Source: Burkholderiales bacterium
Lineage (GTDB): Bacteria > Pseudomonadota > Gammaproteobacteria > Burkholderiales > SG8-39
Length of the DNA stretch: 50,008 bases
Direction of reading: 5' to 3'
NCBI GenBank assembly: GCA_014860355.1
Contig: JACZJV010000116.1
Coordinates: 1-50,008, forward strand
Shown here: piece after piece, positions 1-50,008 of the stretch
Numbering within the stretch: the first letter of the stretch is position 1
How the letters are laid out: the number at the start of each line of letters is the position of its first letter
Made by a program: the position numbers and the translations under genes
The notes under the pieces: generated by a model
Database searches by the model: none
What the model was told of the DNA's origin: nothing
What the model saw: the letters and a program-made list of their open reading frames with translations, nothing else

Positions 1-21
1 ATGATGCTTAACATATTGATG

Positions 22-64
22 ATAATATTATTATAATGTATATTTCGTTTCAATAATTGTTTCA
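22..64 (+). promoter_or_regulatory. AT-rich region upstream of hipA-like gene
   Basis: This short AT-rich stretch stands out from the GC-rich surroundings. It holds a perfect 10-bp palindrome, ATAATATTAT (22-31), and two copies of GTTTCA (47-52 and 59-64) 12 bp apart. It sits directly in front of a protein with an N-terminal DNA-binding region, so an autoregulatory operator is possible. No clear -35/-10 pair was picked out, and the left edge of the window cuts the region. Confidence 0.3.
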
Positions 65-80
65 TATTAGCATTCCAACT

Positions 81-1448
81 ATGCTTACCAGTGACGCCTT
101 GCTTCGCGCGCTTCGCGAAAACCCTCGTGCGGGGAGTGCCACGCTTTGCCGTATGCTGAAGGGCATCAGTCGGCCCACGCTAGCGCGGGGACTAAAACTG
201 CTCGGGCCGCGGGTCGTGAGTCGCGGTGCGGCTCGCCGCGCGCGCTATGCCTTGCGTCGCGCGCTTCGCGGCAGCGACGCATCGCTGACGCTCTATCGCA
301 TCGACGAGGCCGGACGGGGCCGCGAAATTGGGCAACTCGATCTTACTTACCCTGCGGGCTCCGCGCTCGAGTTCACAGAACCATTTCCGTGGCCTTTGGC
401 CGACGTCATGCGCGATGGCTGGTTTGATGGGCTACCTTACCCGCTGGTGGACGTACGCCCGCAGGGCTTCATCGGTAGAAACTTCGCGCGCGCGCATGCG
501 CTCGACCTTGCCGTTTCCGACAATCCGGAGGAATGGTCGGACGACGATATTGCTTTTGTCCTCGCGACATTCGGCCGCGATCAACCCGGCAATCTCATTC
601 TCGGGGAAAGGTCCTACCGTCGTTTTCTGGAGAGCCAGCGTGTTGGGGACGAGCGATTTCTGACGGACGCGCAGGCCATGTCCGCTTATCCAGAGCGGGC
701 GGCGGCTGCGCTTGCACACGGAGTCGCGGAGTCGTCCGCAGGCGGTGAGTTTCCGAAATTCACTGCGTCTCGCATCCTGGATGGTGAAAAGGTAGATGTC
801 ATTGTGAAGTTTTCCGGTGCAGATGATTCTGCCGCGGTTCGGCGTTGGGCTGACCTGCTGGTATGCGAGAGTCTGGCCTTGGAGACGCTTCGCCACCAAC
901 TGCAAGTGCCTGCGGCGCAGAGCGCAATCCGCAGCTACGCAGGGAGAACATTTCTAGAGGTGGTCCGCTTCGACCGACACGGTGGATTCGGCCGGTCAGC
1001 CGTGTGCACGCTTGGCAGTCTTAACGCCGCTTTGGTGGGCTCAGCTGGCGCGCCGTGGCCTCGAGTTGCGCAGAGGCTATGCGACGCCGGCTGGTTGCCC
1101 GCTGAGGACGCCTCACGCATTGCGCTGGTCTGGTGGTTTGGCAGGCTCATCGGCAATACCGATATGCACGAAGGAAACCTTGCTTTTCGGCCCGGTTTGG
1201 CACTGGCCCCTGCCTACGACATGCTGCCAATGATGTACTCGCCGTTGCGTGGCGGGGAGCTTCCAGGTGCACGCTACGCTCCAACATTGCCTTTGCCGGA
1301 GGAGACCCGCGTATGGCATCTGGCCGCAACGGCCGCTATTGGCTATTGGCGCAGGTGCTCGGAAGATGTGCGCATCAGCCAAGACTTCCGACAAGTTTGC
1401 GCAGAGAACAACAAAGTACTTGCTGCAGCGTGGCAAGACTTTGGATAA
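81..1448 (+). CDS. HipA-family Ser/Thr kinase with N-terminal HTH (YjjJ-like)
   Basis: HipA-family proteins are kinases; the founding member is a type II toxin that phosphorylates glutamyl-tRNA synthetase. The first ~50 residues look like a helix-turn-helix, followed by the HipA N-terminal subdomain. The kinase part shows the glycine-rich loop GEFPKF (about residue 222), the catalytic loop GNTDMHEGN (about 358) and a metal-binding YDML (about 380). The length of 455 aa and the fused HTH match the E. coli YjjJ type rather than a HipBA operon, and no hipB-like partner is seen on either side. I chose ATG 81; an upstream TTG at 57 is possible but adds an odd extension. Kinase activity follows from the motifs, whereas toxicity and target are unknown. 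Confidence 0.82.
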   Translation: MLTSDALLRALRENPRAGSATLCRMLKGISRPTLARGLKLLGPRVVSRGAARRARYALRRALRGSDASLTLYRIDEAGRGREIGQLDLTYPAGSALEFTEPFPWPLADVMRDGWFDGLPYPLVDVRPQGFIGRNFARAHALDLAVSDNPEEWSDDDIAFVLATFGRDQPGNLILGERSYRRFLESQRVGDERFLTDAQAMSAYPERAAAALAHGVAESSAGGEFPKFTASRILDGEKVDVIVKFSGADDSAAVRRWADLLVCESLALETLRHQLQVPAAQSAIRSYAGRTFLEVVRFDRHGGFGRSAVCTLGSLNAALVGSAGAPWPRVAQRLCDAGWLPAEDASRIALVWWFGRLIGNTDMHEGNLAFRPGLALAPAYDMLPMMYSPLRGGELPGARYAPTLPLPEETRVWHLAATAAIGYWRRCSEDVRISQDFRQVCAENNKVLAAAWQDFG

Positions 1449-1591
1449 CGATGACCGCATTGAACGGGTGTCAAGGACAGTCCAAATTTCCCCAGTTGTG
1501 TCAATTGAATTTTCCTCAAGCATTCTGGACGGATTGCGGACCGGACTTTTTCTTCTGTGGAAGAGGGAAGATTCAACGTCGCTTCGGGCAC

Positions 1592-1966
1592 TCAGCGGTA
1601 ACGCGGAGCCGACGGCAGCGCAACCGGTGAATTGCAGGGGCCGAAGAGGACCTTGCCGTTTTCCTCGAGCATGGCACGCTCGCCGTCGAGGTACAGGGCG
1701 TAGCGCCCGTCGGCGTATTTCTCCTGGGCCGCGCTTCCCGCACGCTGCAGCGTCACGTCCTTGTTGTCTATTCGCACCGCTGCCAGCCGCCCGTCCGCCG
1801 CGCGCGCCACCGGCAATACCCGGTTGTTCGCGCAAACGTAGTCGATGCGCGCCGGCAACACCGTCTCATCCACAGACACCGCCGCACACCCGGCCGGCAA
1901 TGGCGCGAACAGCATTGCCGCAACCATGCATGCATTCCTGCGCCCGGTTTCATGCTTCGCGTTCAT
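1592..1966 (-). CDS. MliC-like lipoprotein (lysozyme-inhibitor family)
   Basis: A 124-aa lipoprotein precursor with a hydrophobic signal and lipobox LPAGC, so the mature protein starts at Cys about 27. The rest fits the MliC/PliC fold: a YVC near the start of the mature domain, an inner KYADGRY strand, an acidic loop with ERA, and a closing cysteine in FGPC that would pair with the first. Family members inhibit c-type lysozyme in the periplasm. The usual SGxxY inhibitory loop reads SAAQEKY here, so inhibition is uncertain. An AGGAG Shine-Dalgarno lies 7-8 nt before ATG 1966. The gene is divergent from the Gly/Tyr-rich gene at 2202. Confidence 0.65.
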   Translation of the reverse strand: MNAKHETGRRNACMVAAMLFAPLPAGCAAVSVDETVLPARIDYVCANNRVLPVARAADGRLAAVRIDNKDVTLQRAGSAAQEKYADGRYALYLDGERAMLEENGKVLFGPCNSPVALPSAPRYR

Positions 1967-2201
1967 ATATTTCTCCTGGATATCGGCGATCTCGGTCTGC
2001 AGAAGTATCCCCGGTGCGCGCCGGTCCTGTCCAGCGGCGAAATGCCGCTACGGACGGGCCCTGCGCATTGCCCCCGGCTGCTGCATTCCGGAGGAGTCCG
2101 GCGGGAATTGCGGGCGCCGGCCTGGTCGTTACAAATAATTGCTGGCTTCCACGCTGCAATTTGCTAGTGTAAACACAGTCAGTTTGGCTGGGAGCGGCGT
2201 G

Positions 2202-2696
2202 ATGAAGTTTTGCGCGAAGGCGGTCGAGGTGCTGATCCTGCTTGTGGCAGTAGCAGGGATGAGTGAGTCTGCAATGGCCCGGGGCGGCCATGGGGGCTCG
2301 GGTCGCGCAGGCGCATACAGCCACGGCGGTGGCCATGGCCACGGCGCCGGCCATGGCTACAGAGGCGGCTACAGTCACGGCTACAGAGGCGGCTACGGGT
2401 ACGGTCACGGTTACCGCGTGGGCTTCGGCATTTCATTCGCGCTTCCGTACTACTGGCCGAGCTACTACCCCGGTAACTATGCGAGCTACTATTCGTACCC
2501 ATATACCTACCCCGGAACTGCATACGCCTATCCGGGGCCGGCTGCCGGCGCTTACGTTGAGCGCGACTATGCCCAGGCGGCACCGGCCCCCCGACAAGAC
2601 TGGTACTACTGCGCGGGCTCCAATGCCTATTACCCCTATGTCAGGGAGTGTCCGGGTGGCTGGCAGCGTGTGCCTTCGGAGCCGCCGCCGCGCTGA
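2202..2696 (+). CDS. Secreted Gly/His/Tyr-rich protein
   Basis: A 164-aa exported protein. Residues 1-26 form a signal peptide ending near SAMA. A Gly/His/Tyr-rich tract follows, with a near-perfect DNA duplication around 2358-2400 that encodes HGYRGGY-type repeats, then a Tyr/Pro-rich middle. The C-terminal ~30 residues carry WYYC...YYPYV..CPGGW, a small two-cysteine module common at the end of betaproteobacterial secreted proteins of unknown function. GGGAGCGG precedes ATG 2202, which I prefer to an earlier in-frame TTG/ATG. Function unknown; the low-complexity tract suggests a surface or matrix protein. Confidence 0.7.
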   Translation: MKFCAKAVEVLILLVAVAGMSESAMARGGHGGSGRAGAYSHGGGHGHGAGHGYRGGYSHGYRGGYGYGHGYRVGFGISFALPYYWPSYYPGNYASYYSYPYTYPGTAYAYPGPAAGAYVERDYAQAAPAPRQDWYYCAGSNAYYPYVRECPGGWQRVPSEPPPR

Positions 2697-3075
2697 TGGT
2701 GGTTCATGCCGTGGCGTGCGACGATGCAGCCGGTGTCGTCATGGCCCCATAGCGAGATCGAAATAATTGGCTAGCTGACAGGTTCCGATATCCGCGTGCC
2801 GGTGTGGAGGACTTCTGAGTGTCGCATGCCAATTTGGGTTATGTTCTGTATAGACAGCCCCGCAGTTCGGTATAGAGTTCCCGAGTGCTGTAATGCGTAT
2901 GCTGGGCAGCAGCATTGCCACGGCCTGGCGCAGACCCCTCTTGCCCCCAGACCGTCATTTTGCTGCCCATAGGCAACGAATTCCCGGCGCACGGGTCAAA
3001 TCGGGTTAGGCGCCAATTCCGGGGCCGCATAGACACTGCCGGCGCAGAATTTATTCGTCGTGAGATGGAGCACCA
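2697..3075. other. Intergenic region upstream of prc
   Basis: Nothing here codes convincingly; the open frames are antisense to prc or lack Shine-Dalgarno sites. The only structure seen is a pair of direct repeats, annotated separately. GGAG lies just before the prc ATG. Confidence 0.5.
2843..2876 (+). repeat. Direct repeat GTTC[T/G]GTATAGA, 22 bp apart
   Basis: GTTCTGTATAGA (2843-2854) and GTTCGGTATAGA (2865-2876) differ at one base and are spaced 22 bp start to start, about two helical turns. This could be a tandem regulator site or duplicated -10-like elements about 200 bp upstream of prc. No function can be assigned from sequence alone. Confidence 0.45.
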
Positions 3076-5259
3076 ATGAAACAGAAACTGCTGTGGCTGA
3101 TCTTTGTCCTGGCGACCGCGGCACAAGGCGCTGCGCTCGACGCCGGCACATCGTACCCGCCTGAGCTGAAGCCGGCAAAGCAGGAAGCGCAGGCGGCCTA
3201 CCTGGCGGCCGAACTGCTGGCGCGTTACCACTACAAGGCGACGCGCGTCGACGGCGCCTTGTCGGAAAAGATATTCGAGCGCTACCTTAAGTCCATTGAT
3301 TCCGAGAAGATCTTCTTCGTTCAATCCGATATAGACCGTTTTTCTGTCGACCGGGCCACCCTCGGCGACGCCATGCTGAAGGAAGACCTTAGCGTTCCAT
3401 TTGCCATTTTCAATCTCTACGGGCATCGCGCGGCCGAGCGTTTCGCGTACGCCCGTACCCTGCTCAGGAAGGGGTTCGATTTCCAGAAGGTCGAAAGCTA
3501 CCGATACGCACGGGAAAAGGAATCCTGGCCGAAAACCGAAGAGGAAATGCGCGAGCTGTGGCGCAAGCGGGTCAAGAACGACTGGCTGCGGCTCAAGCTT
3601 GCCGGAAAGGACGACAAGCGCATCGTCGAATTGCTCGATAAGCGCTATGACAATTCCCTGAAGCGCATCGGCCGGGCAAAGAGTGCAGACGCCTTTCAGG
3701 CATACATGAATGCCTACACCATGTCCATCGAGCCCCACACCAATTATTTGGGACCGCGGGCAGCGGAGGAATTCGACATTTCGATGAGGCTTTCGCTGGT
3801 CGGGATAGGCGCGGTACTGGCGGGCCTGGATGAGTACACCACGATACGGGAACTGGTGCCGGGGGGGCCTGCAAGCCTTTCGGGCCAACTGAAAATCGGA
3901 GACCGCATAGTCGGCGTCGCTCAGGGCGAGAAGGGCGCCATGACCGACGTCCTGGGCTGGCGCCTGGACGACACCGTCAGGCTGATTCGCGGCGCGGCGG
4001 ACTCGGTGGTCGTGCTCGACGTGCTTCCGGCGGACGCCGGGCCCGACGGCAAACACAAACTGGTTTCACTCGTTCGGAAAACGATCAGCCTGGAGCAGCA
4101 GGCCGCCAAAGCGTCCGTTCATTCGACTACGGACGGCACGACAACTCGCCGCGTCGGTGTGATATCCCTACCCTCGTTTTATGAGGATTTCGCAGCCAGG
4201 CAACAAGGCGTCCGCGACTACAGAAGCGCGACCCGCGATGTGGCTCGCTTGCTCGACGATCTGAAGAAGGAAAAAATAGACAGCGTACTGATCGACCTGC
4301 GCAATAACGGCGGCGGTTCCTTGGCGGAAGCGATTGATCTCGCCGGTCTGTTTATCGACAAGGGCTCGGTGGTGCAGCAGCGCAGCGCAAGCGGTGAGAT
4401 TACCGTGGGGAGCGACACCCGGGCCGGTGTCGCCTGGGCCGGCCCCCTCGGCGTGCTGATCAACCGGGCTTCGGCATCGGCGTCGGAAATCTTTGCTGCC
4501 GCCATGCAGGATTATGGCCGCGGCCTGATTATCGGCGAGCCGAGTTTTGGCAAAGGCACCGTGCAAAGCATGATCGATCTGGATCGCGTGGCCAAGAATG
4601 ACAAGCCGAAATTCGGTGAACTGAAAATGACCATCGCACAGTTCTTCCGCGTCAATGGAGGCACAACGCAATTGCGCGGCGTGCAGCCGGACATCCTCTT
4701 CCCCGCGGCCATAGATGCGGAGATCTTCGGCGAATCGAGCTTCGACAACGCGCTTCCCTGGGTGCAGATCAAGGCAGCGGATTATTCGCCTGTCGGCGAT
4801 TTGAAAGGCCTGCTGCCCTCCCTCTTGGCGCGGCACGAGGCCCGCGTGAAAAAGGACAAAGGCTTCCAATACCTGCAGGAAGACATTGCCGAATCCAGGC
4901 TGCAGCGCGCGAAGAACCTGGTGTCGCTGAACGAAACCCTGCGGCGCAAGGAGCTGGACGCCCAGGAGGCCAGGCTGAAGTCGCGCGAATCACGAAAGGA
5001 TACTGGCGCGAACGCCCGCACGGACGTGGATGGCAAGGTTCCCGCCGCGGGCAAGGCGAGCGCACTTGGGGATGACGGCCTGCAGGCCGACGAACGCAAT
5101 CTCGGCAATATACTGGAGGCTGAAAAAGCGCGGAAGAATGCCAAAGATGTTTTGCTGGAAGAAGCCGTCTCCATACTGGGCGACGAAGTGGGGCTGCTGC
5201 ATTCCAGGCCCACGTTCGCGGCCCGTGTCAAGCCCGGTTCCCTGGTGATGCCGGACTAG
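3076..5259 (+). CDS. prc: Carboxy-terminal processing protease Prc/Tsp (S41A)
   Basis: A periplasmic C-terminal processing peptidase of 727 aa with an N-terminal signal peptide. The N-terminal helical domain (YHYKATRVDGALSEKIFERY region) is typical of Tsp. A PDZ domain follows (around GGPASLSGQLKIGDRIVGV), then the S41 core with DLRNNGGGSL, the serine segment SASASEIFAAAMQDYGRG and the lysine segment GEPSFGKGTVQ, which together carry the Ser-Lys dyad. The C-terminal ~150 residues are the charged Tsp tail domain. It is slightly longer than E. coli Prc (about 680 aa). The family degrades ssrA-tagged or misfolded periplasmic proteins and trims envelope proteins. GGAG sits just upstream of ATG 3076. 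The gene appears monocistronic. Confidence 0.95.
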   Translation: MKQKLLWLIFVLATAAQGAALDAGTSYPPELKPAKQEAQAAYLAAELLARYHYKATRVDGALSEKIFERYLKSIDSEKIFFVQSDIDRFSVDRATLGDAMLKEDLSVPFAIFNLYGHRAAERFAYARTLLRKGFDFQKVESYRYAREKESWPKTEEEMRELWRKRVKNDWLRLKLAGKDDKRIVELLDKRYDNSLKRIGRAKSADAFQAYMNAYTMSIEPHTNYLGPRAAEEFDISMRLSLVGIGAVLAGLDEYTTIRELVPGGPASLSGQLKIGDRIVGVAQGEKGAMTDVLGWRLDDTVRLIRGAADSVVVLDVLPADAGPDGKHKLVSLVRKTISLEQQAAKASVHSTTDGTTTRRVGVISLPSFYEDFAARQQGVRDYRSATRDVARLLDDLKKEKIDSVLIDLRNNGGGSLAEAIDLAGLFIDKGSVVQQRSASGEITVGSDTRAGVAWAGPLGVLINRASASASEIFAAAMQDYGRGLIIGEPSFGKGTVQSMIDLDRVAKNDKPKFGELKMTIAQFFRVNGGTTQLRGVQPDILFPAAIDAEIFGESSFDNALPWVQIKAADYSPVGDLKGLLPSLLARHEARVKKDKGFQYLQEDIAESRLQRAKNLVSLNETLRRKELDAQEARLKSRESRKDTGANARTDVDGKVPAAGKASALGDDGLQADERNLGNILEAEKARKNAKDVLLEEAVSILGDEVGLLHSRPTFAARVKPGSLVMPD

Positions 5260-5525
5260 AAAAACGCGGCGACTGCGTTTCGTGTGTCCCACGATACGAG
5301 CGAGAACCGCTGTAGGGGCATCGTGGCGGCCTGACAATTCGCACCCGATGGTTCAGTTGCATCATTGATTTGTGTTAGATTTACAATCGGTTAGGCCTGT
5401 TTTTGGACTGGCCTTTTGCTTTTCCGGGTGATCTTCAATGCGGCTTCTTTGCCCCTGGATCAAAGGGGTGGAATAAATCCCCCCGTAGCGATGTTCTAGT
5501 CTATGTGCAAGGTGCTTGGTGTTTA

Positions 5526-5559
5526 GGCGGACAGGGTAGACGTGAGGGCCCTGTCCGCC
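5526..5559. repeat. Perfect 11-bp inverted repeat
   Basis: GGCGGACAGGG (5526-5536) and CCCTGTCCGCC (5549-5559) are exact reverse complements separated by 12 nt. The RNA hairpin would be very stable on either strand. It has no U tract, so it is not a standard terminator; it could be an extra transcription stop, an mRNA-stabilising 3' element or an isolated REP-like unit. Confidence 0.6.
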
Positions 5560-5601
5560 GCCTTGCCTCTTGGAAGTTGCCGGCACTGGCGGGAATACCC
5601 G

Positions 5602-5640
5602 AAAAAAAAAACCGCTGCCCAAAATGTCGGGCAGCGGTTT
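5602..5640 (-). terminator. Rho-independent terminator of the surface lipoprotein gene
   Basis: AAACCGCTGCCC (5609-5620) pairs perfectly with GGGCAGCGGTTT (5629-5640) around an 8-nt loop. On the minus strand the stem is followed by a long U run (from the A run at 5602-5611). It lies just beyond the stop of the gene ending at 5657. Confidence 0.92.
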
Positions 5641-5656
5641 AATTGAGGAACTGCGC

Positions 5657-7555
5657 TTAGAACGTAGTCCAGTACGTCCGGAACGAATTGTCCATGTAAT
5701 TGACGGTGACGCCCGCATTGGCCGCGTTGGCCAACTGCGGGACGGCGAGGCTTGCGCTGGTTGCCGTCCCTGGAATGTCTTTCGAGACTGAATCGTTAAC
5801 GCCGCTCTGGTCACTTACAAAGATGTGGACGCTAGAGGCGAAAAGACCGGCTGCCGTGGGCGCTGTCCACGAGACAGTCGTGGTGCCGGCCGTGGACCCC
5901 GTCGCGAGGCTCAAGATACTCGGCGTTGCCGACCCCGCCGTTACAAACAAGGCGGATGACAATTGCGTGGATGTCAAAGGCGGCGCGGCCAGAGTCGAGG
6001 TGTAAGTGGCAAGCAAGGTGGAGTTTGTAAAACTTGGCGCGCCTGCACCATCCTGGTAAAGCTTGACCGTGTAAGTCATCGGCGATGCGGCGATCTCGGC
6101 TATCGCGGCATCCGCCAGCGGATAAAGGCTGGTGAATCCGCAGTCGGTGGTTTTTGCCGTCGTAGTCGCCCCTGCGTAAGTGTCCGGGGCGCCGGCAGCG
6201 ATGGTAAAGTCGTTTCCATTGGTTCCGGTCGCGGTCTTGAACAGCAGCACCCCGGCGGCGGGCAATCCCGGGCCCGTTACAACCGCGAAATTCACGCCGC
6301 TGGTCCCGCCCTCGTCGCTGACTTGCGGGTACAGCCCGGTGCAGAGGACACTTGTCGAATTATTGGTGCCATTGAAGGTAAAGCCGCTGGTCTCAAGTAC
6401 TTCCATGCGGACTTTCGCTATTCTCTGGTTTCCCATGAGGATCCAATTGCCCGAAGCGTTCTTGTAGGCGATGAACTCTTCTCTGCTATTGAGGAAGCCG
6501 GACAACAGGACGGTGAAATTCACCTTGTAGGAGGCGGTCGCGCCGGCAGGCACGGTCACGCCATCGGGCACCGGACTAAGGCTGATGTCTGCAAACGAAA
6601 GCGTCCCACCGAGAATCTGGGGATCGGTCGTTACTTCCTGCAGGAATTGAGCAAGGCTCTGCCCGTCCAGTCTGAAATTGGTCTCGTCGAAAAGAGCCAG
6701 CAGCGCAGGGTCCGTAGGCGCCGGAGCGCCGGCCATCAGGGTTGAAAAATTGTTGAAACCGGCCGTTATCGCCTGCAGATCGGTAACCGGCACCGTATCA
6801 GTTGGGGTCGGCAGTACGGTCGTGTTGGTCGCGGTCAGATCATTGGTGATCTTGCTGCCATCCAGGCGGTTGGTGATGGTTGCCGTATTGGTCACCGGAT
6901 CCTGGGTCACTTTCAAGGCGTCCAGCACGGCATCTAAGCCGGTACCGTCGGCGCTGAAGGACTGGCGAAACAGATCCACAGAGCTGGAAACACCCTGCGC
7001 GGCTAGCACCGGCGCGATTTGCGCGGCCAGGGCCTGGGCGCCCGCGGAGAGCGCAGTCGAGGTCAACTGATTCGCATAAGTCGCCTGGTTCTTGAATACG
7101 TTGGCAGCGATGGTGCCGGCCAGGTTGGCAATCACCAGGTCCGTGAGCGGCGTGATATTGATGGTCGCACTGCCGCTGGTGAGATCCGACGCGGTGGCGG
7201 CGGAATGCAGGTTGTATTCCACGCCCGCGACCTGATAGTTGATTTCCATCAGATAGGGCGTCGTCCAACCCGAGAGCTGGGCCGCCGTGAAGGAGTAGTT
7301 TCCGTTGCCGTCGGTCGGCGTGCTTGCGGTATGGGCGGGTGAGGCCGAATCCTGTATGGTCACCACGCCATTCATGGCAGGCGTGATCGGGGCGCCCGTG
7401 GCGGCCACGCCGGAAATGAGGATGCTTGGCGCAGGGGTAACGGCCGGGGTATCACTACTGCTGCTACTGCCGCCGCAACCGGCAAGGAAGACGATTCCGA
7501 CGACAGATGTCGCCGTCAAAAACGCTCTGATCAAACACCTTAGGTCGGTTTTCAC
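5657..7555 (-). CDS. Large secreted lipoprotein with carboxypeptidase-regulatory-like N-terminus
   Basis: A 632-aa lipoprotein with signal peptide and lipobox LAGC followed by GGSSSSS, a flexible linker typical of surface lipoproteins. The next ~80 residues (GVAATGAPI, TDGNGNYSF) look like a carboxypeptidase-regulatory-like beta-sandwich. The rest is Ala/Thr/Ser-rich, beta-prone and has no recognised catalytic motif. The start is GTG 7555, chosen because AGGAGA lies 6-7 nt upstream. A strong terminator follows the stop. It is transcribed alone. An adhesin or surface-exposed scaffold is plausible; the function is unknown. Confidence 0.75.
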   Translation of the reverse strand: MKTDLRCLIRAFLTATSVVGIVFLAGCGGSSSSSDTPAVTPAPSILISGVAATGAPITPAMNGVVTIQDSASPAHTASTPTDGNGNYSFTAAQLSGWTTPYLMEINYQVAGVEYNLHSAATASDLTSGSATINITPLTDLVIANLAGTIAANVFKNQATYANQLTSTALSAGAQALAAQIAPVLAAQGVSSSVDLFRQSFSADGTGLDAVLDALKVTQDPVTNTATITNRLDGSKITNDLTATNTTVLPTPTDTVPVTDLQAITAGFNNFSTLMAGAPAPTDPALLALFDETNFRLDGQSLAQFLQEVTTDPQILGGTLSFADISLSPVPDGVTVPAGATASYKVNFTVLLSGFLNSREEFIAYKNASGNWILMGNQRIAKVRMEVLETSGFTFNGTNNSTSVLCTGLYPQVSDEGGTSGVNFAVVTGPGLPAAGVLLFKTATGTNGNDFTIAAGAPDTYAGATTTAKTTDCGFTSLYPLADAAIAEIAASPMTYTVKLYQDGAGAPSFTNSTLLATYTSTLAAPPLTSTQLSSALFVTAGSATPSILSLATGSTAGTTTVSWTAPTAAGLFASSVHIFVSDQSGVNDSVSKDIPGTATSASLAVPQLANAANAGVTVNYMDNSFRTYWTTF

Positions 7556-7981
7556 TTCACTCTCCTATTCTGATTTTGGTCAAACTTTGGACGCACTCAT
7601 CGTTGTGGACCGGGCACCAGTGCCGCAAAGGCTGTCCTGCGAAAAACCAGGACATATGCGACATGGATTCCCCAGTACAAGTCGACGACACTCAGACCCT
7701 GCGCCTTTTTCCGCTGGCACACAATGGTCCAAAGGTCACGATACTAGCGTCAACGCGTACGCAATTGATCTTCGTCAAATGCAATCCGGAGCTGGATGAT
7801 GGCCTGCAACAAAACGCTGCGGATAGATCGGATTTGCAACTAGAATTGGGAGGGTGGTTGCCTCCGGGAATTCGCGTGTCGCTACCTTGATCCCGCACTT
7901 GACCACCATCTCCTTGCAGACGCCTTGGCCAGTTCTGGGGCTGGCGTACTTTTTGGGAAGAAGTTTAGCCCCGGGAATACG
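7556..7981. other. Divergent intergenic region, no gene
   Basis: This 426-bp region separates the divergent lipoprotein and MaoC-like genes. The small open frames inside have no Shine-Dalgarno and no recognisable product. TTGATCTTCGTCAA (7765-7778) resembles an FNR-family site with one mismatch in the second half, but it is more than 200 bp from either start codon. Confidence 0.5.
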
Positions 7982-8401
7982 ATGCTGGCTTACCCACACG
8001 AACGGTTCTCATCCGAAGTAGCGCTCAGCCCGAAAATCGTTCGCGACTATGCGCTCGCGGTCGGCGACACCAATCCGGTGCATCATGACGCCGACTTCGC
8101 AGCGACGACAAGGTACGGCCGGCTCATCGCCAGCGGAGCGCACACTGCTGCGCTTCTTTTCGCATTGACGGCATCGCACTTCTCCGCCAAAGGATCGGTG
8201 GTGGGCCTGGGGTTCACAGTGCGCTATCGCCGGCCGGTATTTGCCGACGAGACGATACAGCTGGAGTGGCTCGTCAGGAGGGTCACCCCGAATGCAAAGC
8301 TGGGCGGTGACATCGTAGAGCTGCGCGGGCGCATCAAGGGCGGGGACGGCAAGACCTCGATGGGCGCAACCGGCCGGGTCCTGGTCACGGAACGCCTCTA
8401 G
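7982..8401 (+). CDS. MaoC-like hot-dog dehydratase/(R)-hydratase
   Basis: A 139-aa single hot-dog domain. The hydratase-2 signature is clear: YALAVGDTNPVHHDADFA followed by GRLIASGAH, with the Asp/His pair of MaoC and PhaJ-type enoyl-CoA hydratases. Such enzymes hydrate enoyl-CoA to (R)-3-hydroxyacyl-CoA; the family also includes mesaconyl-CoA hydratases. ATG 7982 is preferred because the upstream 19 in-frame residues look noncoding. The phasin gene at 18.3 kb makes a PHA link conceivable, but no adjacent gene supports a specific substrate. Confidence 0.8.
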   Translation: MLAYPHERFSSEVALSPKIVRDYALAVGDTNPVHHDADFAATTRYGRLIASGAHTAALLFALTASHFSAKGSVVGLGFTVRYRRPVFADETIQLEWLVRRVTPNAKLGGDIVELRGRIKGGDGKTSMGATGRVLVTERL

Positions 8402-8477
8402 CCACGCTATTCCCGGTCGCAGACCAGGTCGGCCTCCGAACGCAAGCTTGCAGCTGTGCCGGGCTAAGAGGCTGCCG

Positions 8478-8909
8478 CTACGGTTTCTTTGAGTCCGTAG
8501 CACTCTCGGGCTTCGCCGGTATCAGCAGGACGATACTTCGACCGTCGGCGCCTGGCCGCACGCTATAGCGTGTCGATTTGTCGAAAGTAACCGAAAGCGA
8601 ATTGTCCGATTCCGGAAACCTGATGTTGGCGGCAGGCGCCGGCCCGAGCGCGGGCAATATGCGGGTGCCGGGCAGCTGTTCGAGTTCGCCCGTCCGGCCA
8701 CCGGTAAGCCGCAGGTAGATTCTTACCGACGACCCTTCTTCCGGCGGGCAATGGCGCAAATAGAGCAGCTGGGTTACAAATCGAATGGTGATTTCCGCGT
8801 CGGCGCCGCGCTTTTGTATTTCTGCGGTGTCCAGCGCCTGTCCGTGGGCCGCAGACGCTGACAGCAGAATTGCAAGTGCAACGAGGTTTCGGAAGAATCG
8901 AGCCTTCAC
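8478..8909 (-). CDS. Exported protein, AMIN-like, unknown function
   Basis: A 143-aa protein with a clear Sec signal (about residues 1-23, cleaved after AHG). The mature part has a beta-rich pattern (EITIRFVTQLLYLRHCPPEEG, then VRIYLRL) reminiscent of the AMIN-like N-terminal domain found in longer betaproteobacterial TPR proteins. Here it ends after one domain without any TPR, so it may be a stand-alone form or a truncated relative. The start is GTG 8909 with a weak ribosome site. An FNR-family palindrome lies about 120 bp upstream. Function unknown. Confidence 0.55.
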   Translation of the reverse strand: MKARFFRNLVALAILLSASAAHGQALDTAEIQKRGADAEITIRFVTQLLYLRHCPPEEGSSVRIYLRLTGGRTGELEQLPGTRILPALGPAPAANIRFPESDNSLSVTFDKSTRYSVRPGADGRSIVLLIPAKPESATDSKKP

Positions 8910-9022
8910 CGTTTTCGGGCGCCTATTCGGGCGCTCGCCAATTTAGCTCCGGCGCTGCCGGAGGGCATGCAATTGCCTACTGTTTCACCTGATAGATTGT
9001 CTGCCTGAAAACGTACGCGTCG

Positions 9023-9036
9023 TTGACAATAGTCAA
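9023..9036 (-). promoter_or_regulatory. FNR/CRP-family palindrome TTGAC-N4-GTCAA
   Basis: TTGACAATAGTCAA is a perfect palindrome of the FNR-superfamily type. On the minus strand a GACAAT hexamer (8996-9001) would be a -10 if the box were centred at -41.5, a class II activator layout. The downstream gene is the exported protein starting at 8909. The assignment is inference from spacing only. Confidence 0.35.
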
Positions 9037-9177
9037 GGAACTCGTGCCCGCGCGAAGCCCGGGCCATCGGTCTGAAAACTCGTAGATTTGCTCCCGGCCG
9101 ACGCGATCGAATCGTCCCGCCTGCGACATTCGCGGTTTCGCCTGCAGCCGTTTTCGGGGTGGGGGCGCGGGACGGGG

Positions 9178-10053
9178 TCAGCCGCTCACGCGCCACGAAT
9201 GGCGCGGCAGGTACCCGAGCATGCACTGCGCCTTTTCGTTCGATTGCAGCGATTCGAACTCGCCGAGTGCGCGTGTGACCGGCGTCCGTGGAAAGCACTC
9301 CCGCATCAAATCCACGCTCGGACGCCCCATCACCGTGTCGGCCGCAGCGATAATGCAATGGTCTGCGCCTACATCCGCGGCTTCGAGCGCCAGGCGGCAG
9401 GCCTGCGCGACGTCGCGGCTGTCGACATAGCTCCACAGGTTCCACTTGCGCATGCCGGGATCCTTCTGCCAGTTCGCGAACATGCCGTATTCGTGCGGCT
9501 CGATGATGTTCGAAATGCGCAGGCCCACGAACGAGGTGTGCGGATTCCAGCGATGCATCTGGCGCGCCATCTCCTCGGCCAGCCCTTTGGCGAGCGCATA
9601 GCCGCTCTCGGGCAGCAGCGGATGCTCCTCCGTGATCGGAGCGAACGCGGGGCTTTCGCGCGTGAACGGCAGGCCGAAGAGCGTCTCGCTCGAGGCCCAC
9701 ACGACCCGCTTGAGACCGAGCAGCGTAGCCGCGCTGAACACGTTGTAGGTCGTCATCAGATTGGTCTGGAAGGTCGTCACGTCGGGCGCAAGCCCCGGAG
9801 CCGGGATGCCGGCCAGATGCACGACGGCATCGGCCAATTCGAACGGGCGCCGCCGCTCCACCGTGCCCGTCGCGCGCCGCAGGGCATCGACTGCCTGCCC
9901 CATGTCGTTGAGATCGGCCTTGAGGAAGTGGCACAGTGGTTCGGCCGGGGGCACGAGGTCTACGTTAAGCACGCTGTACCCATGCCCGATCAGCTCGCCC
10001 ACCACTGCGCGGCCTGCTTTGCCGCTGCCACCTGTTACGACGATCCTGTTCAT
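9178..10053 (-). CDS. NAD-dependent epimerase/dehydratase (extended SDR)
   Basis: A 291-aa extended short-chain dehydrogenase. The N-terminus has the NAD-binding TGGSGKAG motif and an Asp (LNVDLVPP) suited to NAD rather than NADP. HLAGIPAPG, ASSETLFG and the catalytic YALAK follow in the normal order. It resembles UDP-glucose 4-epimerase and uronate dehydrogenase relatives, but the substrate cannot be named. ATG 10053 has GGAGG 9 nt upstream and begins exactly at the Rossmann strand (MNRIVVTGG); longer in-frame starts would add an implausible tail. The next gene upstream on the same strand is a small membrane protein about 115 bp away. Confidence 0.85.
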   Translation of the reverse strand: MNRIVVTGGSGKAGRAVVGELIGHGYSVLNVDLVPPAEPLCHFLKADLNDMGQAVDALRRATGTVERRRPFELADAVVHLAGIPAPGLAPDVTTFQTNLMTTYNVFSAATLLGLKRVVWASSETLFGLPFTRESPAFAPITEEHPLLPESGYALAKGLAEEMARQMHRWNPHTSFVGLRISNIIEPHEYGMFANWQKDPGMRKWNLWSYVDSRDVAQACRLALEAADVGADHCIIAAADTVMGRPSVDLMRECFPRTPVTRALGEFESLQSNEKAQCMLGYLPRHSWRVSG

Positions 10054-10169
10054 ACGCCGGTCCTCCGATTCGATGACACCTTTGCTTAAATGACCCCCGC
10101 ACATTATCCCACGGTGCAAATCGGCCGCCGGTCAGCCGCCGGTCCGGGCATTGCCAGAGCATATGCTGC

Positions 10170-10358
10170 TCAGGAAAACAACTTGCCGAACACGAGCAGA
10201 ATGCCGATTACGATCATAGCAGTCGAAATCACGGTCAGGCGCATGACCAGATCGCTGTAGGCGATGCGCGCAAGCGTCGAATTCCTGAGCCTGTCCTTCA
10301 GGTAGAACAAGCCTAGCACCGCGCCGAGGATGCCGGCGCCTATCAGCAGAATGGTCAT
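10170..10358 (-). CDS. Small two-helix inner-membrane protein
   Basis: A 62-aa protein made almost entirely of two hydrophobic helices (MTILLIGAGILGAVLGLFYL and the C-terminal VISTAMIVIGILLVFGKLF), joined by a basic loop that would face the cytoplasm. I do not recognise a named family. ATG 10358 is taken because the in-frame sequence before it is Arg/Pro-rich and noncoding in character. Its neighbours (dehydrogenase upstream, epimerase downstream, same strand) do not suggest a role. Confidence 0.6.
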   Translation of the reverse strand: MTILLIGAGILGAVLGLFYLKDRLRNSTLARIAYSDLVMRLTVISTAMIVIGILLVFGKLFS

Positions 10359-10510
10359 GCCCGCCCCGTGCCGGCCGCCCGCGGCTGCTGGCCGGCATTG
10401 CCGGCGCGGCGCAAGCGCTCGATTAGAGAAGGCAGGGCACCCGCCAGGGAGCAATGGCTGCCAGGCCGATCAGCGACAGTCAGCACGCATGCCCCGCAAC
10501 ATGATCGTGT

Positions 10511-11389
10511 TCACGCGTCCCGCTCCAGGGAGAGCAGGACGCTGTCGTCCAGATCGCCGGACCCGGCCTCCAGCGCTGCCTGGAAACGGGCAAGGGCCGC
10601 TGCGCCCAGACTGGAAATCCTGCCTGCGCCTTGCAGCATCGACATTGCCAGCGTCAGGTCCTTGGTCAAGATGCTTGCGTGTGCACGTGGTTCTAGGTCC
10701 CCGCCGGCGACACGACGCATGCGGTCCTCTACGATCCAGCTTTGTCCCGAGCTTGCCTGGATAACGTCGAGCATTTGCGTGAGGTCGAGCCCCATTGCCT
10801 CGCCCGCCGCCAGCGCCTGGGCGCCGGCTGCGAGGTTGATTCCGGCGAGCAGATTGTTGATCAGCTTCATGCGCGCGCCGTCGCCCGGCCGCGTAGATAT
10901 GCGAAAGCGCTGACGGCTCAGCGCCGACAACACCGGCAATGCGCGTTCCAGCGCGCCCTCATCGCCGGCCAGCATGAACGACAGCTCACCGGCAGCAGCG
11001 CGGGCCGGACCGCCTGACATCGGCGCGTCGATGGGTACGCCTTGAGCCTGCGCGATTCTGGCGCCGAGTCGCTCCGCGTCGTCCGGGGCGATCGTGCTGC
11101 AGAGCAGTACCGGCGTGCCGGGCTTCCAGCCGGCCGACGCCGGGCGCGGTTCGCGGAACAGCGCATCTTCGATCTGGTCGGCATCGACGACCGCGACCAG
11201 AATGAAATCGCTCATTTCGGCAAGCTGGCAGGCGTCCCCTGCAACGGCGGCGCCGATTTGCGCGGCGGCCGCCTCCGCCTCCGCTCGAATATCGCGTGCG
11301 CACACCGCAAAGCCGCCATCGCGCAATGCCCGGGCTATCGCCATTCCCATGTTGCCGACGCCGATGATGCCTATGGTCGCGATGCTCAT
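10511..11389 (-). CDS. Beta-hydroxyacid dehydrogenase family (3-hydroxyisobutyrate dehydrogenase-like)
   Basis: A 292-aa NAD(P)-dependent oxidoreductase. Near the N-terminus is the Rossmann signature GIIGVGNMGMAIARAL, then the family substrate loop DAPMSGGPARAAAGELSF, and the catalytic lysine in GARMKLINNLL. Family members oxidise 3-hydroxyisobutyrate, tartronate semialdehyde or similar beta-hydroxyacids; which one applies here is not visible. GGGAG lies about 8 nt upstream of ATG 11389. It follows the GH65 gene on the same strand after a 188-bp gap, so cotranscription is uncertain. Confidence 0.85.
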   Translation of the reverse strand: MSIATIGIIGVGNMGMAIARALRDGGFAVCARDIRAEAEAAAAQIGAAVAGDACQLAEMSDFILVAVVDADQIEDALFREPRPASAGWKPGTPVLLCSTIAPDDAERLGARIAQAQGVPIDAPMSGGPARAAAGELSFMLAGDEGALERALPVLSALSRQRFRISTRPGDGARMKLINNLLAGINLAAGAQALAAGEAMGLDLTQMLDVIQASSGQSWIVEDRMRRVAGGDLEPRAHASILTKDLTLAMSMLQGAGRISSLGAAALARFQAALEAGSGDLDDSVLLSLERDA

Positions 11390-11577
11390 CCTGGTACTCC
11401 CTTGCGATTCGATACGAGGCGCCGATGATTCTGCCTCAAAACATGGGTATGAGGTGACCGTACGCGGACGTCTCCTGCGGGGTGAAGGCCGGCTGCTCAT
11501 CCGGGTGGCCGGGCTGGCAATTGAAACGAATGTCAAACGCAGCGCGGTGCGAACATCGCCGGAGCCACGAACTGGCC

Positions 11578-13956
11578 CTACTTGACGTTGGGCCGCTCTG
11601 CGATCGGATTGCCGGGCGAGAGTTCGATCACCTCGTCCTCGTGGCGAAAGGCGATGGGCTCGCCTTCGCGCAGCGTGTAGCGCGTCGCATCGACCCCGAT
11701 CTCGACTTCCAGCATCCGCCCACGGTAGCTCAGCGGAAAGCGGATGGTCGATTGCCCCTCCGGCGCCCGGCTCGGCCGGAAAGACAGTTCGCCGTCGCTG
11801 TCGCGCATCCCGCCGAAGCCGTAGACCATCACCATCCACGTTCCGCCCATGGACGCGATATGGCAACCGTCGTGCACATTGCCGCCGACGTCGGCGAGAT
11901 CCATGAGCAGCGCCTCCATCGCGTATTCGCTCGCCTTTTCGAATTCGCCGATCTCGGCCGCGATCACCGCCTCGATGCAGGAGGAGAGCGAAGAGTCGCC
12001 GGTGGTGAGCGGAGCATAGAAGAGGAAATTCCTGCGCTTCTCCTCCAGCGTGAACTCGTGCCCGAGCAGGAACATCGCGAGGATCACGTCGGTCTGCTTA
12101 ATCACCTGATGGCGGTAGATGTTGAGCGGGTGGTAGTAGAGCAGCAGCGGGTATTTTTCCGCAGGCGTGCCGTCGAAATCCCAGCGCTCCCGGTCGAGAA
12201 AGCTGTCGTCCTGCAGATAGATTCCAGACTCCTTGTCGTAGGGGATGTACATCTGCTCCGCAGCCCGCTTCCAGTCTTCGACCTCCGCGGGATCGAACGC
12301 CGTTTTGTGAGCGAGCGCAGCGAGGGCATGCGGATTCGCATCGCGCAGCGCTTCGACGGTCTGCGCCGCGTAGCGCAGGTTCTCGCGCGCCATGAGATTG
12401 GTGTAGGCGTTGTTGTTGACTACCGTGGTGTACTCGTCGGGACCGGTCACGCCGTTGATGCAGAATCGCCCGCCCTTGCGCTCTGAAAAAAATCCGATGT
12501 CGTACCAGAAACGCGCGGTTTCAATGAGCATCTCCGCACCGTACTGCAGCAGAAACTCTTCGTCGCCGGTCGCGTTCACGTACTTGCGCAGCGCGTACAC
12601 GATGTCCGCGTTGATATGGTATTGCGCGGTGCCCGCCACGTAGTTCGCCGAGGCCTCATCGCCGGTGATCGTGCGCCAGGGAAAGAGCGCGCCCCTGTGG
12701 CTGAGTTCCTGCGCGCGCTCGCGCGCCTTGCCCAGCATGCGGTAACGAAATAGCAGCAGGTTGCGCGCAATGCGCGGCGCGGTGTAGACCAGGAAAGGCA
12801 GCACGTAGATCTCGGAATCCCAGAAGTACTGCCCCTCGTAGGCATTTCCGGTGAGCCCTTTGGCGGGAACGCCCACGCTCTCCGCACGGGCGCAGGCCTG
12901 CAGGATATGAAACAGATTGAAGCGGATCGCCTGCTGCACTTCGACGGTCGTGCGCTGGACTTTACCGGTTCTTACGTTCTGCACCTGCACGTCGCTGCGC
13001 CGCCAGAAGTCGTCCATGTAGCGCTGCTGCCCGGCGGCCAGCGCGTCGAAACCTTCTGGGACTATGCGATTGAGCGTCCAGTCGACGCGCGTGCACAGCT
13101 GCTCGGGCGAAGCGGTCGCGGTGCTGTGATGCGCCATGAACTTCGTGAGCCGGATCGGGCGGCCCGGCTCGGCGTCGATCGTGAACGCCACCTGGCCGAA
13201 GTCCTCGTTGTGCGTGGCCTTCCACGAGTGCCGGCACTCCGACTCGAGATGGTGGTCAATACCGCAGGCGAGCAGCATGCGCGAGCGTTCGGTGCCGTGA
13301 CACAGAACGAGACGCTGCTCGCTGGCGTGATTCGTGCGAGGGTGCAAGACCCTTCCCGAGAAGACCTTGCCGCGCCGGGGATCGTCGCCGCCGCGCGCCG
13401 TGGTGCGCCGTTCCGCGAGCACCTCGGAGGCGATGACCACGGGCGCTCGCGCGTTCAGCATGGTCACTTCATAGGAGATGGCGCCGGCGTGCCGGTGCTC
13501 GAAGGAGATCAGGCGCCGCGACTTGATGAGCACCTGCTTGCCGCCCGGCGTTTCCCACAGGATTTCGCGGTCGAGCGTGCCCGCGCGCATGTTCAGGCGC
13601 CGGTCGAAGCGCAGCATGTTGGCCGTTGCGAGCCAGAACGGCTCATCGTCAACGAACAGCTTGATGATCTTGGCGTCGGTGATGCTCATCATCGTCTGTC
13701 CGGTGCGAGCGAAGCCGAATGCGTCCTCGCCGTAGACGATCGGCCAGGTCTCGTGCAGACCGTTCACATAGGTGCCGTACTGCGCCAGCGGTCCGCCCTC
13801 TTCCGGCGAGCCGCGCATGCCGAGATAGCCATTGCCGAGCGCGAGGATGGTCTCGGTCTGCGCCATGAATTCAGGGTGGAAGCGGCGCTCGATCCAGTTC
13901 CATTCGTCCGCCACATAGTCGTGCGGCGGGGGCTTGAGGCGTTCGCGGTGGCGCAT
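11578..13956 (-). CDS. Glycoside hydrolase family 65 disaccharide phosphorylase
   Basis: A 792-aa GH65 protein, full length for maltose, trehalose or kojibiose phosphorylases. The N-terminal beta-sandwich (residues about 15-290) is followed by an (alpha/alpha)6 barrel with the substrate motif EGQYFWDSEIY (about 374-384) and the general acid Glu508 in NGVTGPDEY. A C-terminal beta domain ends the protein. It would split an alpha-glucosyl disaccharide with phosphate to give beta-glucose 1-phosphate. The gene starts 6 nt after the stop of a beta-phosphoglucomutase gene, whose product would convert that sugar phosphate to glucose 6-phosphate. A GGAG inside the end of pgmB serves as ribosome site. 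Exact disaccharide unknown. Confidence 0.93.
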   Translation of the reverse strand: MRHRERLKPPPHDYVADEWNWIERRFHPEFMAQTETILALGNGYLGMRGSPEEGGPLAQYGTYVNGLHETWPIVYGEDAFGFARTGQTMMSITDAKIIKLFVDDEPFWLATANMLRFDRRLNMRAGTLDREILWETPGGKQVLIKSRRLISFEHRHAGAISYEVTMLNARAPVVIASEVLAERRTTARGGDDPRRGKVFSGRVLHPRTNHASEQRLVLCHGTERSRMLLACGIDHHLESECRHSWKATHNEDFGQVAFTIDAEPGRPIRLTKFMAHHSTATASPEQLCTRVDWTLNRIVPEGFDALAAGQQRYMDDFWRRSDVQVQNVRTGKVQRTTVEVQQAIRFNLFHILQACARAESVGVPAKGLTGNAYEGQYFWDSEIYVLPFLVYTAPRIARNLLLFRYRMLGKARERAQELSHRGALFPWRTITGDEASANYVAGTAQYHINADIVYALRKYVNATGDEEFLLQYGAEMLIETARFWYDIGFFSERKGGRFCINGVTGPDEYTTVVNNNAYTNLMARENLRYAAQTVEALRDANPHALAALAHKTAFDPAEVEDWKRAAEQMYIPYDKESGIYLQDDSFLDRERWDFDGTPAEKYPLLLYYHPLNIYRHQVIKQTDVILAMFLLGHEFTLEEKRRNFLFYAPLTTGDSSLSSCIEAVIAAEIGEFEKASEYAMEALLMDLADVGGNVHDGCHIASMGGTWMVMVYGFGGMRDSDGELSFRPSRAPEGQSTIRFPLSYRGRMLEVEIGVDATRYTLREGEPIAFRHEDEVIELSPGNPIAERPNVK

Positions 13957-13962
13957 ACTGTT

Positions 13963-14727
13963 CTAGCTCCGGTCGATTAGTTCGCCAAGGTCGGCGACCA
14001 CGACGTGGGCGCCATGCCGTTTCATCTCGTCGGCGTTGCCGTAGCGTGCCACGCCGATTACCAGGCCGAAATTTCCGCTCGCGCCCGCTTGCACTCCGGA
14101 GATGGCGTCTTCGACCACGACTGCGCGAGCCGGCGGAACGCCGAGCGCCTTTGCCGCCTGCAGAAATGCGTCCGGGGCCGGCTTGCCTGCGAGTCCAAGC
14201 TCGATGAGCGTATTGCCGTCGACCGCTGCGTCGAACAGGTCCGCGATGCCTGCCGCCTCCAGAACCGCGGCGCGGTTCTGGCTCGATGTGACGACCGCGC
14301 ACTTGATGCCATTTTCGCGCAGTATGCGCAGCAGCGCCACGGACTCCGGGTAGCTCAGCACCTCGCCCGCTGCGATTGCGGCATTGACCAGGTCGTTCTT
14401 GCGGTTTCCCAGTCCGCAGACCGTCTCCGCGCCCGGCGCGTCCTGCGGCGTGCCTTGCGGAAGATCGATGCCGCGCGCGTGCAGAAAATCCCGCACGCCG
14501 TCGTAGCGCGGCTTGCCGTCGACGTGCAGCTTGTAGTCGGTCGCTATGTCGAACGGGCACAACGCTGCGCCCGTTCGCTGCGCACGGCTGCGCAGGTATT
14601 CGTCGAACATGCGCTTCCAGCATGAGGCGTGGATCTGCGCCGTGTCGGTCAGCACGCCGTCCAGGTCGAAGAGGACCGCGTCGTAACGCCCGCGCTCGAT
14701 TACATCCCTGAGTCGCGCTTTGCTCAT
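13963..14727 (-). CDS. pgmB: Beta-phosphoglucomutase (HAD superfamily)
   Basis: A 254-aa HAD phosphotransferase. The nucleophile and acid/base Asp pair is in LFDLDGVLTDTA (Asp21, Asp23), the second HAD motif is VVTSSQNRAA, and the third/fourth motifs are GKPAPDAF and VVEDAISGVQAG. The cap contains TDYKLHVDGKPRYDGV, typical of beta-phosphoglucomutase (DGKPR). It isomerises beta-glucose 1-phosphate to glucose 6-phosphate. First gene of a two-gene operon with the GH65 phosphorylase 6 nt downstream. ATG 14727 has only a weak ribosome site. Confidence 0.93.
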   Translation of the reverse strand: MSKARLRDVIERGRYDAVLFDLDGVLTDTAQIHASCWKRMFDEYLRSRAQRTGAALCPFDIATDYKLHVDGKPRYDGVRDFLHARGIDLPQGTPQDAPGAETVCGLGNRKNDLVNAAIAAGEVLSYPESVALLRILRENGIKCAVVTSSQNRAAVLEAAGIADLFDAAVDGNTLIELGLAGKPAPDAFLQAAKALGVPPARAVVVEDAISGVQAGASGNFGLVIGVARYGNADEMKRHGAHVVVADLGELIDRS

Positions 14728-15198
14728 CTAGACCGGGAGGCCATTGAGGCGCAGGGCATCCCGCCCGAAGTTTCGCGCGCGGCCTTGTGCCGTACTGTCT
14801 TCGGGATACTGCCAGGAACCTTTTGCAATAGGAATTTTGCGACAGCCGATATGGTGGAATACGAGGGCGCGTGTCCTCTCATTTTGAAATGAACTCTAAG
14901 CACCATGGCGGGTAAGTGGCATGTCGAATTATCGGCAAGAAGTGCAGCTGCCATCTTAGACTGAAACGTTTTTCCATATCAAGACGACCGCGCAGGTATC
15001 GTGGCATGAACACCTGCGCGGGCTCTCGAGATGCAGTTGGATTTTTTTCAGCGTGTGGTTGCCGGTGCCGTCCGCGCGCGCGATCACCTCACCCTGAATC
15101 AGTGCGTGATTGCCGCGATCAGCGTATCCGAGCGGGAATGACCGTAGCGGCGCCGGGCAAAAAGCCGCGAAGCCAGCGGCGCTGTAGCCCTGCGAAGA
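14728..15198. other. Intergenic region upstream of pgmB
   Basis: No supported gene. The minus strand contains an 80-codon open stretch in the same frame as, and directly after, the stop of the small cold-shock-like gene (15199), without its own start or ribosome site. No clear promoter or terminator was seen. Confidence 0.45.
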
Positions 15199-15381
15199 TC
15201 AGCGCGTCGCAACCGCCTCGTCGTCCGCTGAGTGAACCACAAAGCGCTGGCCCGCTGCCAACGGGGTATGCATGGCTTCCTCTTCCGTAAGCTGTGTCAA
15301 ATACGCTTCGCGTCCATTGTCCGGCTTGATCAGCGCGAAGCGATTCCCGGGGTTGTACCAAACTACGGTCTCGGAATACAT
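15199..15381 (-). CDS. Small cold-shock-domain-like protein, degenerate RNP motifs
   Basis: A 60-aa protein that aligns by eye with the cold-shock domain: ETVVWYNPGNRFALIKPDNG matches the CspA start (KW-F-N...KGFGFI.PDDG), AYLTQL sits at the VFVHF position, and AGQRFVV at EGQKV. The RNP1 core is NRFALI and RNP2 AYLTQL, so several nucleic-acid-stacking aromatics are missing. An excellent ribosome site, GGAGG, lies 8 nt before ATG 15381. It is probably an OB-fold protein; RNA binding is doubtful. Monocistronic as far as can be seen. Confidence 0.65.
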   Translation of the reverse strand: MYSETVVWYNPGNRFALIKPDNGREAYLTQLTEEEAMHTPLAAGQRFVVHSADDEAVATR

Positions 15382-15946
15382 AGAACCATCCTCCGTCAGG
15401 TCGTATCAGTCTAAAATGGGTTTGCTAGCTTTGTATGTACGTTGCCGCACCTGATCGATAGAATTATTTCCGTTCATCTACCTTTCACAACTGCGCACAA
15501 GGCAAAAGCCGGGTATGGCAAACCCCTGGCTCTCATGTCCGCTCGGCAGCTACGCACTGTTTCACTTGTTTCATATTGCACATCCCGTGCCACTACCGGA
15601 GAATCGGTAAGACCCTGTACCAATTAGGGTAATGTTGTTGCCCTACTACACGACATCGCGGTTGCTGGCCCCAAAGGGGCCGAATGCCCCGCGAGCACTG
15701 GGGGAAAAGCCCGAAACATCACCTTGAGAGCCATTTCGGCGTGACCGATTATTTGCAAGGCTCGTTGGAGCGCCGACACCGGCGATTGCTTCGCGCCAGC
15801 GGCTAGTGCCCACGGCCGGCGTAGCCGTCGTGATCCCATTGCGCGCTGACGGCAACCGGAAAGACCAAGGTGTTGGCAAGGGTCTAGACCGGGGCTCACG
15901 CGCCGGTCGCCGGGAAACGAAATTCAGCTCGTCGACAGGCTTCATC
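15382..15946. other. Intergenic region with short hairpins, no supported gene
   Basis: Open frames here lack ribosome sites and recognisable products. Small inverted repeats are visible, for example GGCCCC-AAA-GGGGCC (15668-15682) and ACCCT/AGGGT around 15613-15631. The left part is AT-richer and should hold the promoter of the cold-shock-like gene, though no hexamers are convincing. Confidence 0.4.
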
Positions 15947-15972
15947 AAAAAAAAGACCCGCCGCAGCGGGTC
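15947..15972 (-). terminator. Rho-independent terminator
   Basis: On the minus strand GACCCGC pairs with GCGGGTC around a 4-nt loop and is followed by eight U residues (A run at 15947-15954). It closes a minus-strand unit that probably includes the small ORF at 16028 and the BON lipoprotein gene. The sequence just before the stem carries UCUCUCCUUGG, a pyrimidine stretch that recalls the CUCC loops at 18.3 and 20.2 kb but is not in a good hairpin. Confidence 0.88.
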
Positions 15973-16027
15973 AAGAATTACCAAGGAGAGAAACACGGTT
16001 CCACTGTAATCGACTGACCGTCGCCGG

Positions 16028-16138
16028 TCAGCGGGTAAATCCCCCATTGGCATCGTACATCGACCCCAATCGGGCGTAGTGATCGCGGCCAGGTATGCCC
16101 CGCGCCTGCAATTCCGGCTCAATGATCGAGCGGGACAC
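16028..16138 (-). CDS. Candidate 36-aa small protein
   Basis: A short frame with GTG start at 16138, preceded by AAAGGA about 10 nt upstream, encoding 36 residues that include IPGRDHYARLGSMYDANGG and end in FTR before TGA. It begins 48 nt after the stop of the BON lipoprotein and is followed 55 nt later by a strong terminator, which otherwise would be unusually far from the lipoprotein stop. I recognise no family. Evidence is context, ribosome site and a protein-like composition; it could still be a UTR. Confidence 0.4.
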   Translation of the reverse strand: MSRSIIEPELQARGIPGRDHYARLGSMYDANGGFTR

Positions 16139-16186
16139 GGCAGGAATTCCTTTCGATCTGTATGGGCCAGCAATTTGCTTTTGTCA

Positions 16187-16501
16187 TTACATCAGCCGCA
16201 TATCATTCTGGACCGACTTGACGCCGCTGACGCCGCGCGCGACTTCGCCCGCCTTGTGTATGGTGGACGGTGAGCCCGCGACGCCGCTGAGTCGGACGGT
16301 ACCCTTGAATGTCTCTACGTGTATTTCAAACACTTTCAAGCTAGGTTGATCCCATATTGCCGCCTTCACTTTGGCCGTGATCGCTGCATCGTCGACGAAT
16401 TCTCCGGCGCTTTCCGTGGTGGGGGTAGCCGCGCAGCCGGCCATCGCCGACAACGCGATCCAGATCAAAATTGCAGAGGCGGTTCTCGTTAGTAGATTCA
16501 T
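16187..16501 (-). CDS. BON-domain lipoprotein (OsmY-like)
   Basis: A 104-aa lipoprotein with signal peptide and lipobox MAGC. The mature part is a single BON domain: DDAAITAKVKAAIWDQPSL, then VETFKGTVRLSGVAGSPS and the closing GVSGVKSVQNDM. BON proteins associate with membranes or phospholipids and are often envelope-stress induced. ATG 16501 has AGGAG 7 nt upstream and starts the signal peptide; an earlier in-frame start is less likely. Probably cotranscribed with a small ORF ending at the 15947 terminator. Confidence 0.85.
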   Translation of the reverse strand: MNLLTRTASAILIWIALSAMAGCAATPTTESAGEFVDDAAITAKVKAAIWDQPSLKVFEIHVETFKGTVRLSGVAGSPSTIHKAGEVARGVSGVKSVQNDMRLM

Positions 16502-16644
16502 TGCAATTCTCCTCATGAAGTAGCGTACCGGAACCATGTTCCGATATATCAGTCAGACACCGGCACGGGTTCGGACCGTGGGCCCGGGCGCGACGGCTAA
16601 GCCGGATGCGGAACAGCAGTGCCGTGAACCTAGGTCTTGCGCCG

Positions 16645-16866
16645 TCATTTGTGCTTGCCGACCTCGTTTCCTACCATGCCGCCGACCGCGGCGCCGCCCA
16701 CGGTTCCGAGGGCGCTTCCACTGGTGAGTACGGAGCCGGCCAAACCCCCGGCAGCCGCGCCGATCGCAATGTTCTTGTCGCGCGCAGACATATCGGCACA
16801 AGCGCTTTGGCCAAGCAGGACAACGGCAATCCATGCAATGGCCGTGAATTTCTTGATTGATTTCAT
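16645..16866 (-). CDS. Glycine-zipper lipoprotein (OsmB-like)
   Basis: A 73-aa exported protein. The signal peptide ends at a lipobox-like QSAC, and the mature part is a glycine zipper (AIGAAAGGLAGSVL, then GTVGGAAVGGMVGNEVG) as in OsmB and other small outer-membrane lipoproteins. An optimal AGGAGG lies about 8 nt before ATG 16866. It precedes the BON lipoprotein on the same strand, so the two may form a stress-envelope unit. The molecular role is unknown. Confidence 0.8.
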   Translation of the reverse strand: MKSIKKFTAIAWIAVVLLGQSACADMSARDKNIAIGAAAGGLAGSVLTSGSALGTVGGAAVGGMVGNEVGKHK

Positions 16867-17235
16867 CGCATACCTCCTCAGTTTATTAATGACTCGGCAC
16901 CAGTATTCATGCAACGACTGTGCCATCTTCAATAAGATCCGCCGAAACCGGTAGTTAGCGATCGTTCGCCAGTGCCTGGCGTACGGAACTTGTCGGCGCC
17001 GGCCGACAGCGCACACAGGGATCTCGGCATGTGACTGATTTGGTGCAATTTCGGATGTCGCTAAAACACGACTGTAAGGCGCGGCTCCTCGCCGCAGGTC
17101 CCGGTCTACTCGCAGGAGTATGATCTGCCTGCAGCTCCGGGCCCGGACATAATGCGAGGCGTTGCATCGCAGCTCGAATCCGCTTGCCTCGAGCGCTCCA
17201 TTGGCCTTTCTCACAGCCACGCCTGAGTCCAGCCT
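16867..17235. other. Divergent intergenic region
   Basis: This region separates the glycine-zipper gene (minus) from the rhodanese gene (plus). No additional gene, terminator or clear promoter hexamers were identified. Confidence 0.4.
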
Positions 17236-18108
17236 ATGCCCAAAGCAGCGAGCTATCCGGAAGTCCTTGCCAGCACCGAATGGCTGGCGCGCCACCTCGA
17301 CGATCCGGCTGTGAGGGTTCTCGATCCTTCCACGCTACTGCTGCCCAGCCCGGACTACTCGCGGTATGACGCGGTCCCCGCGCGCCACGATTTCGAAATG
17401 GGCCATGTACCGGGAGCGGCTTTCGTGGATGTCGAAAACGAACTGTCTACGCCGCACCCGCGTTTGCGTTTCATGCTCCCGGATGCGCGGACGTTTGCAA
17501 GTGCAATGGCGCGGTACGGGGTGTCGGATGACAGCTACGTCGTCACCTATTCCACCACCTATCACTGGTGGGCTACACGGCTGTGGTGGATGCTCAAGGT
17601 ATTCGGGCACGAGCGAGTGGCGGTACTCGATGGTGGCTTCCAGAAATGGCAATCGGAGAACCGGCCCGTCGAGACCGGAATCGCCAGTTTGCGTGGAACT
17701 GGCAACTTCAGTCCGCGGGAACCGAATATGCAGATGGTGGCAAACCGGGAAGACGTATTGGCCGCGATCGGCGCAATCGACGTTTGTAACATCAATGCAT
17801 TGCGTCCCGAGCAACATACGGGCACTGGCGGCGTGAACTACGGACGTCGCGGACATATCTCCGGCAGCGTCAATATCCCGGCCGCGGCACATGTCAATGC
17901 CGACAATACATTCAAGGACATTGACGACCTGCGTGCATTGTTCGCGCACGCCATGCAAAAACCGAAAGTGATTACTTATTGCGGCGGTGGAATTGCGGCC
18001 ACCAGCGTCGCGCTGGCTCTGGAAATGCTGGGGCACAAGAGCGTCAGAGTGTACGACGCGTCGCTGACCGAATGGGCGGCTGATGCCGAATTGCCGATGG
18101 AGTTGTAG
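17236..18108 (+). CDS. Two-domain sulfurtransferase (rhodanese / mercaptopyruvate type)
   Basis: A 290-aa protein of two rhodanese domains. The N-terminal domain is structural, with FEMGHVPGAAFVD and YSTTYHWWATR, and no catalytic cysteine. The C-terminal domain has GHISGSVNIP and the active-site loop ITYCGGGIAAT. The loop CGGGIAA is closer to mercaptopyruvate-type variants than to the CRKGVT of classical rhodanese, so the donor is uncertain. No signal peptide is seen, so it is cytoplasmic. ATG 17236 lacks a strong ribosome site. It stands alone on the plus strand. Confidence 0.88.
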   Translation: MPKAASYPEVLASTEWLARHLDDPAVRVLDPSTLLLPSPDYSRYDAVPARHDFEMGHVPGAAFVDVENELSTPHPRLRFMLPDARTFASAMARYGVSDDSYVVTYSTTYHWWATRLWWMLKVFGHERVAVLDGGFQKWQSENRPVETGIASLRGTGNFSPREPNMQMVANREDVLAAIGAIDVCNINALRPEQHTGTGGVNYGRRGHISGSVNIPAAAHVNADNTFKDIDDLRALFAHAMQKPKVITYCGGGIAATSVALALEMLGHKSVRVYDASLTEWAADAELPMEL

Positions 18109-18230
18109 CCGTCGCCGGGAATCGCGAGCCCGTCGATCGGCGCTATTTTTCCGCTGGCGCTCCGGACCAGGCCATTCTTAGATCGCGCGCGCCAAAGTAG
18201 CATGTCGCCAGCAATGTTTGGCAGTGGACC

Positions 18231-18260
18231 AAAAAAACCCCGGGGTACGGGCCCGGGGTT
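18231..18260 (-). terminator. Rho-independent terminator of phaP
   Basis: AACCCCGGG (18236-18244) pairs with CCCGGGGTT (18252-18260). On the minus strand the stem is followed by a U run (A run 18231-18237). It ends the phaP transcript and the candidate 3' UTR RNA. Confidence 0.9.
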
Positions 18261-18322
18261 CAGGTAGCCGCGAGCTCGAACTCGGGGCTGCCGACAGCAG
18301 GGAGGAAGGAGTAGCTGCCGGC
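18231..18322 (-). ncRNA. Candidate CUCC-loop small RNA in the phaP 3' UTR
   Basis: Downstream of the phaP stop the minus-strand RNA folds into a 9-bp stem (coordinates 18314-18322 with 18290-18298, one G-U pair) whose 15-nt loop (18299-18313) contains CUCCUUCCUCCC. Next comes a smaller hairpin around CGAG/CUCG (about 18270-18283), then a Rho-independent terminator. An exposed CCUCC loop ahead of a terminator is the layout of the 'cuckoo' small RNAs of Rhodobacter, whose loops resemble the anti-Shine-Dalgarno. The RNA could be processed from the phaP mRNA. This is structure-based inference; no homology to a named RNA family is claimed. Confidence 0.5.
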
Positions 18323-18339
18323 GTTTCCTTGAAGAAAGC

Positions 18340-18900
18340 TTAGGAGGACTTCTTCTTGCCGGTTTTCTTGTCGGCCTGTTTTACCACGCGGGTGGTGGCG
18401 GCAGTAACATTTGCTTCCGCCATGTCGGTTGCCTGTTTCACCGCTTTGGTGAAGCTGTCATAGGCGGAGTTGGCTGCGGCCATGGCGGACTTAACCGCTG
18501 TTACGGCAACATCCGAACCGGCGGGCGCGTTCTGAGTCAGCTTTTCCAACAGCGTTCCGACGGTCTTGTTCATTGCGGCAGTCCTGGTCTCGGCCAGCTT
18601 CGTGACTTCGGCCTGGGTCTGGGTTGCCAATTCGTACACGCCGCGCGAATAGGCAATCGCCTTTTCCAGGGCCGGTTGGGCCGCGGCGGTGCTCAGGCTG
18701 ATGAATTCTTGCGGGTCTTTCACCGAAAGCAGCGCTTTGGATTGATTGACGCTGTCTTCGAACGCGGCTTTGGTGGTGTTGAAGTTCAGGACCGAAAGGC
18801 GCTCGAACGCGGCGAACTGGGCCTGGGCAAAGATAAACAGCGCATCGACGCCGGCTTTGTTGGTGGCTGCAAATTGTTCGGGGGTAGCATACATGTTCAT
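18340..18900 (-). CDS. phaP: Phasin (PHA granule surface protein)
   Basis: A 186-aa amphipathic helical protein of the PhaP family: it starts MNMYATPEQFAATNKAGVD, a typical betaproteobacterial phasin opening, then has long Ala-rich helices (KAAFEDSVNQSKALLSVKD, YELATQTQAEVTKLAE) and a Lys-rich tail. Phasins coat polyhydroxyalkanoate granules. An ATG two codons upstream also exists, but GGGAG is correctly spaced (7 nt) only for ATG 18900. A strong promoter with a TGCA-rich operator lies upstream and a terminator downstream. No PHA synthase is in the window. Confidence 0.92.
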   Translation of the reverse strand: MNMYATPEQFAATNKAGVDALFIFAQAQFAAFERLSVLNFNTTKAAFEDSVNQSKALLSVKDPQEFISLSTAAAQPALEKAIAYSRGVYELATQTQAEVTKLAETRTAAMNKTVGTLLEKLTQNAPAGSDVAVTAVKSAMAAANSAYDSFTKAVKQATDMAEANVTAATTRVVKQADKKTGKKKSS

Positions 18901-18970
18901 AATCATTCTCCCAAAAGGGTTATAAAAAAGTTAGTCAATTCATCTGTGCAATAACTCTGGAACCGCTGTA

Positions 18971-19020
18971 TTGCTGCACTGCACCAAAATCTATTCTACG
19001 CTCAACTTGCTGGATGTCAA
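18971..19020 (-). promoter_or_regulatory. phaP sigma70 promoter with PhaR-like operator
   Basis: On the minus strand TTGACA (19015-19020) and TAGAAT (18993-18998) are 16 bp apart, an excellent sigma70 promoter. The predicted start, near 18986, falls in the near-palindrome TTGCTGCACTGCACCAA (18971-18987). TGC/GCA-rich elements overlapping phasin promoters are bound by the PhaR repressor, which PHA granules titrate. A second TGC element, TGTTGCACAAA, lies at about 19054-19064. The promoter is well supported; PhaR identity is inferred. Confidence 0.65.
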
Positions 19021-19310
19021 GGGTTTTAATATCTGTCATGAGTCTGCATGATGTGTTGCACAAATCCAATTGAATCACCTGCGCCGGATCCGCTTGGGTA
19101 CGATCGCAAGCACGACGCTTCAGCCGCTGTCGGATTGCACTTGGATACCCGATTGCCGCATTGCGGGGGTGCAGCGCCAAAGGCCGCAGTCCTGGCGCCA
19201 TGGGGCATATCCGACGAAGCGCTCGCTGCGTCGGACCCGCGAGGATCCGGAATGCGGACGTCGTTGAACTCATTGTCCTACCGCATGTACTAAACAGGGT
19301 GAATCCAGTC

Positions 19311-20072
19311 ATGGGCCGAGTTCGTACCTTTGCATCCGTCGCCGCCGGATGCGCTGTGGTCCTGTTGTTTGCCGGCGCCTGCACCAGCGCGCGCGACTGG
19401 CGCAGTGCAAGCTCAGAACCGGTGGGACTGGCCCCTGATCCTCTCGCAGAGCGCGAGGCGCTGGTGCAGGTATATGCCGCCCGCACATGGGGCTGGCGCG
19501 GTTGGTTCGGCGTGCATACCTGGGTCGCGGTCAAACCGAGCAACGCAAGTGCCTACAAAGTCTATGAGGTAATCGGCTGGCGCTTGCGCTCGGGTCAATC
19601 GGTAGTCTCGGTAAGCGAGCGCCATCCCGACGCCCGCTGGTTTGGCAACTTTCCAGAACTGATCGCAGACAAGCGCGGCAGAGGCGTAGACGGGATCATC
19701 GAACGCATCGAAAATGCGGTTGCCGCCTATCCCTACGCCAGCAGCTACTCGGCGTGGCCGGGTCCGAATTCGAACACCTTTACCGCCTGGGTGCTGCGGG
19801 CGGTACCCGAGTTGCGGGCGGAACTGCCGCCGACGGCCATCGGCAAGGACTACCTGGGTGAGCGCATCGTTTCGAGCGCCCCCAGCGGCAGCGGCCACCA
19901 GTTTTCGCTTCTGGGTTTGTTTGGCATAGCGGCAAGCGGCGTCGAAGGCCTGGAGCTCAATGTGCTCGGCCTGACTTTCGGGATCAATCCGTTCGATCCA
20001 TCACTCAAGCTTCCGTTAATCGGCCGCCTTGGTCCGGAACGTCAGGTTGACAGGGCGGTCGCGGCGCAATGA
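19311..20072 (+). CDS. DUF3750-type exported protein
   Basis: A 253-aa protein with a hydrophobic N-terminal signal ending in a possible lipobox (FAGAC). The body carries the features I associate with the DUF3750 family: VYAARTWGWRGWFGVHTWVAVKP, VYEVIGWRL, YSAWPGPNSNTFTAWVLR and GKDYLG. The invariant H, W and N/T positions suggest an enzyme-like pocket, but I know of no assigned function. ATG 19311 is chosen because it opens the signal peptide and has AGGGTGA upstream; a GTG four codons earlier is possible. Confidence 0.7.
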   Translation: MGRVRTFASVAAGCAVVLLFAGACTSARDWRSASSEPVGLAPDPLAEREALVQVYAARTWGWRGWFGVHTWVAVKPSNASAYKVYEVIGWRLRSGQSVVSVSERHPDARWFGNFPELIADKRGRGVDGIIERIENAVAAYPYASSYSAWPGPNSNTFTAWVLRAVPELRAELPPTAIGKDYLGERIVSSAPSGSGHQFSLLGLFGIAASGVEGLELNVLGLTFGINPFDPSLKLPLIGRLGPERQVDRAVAAQ

Positions 20073-20178
20073 TCGCGCGGACTGGGCGCCAGGTGAACAA
20101 AATCGGACTGCGCCTGCGCAAGCCCTGCGCGCCTGGCCCGAGCCGCGCTCGATAGACGGTGGCCGGGTACGCATACAA

Positions 20179-20215
20179 GAAAAAGCCGATGGGGCCTTGT
20201 GGGCGCCAACGGCTT
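20179..20215 (-). terminator. Rho-independent terminator of the candidate small RNA
   Basis: On the minus strand AAGCCG (20210-20215) and CGGCTT (20183-20188) form the outer stem, with TGG/CCA pairs inside, and a UUUUU run follows (A run 20179-20184). Confidence 0.75.
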
Positions 20216-20258
20216 GAAGACGGGGTTCACAGGAGGATAAGGAGGAGTAACCCCGCGA
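20179..20258 (-). ncRNA. Candidate CUCC-loop small RNA (stand-alone)
   Basis: On the minus strand a perfect 7-bp stem, CGGGGTT with AACCCCG (20221-20227 and 20249-20255), presents a 21-nt loop containing both CUCCUCCUU and UCCUCCU. Six nucleotides of linker or fewer separate it from a Rho-independent terminator. The unit is about 80 nt. It lies 218 bp past the SH3-protein gene and contains no sensible ORF. The design matches the candidate in the phaP 3' UTR 2 kb away. The loop could pair with AGGAGG ribosome sites such as AAAGGAGGTGA of the neighbouring gene. A TACCAT hexamer just upstream could be a -10, but no good -35 is seen. Confidence 0.5.
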
Positions 20259-20475
20259 AACAATGGTACAAGAATGTGACGGCGCCACGATCGTGTTTTC
20301 TGATTGGCCTCATCAGTTTTGCGGAACCCCCCGGGTATTTTCGAGTACCGTGAACTTTCAACGCCCACAGCCTACCTGGCATCGAAGAATAAGTGCAGGG
20401 GCAGATGCGACCTGGTCCGGGCCGGCAATATCGCTATACCGGCGAACCCAGCAGCAGGTCGGGGTCCCGTAACTG

Positions 20476-21165
20476 CTATCGGTGATCAAAGCGCGGTGTA
20501 GGGACGGACCTCGTGCGTGGCATGCTTCGCTCACCTGCCCCCCTCTGGGCTGGCCGCGGATTGACCCCTGCATTCGCGGGCCGCTGGAAGGGGCCAAAAG
20601 CAGGCAGGGAACTCTGCGCGTTTCTCTGGCGTGGACCGGCTTGCAGCGGCCTCGGTTTGGCGGCTGCATTAGGTTGCCATTGCGGGGATCGGTAAGCTGG
20701 CGCCGAATGCCGCGCTCCAGCCGAGTGTGCCCCGCCTCGTGGCGGTCCTGCATGGATAGCTGCACGCGGCGGCCGGTGATTCCATCGCGGCATCTGCCGG
20801 TACCAAGGGTGGCGGGCGTAGTGATCATGCCAGTAATTGCCTATTATGAAAGTGGCGACGCCGATACCGATGGCGGCGCCATAGTCGAGCACGGGAACAT
20901 ATTGCCCCTGGTAGGAATAGACGATGTCACGCGCATATACCCAGCCCCTGTGCGGTCCCGCAATGACATCGCACCAGCTGTAATCTTGCATGCAACCCTG
21001 AACAGTCACCGGGAAACCAGTTCCCAGGATCGCCACTACTGGATAATCTTCGGCGGGCCCGGCATGCAGTGGGACCGCCTCGGTGGTATAAGCCACCTGG
21101 GCATTTGCCGTGACCGGAAGGAGCAGCGTCGACGCGGCAAAAACCAGCGCTTTCAGATTGCTCAT
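20476..21165 (-). CDS. Exported bacterial SH3-domain protein
   Basis: A 229-aa protein with a cleavable signal peptide (TANAQ). Residues about 25-85 form a bacterial SH3 domain: TTEAVPLHAGPAEDYPVVA, GTGFPVTVQGC, then SWCDVIAGPHRGWVYARDI. A short hydrophobic segment (AAIGIGVATFIIGNYW) follows, then a long low-complexity Pro/Arg/Gln/Ala tail of about 110 residues. SH3b proteins often bind peptidoglycan or other wall polymers. The ribosome site AAAGGAGGTGA is nearly a perfect anti-16S match before ATG 21165. Function unknown. Confidence 0.8.
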   Translation of the reverse strand: MSNLKALVFAASTLLLPVTANAQVAYTTEAVPLHAGPAEDYPVVAILGTGFPVTVQGCMQDYSWCDVIAGPHRGWVYARDIVYSYQGQYVPVLDYGAAIGIGVATFIIGNYWHDHYARHPWYRQMPRWNHRPPRAAIHAGPPRGGAHSAGARHSAPAYRSPQWQPNAAAKPRPLQAGPRQRNAQSSLPAFGPFQRPANAGVNPRPAQRGAGERSMPRTRSVPTPRFDHR

Positions 21166-21485
21166 GCTTCACCTCCTTTGTCCATCGCTACAGTCGCTAT
21201 ACAGGCGTTCAGGCTAGCAAGTTCGCGCGGCGATTGCGGTAAGCAATTGTTTCATTCTGTAAGCGCCCGAGGCTGATGTTCATGGAACGAGCCGCTTGTT
21301 GTTTGCGCGGCACAGATTGACTAGACTGCGCAATTGGGGTGTTCGGGGCGAACGCATACTCAAACTCGGCAGACCTGCATACAAGTTGATATGGGCCGAT
21401 TTGATGGACTGGCGCACCTTGGTCCATTTCATTTGCGCACGAACAGCACATGCCGGCCATCGCGACCTGATGTCGAAAGGAAATC
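21166..21485. other. Divergent intergenic region with inverted repeat
   Basis: Between the SH3-protein gene (minus) and the CoA-transferase gene (plus). TTGCGC (21303-21308) and GCGCAA (21328-21333) form an inverted repeat flanking TTGACT, a possible -35. No -10 at a good distance was found. No extra gene seen. Confidence 0.4.
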
Positions 21486-22652
21486 ATGAAGCAATTTGAA
21501 GCCAACGAGCACGGTCCCTTGCAAGGTGTTCGGGTTCTGGACATGTCGCGCCTGGCGGCGGGCAACATGCTGTCGGTTTTTCTGGCGGATTTCGGCGCGG
21601 ACGTAATAAAGGTCGAGCGTTCCGGGACCGGCGATGATTTGCGCAGCTGGCGCGAACAGGGAGAGGAGATCTACTGGAAAGTGTATGGGCGCAACAAGCG
21701 CTCGCTGGTGCTCGATTTCAAGTCAGAAGACGGCATGCAGAAGCTGTGCAAACTCGTCCGGCATTCGCAGGTCTTCATTGAAAACTTCGTTCCCGGCGGC
21801 CTCGAGAAGATGGGCCTCGCGCCGGATCATCTGCTGCAACTGAACCCTGCCCTGGTGATCGTGCGCATATCCGGTTGGGGACAGACGGGCCCGTACAGCC
21901 ACAAGCCGGGATTCGGCACTCTGGTTGAAGCGATGTCTGGATTCGCCTACCTCAACGGCTATGCCGATCGGCCGCCGTGTCTGCCGCCGCTCGCGCTGGC
22001 AGACATGGTCGCTGGGGTATATGGGGCTGCAGGTGTGCTCACCGCCTTGCGCGTAGCGGAAAAAGAAGGGCGCGGCCAAGTCGTGGATTTGTCGCTGTTC
22101 GAGTCCATTTTCTCCGTAATTGCATCGGAAGCGGCGAAGTACAAGCTGACAGGGGTGCCAACCATGCGCGCCGGCAATCAATCAACGCACACGGCGCCAC
22201 GCAACGTCTATGAGTGCAGCGACGGTCAGTTTGTTGCCATGTCTGGTTCGATGCAATCCATGGCGATGCGAATTCTGGACACCATCGGACGACCGGAACT
22301 CAAGATCGATCCGCGCTTCTCCAGCAACGATGCCCGTGTGGCGCATCGCGACGAACTGGACGCCGTCATCGGCGAATTTATCGGTGCACGGACGCAGGCG
22401 GAGAGCCTGGAGCTGTTCGAGACCGCCGGCGTTACCGTGGGACCAGTCTGCTCAGTGGCCGACCTGATCGATCACCCCTATGTAAAGGGACGTGAGGTAA
22501 TCGTTGAACTGGAAGACGAATCCATGGGCAGCGTGCCTATGCACAACATTGTGCCGCGGCTCTCGCATTCGCCCGGAGGGTTCCGCCGGCCGGCACCGGC
22601 GCTCGGAGAACACACGGAGGAAATCCTGGCCGAACTTGATGCCTTGCCCTGA
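21486..22652 (+). CDS. Family III CoA-transferase (CaiB/BaiF)
   Basis: A 388-aa class III CoA-transferase. The N-terminal part has GVRVLDMSRLAAGNMLSVFL and DFGADVIKVE, then the GWGQTGPYSHKPGF loop, and the catalytic aspartate in LALADMVAGVYGA. These enzymes move CoA between acyl-CoA and free carboxylates through an aspartyl anhydride. GAAAGGAAATC precedes ATG 21486. A CitE-like lyase lies 154 bp downstream on the same strand, which suggests activation of a dicarboxylic acid followed by C-C cleavage (for example a citramalyl- or malyl-CoA type route). Substrate not determinable. Confidence 0.9.
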   Translation: MKQFEANEHGPLQGVRVLDMSRLAAGNMLSVFLADFGADVIKVERSGTGDDLRSWREQGEEIYWKVYGRNKRSLVLDFKSEDGMQKLCKLVRHSQVFIENFVPGGLEKMGLAPDHLLQLNPALVIVRISGWGQTGPYSHKPGFGTLVEAMSGFAYLNGYADRPPCLPPLALADMVAGVYGAAGVLTALRVAEKEGRGQVVDLSLFESIFSVIASEAAKYKLTGVPTMRAGNQSTHTAPRNVYECSDGQFVAMSGSMQSMAMRILDTIGRPELKIDPRFSSNDARVAHRDELDAVIGEFIGARTQAESLELFETAGVTVGPVCSVADLIDHPYVKGREVIVELEDESMGSVPMHNIVPRLSHSPGGFRRPAPALGEHTEEILAELDALP

Positions 22653-22668
22653 GAGCTCTTGACAAGAC

Positions 22669-22720
22669 GGGGGATACGCCCGAAGGTTTCGATCCCCCTT
22701 GCTTGAGGGGAAAGCCCCCT
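22669..22720. repeat. Two adjacent inverted repeats after the CoA-transferase gene
   Basis: GGGGGAT (22669-22675) pairs with ATCCCCC (22692-22698), and AGGGG pairs with CCCCT about 10 nt further on (22706-22720). They lie in the short gap between the CoA-transferase and lyase genes and have no U tract. They could attenuate or stabilise the joint transcript. Confidence 0.45.
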
Positions 22721-22805
22721 CGGTGGTCATCACCTCTTGCTTTCCCAAATCAGGGGCCATTTCGGTAATCCTGAAACGGCCTCCAAGAAATATAAAGGCT
22801 GCACT

Positions 22806-23732
22806 ATGAAACCGTTTCCCCGCTCGGATGTTTGGCGTTCCATGCTTTTCGTGCCCGCGACCAGCGATCGTTTTGTCGACAGCGCCATCCGCCAGCCCGC
22901 CGATGTCCTGCAAATCGACCTCGAAGATAGCGTCGCACCTGAGCAGAAGGAAGTGGCACGGCAACGTGTCCCTGCAATAGCCGACCGCTTCGCGCAGGCC
23001 GGATACGACGTCTTGGTGCGGGTGAATCGGCCCTGGCGGCATCTCGTGCGCGACCTCGAGGCGAGTGTGCGCCATTCGGTACACGCAGTTACGCTGCCAA
23101 AGGTGCCGGACGCTTCGGCCGTGCGCACAGTTGCGGAGATCCTCGCCGACCTGGAGAACATGGCCGGATTGCCGATCGGCCATACCCAGATCGTCGCCAT
23201 GATCGAAGACGCCGGCGGCCTGCATAACATGGCGGAAATTGCCGCGGCGCACAGCCGCGTGCGCGGCATGATCGTGGGGGCGGAAGACCTGGCCGTTTCA
23301 ATGCGCATGGCTGTCAGCGAGGACAGTCTGTATGTCCCCAATGTGATGGCGGTGGCTGCCGCACGCCGGGCCGGCGTGGCGCCTATCGGCTTCGTAGGTT
23401 CCGTGGCCGATTTTGCCGACGAAGTTGCATTCCGTGCCAAAGTAGAGCGGGCGCGAGGCCTTGGATTCGAAGGCGCCTTCTGCATACATCCCAGGCAGGT
23501 ACCGATAGTAAACGCAGCGTTTGCCCCCGACCCGGACGAGCTGAAACACGCCAGGGCTTTGCTGGTGGAATTCGACCGCCAGCTGGCGGCCGGTCGCGCG
23601 GCGTTCGCATTCAAGGGCCGGATGGTCGATTTGCCGGTGGTGGAACAGGCGCGGATCCTGGTCGCGCGTGCAGACGCAATTCAGCAGTTGGCAGATCGAC
23701 GCGCGCGGCTAAGCGCAGTCGTGCGGGAATAA
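22806..23732 (+). CDS. HpcH/HpaI-CitE family lyase (citrate lyase beta-like)
   Basis: A 308-aa CitE-like TIM-barrel lyase. It begins RSMLFVPATSDRFVDSA, then has DVLQIDLEDSVAPEQK (metal- and substrate-binding Asp/Glu), VRVNRPW, MIEDAGGLHN with the second metal Glu, MIVGAEDLAVSM, and the C-terminal GAFCIHPRQV. Relatives cleave malyl-CoA, citramalyl-CoA or similar thioesters to acetyl-CoA plus a keto acid. The upstream CoA-transferase would supply the thioester. ATG 22806 starts the domain; longer in-frame starts add unrelated residues. Confidence 0.9.
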   Translation: MKPFPRSDVWRSMLFVPATSDRFVDSAIRQPADVLQIDLEDSVAPEQKEVARQRVPAIADRFAQAGYDVLVRVNRPWRHLVRDLEASVRHSVHAVTLPKVPDASAVRTVAEILADLENMAGLPIGHTQIVAMIEDAGGLHNMAEIAAAHSRVRGMIVGAEDLAVSMRMAVSEDSLYVPNVMAVAAARRAGVAPIGFVGSVADFADEVAFRAKVERARGLGFEGAFCIHPRQVPIVNAAFAPDPDELKHARALLVEFDRQLAAGRAAFAFKGRMVDLPVVEQARILVARADAIQQLADRRARLSAVVRE

Positions 23733-23942
23733 ATAATATTCAACCTTTCGCTGGTTTTTGTCGCCGTCAGTCCCGAAGCGGAACGCAATGTCCGTAGTTG
23801 GATCCCCCGGGTCTTGCCAGCGCAAAGGCGTCCCGCGTCGGGGAAGTCCTTGAGGCAATTCCGACGCTGTTGCTCGCATGTCTCGCGCCCCGATCCCTGA
23901 CTCTTTCCAGGAGCGGCGGCTACTATTTCCCGTAGGATTCAG

Positions 23943-24380
23943 TCAATCGAGGTATTTCGCCCAACCCTTATGGGGATCCTTGGTTCGTGCGTCACTAGAG
24001 CGCGGCGCTATTCTTTGCGCCATCGCTTCATTTGCCACGGCGAGCACCTTGTCCGGGCCCACCGGCTTGGCCAGGTAATCAAAAGCCCCCAGCCTGACTG
24101 CTTCCCGCGCCGTAACGACTGATGGGTAGCCCGTGATGATCACCACCTCGGTCGCCGGCCATCTCTCCTTGATCGTTTTCAATGCCGCCAGCCCGTCCAT
24201 TCCTGGCATGCGCAAATCCATGAGAACCACATCCGCCGGTCTGAGTTGCATTTTTTCCAGGGCTTCCTCGCCGCCGCTCGCCGCTTCAACTTCGCAACTT
24301 TGGCCCGCCAACGTTCTCATGTGGCTCAACCTTACTATTTCCTCATCGTCCACCACCAGCACCTTCCTTGTCTCGTCCAT
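23943..24380 (-). CDS. Orphan single-domain response regulator
   Basis: A 145-aa receiver domain with only a short C-terminal tail. The acidic pair (Asp11, Asp12), phospho-acceptor Asp55 in VLMDLRMPGMDG, Thr in IITGYPS and Lys in YLAKPVGP are all present. There is no output domain and no histidine kinase in the window, so it probably works through protein-protein contact (CheY/Spo0F-like) or in a phosphorelay with a distant kinase. The tail RTKDPHKGWAKYLD is not a known domain. The start at 24380 is not backed by a strong ribosome site. Confidence 0.88.
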   Translation of the reverse strand: MDETRKVLVVDDEEIVRLSHMRTLAGQSCEVEAASGGEEALEKMQLRPADVVLMDLRMPGMDGLAALKTIKERWPATEVVIITGYPSVVTAREAVRLGAFDYLAKPVGPDKVLAVANEAMAQRIAPRSSDARTKDPHKGWAKYLD

Positions 24381-24971
24381 GATTTGCCCTTTCGCTAGTG
24401 CGCCAAATAATTCGCCCGTGCCTTCTGGCCCATATCCTTTTGCGTCGTTTCCATACTAAGTGAGTGGGTATATTGTAAGTCCGCCAGGATCTACTTTTTC
24501 GCTTCCTGCCATGGTGCCCATGCAGTTTATTCTTTCGTGCGCTGTGCCTTCCGGGTTCCCGCTTCAGACCATATCTCGAATCGGCTGTGCAAATGGTCGC
24601 GCCGCATATCGATGCCGGGATTCGTCTTCTGCTCATGCCACGGACCGCTAAAGTCCGATTTTGTCCGGGAAAACGGCAGCTGAATCATTGCGCAACAATA
24701 TACTCTAATAACATCAGCATGTTAGGCTTTATTCCCGCGGTGCGGTAGTTCTGAGGGATAGTCTGCCGACGGGACATTCTCGCAGGTGGCCTCCGACTTT
24801 TCTATTCCATCTGCTGTTGGGGAAAGGGTGATCGCCGTTGATGCTGCGGACCGATTTTGTTGTAATTTGGTCCCCTATCCCTTTGGCGGACGGCTAGCAT
24901 CAACGCTGCCCTCGGGCGAGGGAGCATACAATGGGTTTCCCTTCCTCAGGCCATTCAAAGGTAAGCACAGT
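24381..24971. other. Divergent intergenic region with short minus-strand frames
   Basis: Between the orphan receiver (minus) and a membrane-protein gene (plus). Upstream of the receiver the minus strand shows three very short frames in series (about 26, 21 and 19 codons; the last, METTQKDMGQKARANYLAH, ends just before the receiver start). They may be a leader or chance. An AT-rich patch at 24690-24735 is the likely promoter area for one or both genes. Confidence 0.4.
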
Positions 24972-25808
24972 TTGAAGACGGCAGAACTGAACATCGCGCA
25001 ACGGATAGGGTTGGCGACGCTCTTGGCGATCATGGTCGCGTGTTCCTGGCTAGCCCCGCTGGACGCGGCTGCCGATCGCCAGGTCGACGCTGGCCTGAAG
25101 CGCGCGCTGCTCACTTTCGCAAGTGCAAGGGCGCTCAATGCGATTATCTCTGTGGTCCAAGGTACGGAAGTCGCCATCGAACCTGCCGGCGTCGGCGTAA
25201 TACTTACCCCGGGCCAGGCGCTCGACCCTGTCAATGACCTGGTAGAGCAGTTTTCCAACCTGATGCTGGTGGCGAGCGTTTCTTTCGGTGTGCAGAAGGT
25301 GCTCATCAGCATCGGCGCCCACTGGCTGGTTTCGCTGTTGCTGTCGATGGCAGCGCTAGTCTGGGCGCTGTTCCAATTTAGCGCAAAGCCGGCGCCGGGC
25401 TGGCTCGCGAGTGTGTTGGTGGTTCTGCTGATGACCCGCTTTGCCGTGCCTGTGGTGACGATAGGGGCCGATGGTTTGTTCCGCACTTTCATGGCGGCCG
25501 ACTATCAATCGAGCCAACAACTGATCGATACCTCTACGGGCAATCTGGCGAAGCTCAATCCTCCGGCTGCGACTACCGACGAAAGCCAGGGGATACTGGA
25601 GAAATTCAAGGGCTGGTGGCCTCCGAGTGCCGATGTGAAATTGCGCTTCGAACAACTGAAGCAGGTAGCAGAGCGGGCGGTCGAGCACATCATCAAGCTC
25701 ATGGTGATTTTCTTGCTGCAAACGCTGCTGTTACCGCTATTGCTGCTCTGGGTCTTGTACCGTGTGGCCCGGCGAACGTTCGAGTGGCCCGCCAGGCAGC
25801 CCCTGTGA
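24972..25808 (+). CDS. Integral membrane protein of unknown function
   Basis: A protein of about 278 aa with an N-terminal hydrophobic helix (RIGLATLLAIMVACSWLAPL), a periplasmic-looking segment, two central helices, and a C-terminal helix (LMVIFLLQTLLLPLLLLWVLYR) after a charged stretch rich in Glu/Lys. I do not recognise a named family. The start is uncertain: I chose TTG 24972, with AAAGG about 10 nt upstream, because the in-frame sequence back to GTG 24786 is not protein-like. Confidence 0.6.
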   Translation: MKTAELNIAQRIGLATLLAIMVACSWLAPLDAAADRQVDAGLKRALLTFASARALNAIISVVQGTEVAIEPAGVGVILTPGQALDPVNDLVEQFSNLMLVASVSFGVQKVLISIGAHWLVSLLLSMAALVWALFQFSAKPAPGWLASVLVVLLMTRFAVPVVTIGADGLFRTFMAADYQSSQQLIDTSTGNLAKLNPPAATTDESQGILEKFKGWWPPSADVKLRFEQLKQVAERAVEHIIKLMVIFLLQTLLLPLLLLWVLYRVARRTFEWPARQPL

Positions 25809-25954
25809 ATGCGGGATCTCTCTTGTAGATCGCCGGGAACCACAATAGACGGGGGAAGGCGATGCATACTGTGGATGCCGTTATTGGCGAAATAACACCA
25901 GGCTCGGACGAGCACGGTGGGACGGGTCCCGACGGTTTGCAATCGTTGCCCAAC

Positions 25955-26521
25955 TTAGTGGAACAGGCCTACAAGTCGAAGCGCGTTGATCGCTCCGCGC
26001 TGCAGCGCCGATACGCGCGGATCGCCCTCGAGCATCGTGCCGCGCGCCACTATGACAGGGTGCGTCTGGCGCATCGCCAGCAGTTGCCCGGGCGTGCACG
26101 CGAGGCAGTTCGCCTCGAATCTGACCATGGTGTTGGGCATTAGTCCGTTGATCGTATAGACCGTCTTGCCGGATTCGAACGCAGTCAGGATCTGCGGTTG
26201 CACCGTTTCTCTCGCGCTGCCGACTATGTCCGCGGCTTGCGTCCCGACACCCAGGTGCCGCAGGTCGAGCGGCCACTCTATGCGCAGGCTCTCCTGCTCC
26301 AGCTTGCCGGTGTTGCCTATGGAAAACTCGTAGTGGAAAGTGCAGGTCCGCTTGCCATCGGTGTTGGCGCAATACGCGACGCTGACACCACCGCCGTAGA
26401 GGACTTCGTAGCTGGGCGACAGCAGAGTCTGGCTCAGGATTATGCCCGCCACGCCGGCCAGTCCACTGCCTGCGGCAATCCAGCGCGCCATTCCCTGCGG
26501 CGCGAAGTCGCGCCAGTTCAT
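25955..26521 (-). CDS. Membrane-anchored protein with conserved-looking cysteines, unknown
   Basis: A 188-aa protein with one N-terminal helix (about residues 12-32, WIAAGSGLAGVAGIILSQTL) and a predicted extracytoplasmic domain. That domain has four cysteines arranged as two pairs (AYCANTDGKRTCTF and ANCLACTPG), which suggests disulfides or metal binding. ATG 26521 is chosen because the open frame before it (to 26815) is Arg/Pro-rich and has no ribosome site. It is divergent from a TlpA-like thioredoxin gene, which could act on its cysteines. Function unknown. Confidence 0.5.
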   Translation of the reverse strand: MNWRDFAPQGMARWIAAGSGLAGVAGIILSQTLLSPSYEVLYGGGVSVAYCANTDGKRTCTFHYEFSIGNTGKLEQESLRIEWPLDLRHLGVGTQAADIVGSARETVQPQILTAFESGKTVYTINGLMPNTMVRFEANCLACTPGQLLAMRQTHPVIVARGTMLEGDPRVSALQRGAINALRLVGLFH

Positions 26522-26840
26522 CGTTGGCCGCACGGGCGGCAAATGCGCCACGGCGGCGTTCCCGGTGCAGCGGCGGCGGGCGAGCACGCACCGCGCCCGC
26601 CAGGCAATCGAATTTCCCCCGAGGGTGGCCGGTTCGACTTCACCCGCAAAGTATCTGCGCGTATTGCGGCCGCGGTCAATCGCAGATCCCGCGCCCAGAG
26701 TAGGCGGGCCCAGGCTATGCGAAAATGCCGCCTGAACAAGCCGGTCGGTCCTGCCAGAGCGCATGCATAAGGCGCATGGTTCCGACTTTTTGCCAGTGGA
26801 CAGTTTCCCGGGCAATGGTGAGGCGGGCGAGAGGTCGTGA
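26522..26840. other. Divergent intergenic region
   Basis: Between the cysteine-containing membrane protein (minus) and the TlpA-like gene (plus). The minus frame stays open here but looks noncoding. No promoter or repeat stood out. Confidence 0.35.
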
Positions 26841-27350
26841 ATGAGAGCAATTTTCCTGATCGTTTTCTGGATGTCGGCGCTGTCGGCGTCGGCCTACGCC
26901 AAGATGCCGGGCGAGGTCGATGAGGGTGGCCTGCTGCGTGAAGCGCCGCTCTATGGGTTCTCCGGCGACTACCGCAAGCTTTCCGAACTGCGCGGCAAGC
27001 CGCTGATCATCAATGTCTGGGCCAGTTGGTGCGGTCCTTGCCGGGCGGAAATGGGGTCGCTGGAGCGGCTTTCGCGCCGTTTCAATGGAAAACAATTCAA
27101 TATCATCGGCGTCTCGACTGACGACTACCCCAAACTGGCCGCGGAATTTCTGCGGCAGACCAAAGTCAGCTTCGACAACTATCACGACAGAAACCTGCTG
27201 CTCGAATCGATGCTGGGTGCCAACACCATACCCCTGACCGTCCTGATCGACGCGCAGGGCCGGGTGATCAAGAAAGTCAGGGGTTCGAGGCAATGGGACA
27301 GCCCCGAATCTCTGGAGCTGATCGGAAAAGCGTTTCGCAAGAAACTTTGA
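26841..27350 (+). CDS. TlpA/ResA-like periplasmic thioredoxin
   Basis: A 169-aa protein with a signal peptide (residues 1-20) and a thioredoxin fold. The redox motif is NVWASWCGPCRAEM, the TlpA-type insert follows (FNIIGVSTDDY), and the cis-proline is in GANTIPLTVLID. Such proteins reduce or relay electrons to periplasmic thiols, for instance in cytochrome c or CuA maturation. ATG 26841 has GAGAGG upstream. Its neighbours are a Cys-containing membrane protein (divergent) and an AOR-like protein 281 bp downstream. Confidence 0.88.
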   Translation: MRAIFLIVFWMSALSASAYAKMPGEVDEGGLLREAPLYGFSGDYRKLSELRGKPLIINVWASWCGPCRAEMGSLERLSRRFNGKQFNIIGVSTDDYPKLAAEFLRQTKVSFDNYHDRNLLLESMLGANTIPLTVLIDAQGRVIKKVRGSRQWDSPESLELIGKAFRKKL

Positions 27351-27631
27351 GTCAGCCGGCGTCGCGCGGAATTCTCGCGGCGCCGTGGTGGCGTCGCGCG
27401 CTTGCCCTGATCGCACCTTGGCACCTGCGGTGCGCCGGCTGGATCGCGGTGCGCGGCGCTCTGCGGTGCCGAAGTCGAACCCAACACCAGGCGCGCCAGC
27501 TTCGCCGGGCCGGATATCCACACAATGTACATGGTTTGCTACAGGCCCGGACGGGACGGAGCGGGAGCGAAAAGGGTAGAATTGCTACTGCATTTCAATC
27601 CGATTTTCCAATCTATACGGGGTACACCGAC

Positions 27632-29341
27632 ATGCGCAAATACCTGCATATCAATCTTGGCGACCGCTCGGTCAAAACCGACGAATTGCACGGTGAGGAC
27701 ATAATTCGCGCTGGACGCTACCTGATTGCCAAGACCCTGCTCGAGCTCGGCGCAGCCAAAGTCGACCCGCTGTCGCCGGACAATCCATTGATCTTTTCCG
27801 CAGGTCCGTTCGCGGGGACCAACTTTTCCAACGCCAACCGGCTTAGCGTTGGCTGCAAGAGTCCGTTGACGGGCGGCATCAAGGAGGCCAACTCGGGCGG
27901 CACCTTCGGCTTCGCCATGGGCCAGCTGGAGATCGCCGGATTTACCCTCTATGGCGCATGCAAGGACTGGGTGGTGATGCGCATTACCAAAGAGGGCGAT
28001 ATTACCTATGACAGCGCCGAACCCTATATGGGCAAGGGAAACAACGAGGCGGCCGAACTGCTATTCGAGAAGTACGGCAAGAAGATCGCCTTCTCGCTTT
28101 GCGGCCCGGTGGGCGAGTACCTGGGCCTGATGGCGGGGATCGCCTTCACTGACACCGATGGCCGGCCGTCGCGCCTGTCGGCGCGTGGCGGCGTCGGCGC
28201 CGTCATGGGCTCGAAGAAGGTCAAGGCCATAGTCATCGACGTACACAAAATGCCCACCTTCCACGACCGCAAGAAAGTGATGGGCGCGATACGCGAATAC
28301 GGCGCGCGCCTCGCGAAGGAGCCGGCAATCAACACTTTCAAGACTACCGGTACAGCGATGATGGGCGATATCACCAACCGCATCGGCGGGCTGCCGGTGC
28401 GCAATTTCAGCAGCGGCCGTCTGGTGGAAGCCGCGGAAGGTCCGCTCCAGCTCGGCGGCGACTTCATCCGCGAGCTCAATTCCAGCCGCGGCGGGCACAT
28501 CTCGCACGCCTGCATGCCCGGATGCATGATCGAATGCAGCAACGTCTATGTCGACGAGAGCGGCAAGGAAATGGTATCGCCGCTGGAATACGAGACCCTC
28601 GGTCTGATGGGCAGCAATTGCGGCCTCACCCACCCGGACCAGGTGGCGAGGGTGAACGCCGTCGCCAACGATCTGGGCATCGACACCATCGAGGCCGGCG
28701 CCACGATCGCGGTGTTGATGGAGGCGGGCCTGGGCAAATTCGGCGACGAAGCCTTCATGCACGCGGCACTGGATGACATCCGCCAGGGCAACGAACGCGG
28801 CCGAATTTTCGCGCAGGGGGCGGCGCGTGCGGGCGCGCACTACAAAGTTGCGCGCGTCCCTGTGATCAAGAAGCAAAGCATCAGCGCCTACGATCCGCGC
28901 GTGATCGAGGTGACCGGCATTTCCATGATGATCACGGCTCAGGGCGCTGATCACACCGCTGGCAATCTGCCGGTGTTCGACTGCAAGGACAAGACCACCG
29001 CGCAGTTGTGCGAGGCCAGTCTCGGCATCCAGACCGCCTGCGCCGCAGTCGATTCCATCGGACTGTGCATCTTCGGGCGTTCGGTCACCAACGTGAGCTC
29101 GGAGCTCATCGTCACGGCGCTCAACGACGCTCACGGTACCAGGCTGGAGCCGTCGTTCATGCAGACGCTGGGGCGCGAAGCGCTGAGACTGGAGTGGGAA
29201 TTCAACAAGGCAGCCGGATTTACCGAAAAGGACGACGAGTTGCCTGACTTCTTCTACAACGAGCCCCTCGCGCCGAGCAACAAAGCCGCGCGCCATCACA
29301 GCGCCGAAGTCAATCGCAGCATGCGCGAGTTGATGGGCTGA
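27632..29341 (+). CDS. Aldehyde ferredoxin oxidoreductase family protein (solitary)
   Basis: A 569-aa member of the tungsten/molybdenum aldehyde:ferredoxin oxidoreductase family. The N-terminal domain has the pterin-binding features (GPFAGTNFSNANRLSVGCKSP, GARGGVGAVMGSKKVKAI-like segment SARGGVGAVMGSKKVKA). The cluster motif is ACMPGCMIECSN, Cys294-x3-Cys298-x3-Cys302, whereas the family norm is C-x2-C-x3-C; the distal Cys is in DSIGLCIFG. It is shorter than AorB in this window (615 aa). No ferredoxin or FAD partner adjoins it. ATG 27632 starts at MRKYLHINL, the normal AOR beginning. Substrate unknown; activity is plausible but not assured. Confidence 0.85.
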   Translation: MRKYLHINLGDRSVKTDELHGEDIIRAGRYLIAKTLLELGAAKVDPLSPDNPLIFSAGPFAGTNFSNANRLSVGCKSPLTGGIKEANSGGTFGFAMGQLEIAGFTLYGACKDWVVMRITKEGDITYDSAEPYMGKGNNEAAELLFEKYGKKIAFSLCGPVGEYLGLMAGIAFTDTDGRPSRLSARGGVGAVMGSKKVKAIVIDVHKMPTFHDRKKVMGAIREYGARLAKEPAINTFKTTGTAMMGDITNRIGGLPVRNFSSGRLVEAAEGPLQLGGDFIRELNSSRGGHISHACMPGCMIECSNVYVDESGKEMVSPLEYETLGLMGSNCGLTHPDQVARVNAVANDLGIDTIEAGATIAVLMEAGLGKFGDEAFMHAALDDIRQGNERGRIFAQGAARAGAHYKVARVPVIKKQSISAYDPRVIEVTGISMMITAQGADHTAGNLPVFDCKDKTTAQLCEASLGIQTACAAVDSIGLCIFGRSVTNVSSELIVTALNDAHGTRLEPSFMQTLGREALRLEWEFNKAAGFTEKDDELPDFFYNEPLAPSNKAARHHSAEVNRSMRELMG

Positions 29342-29753
29342 CTCCGGGCAGGGAACCTCACCATGGCCGCTGCGCGAGGCTAGTGCTGCGGCGTGCGTCT
29401 TGAAGCTTCTTGCCTTGCGTCCCCATCTCTCGATAACCCCCTAGAAAATCGAGAGTAAACGAGGTTATGCGACTGTTTACACCCCCCCCCCGCCTAAATC
29501 TTTGAGGGTTAACGCGCTTTAATGATCCGGCCCTGCGACTGCCTGCGCCCTGATGCGAGCCTATCCGGCCTGCCTGTATATTATTTTGTTTGCGCAATAG
29601 TTCGCAGTGCGGAAGTGCGGGTGTGCGTAATAATGCCGCTATGAAGAGCTATCCGGGCTTGCTTTTCGGTTCTAGAGATGGCGGGTGCCGCCCGCCGAAA
29701 CGCCCAGATCTCGATATGCGGGAATGGCTGTCGAAGGTGGGAGGAGCGAAGTA
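29342..29753. other. Intergenic region with C10 tract and inverted repeat
   Basis: No gene is supported. GTAAAC (29455-29460) and GTTTAC (29475-29480) form an inverted repeat with a 14-bp spacer, followed immediately by a run of ten C residues (29482-29491). Both lie about 260-300 bp upstream of the PilZ gene. The region right of it is AT-richer and may carry the promoter. Confidence 0.45.
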
Positions 29754-30224
29754 ATGGCGACTACCATGGACTCGTGGGAAAACGCGGACAGACGGGAAGC
29801 CTCACGCGCTCGTCTGCAGCTCAGGTTGGCGCTCATCTATCCCCAACGCGAAGGCCGTCCGAGCCAGCCGATCTACCATGCGAAAACCCACGACATATGC
29901 CTATCCGGGTTGTCGATGGTTGTCGACGACAACGTCTATCAAGAAGGCGAAGTCACCATTCTGCTGGCTTTGCCACCCGTGCACAGCTGGGCCTCGCAGA
30001 AGATCATAACTGCGACGGCCGTGATGACCTACGCGATACATTCGTCCAAGCTCGGTGCGTTCAAGATTGGCATGACGTTTCTTGAGTTCAAGGAAGACGG
30101 AAAGCGCTTGTTGCAGGAGGCGCTACTGCAGGATCTGGGCAAGGCCACTGACGGCGGCATGCGGCGCCGGGGCACACGCTCCGTAACCGGGCGCACCCGG
30201 GACCACCGACCGCGCGGCTGGTGA
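29754..30224 (+). CDS. PilZ-domain protein
   Basis: A 156-aa protein with one PilZ domain, which binds cyclic di-GMP. The binding motif is split as usual: an Arg-rich N-terminal stretch (NADRREASRARLQ) and D-x-S-x-x-G in THDICLSGLSMVV. The remaining beta-barrel is followed by a basic tail. GGGAGGAG sits 5-6 nt before ATG 29754. There are no cyclic-di-GMP enzymes nearby, so the output is unknown. Isolated gene on the plus strand. Confidence 0.82.
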   Translation: MATTMDSWENADRREASRARLQLRLALIYPQREGRPSQPIYHAKTHDICLSGLSMVVDDNVYQEGEVTILLALPPVHSWASQKIITATAVMTYAIHSSKLGAFKIGMTFLEFKEDGKRLLQEALLQDLGKATDGGMRRRGTRSVTGRTRDHRPRGW

Positions 30225-30401
30225 GACGGCGCAAGCCGGCCCCTCCCCGGTGCCGGTGAAATCATTGGAATAACTGGAACGAGGGGATTTCCCCCGAGTT
30301 CTTATCGTCCGTAAGCCGGGACGACTCGAGAGACGGAGACTTTCCCCTCAAGCGGGATTTTGACGTTTCGGGCGCCCCCCGTTCGGACCGCAACATAGGG
30401 A

Positions 30402-31073
30402 CTATTGCTGCGGGTTGTTGATTCGCTGCTTTAGTTCCGCCACCACGATTTCAAGCTCGGCCACGCGGCGTTCCAGCAGGTCCATGCGTCCGCCCGCGGG
30501 AGGCGCGCGTTCTGCCAAATCGGCGAATACCTCCGGATTTTCCGCCTCTCCGGTCGCGGCGATTTCGCCGCTGAACAGGTGGGCGTAGCGTGATTCGCGC
30601 CTGCCTGGCTCACGCGCGAGGCGCACTACATAGGGACCATCTTCCCGCTGGGCCAAGCCGGCAAGCGCCGCTTCGACTTCCGCCACATCGCCAAACCGGC
30701 ACAGCCGGTTGGCGCGGCTACGCAATTCCCCCGGCGTCTGCGGTCCGCGCAGAAAGAGTTCGCACACGATGCCCAGTTCCTGCGCAGAGAGCTTCAGCGT
30801 GCCGAAGGTCGTGTTGCAGAACAGGTGCTGGTACTTTGGCACGCGGTTTCCATAGCCGCTCTGTTCGCTGACCAGGCGCTTCTTGCTTAGCTGGTCGATG
30901 AGTTGCTGGACTGTGGCCTCGTCCAGGTTCAGCACCGGGTCCCGGTTGCTCTTCTGGTTGCATGCGTTGGTGAGGGCGTTGAGGGACAGGGGATACTGCT
31001 CCGGCGTGGTAATTTCCTTTTCGATCAGGCAGCCGATTACGCGGGTTTCGTGCAGTGAGAGTTCCAGATTCAT
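30402..31073 (-). CDS. yceH: YceH family protein (DUF480)
   Basis: A 223-aa protein of the YceH/UPF0502 family, recognised by [24 protein letters not shown] at the start and [18 protein letters not shown], then [19 protein letters not shown]. It contains two winged-helix domains and a C-terminal coiled coil ([20 protein letters not shown]). The cellular role is not established. It lies downstream of, and apart from, the MFS gene on the same strand (52 bp gap), so they may be cotranscribed. Confidence 0.92.
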
Positions 31074-31125
31074 ATTTGTGACCTTAGGGATGAAATTCGC
31101 AAAGTTCCGGTCTGTGGGGCGAAGC

Positions 31126-32367
31126 TCAGCGGCGCGGCATCGTCAGCACGGCCGAGAGCAAGACGGCGGCTGCAGCCAGTGCGGCCGCCATGTAAAAGCT
31201 GGACGAAAAGCTGCCCGAGTACTCGGCCAATACACCGGCAACCGCGGGACCGCTGATTTGACCCAGGCCGAAAATCAGCGTGATGAAACCCAGCGCCCTG
31301 GGGGCGTTCTCAGCACCGGCATAGTCACCGACAGCGGCTGCCATGATCGACGGTATGCTCCAGGCCACCATTCCGTACAAGAATATGGAGAGATAAAGAA
31401 AAATCCCCGGCAATCCGGAAGCTACCAGCAGATAAGCCAGGAACTGGGTGGAAAATACGATGACCAGACCGGCCCTTCTGCCGAGTCTATCGGATATGGA
31501 ACCGAATACCGGCCCGGAGAAAATGCTGAGGAAGCCGACAACTGCCCAGAAATTGCCGGCCAAGGCTTCCGACAAGCCCCGCTCCAGGACCAGCGTCGTG
31601 ACAATGAAAGTGGCATAGATGACATAGGTGTAGCCAAAGAGGAAATAAATCGCCCCCAGATGGTACATGGCCTTGTTGCCGTAAATATTGAACTTTCCGT
31701 TGGCCCTAGTCCGGGCGCCGCCCGTAGCGACGTGGTCGTCATCCCCGGGCAGCGGGAGTCCGAGATCGGCGGGCCTGTTCCTCAAAAGAATGAGGCAAAG
31801 GAACGCTATCAGGACAACAATCGCACCCAGGGAAAGCCAACTGGTGCGCCAGCCCTCCGCACCGTTCACGCGGTTGACCAGAGGAATGAAAAACCCGGCA
31901 AAAATAATGGCTATGCCGCTCCCCGAAGACATGAAACCCGCCGCCTTGCCACGGCTTTTCTTCGCGAACCATGTCGATGCGAGGCTCATCATCGACACAT
32001 TGGCCCCGCCGCTTCCTATGCCGGTGAGCACATAGAGCGCCAGCATCCCGGCAAACGCCTCTGACCTGCTCAGCAAGGCCATGGTCAGTCCCACCAGCAG
32101 CAGGGAAAGAAAAATGAATTTCCGCTGCCCGATACGGGCGACGATCATGCCGCTGAAAAAAACAGAAACGAGATAGCCGACGAAATTGCCAGTGCTGATG
32201 TAGCCCATCTGCGCGTAAGTCAGCCCCAGCGTGGCTGCCATCGAGGGCAGCAGCATGCCGAGCGCAAATCGGCCGAATCCGAGGCACGCGAGGGTGCTCA
32301 ACGCGCCGGTGGCGACGATAACCCAACCGTAATAGATCGACGGGTGGCCGGGCCTGGAGACGCTCAT
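31126..32367 (-). CDS. MFS transporter (YbfB/YjiJ-like)
   Basis: A 413-aa major facilitator protein with 12 predicted helices in two halves around a basic central loop (about residue 205-225). Helix 1-2 reads [14 protein letters not shown], the hallmark of the YbfB/YjiJ subgroup, and the loop 2-3 motif is [11 protein letters not shown]. The substrate is not predictable; the subgroup is poorly characterised, with many members next to organic acid genes. ATG 32367 is preferred over a TTG three codons upstream. Confidence 0.88.
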
Positions 32368-32419
32368 CCAATCCAAGGAATCAAGCGCGATACCACGCGT
32401 TGCACCCGTTCACCTCTGG

Positions 32420-32926
32420 TCACTCAAAATCGCCGGGACCGCTCGGTGGCTCTGCGGCGTAGTCCTTGATCTTGAACGCCTCGCGCACAATGTCGTCGGA
32501 GGAGATCTGCACGTAGAGCACGTACGGGTTCGCAACCGTATCCATCGGGTATTCCCACACTTCGCGTTGCAGCCGCCGCAGGTGCGTGGTGACCGCAGGC
32601 GGGCCGAACAGTTCGCGCACCTCTCCGGCTGTCGTGGTTCCCAGCACCAGCTTGCCGATGTTGGCATCGGTGAGGCGCTGTTCCACCGCCTGCACCTTGC
32701 CGTTCGCACCGATGGAGACCGCATAGGTTTCGCGACCGAAGGGGCCGCGCGGATAATAGAGCACGCTGCCGCCACCGGGCTTTTCGATGCGCTCGGCTGG
32801 TTTTCCCATCAGGGTTTCGACTTCGCCGGCGGTGGATTTTCCGGCGACTAGGCTACTGCCGGAATAGGAGGCGCAACCAGAGACTAGGCACGCCGCAAGA
32901 AACGTAGCAACGCACAGGGTTTTCAT
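32420..32926 (-). CDS. Lipoprotein with two SmpA/BamE-like repeats
   Basis: A 168-aa lipoprotein with lipobox VSGC. The mature part seems to contain two copies of a BamE/SmpA-like beta-hairpin unit: AGKSTAGEVETLMGKPAERI and LGTTTAGEVRELFGPPAV, each followed by a YPRG/YPMD strand. Such folds occur in outer-membrane assembly lipoproteins, but this one is not BamE itself. ATG 32926 has GGAGAG 6 nt upstream. Convergence or operon links with its neighbours are not evident. Confidence 0.8.
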   Translation of the reverse strand: MKTLCVATFLAACLVSGCASYSGSSLVAGKSTAGEVETLMGKPAERIEKPGGGSVLYYPRGPFGRETYAVSIGANGKVQAVEQRLTDANIGKLVLGTTTAGEVRELFGPPAVTTHLRRLQREVWEYPMDTVANPYVLYVQISSDDIVREAFKIKDYAAEPPSGPGDFE

Positions 32927-33104
32927 GTTTCTCTCCGAGAACATTCGATGAACGATGAGGGCGATCCTCGCGCATTACTATACGCTCAAGTCCGAACTCC
33001 GGCGTATAGCCGAAGCGCGCACCCGCGGACACGACGGCAGCACAATTGCCGGAATCCCGAGCTTGGCCTGGCTCGGGCCGCGCGCATCCTTGATCGATCG
33101 CGCT

Positions 33105-33392
33105 TCAGCCTCCGCCGCGCCGGAAATAACTTTCGAAGCGCGCCATGAAGTCCTCGATCTCGACGGCCGAATAGCCGCTGAACTCGACCTCGACCTGATG
33201 GCGCTCGAGCTGGATCAGGCCCAGACGCAGTTGCGGCATGGCCGCGAGGCCGATGCGCCAGCAGCGGGCGCCGTCGCGGTGCACGTATCCTTTGTCGTCC
33301 TCGACGTAGGCAACATAATTGACTGCAGCGGGCAGCAGGCGGCGAAATTCCGCCCGTGTGATGGACATCTCGAAGCGCAGCGGCAGCTTCAT
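33105..33392 (-). CDS. Small conserved-looking protein ending the aor operon
   Basis: A 95-aa protein with no recognised family. It has an N-terminal SITRAEFRRLLPAAV segment, a central VHRDGARCWRIGLAA, and a hydrophobic-polar alternation (QLRLGLIQLERHQVEVEFSG) suggestive of a small alpha/beta domain. It starts 17 nt after the MoaD-like gene, in the same direction, and is the last gene of the aor operon. The position implies a part in AOR cofactor insertion or assembly, perhaps equivalent to the accessory gene at the end of the Aromatoleum aor operon; that is inference. Confidence 0.65.
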   Translation of the reverse strand: MKLPLRFEMSITRAEFRRLLPAAVNYVAYVEDDKGYVHRDGARCWRIGLAAMPQLRLGLIQLERHQVEVEFSGYSAVEIEDFMARFESYFRRGGG

Positions 33393-33409
33393 CCAGCGAA
33401 TCGCGGCGT

Positions 33410-33664
33410 CTAGCCGCCTGCAATCGGCGGCCAGATCGCCAGCGTTTCGCCGTCGACCAGGGGGCGCGTGGCGCGCGTCGCGGGCGGTATGAAAACACCG
33501 TCTACGAGCACCAGATGGCAGAGTTTGAGCGGCAGGTTCTGGCCCGCGATAAGCTGCGCCGGCGTGGTGCCGGCATCGAGCTCCAGTTCCAGTGCGTTGC
33601 TCTTGCGCGCTGCGTCCGGCAGATAGTCAGAAAGCATGGCATAGAGCTTGAGCGTCACCTTCAT
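33410..33664 (-). CDS. MoaD/ThiS-like sulfur carrier of the aor operon
   Basis: An 84-aa ubiquitin-like protein ending in PPIAGG; the C-terminal Gly-Gly is the thiocarboxylation site of MoaD and ThiS carriers. The start MKVTLKLYAMLSDYLP and the DGETLAIWPPIAGG end are typical. It would donate sulfur for the pterin dithiolene of the tungsten/molybdenum cofactor used by AorB. Its ATG overlaps the aorC stop as ATGA (33661-33664), so translation is coupled. Confidence 0.88.
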   Translation of the reverse strand: MKVTLKLYAMLSDYLPDAARKSNALELELDAGTTPAQLIAGQNLPLKLCHLVLVDGVFIPPATRATRPLVDGETLAIWPPIAGG

Positions 33665-34908
33665 GCGGCTTTCTGGGCTGCACCCAGGTATGCCGTCATG
33701 AACTGGGTCGGATCACGCAACAGCCTTGCCTTCCATTCTCCGAGCTGCACCCGGCCCTGAATCAAGCCGCGCAGCGCGCCCACATGATCGGTCCAGCCGA
33801 TGCTCGTGGCGCCGACCAGCACATCGTCTTTGAACTGCAAGGACAGATAGCGAAAGCCCGCCTCGTCCACCAGTTCCACCCCTTCGCCGCCCTCGGCACC
33901 GTCCCACTGTCCGAACGAGGTCGAAATCAGCCCCAGGGTGTCGAGCACGTTGATGGCAAGGCTGCCCTGCATTGCCGCCGGCGTTCCCGCCATATTGGCG
34001 GCGGCAGTGCGCGCCTGGTCCGCTGCATTGGGCTGGATCGCATTGAGTTGGGGCTGGCCGGAATAAAAACCGGCGGCCTCGGTGACATCGCCGGCCGCGT
34101 AGATTTCCGGCACGCTGCTTTGCATCCGCTCATTGACCAGGATGCCGTCTCCAACCTTTACGCCGCTGCCCTTGAGGAAGGCGATGTTCGGGCGCACGCC
34201 TGCCGCCGAGATGAGCAGATCGCATTCGATGGACTGCCCGTTGGAGAGCTTGACCCGCATCGCTCCTTTGTCTGTGGCTGTGATGGCCTCGGCGCGGGCG
34301 TTGACATGAACCGCCACCCCCTTGTCTTCCACCCATTGCCGGATCAGATTGCCGGCTTTCGCCGTCATCATGCGCGGTACCATGCGATCGCCCATTTCCA
34401 CTACGCATAACTTGACGCCGCGCTCGGCCAGTGCTTGCAGGATGATGCTGCCGATGAAGCCGGCGCCAAGCTGGACTACGCGCGCACCCTTCTTCGCCTT
34501 GGTCGCGATCTCGCGCGCGTCGGCGAGAGTCCAGCACGCATGCACGTTGGGCAGGTCGATGCCGGGTATGGCCGGTTGCAGCGGATGCGAGCCGGTCGCG
34601 ATCAGCAGGCGGTCGTAGGATAGCTTTTGTCCGCCCGAGAGCGACACGCTGCGCGCCTTGCTGTCGACGCTCTCGGCGTGCGCAACGATCAGGCGGATGT
34701 TCAGGCGCTCGTAGTGCCCGGCGTCCTTGCGCAGGTGCGTTCCTGGTTCGTCGATCCCGCCGGTCAGCAGGTAGGGAATCGCCATGCGCGAGTACGGCGG
34801 TTCGTCTTCGTCGCCGACCAGTACGATATCCGCGTTCGCATCGAGCTTGCGCAGCGCTTCTGCGGCGACTACGCCGGCCGGGCCGTTTCCGATGATCACA
34901 TGTTTCAT
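33661..34908 (-). CDS. aorC: FAD-dependent NAD(P)H oxidoreductase subunit of AOR
   Basis: A 415-aa pyridine nucleotide-disulfide oxidoreductase-type flavoprotein. FAD-binding MKHVIIGNGPAGVVAAEAL is at the start, the NAD-binding Rossmann VVQLGAGFIGSIILQAL in the middle, and the second FAD motif PEIYAAGDVTEA further on. In Aromatoleum-type AOR the FAD subunit links the ferredoxin-like subunit to NAD+. ATG 34908 begins exactly at the dinucleotide fold; earlier in-frame starts run into the intercistronic hairpin. It follows aorB after 67 bp that form a strong hairpin. Confidence 0.9.
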   Translation of the reverse strand: MKHVIIGNGPAGVVAAEALRKLDANADIVLVGDEDEPPYSRMAIPYLLTGGIDEPGTHLRKDAGHYERLNIRLIVAHAESVDSKARSVSLSGGQKLSYDRLLIATGSHPLQPAIPGIDLPNVHACWTLADAREIATKAKKGARVVQLGAGFIGSIILQALAERGVKLCVVEMGDRMVPRMMTAKAGNLIRQWVEDKGVAVHVNARAEAITATDKGAMRVKLSNGQSIECDLLISAAGVRPNIAFLKGSGVKVGDGILVNERMQSSVPEIYAAGDVTEAAGFYSGQPQLNAIQPNAADQARTAAANMAGTPAAMQGSLAINVLDTLGLISTSFGQWDGAEGGEGVELVDEAGFRYLSLQFKDDVLVGATSIGWTDHVGALRGLIQGRVQLGEWKARLLRDPTQFMTAYLGAAQKAA

Positions 34909-34929
34909 GGGGGGGTCCTCAAATGAAAA

Positions 34930-34963
34930 CGCCAGGGCGCCGGCACAATCCGGCACCCTGGCG
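34930..34963 (-). terminator. Intercistronic hairpin between aorB and aorC
   Basis: On the minus strand CGCCAGGGTGCCGG pairs with CCGGCGCCCTGGCG over 14 bp (one G-U) around a 6-nt loop, and UUUUC follows. It starts 12 nt after the aorB stop. The U run is short, so it is probably a partial terminator or an mRNA-stabilising 3' structure that raises aorAB relative to aorC and the later genes. Confidence 0.6.
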
Positions 34964-34975
34964 TGAAGCGACGAC

Positions 34976-36823
34976 TTAGAGTCCTAGGCGACTTAGCGTT
35001 TCCTTGGTAGGCACGCCTTTGTCATCCCAACCGCGCGCCTTGTAGTATTCCGGCCGCATGACATCGATGCCGTTGACCTTGCCCTTGGCCGGACCGGTCT
35101 TGGCCGGCTCGGTCTTCAGGCGCGGCGGCAGGTCGTCGTCCTTGGCGGTGAAGCCGGCGGCGTTGTTGAACAGGCGCTCCATGTTCCAGACGCGCTCGCC
35201 CAGCAGGGTCAGTTTTTCCATCGACCAGCCGCCTTCGCAGGCCGCATCGAGCTGCGGTTGCAAATCGGCCATGGTCCAGGCGAAGGTGGTGAATACGCAG
35301 ACGCCGGCGGAGTCGAACACCGAGGTCGCGTCCTGGAACGCTTTGACCAGGTCGGCCTTGCCTTCGGTCACTAGCGGGTCGGTCTTGACCGGAATGCCCA
35401 GCACCTCGGAGGCGACGGTGTAGCCGCGCAGATGGCAGGCGCCGCGGTTGGACGTGGCGTAGGCGAGGCCCATGCCCTGGATGCCGCGCGAATCATAGGC
35501 GGGGAACTCCTGCTTTTTCACGCCCATGGAGAGCTCGGGTTTGCCGTATTTGGCGCACAGCCTGGCAGAGCCCAGACCCAGTTCCTTGCCGAATCCTTCG
35601 CCTTTCGCTGTCATCTCCGATAACTTGACCAGCGCCTGAGCCGAGCCGAATGGCGCTTCCATGCCGATCTGCTCCTTGGTCAGTATGCCCAGGTCATAGA
35701 GTTCCATGGCCGCGCCGACGGTGGCGCCGAAGGTGATCGGATCGTAGCCGTCTTCGTTGCAGATCAGGTTGGCATATTGCAGTGCCTCCAGGTCGCCCAC
35801 GCCATTGGCCGCACCCAGTGCCCAGGCCGCCTCGTACTCGAGGCCGCCGGACGCACCCCAGTATTCCGGCTTGTTGACCACGCTGAAGTGGCCTTCGTCC
35901 ATCTTGGAAATGCGCCCGCAGGCGATGGTGCAGCCGAAGCACGCGGCGTTCGTCACCAACTGCGCCTTGCCGTCGGTAGGCCGCTTTTCATGCATCGCCT
36001 CACCCGAAATCTTGCGCGCGTCCTCGAACTGCACGTCGCGGTGGTTGCGCGTGGGCAGCGCGCCCATTTCGTTGATCACGTTCATCAGCACCTGGGTGCC
36101 ATAGGTGGGCAGGCCCTGGCCGGTCACGGCGTTGTCGGCGAGTACTTTTTTTGCGGCGACGGTCGCCTGCATGAATGCCTTGCCGTCCCTGATGCCGCCC
36201 GCGCCCTTGGTGCCGCGGATGGCAACCGCCTTGAGGTTCTTCGAGCCCATCACCGTGCCGACGCCGGAGCGGCCGGCTGCGCGATGCAGGTCATTGACGA
36301 CACATGCGTACATCACGCCGTTTTCGCCGGCGCGGCCGATGCTGGCCACGCGGATTTGCGTATCCTGGTGCGTCTTCTTGATGATCTCTTCGGTCTGCCA
36401 GACTGTCTTGCCCCACAGATGCGCGGCGTCGCGCAGCTCAGCATTGTCGTCCTGGATCGAGAGGTAAACCGGCTTGGGCGATTTGCCCTCGAAGATCACC
36501 ATATCCCAGCCGGCGAACTTCATTTCCGCACCGAAATAGCCGCCGGAGTTGGAGCAGGCGATGGCGCCGGTCAGCGCGCCCTTGGTGATGACCGAATAGC
36601 GTCCCCCGGTCGAGGCCATGGTTCCTGTCAGCGGCCCGGTGGCCATGATCAGTTTGTTCGCGGGCGCGAGCGGATCGACTTTCGGATCCACTTCCTCGAC
36701 AAAGTACTTGGTCGCGAGGCCGCGCTGGCCCAGGTATTCCTGCGCCCACTGCATATTGAGCGGTTCGGACTTGCACGTGCCCTTGGTCAGATCAACGCGC
36801 AGAACTTTTCGTGTCCATCCCAT
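34976..36823 (-). CDS. aorB: Aldehyde oxidoreductase catalytic subunit (tungsten/molybdenum, AOR family)
   Basis: A 615-aa AOR-family catalytic subunit, full length. It has GWTRKVLRVDLTKG at the start, the cofactor-contact segments (GPLTGTMASTGGRYSVITKG, AGRSGVGTVMGSKNLKAVAI), the [4Fe-4S] motif ACFGCTIACGR (Cys295, 298, 302) and the distal Cys in DSAGVCVFT. The canonical C-x2-C-x3-C spacing contrasts with the solitary paralogue at 27.6 kb. It oxidises aldehydes to acids, and Aromatoleum AOR can also run in reverse. It begins 12 nt after the ferredoxin gene, so aorAB is tightly coupled. Metal identity (W or Mo) cannot be told from sequence. Confidence 0.95.
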   Translation of the reverse strand: MGWTRKVLRVDLTKGTCKSEPLNMQWAQEYLGQRGLATKYFVEEVDPKVDPLAPANKLIMATGPLTGTMASTGGRYSVITKGALTGAIACSNSGGYFGAEMKFAGWDMVIFEGKSPKPVYLSIQDDNAELRDAAHLWGKTVWQTEEIIKKTHQDTQIRVASIGRAGENGVMYACVVNDLHRAAGRSGVGTVMGSKNLKAVAIRGTKGAGGIRDGKAFMQATVAAKKVLADNAVTGQGLPTYGTQVLMNVINEMGALPTRNHRDVQFEDARKISGEAMHEKRPTDGKAQLVTNAACFGCTIACGRISKMDEGHFSVVNKPEYWGASGGLEYEAAWALGAANGVGDLEALQYANLICNEDGYDPITFGATVGAAMELYDLGILTKEQIGMEAPFGSAQALVKLSEMTAKGEGFGKELGLGSARLCAKYGKPELSMGVKKQEFPAYDSRGIQGMGLAYATSNRGACHLRGYTVASEVLGIPVKTDPLVTEGKADLVKAFQDATSVFDSAGVCVFTTFAWTMADLQPQLDAACEGGWSMEKLTLLGERVWNMERLFNNAAGFTAKDDDLPPRLKTEPAKTGPAKGKVNGIDVMRPEYYKARGWDDKGVPTKETLSRLGL

Positions 36824-36835
36824 GGTTCTCTCCTC

Positions 36836-37315
36836 TTATCCGTTGGCACGCGGTTGGGTATCGGTCTTGCCAGCCCACTGCTGCATCTTGTCCAGGCCGG
36901 TCCAGTTTGCATCGACGTAGGTGATGGCGCCGGTAGGGCAGGCGCTGGCGCAGGCGGGGTCGCCGCCGCAGAGGTCGCACTTCTGCACTTTGCCAGTTTC
37001 CGCGACATAGTTCACCGTGCCGAACGGGCAGGCAATCGTGCACACCTTGCAGCCTACGCAGGTGGCGTCGTTCACGACCTTGGCGCCGGTCAGTGCATCG
37101 AGCTTGATCGCGTCCACCGGGCAGGCATGCAGACACCAGGCTTCGGCGCACTGGGTGCAGGTATAGGGCACTCTGCGCCCGGCGTGCTCGAAGTTGAATA
37201 CTTTGATGCGTGATTTGGAAATATTGAAAACGCCATAGTTCTCATAGGAACATGCCATCTCGCATTGCAGGCAGCCTGTGCACTTGTTTGCGTCGATATA
37301 CAACGATTTCTGCAT
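36836..37315 (-). CDS. aorA: Polyferredoxin electron-transfer subunit of AOR
   Basis: A 159-aa iron-sulfur protein with cysteines for four [4Fe-4S] clusters: CTGCLQCEMAC, CTQCAEAWCLHACP, CVGCKVCTIACP and CDLCGGDPACASACP. The arrangement matches the HycB/AorA-type ferredoxin subunits that wire AOR to the FAD subunit. It is the first gene of the operon, with a near-consensus promoter 75 nt upstream. CAGGAGACC lies 8-9 nt before ATG 37315. No twin-arginine signal is present, so the complex is cytoplasmic. Confidence 0.93.
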   Translation of the reverse strand: MQKSLYIDANKCTGCLQCEMACSYENYGVFNISKSRIKVFNFEHAGRRVPYTCTQCAEAWCLHACPVDAIKLDALTGAKVVNDATCVGCKVCTIACPFGTVNYVAETGKVQKCDLCGGDPACASACPTGAITYVDANWTGLDKMQQWAGKTDTQPRANG

Positions 37316-37386
37316 GACCTGGTCTCCTGTTTGATGTTGTTACTGGCCGGGGCAACCGTGACGATTTGCTGAATTTCGTCTATTTT

Positions 37387-37425
37387 TGCAATTTTGAGTC
37401 TAGTGTGATTGCAGGACGGTGTAAA
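37387..37425 (-). promoter_or_regulatory. aor operon sigma70 promoter overlapped by an inverted repeat
   Basis: On the minus strand TTTACA (37420-37425) and TAGACT (37397-37402) are exactly 17 bp apart. TGCAAT and ATTGCA (37387-37392 and 37408-37413) form an inverted repeat that brackets the -10, as a repressor operator would. The transcription start would be near 37390, giving a 5' UTR of about 75 nt to aorA. Confidence 0.65.
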
Positions 37426-37612
37426 CGGGGTTTTGCATGAAGTTTGACCGCCTGCGTCTAGGCTTGGTTCGAAGTAGGCGCTAACCTGTAACAATGCGCT
37501 GCGATATATGCGAGCTACCCTTGGACGCCGGCAATTCGCAGCCTCCCGCTGTTTTGCTTGCCCGGCCATCAGCGTGGGCTCAATTCGAGCTTCGAATTGC
37601 TGCGCTGCACGA

Positions 37613-37687
37613 ACGTACATGCCATCCTGGTCACCGGCGCCACCGATGGCGTCGGCCGCGAAACCGCGCGCCCTCCGGTCGCATTGT
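37613..37687 (+). pseudogene. Relic of a short-chain dehydrogenase
   Basis: In one frame the plus strand reads VHAILVTGATDGVGRETAR and then loses similarity and meets a stop at 37687. The TGATDGVGRETA stretch is the NAD(P)-binding signature of short-chain dehydrogenases. There is no start codon, ribosome site or downstream continuation in any frame, so this looks like the decayed N-terminus of an SDR gene. The match is short and could be accidental. Confidence 0.3.
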
Positions 37688-37909
37688 GACGGCAAGCTCG
37701 ACGGTCCGCGCTTCCGCTAGCCTCGATCTGGACGGTTCCGCTTGCGCGCCGATGCGGCGCCGGCCGCCTTCCGCTGAAGCGGCGTCGGTGCTTGCGCTGC
37801 GCGCGCACAATCGAACTCTGACAGGCGCCGGATTCTGCGCTAGCATTTGCGCCATCCCGCTCGACCTGTCCTTCCATGGGGCGAGTCGAAATAGCCAAAG
37901 GAAAGCAAT

Positions 37910-40618
37910 ATGACAGACCTGTCCGATTTGGGTTCCTCGGCGTTCTGGCGCGTCAATCCCAAGGATTCCGATCCCCTCGAGACGCGCGAATGGCTGGAGG
38001 CCTTCGACGCACTGGTCGAGGCCGAGGGCCGCGAACGTGCGACCTACCTGTTGCGCCGTTTGCTCGACCATGCGCGCAAGCGGCGCGTGCAACTGCCGCC
38101 CGTGCTCAACACGCCTTACGCCAATAGTGTCAGCTTGGCCGACCAGCCGCAGTTTCCCGGCAATCTGGAAGTCGAGCAGCGCCTCTCGGCACTAGTGCGC
38201 TGGAATGCGCTGGCGATGGTGGTGCGCGCCAACCGCGCGCATCCGGAGTTGGGCGGTCACATTGCCAGCTATGCGTCCGCGGCGGATCTATTCGAAGTCG
38301 GCTTCAATCATTTCTTTCGCGCCGGGCAGACGGGACAAACCAGGGGAACCGATGGCGGCGACCTGGTCTATTTCCAGCCGCACTCGGCCACCGGCGTCTA
38401 CTCGCGCGCCTTTCTCGAGGGGCGTTTGAGCGAAGCGCAGCTTGCGCACTACCGGCGCGAAACCGGCGGCAACGCCGCACAGGAACCGGCGGCGGGCGCG
38501 GGCTCACCTTCGCACAAGGGCCAGGGGCTGTCGTCCTATCCGCATCCCTGGCTGATGCCGGACTTCTGGCAATTCCCCACCGGCTCGATGGGTCTGGGAC
38601 CGATCCAGGCAATTTACCAGGCGCGCTTCATGAAGTATCTGGCCGGTCGCGGCATACTCGAAACCGGGGCGCGCAAGGTCTGGGCATTCGTCGGCGATGG
38701 CGAAATGGACGAGCCCGAGTCGCTAGCCGGACTGTCGCTGGCGGCGCGCGAGGGGCTGGACAATCTGATCCTGGTCGTCAACTGCAATCTGCAGCGGCTG
38801 GACGGCCCGGTGCGCGGAAACGGCTCGGTGATCCAGGAACTCGAGGGCTTGTACGCGGGCGCGGGCTGGAATGTGGTCAAGCTGCTGTGGGGTTCGGACT
38901 GGGATTCCCTGTTCGCGCGTGACGACGAGGGAATACTGCTGCAGCGGCTGCACGAAACCGTGGACGGAGAATTCCAGACATATGCCGCCACCGACGGCCG
39001 CTTCAACCGCGAACATTTTTTCAACAAGTATCCGGAATTGCAGGAACTGGCTGCGCACATGTCCGACGAGGACATCGACAACCTGCGCCGCGGTGGTCAC
39101 GACCCGGTGAAAATCTACGCCGCCTACCATAGCGCCACGCAACACCGTGGCCAGCCCACGGTGATTCTCGCCCAGACCAAGAAGGGCTACGGCATGGGCC
39201 ACTGGGGCCAGGGAAAGATGGGCACGCATCAGCAAAAGAAACTCGATATCGAGGCGCTGCGTGCATTCCGCGACCGCTTCTCCCTGCCCCTGTCTGACGA
39301 GGATATCGAGCAGGTGCGTTTTTTCAAGCCCGCCGCCGATGCGCCGGAGATGAAGTACCTGCACGCGAGGCGTCAGGCGCTGGGCGGTTACCTGCCTGCG
39401 CGCTCTAGCGCCGCGCCCAAGCTCGAGGTGCCGGAACTCGCAAAGTTCGCCAAGATACTCGAGGGATCGAACGGGCGGGAGCAATCCACCACCATGGCGT
39501 TCGTACAGATCCTGGCGCAACTTTTGAAGGATGCCGGGCTCGGGAAGTGCATCGTGCCAATTGTCGCCGATGAGGCGCGCACCTTCGGCATGCAGACGCT
39601 GTTCCGCCAGGTCGGCATCTATTCCGCCCTGGGCCAGCTGTACGAACCGGAGGACCACGACGAACTGCTCTATTACAAGGAGGCCAAGGACGGTCAAATA
39701 CTGGAGGAAGGCATCAACGAGGCCGGGGCGATGTCCTCGTGGATCGCCGCCGCCACCAGTTACAGCGCTCACGGCACGCCGATGCTGCCGTTCTACGCGT
39801 TTTACTCGATGTTCGGTTTTCAGCGCATAGGCGATCTGATCTGGGCCGCGGCCGATTCGCGCTCGCGCGGATTCCTGATCGGGGCCACTGCGGGGCGCAC
39901 CACGCTCGCCGGCGAAGGCCTGCAGCATCAGGACGGCACCAGCCACCTCATCGCATCCAGCATTCAGAATTGCGTCGCTTATGATCCCTGCTTCGGCTAC
40001 GAGCTTGCAGTGATCCTGCAGCACGGCATGCGGCGCATGTTGACGCAGCAGGAGGATGTTTTCTACTACGTCACCGTGATGAACGAGAATTACGCGCAGC
40101 CGCCGCTGCCGGCCGGAGCGGAGGACGGGATCAGGCGCGGGATGTATCTGCTGCGCCCATCGCCGCTGGCGCGCGCCGGCGCGGCGGCCGGGAAGTCGAT
40201 CCCGCAGGTTCAACTCCTGGGTTCGGGCACCATACTGCGCGAAGCGCTGGCAGCGGCCGACATCCTGGAGCAGGAATACGACATCGCTGCCGATGTCTGG
40301 AGCGTCACCAGTTTTACCGAGCTGCGCCGCGACGGCCTGGAATGCGAACGCTGGAACCTGGAACATCCCGGCGCGGCACGCAGCTGCTGGGTGGAACAAT
40401 GCCTTGGAGGCAGCGGCGGCCCGGTGATTGCGGCGAGCGACTACGTGCGCGCCGTGCCCGATCTGATACGCGCCTGGGTTCCAGGCAGTTATCTGACGCT
40501 GGGCACCGATGGATTCGGCCGCAGCGATACGCGTGCCGCACTGAGGCGCTTTTTCGGCATCGACGCGCCCAGCATAGCGCAGGCGGCCGTACGCGCCGCC
40601 GCTTCCCGGTCCGGATGA
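37910..40618 (+). CDS. aceE: Pyruvate dehydrogenase E1 component, homodimeric type
   Basis: A 902-aa E1 of the AceE type, usual size. The thiamine diphosphate motif is GDGEMDEPESLAGLSLAA through VVNCNLQ, preceded by HPWLMPDFWQFPTGSMGLG. The transketolase-like pyrimidine domain includes ADEARTFGMQTLFRQVGIYS, and the C-terminal domain ends near TDGFGRSDTRAALRRFF. It decarboxylates pyruvate and acetylates the lipoyl E2. Ribosome site AAAGGAAAG precedes ATG 37910. Unusually, no aceF or lpd follows; a convergent cupin gene comes next, so E2 and E3 must be elsewhere if this is the PDH E1. Confidence 0.95.
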   Translation: MTDLSDLGSSAFWRVNPKDSDPLETREWLEAFDALVEAEGRERATYLLRRLLDHARKRRVQLPPVLNTPYANSVSLADQPQFPGNLEVEQRLSALVRWNALAMVVRANRAHPELGGHIASYASAADLFEVGFNHFFRAGQTGQTRGTDGGDLVYFQPHSATGVYSRAFLEGRLSEAQLAHYRRETGGNAAQEPAAGAGSPSHKGQGLSSYPHPWLMPDFWQFPTGSMGLGPIQAIYQARFMKYLAGRGILETGARKVWAFVGDGEMDEPESLAGLSLAAREGLDNLILVVNCNLQRLDGPVRGNGSVIQELEGLYAGAGWNVVKLLWGSDWDSLFARDDEGILLQRLHETVDGEFQTYAATDGRFNREHFFNKYPELQELAAHMSDEDIDNLRRGGHDPVKIYAAYHSATQHRGQPTVILAQTKKGYGMGHWGQGKMGTHQQKKLDIEALRAFRDRFSLPLSDEDIEQVRFFKPAADAPEMKYLHARRQALGGYLPARSSAAPKLEVPELAKFAKILEGSNGREQSTTMAFVQILAQLLKDAGLGKCIVPIVADEARTFGMQTLFRQVGIYSALGQLYEPEDHDELLYYKEAKDGQILEEGINEAGAMSSWIAAATSYSAHGTPMLPFYAFYSMFGFQRIGDLIWAAADSRSRGFLIGATAGRTTLAGEGLQHQDGTSHLIASSIQNCVAYDPCFGYELAVILQHGMRRMLTQQEDVFYYVTVMNENYAQPPLPAGAEDGIRRGMYLLRPSPLARAGAAAGKSIPQVQLLGSGTILREALAAADILEQEYDIAADVWSVTSFTELRRDGLECERWNLEHPGAARSCWVEQCLGGSGGPVIAASDYVRAVPDLIRAWVPGSYLTLGTDGFGRSDTRAALRRFFGIDAPSIAQAAVRAAASRSG

Positions 40619-40676
40619 AGCCGGGTCCCAGGAAGAAACCAGGCAGAAACACTACCGGCCCTGCGTCGATCGTGCT

Positions 40677-41072
40677 TCAGCCCTTGACGGTATGTTCGGG
40701 CGATTCTCCGTAAGGCGGAGAATAGATCACCAGCACGCGCGCCGGCGTGTCGCTGGTCACGGTGAAGCTATGCAACAAGTCGGCCGGAAAGAAGCAGCAG
40801 TCGCCGGGGCCGAGTTCGCGCGCCTGTCCGCCGACCTCGGCCAGCGCGCGGCCCTCGAGCATATAGCAGACCTGCTCGATACCGGGATGGCTGTGCGGCA
40901 GTGCGCCTTTGCCCTTTTCGATCACACCCAGCACCAGTTCCACCTTGGCCGCGCCCACGGTCTCCGGACCGATGAGACGGAAATTGGTGGTGCCGGTGTG
41001 ATTGGCTGGGTGATAGGGCGTGACCGATTGCTCGTTGACGAAGTAATTTGCGCGCGAACCCAGGCTGGTCAT
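40677..41072 (-). CDS. Cupin-domain protein
   Basis: A 131-aa single cupin. Motif 1 reads GALPHSHPGIEQVCYMLEG with the His-His-Glu metal ligands, and motif 2 has GPGDCCFFPADLLHSF with the last His. Such small cupins may be metal-dependent enzymes, sensors or binding proteins; nothing here decides which. It is convergent with aceE and divergent from hemA, sharing with hemA the region that contains an FNR-type box whose centre is 44 bp upstream of its ATG. Confidence 0.85.
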   Translation of the reverse strand: MTSLGSRANYFVNEQSVTPYHPANHTGTTNFRLIGPETVGAAKVELVLGVIEKGKGALPHSHPGIEQVCYMLEGRALAEVGGQARELGPGDCCFFPADLLHSFTVTSDTPARVLVIYSPPYGESPEHTVKG

Positions 41073-41109
41073 GGCAGTCTCCCGCTGTCGTTCCGGTTAT
41101 TTTAGCCGG

Positions 41110-41123
41110 TTGATCCAGATCAA
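41110..41123 (+). promoter_or_regulatory. Perfect FNR/ANR box upstream of hemA
   Basis: TTGATCCAGATCAA matches the FNR/ANR consensus TTGAT-N4-ATCAA exactly. Its centre is about 51 bp upstream of the predicted hemA transcription start and 44 bp upstream of the cupin ATG on the other strand. hemA is known to be an Anr/Dnr target in Pseudomonas aeruginosa, which fits anaerobic control of heme synthesis. Confidence 0.7.
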
Positions 41124-41132
41124 ACGCGGGCG

Positions 41133-41161
41133 CAGACTAAGCCCTTGACTTGGCTTATAAT
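41133..41161 (+). promoter_or_regulatory. hemA promoter
   Basis: A perfect -10 TATAAT (41156-41161) lies 17 bp after a weak -35 CAGACT (41133-41138). The weak -35 and the nearby FNR box suggest activator dependence. The 5' UTR would be about 70 nt. Confidence 0.6.
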
Positions 41162-41237
41162 TAGGCAATCCGGAATTGGAAGGGACGCGGCTGCGCCGAC
41201 GCCCTTCAATTGCGCTTCTTGAACTTGCGGAAACAAA

Positions 41238-42491
41238 ATGCAGCTTTACGCTCTGGGCCTGAACCACAACACCGCTCCGCTCGCGATCCGCGAGCAGATG
41301 GTGTTTCACGCCGAAAAATTGCAGGCAGCGCTGCGCGAACTGACCCAGACCAAACCCGTGGGGGAGGCGGCGATCCTCTCCACCTGCAACCGCACCGAAC
41401 TGTACTGCTCGTCGACGGAGCCGCACGAGGCGCTGCACTGGCTGGCCGAGTATCAGAGCGTGAAACCGCAGGAACTGAAGCCCTTCCTCTATACATTGCC
41501 GAAGGAACAGGCGGTGCGCCACGCATTCCGTGTCGCCTCGGGCCTGGAATCCATGGTATTGGGCGAACCGCAGATCCTGGGACAGATGAAGGAGGCGGTG
41601 CGCCAGGCCGAATCCGCCGGCACCATGGGTACGCTGCTGCACAAGTTGTTCCAGCGCTCCTTCGCCGTGGCCAAGGAGGTGCGCACCAACACCCAGATCG
41701 GCGCCAATGTGGTGTCGATGGCGGCGGCATCGGTGAAGCTGGCCGCGCGCATTTTCCCCAGCCTGAAGGAGCAGAAGATCCTGTTTATCGGCGCGGGCGA
41801 AATGATAGACCTGTGCGCCACGCATTTCGCCGCGCAGCAGCCGCGCGCCATCACCGTCGCGAGCCGCACGCTGGAGCGTGCGCGGGCGCTGGCGCACCGC
41901 TTCAATGGGCAGGCGATAGAATTGCGCGAACTGTCGGAACAACTGCACGAGTACGACATCGTCGTATCCTGCACCGCAAGTTCGCTACCCATACTCGGCA
42001 AGGGTACGGTTGAACGCGCGATCAAGGCGCGCCGTCACCGGCCCATGTTCATGGTCGACCTGGCCGTGCCTCGCGACATCGAGCCCGAAGTCGCGGAAAT
42101 GGACGACGTGTTCCTCTATACGGTCGACGACCTGGGCCAGATGGTGAAAACCGGCGCCGACGCGCGCCAGTCGGCCGTGGCGCAGGCCGAGGCCATCATC
42201 GAGACCAGCGTGGGCAGTTTTCTGCACTGGCTGTCCTCGCGCGACCTGGTGCCCACCATACGCGCGCTGCGCAGCCATGCGGAGGAGGCGCGCGGCGAGG
42301 AAGTGCAGCGTGCGCTGAAACTGCTCGCGCGCGGCAACGATCCAAAGCAGGTGCTGGAAGCGCTGTCGCACGGGCTCACCAACAAGCTGATGCATGCGCC
42401 CACCCAGGCGCTCAACGAAGCTTCCGCCGAGGAGCGTTCCCGGCTCACCGAGCTGGTGTCCCGCCTGTACCAAATCCGCAACCCGCGCTAG
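41238..42491 (+). CDS. hemA: Glutamyl-tRNA reductase
   Basis: A 417-aa enzyme that reduces glutamyl-tRNA(Glu) to glutamate-1-semialdehyde, the first committed step of C5-pathway tetrapyrrole synthesis. It opens [20 protein letters not shown], with catalytic Cys50 in [11 protein letters not shown], the [12 protein letters not shown] helix, and the NADPH-binding [10 protein letters not shown]. The C-terminal dimerisation domain is complete. The order hemA-prfA-prmC is classic in beta/gammaproteobacteria. prfA begins 26 nt downstream. Probable FNR-type control. Confidence 0.97.
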
Positions 42492-42517
42492 CCGGCAGCG
42501 GAGCTGCAGTCCCGGCC

Positions 42518-43618
42518 ATGAAGCCTTCCATTGCCTCGAAGCTGGAGCAGCTTGCGCTGCGCCTGGGCGAACTGACCCGCCTGTTGTCCAGCGAAGACGT
42601 GGTGCGCGACATGGACAACTACCGCAAATTCACGCGCGAGCACGCCGAACTCACGCCGCTGGTGGCGCTGTACCAGTCGTTCAAGCAGGCCGAAGAGGAC
42701 GCCCACACCGCGCAGGACATGCTCGCCGATCCGCAGATGAAGGCGTTCGCCGAAGTCGAAGCCCGGGAGGCGAAGGAGCGCATGGCCGCGCTCGAGGCCG
42801 AATTGCAGAAACTGCTCCTGCCCAGGGATCCCGATGACGAGCGCAACACCTTCCTCGAGATCCGCGCCGGCACCGGCGGGGACGAGTCGGCCTTGTTCGC
42901 CGGCGATCTATTGCGCATGTACACGCGCTTCGCCGAACGCAATCGCTGGCAGGTGGAGATCATCTCGGAAAGCCCGTCCGAGCTCGGCGGCTTCAAGGAG
43001 GTAATCGCCAAGTTCGTCGGTCAGGGCGTCTATTCCAAACTGAAGTTCGAATCCGGCGGCCACCGGGTGCAGCGCGTGCCCGCCACCGAAACCCAGGGCC
43101 GCATCCATACCTCGGCCTGCACCGTTGCGGTGATGCCCGAAGTCGACGAAATCAACGACGTCGTGATCAACCCGGCGGAGATCCGCGTCGATACCTTTCG
43201 CGCCTCGGGTGCCGGTGGACAGCATATCAACAAGACCGACTCTGCCGTGCGCGTGACCCATTTGCCCACCGGCATCGTAGTCGAGTGCCAGGACGGGCGT
43301 TCGCAGCACAAGAACAAGGCGCAGGCGCTCTCGGTGCTGGCGGCGCGCATCAAGGACAAGCAATTGCGCGAGCAGGCGGCAGCGCAGGCAGCGACACGCA
43401 AGAGCCTGATCGGCAGCGGCGACCGCTCCGAACGCATACGCACCTACAACTTTCCGCAGGGGCGCGTCACCGATCACCGCATCAATCTGACCCTGTACAA
43501 GATCCAGGACATCATGGAGGGCGACCTCGCCGAGTTGACCGGGGCGCTCGCCGCCGAGCACCAGGCCGAGCAGCTCGCCGCGCTGGGCGAGGAAGCCGGC
43601 GCTTCCGGCCAGCTGTGA
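42518..43618 (+). CDS. prfA: Peptide chain release factor 1
   Basis: A 366-aa RF1 that reads UAA and UAG. The codon-recognition PAT tripeptide is at residues 188-190 and the GGQ peptidyl-hydrolysis motif at about 233-235 ([17 protein letters not shown]). It overlaps the following prmC by the four bases GTGA, which suits coupling because PrmC methylates the GGQ glutamine. Confidence 0.97.
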
Positions 43619-44451
43619 GCGCAGGGGTCACGCTGGCGGAACTCCTGGCGCAGAGCGGCTTGCCGCTGCTGGAAGCGCGCATGCTGCTCGAGCGGGTGCT
43701 CGGCAAGAACCGCGCCTGGCTGGCGGCGCATGCGGACGAGGCCGCCGACGCGGAGGCGCAAAATGCATTTGCCGCCCTGGCGCAACGCCGCGGCGATGGC
43801 GAGCCCATCGCCTACATTCTCGGTGTGCGCGAATTCTACGGCCTCGAATTCGGGATCACGCCGGCCGTGCTGATCCCGCGCCCCGAAACGGAGCTGCTGG
43901 TCGAACTCGCGCTCGAGCGTATCCCGGCGAATGCGCCGCTACGCGTACTCGACCTCGGAACGGGCAGCGGCGTGATCGCCGTCGCACTGGCGAAAGAGCG
44001 CCCGCAGGCGCGCGTGACCGCGGTGGACGTGGATTACGCGGCGCTTTCGGTCGCGCGTGCGAACGCGAAACGCCACAAAGTCGGCGTGCGCTTTTTCTGC
44101 GGCGACTGGTTCGGCGCGCTGGCGGGGGAGCGCTTTGAGCTGATCGTCTCCAACCCGCCCTATGTCGCTGCTGGCGATGCGCACCTGGGCCAGTGTGACC
44201 TGGCCTTCGAACCGCAGCGCGCTTTGGTTGGCGGTGCTGACGGGCTGGACTGCATCCGCGCCATCGTCGCCAAAGCGGGGGCGCACCTCGATCCGGGCGC
44301 ATGGCTGCTGTTCGAGCATGGCTACGATCAGTCCGGGGCCTGCGCCGCACTGCTGGCGGCGCATGGATATCGACAGATGCAATCCTGGCCGGACCTGGCC
44401 GGAATTGTACGCGTGAGCGGCGCGCGCGCCGCGCAGAATGTGTTGAAATAG
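43615..44451 (+). CDS. prmC: Release factor glutamine methyltransferase
   Basis: A 278-aa SAM-dependent methyltransferase that N5-methylates the GGQ glutamine of RF1 and RF2. The N-terminal helical domain recognises the factor; the catalytic domain has [16 protein letters not shown] (SAM site) and NPPY at residue 180. The start is GTG 43615, overlapping the prfA stop; this is the only start giving the normal length. Confidence 0.95.
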
Positions 44452-44493
44452 GCATGCAGCAACGGCTAATCTGAAGACAGAGGATCCCACGAA

Positions 44494-44994
44494 ATGACCG
44501 CCAGCAGCCCGGTGCCGAAAAAGCGCAAAAAAGTAGCCCACGGCGTGACGCCGCTGGAGCAGGTGCAACACCTGTCCGGCCTGGAATTCATGCAAGGCAT
44601 ACTCGAATGCCGCTACCCCGCAGCGCCGATCAGCGCGGCGCTCAAGTTCGAGCTGGTCGAGGTGGAGCACGGTCGCACCGTGTTCGAGGGCGTGCCCGAA
44701 TTCGCCTTTTTCAATCCCATCAGCAGCGTGCATGGCGGCTACGCCGCCACGCTGCTGGATTCCTGCATGGGCTGCGCGGTGCACACCACACTGCCCGCAG
44801 GGCAGGCCTATACCACGCTGGAATTCAAGATCAACTTCGTGCGCGCCATGACCGAAAAAACCGGACGCGTGCGCGCCGAGGGGCGGGTGATCCATCCGGG
44901 CAATCGCGCGGCCACCGCCGAAGGCAATCTCTATGATTCCCGCGGCAAATTGCTGGCTCACGCCACGACGACCTGCATGATTTTTCCGATTTGA
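44494..44994 (+). CDS. PaaI-family hot-dog thioesterase
   Basis: A 166-aa hot-dog fold thioesterase with the PaaI/YbgC-like FFNPISSVHGGYAATLLDSC core, whose His-Gly-Gly motif is typical, and a closing ARTTTCMIF-type strand (HATTTCMIFPI). The N-terminal ~35 residues are a basic extension (PVPKKRKKVA). It would hydrolyse acyl-CoA thioesters; substrate unknown. Located in the hemA cluster 42 bp after prmC, probably cotranscribed. Confidence 0.88.
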   Translation: MTASSPVPKKRKKVAHGVTPLEQVQHLSGLEFMQGILECRYPAAPISAALKFELVEVEHGRTVFEGVPEFAFFNPISSVHGGYAATLLDSCMGCAVHTTLPAGQAYTTLEFKINFVRAMTEKTGRVRAEGRVIHPGNRAATAEGNLYDSRGKLLAHATTTCMIFPI

Positions 44995-45041
44995 AGCCGG
45001 CGCGGGCGGGGCTGCATCCCGTGGCGCTGGCGCCAAGTACA

Positions 45042-45071
45042 TTGACCGGAAGGTCTACAAGCCGGTAAAAT
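45042..45071 (+). promoter_or_regulatory. Putative grxD promoter
   Basis: TTGACC (45042-45047) and TAAAAT (45066-45071) are 18 bp apart, just after the thioesterase stop and about 45 bp before the grxD ATG. Confidence 0.55.
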
Positions 45072-45115
45072 CCAAAGCTGAGCATTTTACTCAAGTATTC
45101 GCAAAGGAGTTGACG

Positions 45116-45424
45116 ATGGACACGCAAGAGTTGATTAAAGAACAGGTTTCCGGCCATCCGGTGGTGCTGTATATGAAGGGCACGCCGCAGGCCCCGCAGT
45201 GCGGTTTTTCCGCCAACGCAATCGCCATGCTGAATGCCTGCGGCGCGAAGGAAGTATTCACCGTGAACGTGTTGGAGAACGCCGAAATCCGCCAGGGCAT
45301 CAAGACCTATGCCAACTGGCCGACCATCCCCCAGCTCTACGTCAAGGGCGAGTTTGTCGGCGGTTCCGACATCATGGGCGAGATGTACCAGTCGGGCGAG
45401 CTGCAAAAGCTCCTGGGTGCCTGA
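45116..45424 (+). CDS. grxD: Monothiol glutaredoxin, Grx4 type
   Basis: A 102-aa CGFS glutaredoxin, with active-site Cys29 in QAPQCGFSANA, the TWPTIPQLYVKGEFVGG-like glutathione site (NWPTIPQLYVKGEFVGGSD) and a normal C-terminus. Grx4 proteins carry and deliver [2Fe-2S] clusters, often with BolA. AGGAG lies 6 nt before ATG 45116. After the stop, a branched inverted repeat ending in TTTTT (45479-45544) may be its terminator. Confidence 0.95.
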   Translation: MDTQELIKEQVSGHPVVLYMKGTPQAPQCGFSANAIAMLNACGAKEVFTVNVLENAEIRQGIKTYANWPTIPQLYVKGEFVGGSDIMGEMYQSGELQKLLGA

Positions 45425-45580
45425 GGCGCAAGCCGCAAGGCATCCGGGCGCGCAGGCCGCTCGGGCCATCGCGGTTTTGCCGCGGTGAAGCGCTGCTCGC
45501 CGGGGGCCCACTCCCTGGGAGCTAGCGGAGCTGCGCGGCTTTTTCCGGCCGGCAGCTGCGAATCGCGCTAGGCGGGATCC

Positions 45581-46648
45581 ATGCCCACGAAAATCTCCAA
45601 CCTGCACATCGCGCGCGAGGATTTGCTGCCCGCGCCGCGGGAGTTGCACGTCGATCTGCCGGTCGGCGAGGCCGAAGCCGCGCACATTGCCGGCGCGCGC
45701 GCGGCGGTGCAGGCCATACTGAGGGGCGAAGACCACCGCCTGCTCGTCATCGTCGGTCCGTGCTCGATCCACGAGTCCGCGTCCGCGATCGAATATGCGC
45801 GGCGGCTGCGCGATATTGCGCCTGGCCTGGCCGATGCGCTCATGCTGGTCATGCGGGTCTATTTCGAGAAACCCAGGACGCGCCTGGGATGGAAGGGCCT
45901 GATCTACGATCCGGACCTGGACGGGCGCGGCGACATGGGCGAGGGACTGCGCCGCGCGCGCCGCATTCTGCTCGAATGCGCGCGCCTCGGAATCCCCGCG
46001 GCGTCCGAAATCCTCGATCTGGTGACACCGCAGTATTACGCCGAATTGCTCACCTGGGGCGCTATCGGAGCGCGCACAGTGGAAAGCCCGCTGCACCGCC
46101 AGATGGCTTCAGCGCTGTCGGCGCCCGTGGGTTTCAAGAACGCCACCGACGGCAGCGTACAGGCCGCCGTCGACGCCATACTTGTCGCGGCGCAGCCGCA
46201 TACCTTTCCTTCGGTCTCTTTCGACGGCAGGGCGATGATCGTTACCAGCACCGGCAATCCCCACGGGCACCTGATATTGCGCGGCTCCGAAGCCGGGCCG
46301 AACTACGACGCCGCCAGCGTGCGCAGTGCCGCCGATGCGCTGGCCCGTGCCGGCTTGCAGCCGCGCATGATCGTGGACTGCAGCCACGGCAACAGCGGCA
46401 AGGACTATCGCAAACAGCCGGAAGTCGCGGCCAGTCTGGCCGACCAGATCGGGGGCGGTTCGTACGCCATCTGCGGCGTGATGATCGAAAGCCACCTGGT
46501 CGAAGGCAGGCAAACGATCACCGACAACAAGCAGAACCTGCGCTACGGCCAGAGCGTTACCGATGCTTGCATAGGCTGGGAGCAGACGGTGAGCGCGCTC
46601 GAAGTTCTAGCGGCCGCGGTCCGGTCGCGCAGAAAACACCCTGCCTAG
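45581..46648 (+). CDS. aroG: 3-deoxy-7-phosphoheptulonate synthase (DAHP synthase, class I)
   Basis: A 355-aa class I DAHP synthase that condenses phosphoenolpyruvate and erythrose 4-phosphate, the first shikimate step. Signature stretches are VIVGPCSIHE, VYFEKPRTRLGWKGLIYDP, GARTVESPLHRQMASALS, VGFKNATDGSVQ, DCSHGNSGKDY and MIESHLVEGRQ. Relative to E. coli AroG, the second and third motifs carry substitutions (TTESQVH versus TVESPLH), so which amino acid, if any, feeds back is unclear. No strong ribosome site is seen. Convergent with the kinase gene. Confidence 0.93.
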   Translation: MPTKISNLHIAREDLLPAPRELHVDLPVGEAEAAHIAGARAAVQAILRGEDHRLLVIVGPCSIHESASAIEYARRLRDIAPGLADALMLVMRVYFEKPRTRLGWKGLIYDPDLDGRGDMGEGLRRARRILLECARLGIPAASEILDLVTPQYYAELLTWGAIGARTVESPLHRQMASALSAPVGFKNATDGSVQAAVDAILVAAQPHTFPSVSFDGRAMIVTSTGNPHGHLILRGSEAGPNYDAASVRSAADALARAGLQPRMIVDCSHGNSGKDYRKQPEVAASLADQIGGGSYAICGVMIESHLVEGRQTITDNKQNLRYGQSVTDACIGWEQTVSALEVLAAAVRSRRKHPA

Positions 46649-46690
46649 TACGCGCCGCGATCGAAAGGGTGCGCCGACGCGCCGGCCCGC

Positions 46691-48037
<1,347 letters not shown>

Positions 48038-48084
48038 CACGCCCTGCTCAATCGGATCGTTGTGAAACTCATCTGGCGAGGCAT

Positions 48085-49488
48085 TCAACGCAGGTCTTTT
48101 CGCGCGCGTTTCACGGCCGCGCGCACGCGCCGGGGCGCGGTGCCCCCGGCATGGTCGCGGCTGGCAAGCGAGCCTTCGAGGGTCAGCACTTTGAATACGT
48201 CGGCGCCGACTAGCGGCGAGAACTGCCGCAGTTCGGCCAGGCCGAGTGCGGCGAGATCGCAGCCGCGCGCATCGGCCGCGCGAACCGCGCGCGCCACCGC
48301 TTCGTGCGCGTCGCGAAACGCCAGGCCTTTCTTGACCAGGTAGTCGGCGAGGTCGGTCGCGGTCGCATGGCCTTCGAGTGCGGCTGCGCGCATCGCGGCC
48401 GCGTCGACTTCGATGCCGGCCACCAGGTCGGTAAATATCGCCAGTGTGTCGGAGAGCGTGTCGGCGGTGTCGAACAGCGGTTCCTTGTCCTCCTGGTTGT
48501 CCTTGTTGTAGGCGAGCGGCTGCGCTTTCATCAGCATGAGCAGCGCCATCAGGTGGCCGGCCACGCGTCCGGTCTTGCCGCGCGCGAGTTCGGGCACGTC
48601 CGGGTTCTTCTTCTGCGGCATGATGGACGAGCCGGTGCAGAAGCGGTCGGGCAGGCGGATGAAGCCGTAGCGCGGGCTCATCCACAGCACCAGTTCCTCC
48701 GACAGCCGCGACACGTGGGTCATGATCAGCGCAGCGCAGGCGCAGAACTCGATGGCGAAGTCGCGGTCCGACACCGCGTCGATCGAATTGGCGCAGAGGC
48801 CCTCGAAGCCCAGCGCCTTCGCCACCATTTCGCGGTCGATCGGATACGAGGTGCCCGCGAGCGCGGCTGCGCCCAGGGGCAGGCGGTTGACGCGCTTGCG
48901 GCAGTCCTCGAGCCGTTCACGGTCGCGTGCGAACATCTCGAAATAGGCCATCAGGTGGTGGCCGAAGGTGACTGGCTGCGCCACCTGCAGATGGGTGAAG
49001 CCGGGCATCACGGTGTCCGCGTGGCGCGCGGCCTGCTCGAGCAGGCTCGCCTGCAGCGCGCCCAGCTGGGCCGCGAGCGCATCGATCGCGTCGCGCAGCC
49101 ACAGACGCACGTCCGTCGCCACCTGGTCATTGCGCGAGCGCGCGGTGTGCAAACGCTTGCCTGCGTCGCCCGCGAGCGCGGTCAGGCGGCGTTCGATGTT
49201 GAGGTGCACGTCCTCGCTCGCGAGCGACCACTTGAACTTGCCGCTGCGCAATTCCGCCTGAATGGTGCGCATGCCGGATTCGATGGCGGCGAGATCGCGC
49301 CTGGAGATCACCGCGCAGGCGGCGAGCATGCGCGCGTGCGCGAGCGAGCCGCGGATGTCGTGCTCGGCCAGGCGCTGGTCGAAGTGCACGGATGCGGTAA
49401 AGCGCTGCACCCGCTCGCTCACGGGCTCGGCGAAGCGTCCCGACCAGGCGGCGCGAGGCTGCGGTTTCTTGTTCCTAGTCTTGCTCAT
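48085..49488 (-). CDS. argH: Argininosuccinate lyase
   Basis: A 467-aa member of the fumarase/aspartase superfamily that splits argininosuccinate to arginine and fumarate. It shows [19 protein letters not shown] at the start, the [16 protein letters not shown] motif, [14 protein letters not shown] and the superfamily loop [12 protein letters not shown] with the catalytic Ser. ATG 49488 is the natural start (AGGG upstream); the 18 residues before it are not conserved-looking. Divergent from an AlgR-type regulator, an arrangement common in betaproteobacteria. Confidence 0.96.
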
Positions 49489-49660
49489 TGCCCTGAATCC
49501 GGTCAGAATCGGAAAACCCGGCGCCTGCGCGCCATTTGACATACGTTTTCAATACCTTATCCGTGTCAAGTATAGATCAAATCGCGCCTTCCGACTCCCT
49601 CCCGGATTTGCGCAATCGGCGTGTCGCGCTGCGCGCCCTGCCGCCTGGCCGGGTGCCGGG

Positions 49661-50008
49661 GTGAACGATGTGCTCAAAGTGGTGCTGGTCGACGACGAGG
49701 CGCCTGCGCGCACGCGCCTGAAGGAACTGATTGCCGACTGCACGCCGCAGGTGCCGGCGAAGGTTGTGGGCGAAGCCGGCAACGGCAGGGAGGCGCTGGA
49801 ACTGCTCGAGTCCGTAAGCGCGGACGTACTGCTGGTGGACATTCGCATGCCGCAGATGAGCGGCATCGAATTCGCGCGCCATGCGCTGGCGCTGGAATCG
49901 CCGCCGGCGATCATATTCGTCACGGCTTACGACGAGTACGCGATCAAGGCGTTCGAGCTGCGCGCGCTCGATTACCTGTTGAAGCCGGTGCGCCGCGCGC
50001 GCCTGCTG
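49661..50008 (+). CDS. AlgR/LytTR-type response regulator, N-terminal part (runs off the window)
   Basis: The 116 codons present encode a complete receiver domain: VLVDDEAPARTRLKELI, phospho-acceptor Asp60 in LLVDIRMPQMSGIEF, VTAYDEYAIKAFE and Lys108 in YLLKP. The AIKAFELRALDYLLKPV pattern is typical of LytTR-family (AlgR) regulators, whose DNA-binding domain would lie beyond the edge. GTG 49661 is the likely start (GTG 49670 also possible). In many betaproteobacteria an algZ/algR pair sits between argH and hemC. Confidence 0.85.
   Translation, partial: MNDVLKVVLVDDEAPARTRLKELIADCTPQVPAKVVGEAGNGREALELLESVSADVLLVDIRMPQMSGIEFARHALALESPPAIIFVTAYDEYAIKAFELRALDYLLKPVRRARLL

Follow-up and report, generated by a model that had tools for sequence, protein, structure and literature searches.

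Within the window, by which we mean the whole 50,008-nt stretch of DNA analysed here, a phaP-like phasin gene encoding 188 amino acids (positions 18340–18906, minus strand) is followed by a structured 3′ untranslated region (UTR). The predicted protein matches Phasin_2 (PF09361, E 6.6e-26), which confirms the earlier placement of the structured region behind a phasin gene. The phasin stop codon ends at position 18340, 17 nt ahead of the first hairpin, and the intervening A/U-rich leader (GCUUUCUUCAAGGAAAC, 18323–18339, minus strand) is a candidate processing site. The hairpin itself (18290–18322, minus strand), delimited by sequence, fold and family conservation, has a 9-bp stem and a 15-nt loop and reads, from 18322 to 18290, as the stem arm GCCGGCAGC, the loop UACUCCUUCCUCCCU and the stem arm GCUGUCGGC. 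By sequence and fold the loop (18299–18313) presents CUCC/CCUCCC anti-Shine–Dalgarno (anti-SD) motifs. Folding further gives an imperfect second hairpin (18266–18289, minus strand), which is seen in the window's genus, and an intrinsic terminator (18231–18261, minus strand) with a stem of 10 pairs between 18261 and 18235 and a U run after it; the elements read in other genera consist of a hairpin plus terminator. The first-pass annotation had described this same order of 9-bp stem with CUCC loop, second hairpin and terminator, and sequence and fold bear it out. The complete 92-nt element folds at −48.2 kcal/mol (z −5.5), a stability reached by none of 200 shuffled sequences. No promoter-like site was found directly upstream of the element, so that a discrete RNA would depend on processing. 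A pattern search of the window's assembly did not find the 16S 3′ tail.

The host gene is preceded by a sigma-70-like promoter (TTGACA-16-TAGAAT, 18993–19020, minus strand) with 11 of 12 consensus matches, and by TTGGTGCAGTGCAGCAA (18971–18987, minus strand; position read from the sequence), a putative operator-like site that we take to resemble the operator of the PHA repressor PhaR. Repeats of the TTG(T/G)TGCA type are targets of this repressor. TTGACA was found in all 12 phaP copies read from the window's genus and TTG[T/G]TGCA, 79–85 nt upstream of the phasin match, in the same 12 of 12, giving every copy both motifs near the expected transcription start. If PhaR does control phaP, synthesis of the RNA would start with the onset of storage.

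Phasin searches of 14 genomes of the genus returned, from 10 of them, 12 close copies whose 3′ end could be read, and the three-part element with an anti-SD loop is present in 11 of these. The closest named public records are Burkholderiales or Betaproteobacteria metagenome assemblies. A common loop in the genus is UUCUCCUCCUCCUUU, in place of which the window copy has UACUCCUUCCUCCCU. In a second phasin copy of the window's own genome (L002) the stop codon and the element lie about 100 nt further apart, and a very similar leader has moved along with the element. The one exception among the 12 is L006, in which the position of the hairpin is kept and the CUCC loop is lost; of the orthologues it is the one nearest to the window copy (phasin 89% identical and sister to it in the phasin tree). 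This loss suggests that the window paralogue, which has diverged in sequence, may be decaying. In the genus alignment 95.8% of cells are paired and four pairs show changes on both sides, the sequences being by themselves too alike to prove more. Large palindromes lie past the element in L012 and L014 (approximately 2350–2420) and give sub-threshold microRNA matches on both strands; they perhaps represent a repeat family.

A search of 98 family genomes with model R1 found strong copies only in the window's genus (12 places, E up to 3.3e-12). Weaker matches occur in other genera, and 12 of the 13 that were read (L116–L128) lie directly behind phasins, with quite unlike stems enclosing a CCUCC-type loop. 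Eight weak order-wide matches of R1 were also read (L136–L143); no phasin open reading frame (ORF) was seen upstream of them, and a CCUCCUCC loop hairpin was seen in none except L140, which looks like RF02278. Because the weak matches in the family lay mostly behind phasins, the close phasins of the 98 genomes were then collected, and 105 phasin 3′ ends were obtained, 89 of them close (at least 43% identity) and 16 distant. The motif (CCUCCUCC, CCTCCTCC) or its window variant occurs between −12 and +110 of the stop codon in 36 of the 89 close phasins. In 100 dinucleotide shuffles the count averaged 0.83 and never exceeded 4 of 89, and 28 eight-letter motifs of the same composition, a set that includes CCTCCTCC with its 35, averaged 2.5 of 89. 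It is present in 10 of 24 genera. Among the distant phasins a single one of 16 (L020) has the motif, in a different hairpin. The comparison of phaP 3′ UTRs in related betaproteobacteria that was proposed at the outset thus found the loop conserved. In genus g6, L199 and L203 are without the eight-letter motif, and L203 has a hairpin with a CTCCTCC loop further down, at +107.

The position of the motif within the fold is as distinctive as its frequency. In 34 of 37 carriers (L002 included) it lies inside a loop closed by at least 6 pairs, compared with 66 of 740 shuffled flanks, a control made necessary by the automatic hairpin extraction, which selects sequences that fold; the three carriers in which the extraction gave no hairpin (L007, L198 and L201) stand outside the 34 analysed for stems. 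Over 25 distinct stems the inner 7 pairs are 96.6% paired, whereas swapping the 3′ arms lowers this to a mean of 47.7% and a maximum of 61.5%. The inner 5′ arms share 37% identity between ten genera, and 375 of the 382 loop nucleotides in these 25 stems are C or U (98%). Stems that differ between genera and still pair, around loops that are almost entirely C and U, are as expected of a selected loop. RNAalifold, applied to 22 hairpin-plus-terminator sequences (19 behind phasins and 3 stand-alone), found changes on both sides in 10 of 11 pairs. Chance or composition as the source of the motif is ruled out by the shuffles together with the loop-placement control. The first-pass annotation had named a loop lost while its flanks are kept as the pattern that would speak against a regulatory RNA; family-wide the reverse is seen, with the loop kept and the stems not, although L006 has lost its loop and 53 of the 89 close phasins are without the motif at −12 to +110.

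On the phasin tree (88 rows, leaving out L235, the one close phasin whose slice began with a stop codon), a branch with 100/100 support separates a side on which 37 of 48 phasins have the motif, and 11 do not, from a side on which it occurs in 0 of 40. At least 9 changes are needed to place the motif on this tree, and its history fits, without proving, one gain followed by several losses. In three phasins of genus g10 (L122, L211 and L214) the stop codon of the gene forms part of the hairpin stem, and a ribosome that translates to the end of the gene should therefore melt the hairpin.

Relatives of the loop RNA also occur away from phasins. In the window's own genome CTCCTCCTCC is found 25 times, against 23 for the backward-read pattern; with almost no genome-wide excess, the motif alone is no marker, and loop placement plus a terminator is. 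Of 21 distinct CTCCTCCTCC places in this genome, three further ones form the loop of a hairpin that has a terminator behind it, and no phasin was seen beside them. A model built across genera (R2), which includes these three places, has matches in 14 of 14 genomes of the genus with best E values of 6.6e-7 or lower, although phaP copies account for some of the best matches and those in the window's own genome arise partly by construction. The whole-genome search with R2 returned neither of that genome's own phaP copies, while the window copy scored 25.1 bits when the window was searched alone. Among 30 loci read, a stand-alone type with arms GCGGGGUUUC and GGAAUCCCG around the loop UCCUCCUCCUCCUUU and a terminator behind them accounts for 15 loci in 13 of the 14 genomes; it is well conserved, and is represented by L336 (G000:C48:60951-61024, minus strand) and 14 similar loci. 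A TANNAT hexamer (TACTAT, TAGTAT, TATTAT and the like) starts 12 nt before the stand-alone hairpin in all 15, which argues that this RNA probably has its own promoter. Two of these loci, when scanned, scored 31.6–33.6 bits against the ar14 family, which is sub-threshold. Within the window, R2 also matches a second, weaker anti-SD-loop hairpin with a terminator at 20180–20255 (minus strand; 23.0 bits, E 6.4e-5). This hairpin sits about 220 nt behind an SH3-domain ORF (20476–21165, minus strand), gave no Rfam match up to E 1, and appears to be a degenerate relative of S1, the genus's stand-alone RNA. The occurrence of anti-SD-loop RNAs both in phaP and outside it indicates that they form a set in this genus, one branch of which is built into phaP.

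Outside the family, phasin 3′ UTRs carry an element of another kind. Of 80 named phasin loci 70 were classified, the other ten (L026–L035) belonging to the window's genus and being already counted; two of the 70 (L036 and L037) are family loci counted elsewhere, which leaves 68 that are titled mostly as Comamonadaceae, Limnohabitans, Polaromonas, Hydrogenophaga and other Burkholderiales. In 34 of these 68 (for example L040, L049, L085 and L087) the phasin 3′ UTR contains UUGUCUCCU, here called the UGUCUCC element; the UUGUCUCCU start is present in all 34, and a run of at least 5 T follows within about 95 nt in all but L060 and L084. Among the 70 classified loci the loop detector was positive in five besides L036, which we read as chance or as overlap with the UGUCUCC element. 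At the gathering score, 0 of 12 UGUCUCC loci scanned matched RF02278, and in a permissive scan of nine such loci four matched it at 27.5–30.9 bits (threshold 50). The UGUCUCC element is thus a different architecture from the loop hairpin, with a similar exposed anti-SD sequence. The records of L036, L045 and L046 are titled Bordetella parapertussis, Akkermansia and Singulisphaera; their phasins are like those of environmental Burkholderiales, the DNA of L036 is identical to that of a family genome, and the three titles look wrong.

Taken as a whole, the feature is real, its loop is conserved over one clade, and it is best explained as a phasin-borne anti-SD RNA. On balance we favour the reading that the phaP 3′ UTR carries an anti-SD RNA module that would repress other genes as the phasin is made. 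In this model phaP would be transcribed from its own sigma-70-type promoter, a PhaR-type repressor probably releasing it when storage polymer is made, and transcription would stop at position 18231. We infer that cleavage within the A/U-rich leader, for which RNase E is the probable enzyme and in which Hfq is possibly involved, then frees the 3′ end, or that this end is active while still attached. The C/U-rich loop would pair with the purine-rich Shine–Dalgarno (SD) sequences of target messages and block the entry of ribosomes, and phasin synthesis would thereby lower the translation of a set of other genes. Many related bacteria keep the tip of the hairpin while its remainder changes, and the hairpin is on this ground probably a regulatory RNA that is produced along with the phasin.

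Several other explanations have to be weighed against this one. The hairpin might act in cis alone, stabilising or insulating the 3′ end of an abundant mRNA with no trans-acting RNA involved. Its strong fold, its place directly ahead of the terminator of a gene that is expected to be highly expressed, and the failure to find a promoter of its own would all suit such a role, but a stabiliser needs a stem rather than particular loop letters, whereas in this element the stem sequence has drifted around a retained loop. Similar loops are also present outside phaP, and we consider this explanation unlikely. We give rather less credence to autoregulation, in which the SD sequence of phaP itself would be the pairing partner of the loop, whether in cis or in trans, and phasin synthesis would be limited. 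That sequence is GGAGA in 10 of the 12 genus copies, most of whose loops contain UCUCC, and in the window copy an SD of GGGAGA accompanies a loop with CUCCC; the match, however, extends over only about 5 nt, and since any CUCC loop fits any GGAG, and the window's GGGAGA itself contains GGAGA, the correspondence is no real covariation test. Instead of blocking ribosome binding, the loop might serve as a protein-bound decoy or act as a sponge on a purine-rich regulatory RNA, given that a C/U-rich loop would suit these roles too and that carbon-starvation circuits include known RNA sponges (PMC12559287). We regard this as improbable, there being no known partner and the CCUCC core being the anti-SD core. 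Least credible is that UCC repeats, runs of which can expand by slippage as well, landed in loops by chance and without function, for although loop lengths often differ by three and CTCCTCCTCC is hardly over-represented in the window's own genome, the position of the motif and its retention across the clade are far above shuffles and the loop-placement control disfavours this explanation.

If the phasin-borne RNA does repress in trans, phasin messages that carry anti-SD RNAs across a clade would couple translational control directly to the storage of polyhydroxyalkanoates. More tentatively, and as a possibility to which we give less weight than to repression by the loop module itself, phasin messages of Burkholderiales may be dual-function, their 3′ UTRs having been fitted repeatedly with anti-SD RNAs of two architectures (the C/U loop hairpin in one clade, and the UGUCUCC double hairpin in Comamonadaceae and their kin), such that the onset of storage would release a broad translational repressor. 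The signature of a fixed loop and a free stem can find more such RNAs, as the stand-alone relatives in the genus show.

Among known RNA families, none reached its gathering score in the whole window or in 20 named loci, and scans at permissive settings matched the elements below threshold only. The first-pass annotation proposed a cuckoo-type small RNA and a covariance search with the CcsR/cuckoo families, and this search speaks against membership: ar14 (RF02344, cuckoo) scored 21.9 bits on the window, 37.0 on L002 and 35.5 on L036 against a gathering score of 58.8, and CcsR1 (RF02791) gave a partial match of 15.1 bits on L002 against a threshold of 65.3. The likeness that does hold lies in the architecture. 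The alpha-r14 RNAs are described as being defined by an anti-SD loop motif on highly different stems, and one of them, NfeR1, silences ntrB by acting on the ribosome binding site of that message (PMC10746234). The elements found here likewise carry a CCUCCUCC-type motif (CUCCUUCCUCCC in the window copy) in loops whose stems differ. However, the alpha-r14 RNAs have three hairpins, each with the motif, and are alphaproteobacterial, whereas the window element and the other elements printed have one motif loop and the phasin element is betaproteobacterial. CcsR1–4 are described as co-transcribed with a protein gene, ending in a terminator and excised by RNase E (PMC10746234, PMC10253847), the cut being made in the transcript of ccaF1, a DUF1127 gene (PMC10253847); the adjacent upstream gene of the window element is instead a Phasin_2 gene.

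A second comparison is with RF02278, the Betaproteobacteria toxic small RNA, whose members are NcS27, NcS03, NcS05 and NcS62, with bdhR1 and S17 related to it and placed near it (PMC11722255). These RNAs are betaproteobacterial too, with a terminator, unpaired CU-rich segments that by prediction mask ribosome binding sites, and predicted targets in carbon metabolism (PMC5688073, PMC11722255). The Burkholderia double-hairpin RNAs are predicted to silence their targets at ribosome binding sites, and overexpression of NcS27 is described as slowing growth while silencing of NcS27 does the opposite (PMC5688073). The window element, however, scores 16.6 bits against a gathering threshold of 50, and we rejected the possibility that it is RF02278 itself: the window's own genome has an above-threshold RF02278 RNA on another contig (C120), and tblastn with the window phasin gave a phasin at 0 of 58 RF02278 loci, searched over about 1.5 kb on each side where the contig allows. 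A shared layout is seen in RF02837 (anti-hemB, or Burkholderia RNA 7; ncS04), whose model consists, like the phasin element, of a hairpin with a UCUCCUCC loop, a second hairpin and a terminator; on the 11 loop-keeping elements of the genus it scored 23.7–36.0 bits (25.2 on the window, best 36.0 on L014), all below 49.5. The NmsR sibling RNAs of Neisseria are, by their description, similar in being betaproteobacterial and in having unpaired CU-rich segments that are complementary to ribosome binding sites (PMC5688073), but they are tandem stand-alone genes and do not lie in a phasin 3′ UTR. MmgR of Sinorhizobium is described as lowering phasin levels (PMC8401924), the opposite direction to an RNA borne by the phasin message.

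A literature search of partial coverage showed, among the titles listed, none on an RNA in a phasin 3′ UTR, and the cited papers describe anti-SD-loop RNAs either as genes of their own or as placed downstream of DUF1127 genes, from which the location in a phasin mRNA differs. By the tests made the phasin element is not a member of the cuckoo family, nor does it share the DUF1127 host; in its loop motif and its highly different stems it resembles these RNAs, and it probably acts like one.
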